Source: Filomicrobium sp. (GTDB lineage Bacteria; Pseudomonadota; Alphaproteobacteria; Rhizobiales; Hyphomicrobiaceae). From it: 15,911 bases of DNA. Made by a program: the position numbers and the translations under genes. Shown one piece after another: positions 1 to 15,911 of this stretch; position 1 is the first letter of the stretch; every line of letters begins with the position of its first letter. The notes under the pieces are model-generated. The model did not search any database. It was not told where the DNA came from and saw only the letters and a program-made list of their open reading frames with translations. The stretch lies in NCBI GenBank assembly GCA_021775655.1, contig JAJFHK010000419.1, positions 1 through 15,911 on the forward strand. The letters are read 5' to 3'.

Positions 1-960
1 CTGCCTGATATCGAGGTTTCAGCCCGCCAATTGTTCGGCATCGATAGCGATATTCAGGTCCCCGCCTATTCAAAGGCACTTGATCACGTCCCCGATCTCG
101 ACCCCGATTATCTCTTTAACAAAGACGTGACACTGGCGATCCTCGCCGGCTTCAAGCACAATCGCCGCGTCATGGTCCAGGGCTATCACGGCACCGGAAA
201 ATCGACGCACATCGAGCAGGTCGCAGCCCGCCTCAACTGGCCCTGTCTCCGCATCAATCTCGATAGCCACGTTTCACGTATCGATCTTGTTGGTAAGGAC
301 GCCATCGTACTCAAAGATGGTAAGCAGGTTACCGAATTCCGCGAAGGTATCCTCCCATTTGCGTTGCAATCGAACACCGCTCTCGTCTTCGATGAGTATG
401 ACGCCGGCCGTCCCGACGTCATGTTCGTCATTCAGCGCGTCCTTGAGGTCTCGGGTCGATTGACCCTGCTGGACCAATCGCGCGTCATCCGACCGCACAA
501 GGCATTCCGGCTATTCTCGACGACCAACACCATTGGCCTTGGAGATACCTCCGGTCTCTATCATGGCACCCAGCAACTAAACCAGGGCCAGCTCGACCGC
601 TGGTCGATTGTGGTAACGCTCAATTATTTGCCGCACGACGACGAAGTCGGCATCGTCCTCTCAAAGGTCAAATCGTTTGCCAAGAACGAGAAGAAGCGCC
701 AGGCGGTTTCCAACATGGTCCGAGTTGCTGATTTGACTAGGCAGGCATTCATCAACGGCGACCTATCGACCGTGATGAGCCCGCGAACCGTAATGACCTG
801 GGCGGAGAATGCGGAGATCTTCGCTGATATTGGTTTCGCATTCCGGCTGACGTTTCTAAACAAATGCGATGAACTCGAGCGCCCAATCGTTGCTGAACTT
901 TACCAGCGCTGCTTCGGCGAAGACCTCCCCGAGAGCTCCGCCAACGTCGCGCTCTCCTGA
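1..960 (+). CDS. cobS: Aerobic cobaltochelatase subunit CobS, 5'-truncated by window edge
   Basis: CobS is the AAA+ ATPase subunit of the CobN-CobS-CobT cobaltochelatase, which uses ATP to insert cobalt into hydrogenobyrinic acid a,c-diamide in the cytoplasm. The reading frame is open from base 1, and the first ten codons ([10 protein letters not shown]) already match the CobS N-terminus. The true start therefore lies a few codons upstream, and the TTG at 31 is not the start. Visible motifs are a Walker A (GYHGTGKST, window residues 61-69), a Walker B (ALVFDE, about 127-132) and a sensor-like FSTTNT. The AAA+ core shows no damage. The stop at 958-960 is 17 bases before the MaoC-like gene, so the two are probably co-transcribed. 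Family identity is near certain from the characteristic core [18 protein letters not shown]. Confidence 0.97.
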
Positions 961-977
961 GCGGGGGATAATCCGCA

Positions 978-1484
978 TTGACGCAAGAATCCGAGAACCA
1001 GGCAGCTTCAGCCAAAACCTTTGCGATTGGCCGCGTCGTCTCACGCCGCTACGCGTTCACCGCCGAAAACATCAAGGCGTACGCCGAGATGGCCGGCGAC
1101 ACGAACCCGCTGCATCACGATCCCGAGCTGGCGACTGCCAGCCGCTTTGGCGAGATCATCGCAGCCGCAGCACACTCAACAGGAGTCTTGATTTCCGTTG
1201 CCGCCGACAAGTTCGCACGCAACGGCGAGTCTGTCGGCCTTGGCTTCAATCTGACCTTGCGGCGTGCCGTTAAAGCCGGGAGTGTGACGGATCTGATCTG
1301 GAAAATTACCGGCAAGGAATGGTCGGACAAATTAGGCGGCACTGTCGTCGAACTTGCAGGCGAGATACGCGATATCAATAGCAATCTGCCGCTGCTGCTT
1401 GCTGAAGGCCGCATGCTAGTTCTGAGCACTCCGGAGACTCAACCGCGAAACACCGCCGCCCCTTCGAGTGAACCTGCGTCATGA
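978..1484 (+). CDS. MaoC-like (R)-hydratase domain protein, hotdog fold
   Basis: A 168-residue single-domain MaoC-like protein. The (R)-specific enoyl-CoA hydratase motif is intact: [14 protein letters not shown] at residues 39-52, with Asp41, Asn43 and His46 in the positions of the catalytic Asp and His. It could hydrate an enoyl-CoA or dehydrate a hydroxyacyl-CoA; the substrate cannot be read from the sequence. The start is TTG at 978, the only start codon downstream of the in-frame stop at 969-971, with a GGGGG run about 10 bases upstream. The stop overlaps the cobT start as ATGA, which implies translational coupling. A hydratase between cobS and cobT is not explained by B12 chemistry. It may serve B12-dependent acyl-CoA metabolism, or be a noncatalytic hotdog protein. 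The last 20 or so residues are rich in Pro, Ser and Ala and look like a disordered tail. Confidence 0.88.
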
Positions 1485-3367
1485 CCATAAAACGCAAGGA
1501 ACCGCCCGTAGAACCCTTCAAGAGGTCACTGACGGCCTGCGTGCGCACAATCGCTGGCGACAGTGAGGTACAGGTCGCCTTTCATGCCGGCCAACCGCTG
1601 CTCGTTGGAAAGTCCGTTAATCTACCAGAACCTCCGCGCACGCCGACCAAACTTGAGATCGCCGTCCTGCGCGGTTGCGCAGACTCGCTTTCACTCCAGG
1701 CCGCCTGCCACGATAAGCGCTTGCACGAGCGCCTCGCTCCCTCGCACGGGCCAGCCCGAGATGCGTTTGAAGCAATGGAGCGGGCCCGCATCGAGGCGGT
1801 CGGATCCAATCGCATGGAAGGTGTGGCGCAAAACCTCACTGCCAAACTCGAAGCAAGCTACGCCCACGGCCGTTTCGCCAAAGTACGTTCCCGCGAAGAA
1901 GCACCATTGCCCGACGCACTTGCATTACTGGTTCGACAGCATTTGACCGGCGACGCCCCTCCCGAAAACGCCAAGGCCCTAGTTGACGAATGGCGTCCGT
2001 GGGTCGACGAACGCGCTGGCGATCTTTTCGAACGGCTAAGCGAGCACGTCGACGATCAAGAAGCGTTCGCTCGCCTCATGCAAGACATGTTGCGCGCCTT
2101 CGACCTGATCCAGGATGCTCAGGAGGCACAGGGGTCAGAGCAGGAAGAACAGGAGCCTGACGTTTCCGAGGGCGGCAGTGAATCGTCGGACGAGAACGAA
2201 GCAGGTGAAACTGGCACCGAAGAACAAGAACCCCAGGACGCCGCCGAGCAGGACAACCTTGGCGAACTCGACGAAAACGATCTGCCTGCTCCGGCTGACG
2301 AGAATGATAACGAAGAACTCCAAGGCGACGAATCCACCGAGACCTCGGAACCATGGCGGCCAAACGCCTCCGTACTCGATGACCCTGAATTATTCGGATA
2401 CAGGGTTTTCACTCGCGAACATGATGAAGAAGAAGCCGCAGAAAACCTTGCCACCCCTGAGGAACTCGATCGCCTGCGTGCCTTCCTCGACAAAGAACTG
2501 CGCGGCCTCTCCAGCGTTGTCGCCCGTCTCGCAAACCGATTGCAACGCCGCCTGATGGCACAACAAAATCGCGACTGGGATTTCGACCTTGAGGAAGGTG
2601 CACTCGATTCTTCAAGGCTGACCCGCGTTATCGTCGACCCCACCGCACCGCTGTCATTTAAGCAGGAAAGCGACATCAATTTCCGAGACACCGTCGTCAC
2701 GCTGCTGATCGATAACTCCGGCTCCATGCGCGGCCGGCCCATCCTGGTTGCCGCCTGTTGCGCCGACATACTAGCACGCACGTTGGAGCGCTGCGGCGTC
2801 AAAGTCGAGATCCTCGGCTTCACGACGCGCGCCTGGAAAGGCGGCCAGGCGCGCGAAGCCTGGCTAAATGATGGCAAGCCCCCTAACCCCGGCCGCCTCA
2901 ACGATCTTCGCCATATCGTCTACAAGACCGCCGATGCACCTTGGCGAAGAACCAAGCGTTCGCTCGCCTTGATGATGCGCGAAGGGCTGCTGAAGGAAAA
3001 CATTGACGGCGAGTCGCTCGCCTGGGCCCACCGGCGTCTCCTTGGCCGACCAGAGCAGCGCCGTATTCTGATGATGATCTCAGACGGAGCACCAGTCGAT
3101 GACTCGACCCTTTCGGTGAATTCACCACACTACCTTGAACATCACCTGCGCCAAGTGATCAACGAAATCGAAACCAAGAGCCCGGTCGAGCTGATTGCCA
3201 TCGGCATCGGCCACGATGTCACACGCTATTATCGCCGCGCCGTGACAATTACCGACCCGAGCGAACTTGCCGGAGCAATGACCGACAAGCTTGTTGAGCT
3301 GTTCGAAGAAAAAAGTGCTGCCGCGCCGAAACGCAGAGGCCGCAAGGGTCGCCATAGCCTGCATTGA
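1481..3367 (+). CDS. cobT: Aerobic cobaltochelatase subunit CobT
   Basis: CobT is the VWA-domain partner of CobS; together they form the ATP-driven chaperone complex that activates CobN for cobalt insertion. The 628 residues match the family's usual length of about 630. The order is an N-terminal helical region (about 1-215), a strongly acidic linker of Glu, Asp, Gln and Ser (about 221-290), a central helical segment, and a C-terminal VWA domain. The MIDAS motif DNSGSMRG has Asp411, Ser413 and Ser415, and a conserved [12 protein letters not shown] lies further on. The C-terminus is basic (KRRGRKGRH). The ATG sits in an ATGA overlap with the MaoC-like gene and lacks a strong Shine-Dalgarno, so its translation probably depends on the upstream gene. 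The acidic linker is normal for CobT and is not a sign of damage. Confidence 0.97.
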
Positions 3368-3375
3368 GGGCAACG

Positions 3376-4515
3376 ATGAAAGAGCCTGAGCTTGCGGTTT
3401 CCCCGCCCAGCCATGCAAGCCGGTTTCGGTTACGCAGATATGGCAGGCGTGTCGCCATCACTGTTTCGGTCTGCGTAGCTCTGGGCCTCACCTTTGCTGC
3501 GATCGACCAATCATCAGCTGAACCCAAACCTGACCCCAGGCGACTTGGCGTTCGCCAAATCAACGTTACCTCGAAGCCAATTGAATACTTCGACCGCACC
3601 AATTCGACAAAACGTCAATTCGGCAAGCTGACCTTTCTCGGCGGCCTCAGGTTGGAGAGCCCAGAAAAAAGCTTCGGCGGCTGGTCCGGCATCGCTATCG
3701 ACCCTGATGGCCAGGGATTAATCGCGGTCTCCGACGCCGGCCTGTGGATGACCGCGCGCCTTGATCTGAAAGACGGTCGGCCCGTCGCCTTCAAGGAAGC
3801 ACGCACCGGACCTCTGAAAGCGCTGAGCGGCAGCCCTCTCCGCCGCGAACGCGACCGCGACGCCGAAGCCGTCGAACTTATCTCGGGCACCACGAAAACG
3901 GGCAAACTCCTGATCGCATTCGAACAAAACCACCGCATCGGTCGCTTCAGCATCGACGCAAAAGGCGTTTCACCACCTCGTTCCTACATCCGTCCCGACA
4001 AGAAGCGCGGCAAGATGGATGCGCTGAAGGGCTTTGAAGCGATGACTGTTCTCACCAAGGGACGCTATCGCGGTAGTCTTATTGCCATCGCCGAGCACTT
4101 TCACGACCGAAACGGCGATCACACCGGTTGGTTTTGGACCCAAGGCAAAGCCAATGCTTTCACACTCAGCGATATCGGCGGCTATGACATCACTGGAATG
4201 GCGGCACTTCCAAACGGCGACCTGATCCTGCTCGAACGCCGCTTCAATTGGCTTGAAGGAATCAAGATGCGCCTGCGCTTGGTTCAGCTTGACGACCTCA
4301 AAGTCGGAGCAAGAATTGAAGGCGAAGTTCTCCTCGCAGCAACCATGGCGCAAGACATCGACAACATGGAAGGCCTATCCGTCCACCAGGACGCTCAAGG
4401 TAACGCCATCCTAACTCTCATCTCGGACGACAACTTCAACCGCTTGTTCCAACGCACGATCCTGCTGCAATTCAAGCTGGACAGCAGCGAAGAACAGCGT
4501 GTCGATGCCCGTTGA
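3376..4515 (+). CDS. Secreted esterase-like-activity-of-phytase family protein
   Basis: A 379-residue protein with an N-terminal signal peptide: a basic segment RFRLRRYGRR at residues 16-25, a hydrophobic core to about 42, and probable cleavage after SSA at residue 48. The body resembles the phytase-like domain called esterase-like activity of phytase (a beta-propeller-like fold), with WSGIAIDPDG, DAEAVEL, GFEAMTVL, NMEGLSV and ISDDNFN as recurring blade motifs. The enzymatic activity and substrate are unknown, and the protein is predicted to be periplasmic. The ATG at 3376 is chosen because GAGGG lies five bases upstream; a TTG at 3364 overlapping the cobT stop is possible but less likely. 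It follows cobT by eight bases in the same operon. Its relation to cobalamin is not evident from the sequence. Confidence 0.87.
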   Translation: MKEPELAVSPPSHASRFRLRRYGRRVAITVSVCVALGLTFAAIDQSSAEPKPDPRRLGVRQINVTSKPIEYFDRTNSTKRQFGKLTFLGGLRLESPEKSFGGWSGIAIDPDGQGLIAVSDAGLWMTARLDLKDGRPVAFKEARTGPLKALSGSPLRRERDRDAEAVELISGTTKTGKLLIAFEQNHRIGRFSIDAKGVSPPRSYIRPDKKRGKMDALKGFEAMTVLTKGRYRGSLIAIAEHFHDRNGDHTGWFWTQGKANAFTLSDIGGYDITGMAALPNGDLILLERRFNWLEGIKMRLRLVQLDDLKVGARIEGEVLLAATMAQDIDNMEGLSVHQDAQGNAILTLISDDNFNRLFQRTILLQFKLDSSEEQRVDAR

Positions 4516-4607
4516 GAGTTCGCGCATCCAAAACCAGAGGATTCAGTAAATTACATTGGGCGACTTGCCACCGGAACCTGACGCCAACAGCTATTGTCGA
4601 TGACTCC

Positions 4608-5273
4608 TCAAGCGTTGACCGACACGCTTACATGCTGCTGCTGACCAGACGTAGCGCCCTTTGCATCAGAAACGATTGTATCAAATCCCGCAGTCGGCGC
4701 GCTTGCCCCATCATGCACAAATATCACCTGACCGCTTTCAAGATCGGCCTGAGTGAACGAGCTGACAGATGTCGATCGGGCAGACTCTAATGCAACGAAC
4801 CCGTTCGTCGGCTTACTCACCGCAAAGGTGAGATCCTTAGCGTCGTCATCGGGATCGAATGCAGTTAGATCGGTTGTCGTAATCTGCACTGAACCGCCCC
4901 GGTCGACGCTTAGGTGGAGATCGCCAGCCATGTGCGGGGGGATATTTCGCAGCGTCGCACTAAGCTCACCGCCTTGATCCATTGAGATCTTGCCGTATTC
5001 GACTTTCCCGCTAACCGAACCGGTTTGCCCGATACGGATCAGCTCATGAATAGAAACGTCACCTTGGACAGCCCCATGCACCTCGGCGTTCTTCGCCTTC
5101 AGCGAACCAAAGACCCCACCTGTCTCGCTAATCATTACCGATTGCGCCGACAGATTACCTTGCACACGACCGTTGACGATAATCCCACCCTTAGAGATGA
5201 TATCACCCTCAATGACCAAATCGGACCCAATGACGCTACTCTTTGCTGGCTCGCTCAATGAGTTACTCCACAC
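4608..5273 (-). CDS. Bactofilin with C-terminal cadherin/CSPG-like domain
   Basis: A 221-residue protein in two parts. Residues about 12-107 are a bactofilin (polymer-forming cytoskeletal) domain with the typical right-handed beta-helix pattern: VIGSDLVIEGDIISKGG, VNGRVQGNLSA, EVHGAVQGDV, GSVSGKVEYGKI. Bactofilins self-assemble into filaments on the inner side of the membrane without nucleotide. Residues about 116-221 differ: DLTAFDPDDDAKDLTFAVSK, NGFVALE, SSFTQADLESGQVIFVHDGA and GFDTIVSDAKG follow the cadherin-like/CSPG repeat normally found in large surface adhesins. I see no signal peptide or membrane segment. The start is GTG at 5273, the only start codon before an in-frame upstream stop, with GAAGAG a few bases upstream. 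The gene converges with the phytase-like gene and diverges from the gene at 5518. Confidence 0.9.
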   Translation of the reverse strand: MWSNSLSEPAKSSVIGSDLVIEGDIISKGGIIVNGRVQGNLSAQSVMISETGGVFGSLKAKNAEVHGAVQGDVSIHELIRIGQTGSVSGKVEYGKISMDQGGELSATLRNIPPHMAGDLHLSVDRGGSVQITTTDLTAFDPDDDAKDLTFAVSKPTNGFVALESARSTSVSSFTQADLESGQVIFVHDGASAPTAGFDTIVSDAKGATSGQQQHVSVSVNA

Positions 5274-5468
5274 ATACTCTTCTGGACCGCAGCCCCGCGT
5301 CCGGGATGATAACTAAAACATTGAGGAAAGCTAGTCGGCACCCGCAGCGCACCCCCGTACTGATCATAACCGTAAATATGGCCGTGTGGCATTTCCATGG
5401 TGGACGCCCGCAGCAAGCACTCGCATGTTGTCCGTTGCTGTCGAGCGAATTACTAAGACCGACGAGGC

Positions 5469-5492
5469 ACAGATCGGCAAGCAATGATCTGT
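5469..5492. promoter_or_regulatory. Perfect 7-bp inverted repeat, candidate operator
   Basis: ACAGATC (5469-5475) and GATCTGT (5486-5492) are perfect inverted arms around a 10-base spacer. The repeat ends 25 bases before the ATG at 5518. It lies in the 244-bp divergent spacer (5274-5517) between the bactofilin and the secreted protein. Two arms about 17 bases apart centre to centre suit a dimeric regulator. I saw no other clear signal in this spacer apart from the Shine-Dalgarno of the downstream gene. Confidence 0.4.
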
Positions 5493-5517
5493 TGATTTCA
5501 AACGAGCGGAGGACGGC

Positions 5518-5967
5518 ATGGAAGCCAAGCGCGCCACAATCGGGATCTTGGCAGCAGCCGCAACGCTCATCGTTTTTGCACCAAACTCAAGTTTCGCCGC
5601 CGATGACGATACACCACCGCTCACCACCGCGGAATTGAAGGCGTTGCTGACCGGCAATAGTTTGGCAGGCAACGGCAAGGTCAACGACCCTGCCGAACCC
5701 TACGACTGGGTTGCGCATTATGCCGCCGACGGCACCGTTCGAATGAAGCTCAAGCCGGAGTGGGGCGGCACGTTGATGACTGGTCGCTGGTGGCTAACAG
5801 ATGACGGCCAGCAATGCCGCGAATTCGAAACGGGTCACGGCAAGGAGGGGTGCTGGCACTTTATGCGCGAAGGCAAGTACGTTCGTTTCTTGCCATCCAG
5901 AGGCGTCGCCGTCGAAGGGCGAGCGGTCATGCTAAAAGGCGATCAGATAGAAAGAAGCGGCAACTAA
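5518..5967 (+). CDS. Small secreted protein of unknown function, DUF995-like
   Basis: A 149-residue protein with a clear signal peptide: a basic MEAKR start, a hydrophobic core at residues 8-20, and probable cleavage after SFA at residue 27. The mature part of about 120 residues begins with LTTAELKALLTGNSLAG and continues HYAADGTVRM, GRWWLTDDGQQC and EGCWHFMREGK. Cys100 and Cys112 could form a periplasmic disulfide. The order 'TAEL-LL-GN ... YAADGT ... GRW ... C ... CW' resembles small rhizobial periplasmic proteins of the DUF995 type, but I am not certain of the family and no function can be given. The start is well supported by GGAGGA at 5508-5513. The gene stands alone, diverging from the bactofilin gene and converging with the sensor kinase. 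Confidence 0.75.
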   Translation: MEAKRATIGILAAAATLIVFAPNSSFAADDDTPPLTTAELKALLTGNSLAGNGKVNDPAEPYDWVAHYAADGTVRMKLKPEWGGTLMTGRWWLTDDGQQCREFETGHGKEGCWHFMREGKYVRFLPSRGVAVEGRAVMLKGDQIERSGN

Positions 5968-6015
5968 TTCTAGAGTTGGGCGCCGACCACCAAGCCTCTC
6001 GGTCGTCAGCCTGGG

Positions 6016-8754
6016 TCAGTTCGCTGTTACCGCAGGTAGACGGAACCAGAAAGTTGCTCCATCGCCGATCTCGCTCTCGACACCGATTTCGCCACCAAAG
6101 TACTTTATTATTTCAACGCAGATTGGCAGACCAAGCCCTGTACCTTTAGGCTTGTCGGTGAGCATGTTCCCGACTTGTTGGAAGCGCTGGAAAACCTTGG
6201 CGTGATCCCCGGGTGCAATGCCTAACCCGTTGTCTTTCACACGGACGACGAGGGCATCATCAATATTCTCAGCCGTAACGCGAACAACGCCGTCCTTCTT
6301 GTCACAGAACTTCGTGGCGTTGGAGATCAAATTCACGATGACTTGGGTTAATCGATCCGAATCGGCATTGACGGTTGGAAGGTCCGGCGCAATATCGGTT
6401 TCCAGTCTGATCTTGCGATCTTCCTGGCGGAATGGTCCGCTCGTGGCAATGAGGGCGTCTTGAATGACCGGTCCCGATGCGGTTTCTTGAAGCTGCCAAT
6501 CGATTTGGCCAGCTTCCATTTTTGCCATGTCTAGAATGTCGTCGATCAGCCTCGTCAGGCGCTCGCTTTCCTTGACAATGATGTTTACGAATTCTTTCTT
6601 TTTCTCGTCTGGCATGTCGGGGTTGTCAAAAATAATCTCGGCGAATGATCGAATGGAAGTCAGCGGCGTGCGCAGCTCATGACTGACTGTTGAAATGAAG
6701 CCGTCCTTCAGCCGGTCGAGTTCCTTGAGGCGCGTATTTGCTGCCTTCAAGTCATCTGTCGCAATCTCCAATTCGCGCGACTTCTGCTCAAGGCGCCGGC
6801 TGTACTCAATGACCTGAGAAGCCTCATCAAGCATCTCCATCATTTCATCAAGATCGTGCAATTCCTCGCGCACGACTGAGGCAGTCATAATCCGGGCGCT
6901 CGCCGTACCGATTGCGCCCGCAAGTTGGCGCTCACCGAAAGCAACCAAGTTGGCGTCAGCAGGACTGTCGTCTGCAAATTTCCTACCCAATGACAGCTCG
7001 TACTGTCCAAACGCTTCCTGCATGCGCGCCTCTCCGACAAAACGCGCCACCAGTTGTCTGATTTCTCCAACAGCTGCACTGCCGCGCCAAACCCGGTGCC
7101 CATCAGAACCATCGCGGAAGACGTCGACGAATTGAATGGCTTGGCTTCGTTCAATTACGCTTCGCGACGTCCACAACGAAACAAGGATGAACGAACCGAT
7201 GTTAAATACCAGTGTCCAGAACAGTGCGTGGCTGATCGGGTCCAAGCCCTGCAGTCCCAGCAACGAATAGGGTTTCAACATCTCAATGGAGAACGGTCCG
7301 TGTTCCAGGAATGACGCAGGGATCCAGCCCGAACGCGCAAATGACGGAATAAGTAACGTATAGGCCCATAACACAAATCCCGCAGTCAGCCCGGCAGTGG
7401 CACCCGCGCGATTACCGCGCTTCCAATATAGACCCGCCAGGATCGGTGGTGCAAATTGGGCGGCCGCAGTAAATGAGACAAGCCCGATCGAGACGAGTGC
7501 ATACGAGTCGCCAATCAGTCGGACATAAACATACCCCAGCAACAGTAGCAGCGCGATCGTACATCGCCGTATCGTCAGAATGAGGCCACTCAAGTCAGCG
7601 CGCTCGGAAAGGTGCAGCTTGCGCATTCGCAAAAGGAAAGGCATCACGAGATCGTTTGAGACCATCGTACTAAGAGCCACCGTCGCCACGATAATCATCG
7701 CTGTTGCTGCCGACAGGCCGCCAATGAAAGCGAACAGCGCCAGGGCCTCCTGCTTTTCGGCCATCGGCAAAGTCAACATAAACGTATCTGCATTCACTGT
7801 GCCGTCGGGAAATCGCAACAGGCCACCAAATGCGATCGGCAGCACGAAAATATTGATCAAGAAAAGATAGAGAGGGACGAGCCAAATCGCCTTTTTCAAA
7901 TGTTCTTCATTCACGCATTCGACGATCGTGACTTGGAACTGCCGGGGTAGAAAAATAATCGCACACATAGACAAGAGAGTCAGTGACACCCAGCTCGTAT
8001 AGCCCCCTGAACCCTCAATGGTGAATAGGCTGGCTAGCTTTCCGGAGGCCTGAGCTTTCTCGAATATGTCACCGAAACCGTCATACATGCCGAACGTGAC
8101 AAACAGACCGACGGCGAGAAAAGCCAGGAGTTTCACAACCGACTCGAAAGCAACAGCCGCGACCATTCCCTCGTGATGCTCGCTGGCATCGATATGGCGA
8201 GTGCCGAAGAGTATGGCGAACATGCCCAGGAAAACTGAAACGTAAAGGGCTGTGTCTGCAAATATCGAAACACTATCCGAGTTCGACGGCACCGAGGCAA
8301 CCCACGGATACTGCAGCAGCATTGTGAAGCTAGTGGAGACCGCTTTCAGCTGCAGCGAGATGTAGGGCATGATGCCCACCACAGCAATTATCGTAGCAAG
8401 GCCACTCAGCGTTGCGCTCTTGCCGTATCGCGACGCAATGAAATCAGCAATCGATGTGATCCGATGGACCTTGGAAATACGGATTATCTTCCGCAACACG
8501 AACCAGCCAAGAATAAATGTTAGCGTCGGTCCAAGGTAGATAGGCAAAAAGCCTACACCATTCGAGGCAGCGCGACCGACGCTTCCATAGAAGGTCCAGG
8601 ACGTGCAGTAGACGGCGATCGAGAGGGCATAAATATATGGATTGGAGATAATACTTCGGTTCTGATCAGCGCGCTTGTCGCCCCAGTATGCAATGGCAAA
8701 CAGGATGCAAAGGTAGAGGCAGGCGACGGAAACTATGATCCAGCCTTGCAACAC
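6016..8754 (-). CDS. Sodium/solute symporter-type sensor histidine kinase (SSS-STAC-HisKA-HATPase)
   Basis: A 912-residue membrane sensor kinase. Residues about 1-520 form an SSS-family (PutP-like) transporter domain with many hydrophobic segments. Residues about 555-630 look like the STAC segment that links SSS domains to kinases in the CbrA/CrbS group (for example IRQLVARFVGEARMQEAFGQY read across 565-585). A probable coiled coil follows (about 635-690), rich in Glu and Leu. The HisKA motif STVSHELRTPLTS carries phospho-acceptor His692. The ATPase domain has the N box NLISNATKF (808-816), G1 DNGLGIAP (841-848) and G2 GTGLGLP (871-877). All catalytic motifs are intact. No PAS domain is evident between STAC and HisKA. 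The likely start is GTG at 8754, or TTG three bases on; AAAGG lies just upstream. It is the last gene of an operon with a receiver protein and a two-TM protein. By analogy with CrbS and CbrA it may sense acetate, amino acids or another small solute; this is inference. Confidence 0.93.
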   Translation of the reverse strand: MLQGWIIVSVACLYLCILFAIAYWGDKRADQNRSIISNPYIYALSIAVYCTSWTFYGSVGRAASNGVGFLPIYLGPTLTFILGWFVLRKIIRISKVHRITSIADFIASRYGKSATLSGLATIIAVVGIMPYISLQLKAVSTSFTMLLQYPWVASVPSNSDSVSIFADTALYVSVFLGMFAILFGTRHIDASEHHEGMVAAVAFESVVKLLAFLAVGLFVTFGMYDGFGDIFEKAQASGKLASLFTIEGSGGYTSWVSLTLLSMCAIIFLPRQFQVTIVECVNEEHLKKAIWLVPLYLFLINIFVLPIAFGGLLRFPDGTVNADTFMLTLPMAEKQEALALFAFIGGLSAATAMIIVATVALSTMVSNDLVMPFLLRMRKLHLSERADLSGLILTIRRCTIALLLLLGYVYVRLIGDSYALVSIGLVSFTAAAQFAPPILAGLYWKRGNRAGATAGLTAGFVLWAYTLLIPSFARSGWIPASFLEHGPFSIEMLKPYSLLGLQGLDPISHALFWTLVFNIGSFILVSLWTSRSVIERSQAIQFVDVFRDGSDGHRVWRGSAAVGEIRQLVARFVGEARMQEAFGQYELSLGRKFADDSPADANLVAFGERQLAGAIGTASARIMTASVVREELHDLDEMMEMLDEASQVIEYSRRLEQKSRELEIATDDLKAANTRLKELDRLKDGFISTVSHELRTPLTSIRSFAEIIFDNPDMPDEKKKEFVNIIVKESERLTRLIDDILDMAKMEAGQIDWQLQETASGPVIQDALIATSGPFRQEDRKIRLETDIAPDLPTVNADSDRLTQVIVNLISNATKFCDKKDGVVRVTAENIDDALVVRVKDNGLGIAPGDHAKVFQRFQQVGNMLTDKPKGTGLGLPICVEIIKYFGGEIGVESEIGDGATFWFRLPAVTAN

Positions 8755-8759
8755 AACCT

Positions 8760-9029
8760 TTACGCCCCTTCTGGATCGCCGGACGCTGAATTTTGCGTAT
8801 GGTCATCAGCGGGCGGGTAGTTTTCGGTTGCGGGAGGGGAAAATTCAGCGACGAGCGCCAGAAGAACAATGAGCAGTGCCCAGGCAGCGAATAAGTACAA
8901 GTAGAGCGCTGGCACGCCTGCAACCAGCACAGGCTCATCAAAGATCGTTAGCAGCGGCGGATTGAGTAGCAGGACGCCGAGAAGAAATAGTGCAACCAGG
9001 CGTTCTGCTAATAGGTGGTTGGTGTTCAT
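8760..9029 (-). CDS. Small two-TM protein paired with SSS sensor kinase
   Basis: An 89-residue protein with two hydrophobic segments: LVALFLLGVLLLNPPLL near the N-terminus, then VPALYLYLFAAWALLIVLLALV. A short, acidic, Pro-rich, soluble C-terminus follows. The chosen ATG at 9029 has AAGGG seven bases upstream. An ATG at 9059 would add ten residues (MTGAGAKGAA) but lacks a good Shine-Dalgarno. The stop is only five bases before the kinase start, so the two products are probably made together. The segment PALYLYLFAAWALLI resembles small accessory subunits of SSS-family transporters (the DUF3311/DUF4212 type), so it may be a second subunit of the transporter domain. Family assignment is tentative; the existence of the gene is well supported by hydropathy and spacing. 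Confidence 0.75.
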   Translation of the reverse strand: MNTNHLLAERLVALFLLGVLLLNPPLLTIFDEPVLVAGVPALYLYLFAAWALLIVLLALVAEFSPPATENYPPADDHTQNSASGDPEGA

Positions 9030-9084
9030 CGCCGCGCCCTTAGCACCTGCACCGGTCATCTTGATTCGACCAGCGCGACCTCAC

Positions 9085-9468
9085 TCAGCTCGCCTTACGT
9101 TCTTCGCTCAACATTTCCTGCACGCGCTTCAAGATATCACGTGTCGAGAATGGCTTCGTCAAATAATCGTCGGCGCCCAGAGCTAGGCCCTTCTCACGTT
9201 CAGAGTCACGCCCCTTGGCGGTCAACATCATGATTCTCGTTGCATTCCAAGCAGGATTGGCGCGTATCGCTTTACACACTTCGAACCCATCCAACTTGGG
9301 CATCATAACGTCGAGGATGACGAGGTCGGGAACCATTTCCTCGACCTTCTTTAACGCCTCTTCGCCATCGCTCGCTGATCCGGTTTCGAAGCCAGCGTTC
9401 TTCATGACGAAACTCAAAGATGTGACGATATAGCTTTCGTCATCGACGATCAGGACTGATTTTACCAT
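9085..9468 (-). CDS. Single-domain response regulator (CheY-like receiver)
   Basis: A 127-residue receiver domain with no output domain. The acidic pair Asp9-Asp10, phospho-acceptor Asp53 (LVILDVMMPKLDG), Thr83 (MLTAKG) and Lys105 (DDYLTKPF) are all present, so it should accept phosphate. The ATG at 9468 is chosen because AAGGAA lies six bases upstream and the protein starts with the usual MVKSVLIVDDE; the open frame upstream to 9525 is not family-like. It is the first gene of the operon, followed after 25-55 bases by the two-TM protein and then the kinase, its probable phosphodonor. With no DNA-binding domain it must act through protein contact or as a phosphate relay to an unseen partner. 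The receiver's C-terminus (QEMLSEERKAS) ends right after the domain, so nothing is missing. Confidence 0.94.
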   Translation of the reverse strand: MVKSVLIVDDESYIVTSLSFVMKNAGFETGSASDGEEALKKVEEMVPDLVILDVMMPKLDGFEVCKAIRANPAWNATRIMMLTAKGRDSEREKGLALGADDYLTKPFSTRDILKRVQEMLSEERKAS

Positions 9469-9519
9469 CTTTGCTTCCTTTCGCGGACTCAGCGATCCGC
9501 TGGCTAACCTTTGTCGGCC

Positions 9520-9538
9520 GATCACAAGCCATGTGATC
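9520..9538. promoter_or_regulatory. 7-bp inverted repeat upstream of the receiver-kinase operon
   Basis: GATCACA (9520-9526) and TGTGATC (9532-9538) form a perfect inverted repeat with a 5-base spacer, 52-70 bases upstream of the receiver ATG. It could be an operator near the operon promoter or a small hairpin in the leader. There is no T-run on the minus strand, so it does not look like an intrinsic terminator for livF. The half-sites are in the opposite order to a CRP site. The rest of the 157-base spacer between livF and the receiver gene holds no feature I can name with confidence. Confidence 0.4.
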
Positions 9539-9625
9539 AGCGGTTATTGAGCTTTGAGTTTGGCCGTTTGCACAAAGGCACGTATGGGGGGGCGTTCGTT
9601 TGGGTGGCGACCGTAGTCCTGGAGA

Positions 9626-10384
9626 TCAGATTGCAAGATATTCGTGGCGGAGCTCTTCGTTATCTAGAACCTCCTGGGCAGTACCCGTGAACGCGACTTG
9701 TCCAGTATCCAGGATAATAGCGCTGTCGGCGAGCTTAAGCGCGGCAACAGCGTTCTGCTCAACAATAATCGTAGTAATACCCGCCTGTTTGACCTCTTGC
9801 AGAATCTTTTCGATTTCTTGAACGATCGTTGGTGCAAGGCCTTCGTAGGGTTCGTCTAAGAGGAGCAGCTTAATCTCGCGAGCGAGTGCACGCGCGACTG
9901 CCAGCATTTGCTGTTCGCCCCCCGAAAGCGTGACACCTTCCTGCTTCCGCCGCTCAGCCAGACGCGGGAAGTGATTGTAAATTCGCTCAAGCTCCCAGCC
10001 CTTCGGCTCCGCGATCTGAGCAAGTATGAGGTTTTCTTCGACCGTCAGACCCGGAATAATGCTGCGATCCTCCGGCACCAACTGCACACCTGCTTGCGCC
10101 GCTTGGTAGTCGGCCAACTTATGCAATGCCTTGCCGTTAAGAAATATCTCGCCGGCATTGAGGCTGGGATTGTCCATCCGCGCAATCGTTCTAAGCGTAC
10201 TGGTCTTGCCGGCTCCATTGCGGCCGAGCAATGCGACGATCTCGCTTTCTGCAACATCGAATGACACACCTTGCACAATGTAGCTTTCGCCGTAGTAAGC
10301 GTGGATGTCCTTACAGGCGAAATAAGCATTCTCTTTTTGTGCGGCGGCAGATGCGGCTTGGGAGGTATCGGTTGCCATCGTCAT
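9626..10384 (-). CDS. livF: HAAT-family ABC transporter ATP-binding protein, LivF-like
   Basis: A 252-residue ABC ATPase, the second nucleotide-binding subunit of a branched-chain-amino-acid-type (HAAT) importer. It has a Walker A GRNGAGKT (residues 54-61), a Q-loop region VQLVPEDRSIIPGLTVEENL typical of LivF-like proteins, the signature LSGGEQQ (153-159), a Walker B LLLLDEP (173-179) and the H-loop region replaced by IIVEQN, as is usual in LivF. The ATG overlaps the livG stop (ATGA), and GGAGGAG sits eight bases upstream; an internal ATG at 10378 is a less likely start. About 20 residues rich in Ala and Gln precede the domain. It is the last gene of the importer operon. The substrate cannot be deduced, so the liv symbol denotes family only. 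Confidence 0.93.
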   Translation of the reverse strand: MTMATDTSQAASAAAQKENAYFACKDIHAYYGESYIVQGVSFDVAESEIVALLGRNGAGKTSTLRTIARMDNPSLNAGEIFLNGKALHKLADYQAAQAGVQLVPEDRSIIPGLTVEENLILAQIAEPKGWELERIYNHFPRLAERRKQEGVTLSGGEQQMLAVARALAREIKLLLLDEPYEGLAPTIVQEIEKILQEVKQAGITTIIVEQNAVAALKLADSAIILDTGQVAFTGTAQEVLDNEELRHEYLAI

Positions 10385-11139
10385 CCCAGTTCTCCTCCAA
10401 GGTAAGCTTCAATTACTCGTGGATCCCCTTTGATAGCTTCAGGCTCACCTTCGACGATGACCGTTCCCTGAGCGAGAACAGAAATGCGTTCGGCCAAAGA
10501 AAATACAACGTGCATGTCATGCTCGATAATGATCTTTGTGATCCCGCGTTCACCGATCTTTTTGAGAAGATCAATCGTGTTGTTGGTATCGGCCCGTGAC
10601 ATTCCTGCGGTCGGCTCATCCAGGAGCAATAGCTTGGGGTGCTGGATCAGGCACATTGCAAGTTCCAGGCGGCGCTTGTCACCGCGAGAAAGCGAATCGG
10701 TGATGACGTTGCGCTGATCGGCCAATCCAACTTCCTCAAGCATGGACAGGGCTTCTTCACTCACTTCGCCGCGCTTTGCGATCGACCCCCAGCCATTGAA
10801 TCGGAAGTTGCCATCGTGCTTGGCAAACGACGGGATCATGACGTTCTCCAACAAGCTCATGTCACCGAAGACTTCCGGCGTTTGAAAAACGCGGCATACT
10901 CCAAGCTGGTTGATTTCATGGGGTGTAATTCCACCGAGCAATGAAGTGCCGTTGAAATTTACCACGCCACTGTCAGGCTCCAATTTGCCGATCAGGCAAT
11001 TGAGCAACGTTGACTTTCCCGCACCGTTCGGACCGATGATGGCGTGCACAGAGCTTTCTTTAACGCTCAGGTTCACATCCGTAAGTGCCTTGAGGCCGCC
11101 AAATCTCTTGTTGACTCCGGAAACTTCCAGGATAGCCAT
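10381..11139 (-). CDS. livG: HAAT-family ABC transporter ATP-binding protein, LivG-like
   Basis: A 252-residue ABC ATPase, partner of the LivF-like subunit on the cytoplasmic face of the importer. The Walker A is GPNGAGKS (36-43), followed by the Q-loop CRVFQTPEVFGDMSLLENV. The signature is LSRGDKRRLE (150-159) rather than LSGGQ; LivG proteins commonly deviate here. The Walker B is LLLLDEPTAGMS (170-181), and the switch histidine is in IIEHDM. The start is ATG 11139 with a strong AGGAGGGG about seven bases upstream, 14 bases after livM. The insertion KHDGNFRFNGWGSIAKRGE between the Q-loop and signature corresponds to the long loop seen in LivG. The stop overlaps the livF start by four bases, so the two ATPases are probably translationally coupled. 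Confidence 0.93.
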   Translation of the reverse strand: MAILEVSGVNKRFGGLKALTDVNLSVKESSVHAIIGPNGAGKSTLLNCLIGKLEPDSGVVNFNGTSLLGGITPHEINQLGVCRVFQTPEVFGDMSLLENVMIPSFAKHDGNFRFNGWGSIAKRGEVSEEALSMLEEVGLADQRNVITDSLSRGDKRRLELAMCLIQHPKLLLLDEPTAGMSRADTNNTIDLLKKIGERGITKIIIEHDMHVVFSLAERISVLAQGTVIVEGEPEAIKGDPRVIEAYLGGELG

Positions 11140-11153
11140 TTAACAGCCCCTCC

Positions 11154-12383
11154 TCATTCTGCCGGTTGGGTTTGTCCAGACCGGGAGTCGGCATTTGACT
11201 TGCCGCCGCCAGTGAACAAGTTGCCGATGCGCTGGGCCCCTTCCATCAATCCGCCCGGGAGGAAGATCACGATAAACATGAAGAGCACGCCCAAGGTCAG
11301 ATGCCAGCCCTCGCCGACGAACGGGTGGGTGATCGTCACCATGAAATCAGCGACGCCGTCAGGCAGGAATTCGAATGCAGAATGTAGAATGCCCTTGTTG
11401 AAGGACGAGAAAATATTCTCAAAATACTTGATGACGCCGGCGCCAAGCACCGGCCCGAGTAGAGTTCCAGCACCCCCAAGGATGGTCATAAGCACAACTT
11501 CGCCCGATGCCGTCCACTGCATGCGCTCTGCACCTGCCAGAGGATCGGTAACGGCCATCAACGAACCGGCAAGCCCGGCATACATCCCCGAAACGACAAA
11601 AGCGGCAAGGAGGTATGGGCGCGTGTTGATGCCCGTATAAGACATCCGATTCTGGTTCGTCTTGATTCCGCGCAACATCATTCCGAACGGCGATCGGAAT
11701 ATTCGGATAGAGATATAGAACGATATAATAAGGATGATCGCGCAAAGGTAGAAGCCCTCGTAGCCGCTCATCTTTATTCCGAACAGGTTCGTGATAGGCA
11801 GACTTGAAGTGCGCTCCACACCAAACGCCGCATCGACCATGCGTGCATCACCCAGCGTCAGCTGCAAGCCCGTCTCACCATTGGTGATTGGCGTCAAAAC
11901 CGAATAGGCAAGGTTGTATGACATTTGCGCGAAGGCCAATGTCAATATCGAGAAGTAGATGCCAGCACGGCGCAAGCACACATAGCCAATCAATGCCGAA
12001 AACAGGCCGGCACAAACGACGCCAAAGAACAAGGCTGGTATCGCATTCATCGTCAGCAGCTTGAACGACCAGACGGCTGCATAAGAACCGATGCCGAGGA
12101 ATGCAGCATGACCAAAGGAAAGGTATCCTGTCAGGCCAAACATGATGTTGAAGCCGATTGCAAAGATGCCGAAGATGCAAAACCGCTGCAGCAAATCGGG
12201 GTACGCCGCACCGAACGGCGCCAACACCCACGGGCTTGCCAGCACGACAGCGGAAAACACAGCCATCAATATAAGATCGTTCCGCGCCGTATTGCTGCGT
12301 GAAGCAGCCTCGACTTCGTGGATCTCAATTGTCAGCGGCTCCATGTCGAGCGGTGACTTAATCTTCTCCAAGTTCTGCGACAT
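11154..12383 (-). CDS. livM: HAAT-family ABC transporter permease, LivM-like
   Basis: A 409-residue inner-membrane permease of the BPD_transp_2 type. Family motifs are [20 protein letters not shown] in the first third, a coupling-helix region [20 protein letters not shown] facing the ATPases, and [14 protein letters not shown] towards the end. Several strongly hydrophobic segments fit the usual eight to ten membrane helices. The first 35 or so residues ([17 protein letters not shown] onward) are hydrophilic and lie before the first helix. The C-terminal tail [18 protein letters not shown] is hydrophilic too. The start ATG at 12383 is four bases after the livH stop, with GGAGAG inside the livH end as Shine-Dalgarno. 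Together with LivH it forms the transmembrane channel. The substrate is unknown. Confidence 0.93.
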
Positions 12384-12387
12384 GGTT

Positions 12388-13416
12388 TTAGCTCTCCATC
12401 ACGCCTTTGCGGCCCATCAGTCCGCGAGGACGAACGAGCAGAATGACGACGGCGACGAGATAAATAATGATCTGATCGATTCCGGGCAGAATGTTTTTGA
12501 CCTCGTTCATCGAGGCGAAGGACTGCAGTACGCCCAGAAGGAAGCCGGCAGCTACAGCGCCAGGCAGTGAACCCATCCCACCGACAACAACGACGACGAA
12601 GGACAGGACAAGGAAGTCCATCCCCATATGGTAGTCGGGCGGCAATATGGGTGTGTACATTACCCCTGCTAGCCCGGCGACCACCGCCGCCAGTCCAAAG
12701 ACAACCGTAAATCGCTTCTGAATGTTGATGCCCAATAGGCCAACGGTTTCACGGTCGGCCATACCTGCGCGAACGACCATCCCGTAGGTCGTGAATTGCA
12801 AGAAGGAAAAGACGATGCCGATGATCAGGCCGGAGAATAATAGGTAAATAATGCGCCAATAGGGATACACGACCGTTCCAGGATCAAATCCGATTATCGC
12901 GCCGATATCTGCTGAACCAGCGAGCAAGACGGGTGCTGCTTGCGGAATTGGGTTGGCCCCAAATTGCGCTTTGATGATTTCCTGAACGACGATTGCCAAT
13001 CCAAAGGTGACGAGAATCTGGTCGGCGTGCGGGCGCTTATAGAAGTACCGGATCAGTCCACGCTCCATGATGACGCCAATGAGCAACATGATCGGTATTG
13101 CGAACAAGATCGAGAACGGAACCGAATAGTCGACCAAGAATGCGCCGAAATCACCGAACCATTGCTGGACAATTGGGGTCCTGGTTTCCGCCGGAGTACC
13201 CCAAGGGGTCAACTTCGATGGGTCAAGCGTGACAACTTCGTAGCTTAGAAACTTACCTACGGTAACAGCGCAGAAAGCCCCGAGCATGAACAACGCGCCA
13301 TGCGCAAAGTTCACGACCCCGAGGGTTCCAAAGATAAGCGTCAGCCCAAGCGCAATCAGAGCATAGGCAGCGCCTTTATCCAGGCCATTGAGGATTTGAA
13401 GCAGGATGGCGTCCAT
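12388..13416 (-). CDS. livH: HAAT-family ABC transporter permease, LivH-like
   Basis: A 342-residue permease with the LivH hallmark N-terminus [20 protein letters not shown] followed by [21 protein letters not shown] coupling-region motif ([20 protein letters not shown]) and [17 protein letters not shown] near the end are also present. The ATG at 13416 is chosen: GGAG lies eight bases upstream, and the protein then begins MDAILLQIL as family members do; the 17 extra codons to 13467 have no family character. Residues about 55-100 ([18 protein letters not shown] onward) form a hydrophilic insertion compared with the shorter E. coli LivH, expected in the periplasm. It follows the binding-protein gene across a 134-base spacer that contains a large stem-loop, and is the first permease gene of the importer. 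Confidence 0.93.
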
Positions 13417-13470
13417 CTTGCGCACTCCAATCCAGGAATTTTTGCTAGTGCCGATTGAACGGCGCAAGGC

Positions 13471-13521
13471 TCTCCGGCCGTGCTTGGCGCAACCATAGCA
13501 GTTGCGCTGTACGGCCGGAGA
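13471..13521. terminator. Large nested stem-loop between binding-protein gene and livH
   Basis: The outer arms TCTCCGGCCGT (13471-13481) and ACGGCCGGAGA (13511-13521) are perfect 11-bp complements. Inside them, GCGCAAC (13487-13493) pairs with GTTGCGC (13501-13507) around a 7-base loop, with a small asymmetric internal bulge. The element lies 30 bases after the binding-protein stop and before livH on the minus-strand transcript. No T-run follows in the transcribed direction, so it is more likely an mRNA-stabilising or partial-termination element than a classical terminator. Such elements commonly give the binding protein more mRNA than the permeases. A second GCGCAA at 13462-13467 could pair with the same right arm. 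Confidence 0.65.
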
Positions 13522-13550
13522 TATGGCGATAGGCTAGTTAATCAACCTGA

Positions 13551-14897
13551 TTATGCGCCGTTGTTGCAGGAACCAAGCTGTCCACCAAGCAGGTCAGGCT
13601 TGTATTCGACCTGCGAGCGAGGCGTAACCTCAACGACTTCGAGAACGTCGAACTTGGAATCCGGGTTTTCTTTACCCTTCACCACGAGCACGTCCTTGAA
13701 GCACTGATGGTCTTCAGCCCGGTATTCGGTCGCACCATTGCCCATTCCGTCAAACTTGAAGCCCTCAAGAGCCTTGGCGACATCACAAGGTGCAAACGAG
13801 CCGGCACGCTGACAGGCATCAGCGTAGAGGAGCGCTTGTACATAGCAGGTGTGCGCAGCCTGCGAGGGCGGGAAGCCGTAGGCCTGGCCGAATGATTTGA
13901 CGAACGCCTTGGAGCCTTCGTCCTGCAGTGACCAGTGCCAGTTCGTTGAGCCGAAGATGCCCTGGACGTTCTTGCCGGCACCCTGAGCCATCAGGCGGCT
14001 ATAGAGCGGCACAACAATCGCGAAGTCCTTGCCGTTGACCTGCTTGTCGCGAAGACCGAACTGGACGGCCTGTGTCAACGAGTTGACCATGTCCTTACCG
14101 TAGTGGTTGAGGACCAGCACGTCGGCTCCTGAATTGAGGACCGGCGTGATGTACTGCGAGAAGTCGCCGGCACCAAGCGGTGTGCGGACAGCCGCGGCGG
14201 TCTTCCAGCCAAGTGCCTCAGTGTATTTCTTGATGGAGCCTTCCTGCGACCAACCCCAAGTGTAGTCGGCCGTAAGATGATAGGCGGTACGATCCGTACC
14301 GAATGCATTCTTAAGCACCGGTGCCAGCGCCGCCCCAGACATCTCCGTATTAAAGAAGTGGCGGAAGCCGTTGGCCTTCTTGTCTTTGCCCGTCGTGTCG
14401 TTGGAGTGGGTCAGACCGGCCATAAATATCACGCCAGCTTCCTGGCACAGTCCCTGGACGGCGATTGCCACACCCGACGACGAACCGCCGGTGATCATGA
14501 TGGCACCGTCCTTTTCGATCATGCGCTTGGCAGAAGCACGCGCGGCGTCTGATTTGGTCTGCGTGTCGCCGGTAACGAACTCGACCTTCTTCCCGTTGAC
14601 GCCATTACCTTTCAGCTCTTTCGAGGTGAAGGTATTGAGCATTCCGCCGTCACCTTCGCCATTGATGTGCTGAACCGCAAGCTTGTAGGCGCGCAGCTCG
14701 TCAGCGCCTTCATCGGCATAGGCACCGGTTTGCGGCACGTTGAAACCGAAAATCACGCTCTTGCCCTTCGGCATGTTGCGATAGTCTGCGGCACCCGCAC
14801 CGCGAACGAAGTGGAATGGTGCTGTCGCAATGGCCGCACCGGCAAGGCCGGTTTTCAGGATAAGGCGACGGTTGACGTTATCGTCGAATAGACTCAT
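13551..14897 (-). CDS. HAAT-type ABC transporter periplasmic substrate-binding protein
   Basis: A 448-residue solute-binding protein of the Peripla_BP_6 / LivJ-like class. The N-terminus NRRLILKTGLAGAAIATAP carries a twin-arginine pair (10-11) before a hydrophobic stretch, suggesting a Tat-type signal, with likely cleavage near GAGAAD (about residue 36). The mature part follows the family: VIFGFNVPQTGAYADEGADE, then AITGGSS-type and AGLTHSN-type pocket regions, and ADYTWGWSQEGS. Five cysteines lie late in the protein (in CYVQ, ACQR, PCDV, QCFK and GSCN), which may form disulfides. The ligand (amino acid, amide, urea or other) cannot be fixed. The start ATG 14897 has GGAGGAA nine to ten bases upstream. 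It is the first gene of the importer operon and diverges from the XRE regulator. Homologues of this length are larger than E. coli LivJ. Confidence 0.93.
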   Translation of the reverse strand: MSLFDDNVNRRLILKTGLAGAAIATAPFHFVRGAGAADYRNMPKGKSVIFGFNVPQTGAYADEGADELRAYKLAVQHINGEGDGGMLNTFTSKELKGNGVNGKKVEFVTGDTQTKSDAARASAKRMIEKDGAIMITGGSSSGVAIAVQGLCQEAGVIFMAGLTHSNDTTGKDKKANGFRHFFNTEMSGAALAPVLKNAFGTDRTAYHLTADYTWGWSQEGSIKKYTEALGWKTAAAVRTPLGAGDFSQYITPVLNSGADVLVLNHYGKDMVNSLTQAVQFGLRDKQVNGKDFAIVVPLYSRLMAQGAGKNVQGIFGSTNWHWSLQDEGSKAFVKSFGQAYGFPPSQAAHTCYVQALLYADACQRAGSFAPCDVAKALEGFKFDGMGNGATEYRAEDHQCFKDVLVVKGKENPDSKFDVLEVVEVTPRSQVEYKPDLLGGQLGSCNNGA

Positions 14898-14939
14898 TGG
14901 GGCATTCCTCCAATTATCAATTTGAGGCGGCCACAGAAA

Positions 14940-14958
14940 AACCGGGCATGTTCCGGTT
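14940..14958. promoter_or_regulatory. 6-bp inverted repeat in importer leader
   Basis: AACCGG (14940-14945) and CCGGTT (14953-14958) form a perfect inverted repeat around a 7-base centre. It lies 43-61 bases upstream of the binding-protein start, within the probable leader or promoter region of the minus-strand importer operon. It could be a hairpin in the 5' leader or a protein-binding site. A second small repeat (GTTC at 14956-14959, GAAC at 14964-14967) overlaps it, so the structure is ambiguous. Confidence 0.3.
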
Positions 14959-15015
14959 CTTCCGAACTACCTAGCAACACTTGTAAGCGCCACGTTGTGA
15001 AATCCCTACTATCAA

Positions 15016-15083
15016 TTTGTATTCACAGAGATTTTTTGTAAAATTCCCCAGGCAGGAGTGCGGTAATTTGTAAAACTGTAAAC
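15016..15083. promoter_or_regulatory. Cluster of TTTGTA-type motifs in divergent spacer, candidate operator region
   Basis: TTTGTA occurs at 15016-15021, 15035-15040 (inside TTTTGTAAAA, 15034-15043) and 15067-15072, where it continues as TTTGTAAAACTGTAAA (15067-15082), so a half-site repeats as CTGTAAA. Such clustering in a 224-base spacer (14898-15121) between two divergent transcripts suggests a regulator site. As I recall, ScfR/RamB-type XRE regulators bind TTTGCAA-like repeats, which would fit autoregulation by the adjacent gene; this is family analogy only. A weak promoter-like pair for the + strand is TTGTAT (15017-15022) and TAAAAT (15039-15044) with 16-base spacing. The rest of the spacer shows only the hairpin near 14940. 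Confidence 0.4.
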
Positions 15084-15121
15084 CTGTCGTTAATCCAAAG
15101 AGTTGCAGAAAGAAGCACGCA

Positions 15122-15911
15122 ATGGTTGCAATTCCAGTCGGTTCTCGCCTGCGTGAAGCTCGCAAGAAACATCGGCTCACACAGTCAAAGCTTGCTGAGA
15201 TTGTCGGCATCTCAGTGAGCTACCTCAATCTGATCGAACACAACAAGAGAGCAATTGGCGGTGCCCTGTTAGGCAAGCTGGCGCGAGAACTCGAACTCGA
15301 CATATCTCGACTGTCTGGCCAAGAAGATGCACGCCTCATGCAGCAGCTCGGAGAGCTGAGCGCTGAGCCGTTATTCCGAGATATCCAGCTTTCGGAAAAG
15401 GGCGCGCAACACATCGCCAGCCGGGAACCGGACTGGGCACGGGCTATCATTCGCCTGCACAATGAGTGGCGCAGTAACGGCGAACTCATCGAAGCATTAT
15501 CGGATCAGCTGAATAGTGATCCATATCTGCTGGAAACCAGCCACGAAATCTTGACCCGCATCACGTCAATTCGGTCGTTCGCCGAGATTCTCGATGATAA
15601 CGACGATCTAACCGAACCTCAAAGCGCGCGTTTCACGTCATTTATTGCCAAGGAGAGCGAGAAACTCACCAGCAGTGCCCGCGCGCTGTTTCACTTTTTG
15701 AGCGAACAGGAATCGCAAAGTCAGCCATCGACGCCTGCCGGTGAAGTCGATGACTTCATCATCGACCGCAACAACTACTTTCCGGAGCTCGAAAGCGAGG
15801 CATCGAAGCTCTTCGACCGGCTTCAGCATTCCGGCATGGTCGATGAGCGCGCGCTTATCGACGAACTGACCGATCGGTGCAGATTGACGGTCACTTTCGA
15901 AACCTTGGTCA
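15122..15911 (+). CDS. XRE-type HTH regulator with HisKA-like segment, 3'-truncated by window edge
   Basis: The open frame runs 263 codons to the window end without a stop. Residues about 7-65 form an XRE/Cro helix-turn-helix (GSRLREARKKHRLTQSKLAE, then GISVSYLNLIEHNKR), as in the ScfR/RamB/IrrE-linked regulators. Residues 139-192 are surprising: SHEILTRITSIRSFAEIL, then FIAKESEKLT, closely matches a histidine kinase DHp helix. His141 is kept in the phospho-acceptor position, but the usual Pro six residues later is Arg. From about residue 210, DDFIIDRNNYFPELESEASK begins what may be an ImmA/IrrE-type C-terminal domain, cut off before any HExxH motif could be seen. ATG 15122 is the only start before an in-frame stop at 15071-15073; the Shine-Dalgarno is weak. 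It diverges from the importer operon and probably regulates it, itself, or both. Confidence 0.88.
   Translation, partial: MVAIPVGSRLREARKKHRLTQSKLAEIVGISVSYLNLIEHNKRAIGGALLGKLARELELDISRLSGQEDARLMQQLGELSAEPLFRDIQLSEKGAQHIASREPDWARAIIRLHNEWRSNGELIEALSDQLNSDPYLLETSHEILTRITSIRSFAEILDDNDDLTEPQSARFTSFIAKESEKLTSSARALFHFLSEQESQSQPSTPAGEVDDFIIDRNNYFPELESEASKLFDRLQHSGMVDERALIDELTDRCRLTVTFETLV

Follow-up and report, generated by a model that had tools for sequence, protein, structure and literature searches.

Why should a DNA-binding regulator carry what looks like the phospho-acceptor helix of a histidine kinase? The question is raised by a 15,911-nucleotide stretch of Filomicrobium sp. DNA (hereafter the window), in which an XRE-type regulator contains a segment resembling the DHp of an SSS sensor kinase encoded nearby. 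From the sequences, we recognize the identity of the domain, its insertion in an ScfR frame, its closeness to the SSS kinase over other kinases, its linkage to the kinase cluster, the conservation of its His, and paired boxes upstream of the regulator. Our reading as a whole, which we consider fairly probable, is that the copied DHp serves as a docking module and, in most lineages, as a phospho-acceptor module for a receiver lacking an output domain. The regulator comprises the following features.

15122..15911, plus strand: XRE/ScfR-type regulator, N-terminal 263 residues; HTH_3 at 44.4 bits; runs off the contig end
15149..15307, plus strand: HTH_3 DNA-binding domain, residues 10-62; Pfam PF01381, 44.4 bits, cut-off 23
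15428..15517, plus strand: predicted helix leading into the DHp, residues 103-132; AlphaFold helix 103-132 in the relative L003 and 103-130 in the window stretch
15518..15700, plus strand: HisKA-derived DHp hairpin, residues 133-193; helices predicted at 134-159 and 165-199
15542..15544, plus strand: His141, equivalent of the kinase phospho-acceptor His; codon CAC

The regulator frame occupies 15122-15910 and the window is the entire contig, so the protein is cut off at the contig end. Relatives were drawn from 561 candidates in named genomes, of which the best 80 were kept, mainly Rhodobacteraceae, Thalassospira, and Rhodospirillales; most were chosen by likeness to the window protein including the insert, and all 80 have the DHp stretch. 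Their frames measure 385-580 aa, cut ones left aside; regulators of L029-L033 and other Rhodobacteraceae loci are about 100 residues shorter, with frames mostly of 420-475 aa. At E up to 1, HTH_3 is present in 81 of 81 aligned members and the ScfRs domain in 77; the M78/IrrE part is detected in just 30 of them despite the frequency of ScfRs. One relative (L034) holds HTH_3, HisKA, M78, and ScfRs within one frame. The window's own assembly (70% complete) contains no ScfRs match, and the regulator there ends at the contig end. Four cysteines (C425, C509, C512, and C517) stand at 90% or above in the relatives' alignment, in a part missing from the window protein. The same Cys plus C-X2-C-X4-C occurs in the sampled ScfR genes, save for one gap in a fragment, and these are the [4Fe-4S] ligands of PrpR according to passages of PMC6765138.

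The match that first drew attention to this protein is reproducible: regulator residues 140-183 align without gaps to kinase residues 691-734, with 24 of 44 identical. BLASTP of the regulator against the SSS kinase returns 25 of 51 identical residues (E 7e-12 for this single pair), and Smith-Waterman alignment of residues 133-193 with the kinase scores 128, against a maximum of 59 in 2000 shuffles (mean 30.3, sd 4.5). Chance or composition as the source of the match is ruled out by these shuffles together with the ranking within genomes given below. The refuting result named in the earlier note, a HisKA score no better than background, did not occur: the match beats shuffles and the relatives' profile finds PDB histidine kinases. 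With Pfam HisKA, the window protein itself gives 19.5 bits (E 0.001) where the curated cut-off is 26.9, and we therefore call the stretch HisKA-derived rather than a canonical HisKA. At E up to 1, 35 of the 81 aligned proteins match the family, the best of them at 7.8e-11, and some relatives pass the cut-off, for example L034 with 37.7 bits.

In a PDB search with the relatives' profile, PrpR covers positions 58-131 and 201-433, skipping the part between, and HK853 covers positions 127-198 (E 0.0011); since one skips the segment that the other covers, the DHp is an insertion in a PrpR-like regulator. The DHp domain alone has HK853 as its top match (E 1.1e-4). The segment directly after it aligns to PrpR, leaving no degenerate CA domain behind the DHp, and a domain scan listed no HATPase_c for the window part, L003, or L034. 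The helical hairpin that the earlier note had asked of structure prediction appears in two models: the full-length AlphaFold model of L003 (mean pLDDT 87.9; helices 103-132, 134-159, and 165-199) and a model of the window's own stretch (mean pLDDT 74.3). Fold matches are topped by histidine kinases, yet they are not significant alone; the fold does not discriminate. By these alignments and predictions, regulator residues 133-193 are a HisKA-derived DHp hairpin inserted in an ScfR frame.

How common is the insert? A sample of 114 genomes of the class, in which the insert was not a criterion, yielded 39 ScfR matches in 31 genomes; 38 were readable and one was a fragment (L111/L159). The insert is present in 15 of the 38 genes (DHp profile at least 85.9 bits) and absent from 23 (at most 12.7 bits), with 67-72 residues between the flanking parts in the former and 0-17 in the latter. 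That a DHp is not standard in ScfR regulators, as had been stated at the outset, is borne out: the stretch is missing from PrpR and from these 23 genes, which marks it as an insertion. In a survey of 387 genomes of the class, the window's own included, at a threshold of E 1e-21 or better (the best SSS kinase in 21 genomes reached only 6.5e-19), 53 genomes carry one regulator-DHp match each, representing 35 of 264 genera. The DHp insert is a conserved trait of a subfamily and not an oddity of one protein. The earlier observation itself stands, and is corrected on two points: the regulator is truncated by the contig end, and its feature belongs to a subfamily. In a tree, the 60 regulator DHps fall on one side of one branch (100/100), which fits a single origin; where they belong among the SSS kinases depends on a long branch and a small number of columns. 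The regulator DHp was probably copied from the cognate kinase, a direction that we infer over the reverse.

The arrangement was already visible in databases, where PF00512 stands beside PF09856 in 9 of 120 relatives listed of 982 database matches, and one ScfR has appeared in print beside two-component genes (passages of PMC10370305). Among titles and abstract beginnings from searches of one open-access library, we found no description of a DHp in an ScfR or XRE regulator.

The remainder of the window holds the candidate partners of the regulator.

6016..8754, minus strand: SSS (SLC5-like) sensor histidine kinase, 912 aa; HisKA 71.2 and HATPase_c 93.3 bits
6508..6708, minus strand: kinase HisKA/DHp, residues 683-749; acceptor His692 at 6679-6681
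8760..9059, minus strand: small hydrophobic protein of 99 aa between receiver and kinase; no family above cut-off
9085..9525, minus strand: single-domain response regulator (receiver only); PF00072 109.3 bits, residues 24-136 of 146
9626..14897, minus strand: branched-chain/urea-type ABC operon, divergent from the regulator
9626-10384 and 10381-11139, minus strand: ABC ATPases; one scanned, the second named by eye
11154-12383 and 12388-13467, minus strand: ABC permeases; both scanned
13551-14897, minus strand: ABC binding protein; scanned

When the first 651 residues of the kinase are taken alone, the SSF family scores 23.9 bits (cut-off 22.8); it is unlisted for the whole protein. Homologues of the 99-aa hydrophobic protein recur near receiver and kinase in many loci. 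Elsewhere in the window lie genes for the cobaltochelatase subunits CobS and CobT (1-960 and 1481-3367), with a MaoC-like gene between (978-1484), and a 221-aa frame joining a bactofilin with a cadherin-like domain (4608-5273).

Across 80 loci, the receiver is found in 72, the SSS kinase in 69, and the ABC binding protein in 55. With 25 loci showing no ABC operon in view, receiver and kinase are more closely linked to the regulator than the operon is. In 65 of 80 loci, the receiver follows the regulator in the same orientation at a distance of up to about 700 bp. Of 72 receivers, 71 carry no output domain behind the receiver domain, the exception (L049) having 98 further residues. The kinase is out of view in 11 loci, at least three of them cut by the contig end. 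The order in the window, with kinase and receiver beyond the ABC operon, is rarer and shared with L003, L050, and L063. In the sample of 114 genomes, the SSS kinase lies within about 9 kb of the regulator in 13 of the 15 insert-bearing cases; in the other two (L106, where the receiver is adjacent, and L152) it is on another contig. Genomes that have the insert contain a full-length SSS kinase in 15 of 15 cases, those that lack it in 4 of 98 (own genome excluded; Fisher 2e-15, a value uncorrected, like the linkage counts, for shared descent). Stretches of 7-13 kb around the 23 insert-less ScfR genes contain no SSS kinase, binding protein, or permeases, and give four weak generic matches (kinases at 30 and 105 bits, a receiver at 50, an ABC ATPase at 53). 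Gene order, co-occurrence across genomes, and sequence agree with the earlier proposal that links the DHp to the nearby kinase and the single-domain receiver.

Some SSS-kinase clusters without a DHp regulator have other genes beside the kinase. In three (L190:8016-10496, L192:2078-4780, and L193:7936-10083), a PAS - HisKA-like - DEDDh exonuclease protein (RNase_T 125-131 bits) is encoded between receiver and SSS kinase; we considered it as a second such DHp capture and set it aside, as it has no H-box His and perhaps a degenerate CA. In another (L191:4538-5209), a receiver-LuxR (FixJ-like) regulator stands beside the SSS kinase.

The regulator DHp resembles the cognate kinase more than any other. 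We built a regulator-DHp profile from 60 of 81 regulator rows and an SSS-kinase profile from 51 of 69, near-copies removed by hand. Run over 21 genomes, the regulator-DHp profile has the regulator as its top match and a frame of 886-1004 aa as the next in 21 of 21; these frames, taken as SSS kinases by length and, mostly, by place, score 56-70 bits, and the best other frame scores 18-45 bits (below 30 in 15 of 21 genomes). In the window's own genome, the SSS kinase reaches 58.0 bits vs 20.9 for the next of 19 HisKA matches, and in that of L003, 59.4 vs 13.9 for the next (18 HisKA matches). Profile-profile comparison of regulator and SSS-kinase DHps returns 99.6% probability. The likeness is concentrated in alpha1. 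Positions +8, +11, and +15 from the His correspond to HK853 residues 268, 271, and 275, with His260 placed by alignment, and are among the residues changed in a rewired-interface structure. At these positions, 50 regulator-cognate kinase pairs agree in 63% vs 14% for regulators against 29 other kinases (those of 35 such loci in which the stretch could be used); across alpha1 as a whole, the values are 46% and 22%. At two alpha2 positions (HK853 294 and 297), they are 15% and 11%.

The H-box tells a related story of loss and retention. The window protein keeps the acceptor His141 and has Arg in place of the kinase Pro, both as originally described, and its residues at +1, +3, +4, and +5 are E, L, T, and R. 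The SSS-kinase DHps read H-E-x-R-T-P in 51 of 51, and the 60 regulators have His in 59, Glu at +1 in 29, Arg at +3 in 7, Ser/Thr at +4 in 57, and Pro at +5 in none. In kinases, the +1 acid serves autophosphorylation and the +4 residue dephosphorylation. Ala or Ser stands at +8 in 59 of 60 regulators, a position that seems to be that of CckA A330/ChpT A30. By these comparisons, the regulators' autokinase features are eroded, with the His and the alpha1 face kept and alpha2 not. A Pro before the His was considered as a ChpT-like kink and dropped, as the ChpT Pro seems, from PMC9981736, to lie after its His.

Random loss of the His among homologues, named in the earlier note as a refuting result, is not what is seen. 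The His is kept in 80 of 81 aligned relatives, in 117 of 120 relatives listed of 982 database matches, and in 45 of 53 genomes drawn by class, or 32 of 35 genera. The exceptions in the last set are three genera, with Phe in five genomes of one, Gln in two of another, and Tyr in one genome; the His is also missing in L063, P0083, P0088, and P0108, though the domain stays. Among 68 positions, His141 ranks third in conservation and Arg151 seventh (101 of 201 rows after thinning). Arg151 is lost in 6 of 8 His-less vs 4 of 45 His-bearing genomes (by genus, 2 of 3 vs 2 of 32, p 0.03). Because three genera keep the domain without the His, phosphotransfer cannot be its sole use across the family.

A candidate DNA target lies between the regulator and the ABC operon.

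15035..15042, no strand assigned: TTTGTAAA, box 1 of the paired putative operator
15067..15074, no strand assigned: TTTGTAAA, box 2, starting 32 bp after box 1

The pattern TTT[GA][CT]AAA occurs 78 times in 51 of 80 upstream regions (the window plus 79 loci) vs 2.35 expected from letter shuffles, and 29 regions have none; 22 pairs are spaced 31 or 32 bp. In five genomes picked for having the exact TTTGTAAA pair upstream of the regulator, that pair is found nowhere else, and the reversed pair pattern has zero occurrences. RamB-type ScfR sites are described in parts of PMC10370305 as two near-identical boxes with an 18-bp spacer. Such a spacer would fit boxes of 13-14 bp in the window.

These features suggest the following course of events. 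An ScfR-type (PrpR/RamB-like) regulator would long ago have gained the DHp of the SSS kinase from the same cluster, between its HTH-linker part and its acyl-CoA/Fe-S part. The SSS kinase would sense a membrane substrate and phosphorylate the single-domain receiver, which lacks an output of its own. The receiver would then dock on the regulator DHp, where the alpha1 recognition face of the kinase is largely retained, and its phosphate would, in most lineages, pass to His141 (Asp to His), the direction in which phosphate moves from Spo0F to Spo0B. Docking or phosphorylation would alter the DHp bundle and, with it, the grip of the paired HTH domains on a TTTGTAAA-N24-TTTGTAAA operator. We infer the docking, the phosphate flow, the effect on DNA binding, and the ligand from the features above; as we read them, receiver docking fits all lineages seen, and phosphate transfer to His141 fits most. 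The sequences suggest that the regulators may read the kinase signal through a small shuttle protein. More tentatively, the system could be a phosphorelay that ends in a His-phosphate on a DNA-binding protein, its acceptor domain being a copy that an acyl-CoA-sensing ScfR regulator took over from the kinase of the same pathway; membrane-sensed signals (SSS kinase, receiver, and DHp) would there be joined with intracellular ones (acyl-CoA and Fe-S).

Counting against this best reading are the His-less genera, the H-box changes, the divergence of alpha2, the kinases on other contigs, and the loci with no kinase in view. The receiver, or its phosphorylated form, may act as an allosteric ligand that docks without phosphotransfer, as in DivL, with His141 as a contact residue. 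Three genera without the His keep the domain, and one His-less genome with Phe (G033) keeps the cluster too; the Tyr at this place in L063 and G333 recalls DivL, and the alpha1 recognition residues are retained. Still, the His is otherwise third in conservation of 68 positions, whereas DivL does well without one, and Ser/Thr at +4 is retained in 57 of 60 regulators; we judge docking alone unlikely.

The regulator DHp may instead pair with the kinase DHp, tethering the regulator to the membrane or exposing it to trans phosphorylation by the kinase CA. Its nearest relative is that very kinase, and a copied dimer interface would be a ready hetero-dimer interface, but the gene directly downstream is that of the receiver in 65 of 80 loci, the residues beside the H-box His and in alpha2 have diverged, and the paired boxes suggest that the regulator would bind as its own dimer; such hetero-association seems quite improbable. 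The DHp is a dimerization domain, and the hairpin may merely hold two HTH domains at the spacing of boxes 31-32 bp apart, the His and the cluster being leftovers. This we find very hard to credit, given that PrpR and 23 of 38 sampled ScfR genes manage without the insert, that His141 and Arg151 rank third and seventh of 68 in conservation, and that the kinase co-occurs with the insert in 15 of 15 genomes vs 4 of 98.

For many single-domain receivers, which lack any output of their own, no target is known; in this family, the sequences by themselves point to a candidate, the regulator that bears the kinase's own DHp. If our preferred reading of a docking and phospho-acceptor module is true, it provides a search rule (output-less receivers with a DHp copy nearby that has no ATPase domain), a route by which two-component signaling could control a metabolite-sensing regulator, and non-pathogenic Alphaproteobacteria, Ruegeria or Thalassospira for instance, in which to test it readily.

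Known systems share parts of this design. Members of the ScfR family (PrpR, RamB, and PccR) have in common with full-length relatives of the regulator the HTH, the linker, M78/IrrE-like and ScfRs parts, and the Cys motif, and also show paired operator boxes; they differ in that the DHp insert is absent from PrpR and from 23 of 38 ScfR genes sampled, and M78 is detected in only 30 of 81 aligned relatives. In Paracoccus denitrificans, Pden_1785 is a member of an ScfR network whose gene clusters with two-component genes (passages of PMC10370305), and judging from this description it probably belongs to the DHp-bearing subfamily. In these passages the authors proceed with three other ScfRs, and the main text never uses the words 'histidine', 'domain', or 'IrrE'. 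The kinases CbrA and CrbS/MxtR, like the window kinase, fuse an SSS domain to a DHp-CA; in a figure legend of PMC7918813 their response regulators are drawn with DNA-binding parts, unlike the receiver here.

Spo0B and ChpT resemble the regulator DHp in being DHp-derived and free of kinase activity, and they exchange phosphate with receivers (sections of PMC9981736). ChpT is the closest known phosphotransferase; the same sections call the CckA A330/ChpT A30 contact strictly conserved. ChpT keeps a degenerate CA and seemingly the +5 Pro, and serves further receivers, whereas the DHp here is fused to a DNA-binding protein and has neither CA nor +5 Pro. DivL keeps its CA, carries Tyr in place of His, and feeds into the CckA-ChpT-CtrA pathway rather than acting on DNA itself; its DHp-CA reads DivK~P without adding or removing phosphate (excerpts of PMC4211667). 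It offers the precedent of a DHp turned into an input module for reading a single-domain receiver, the role that we propose for the DHp of this regulator.
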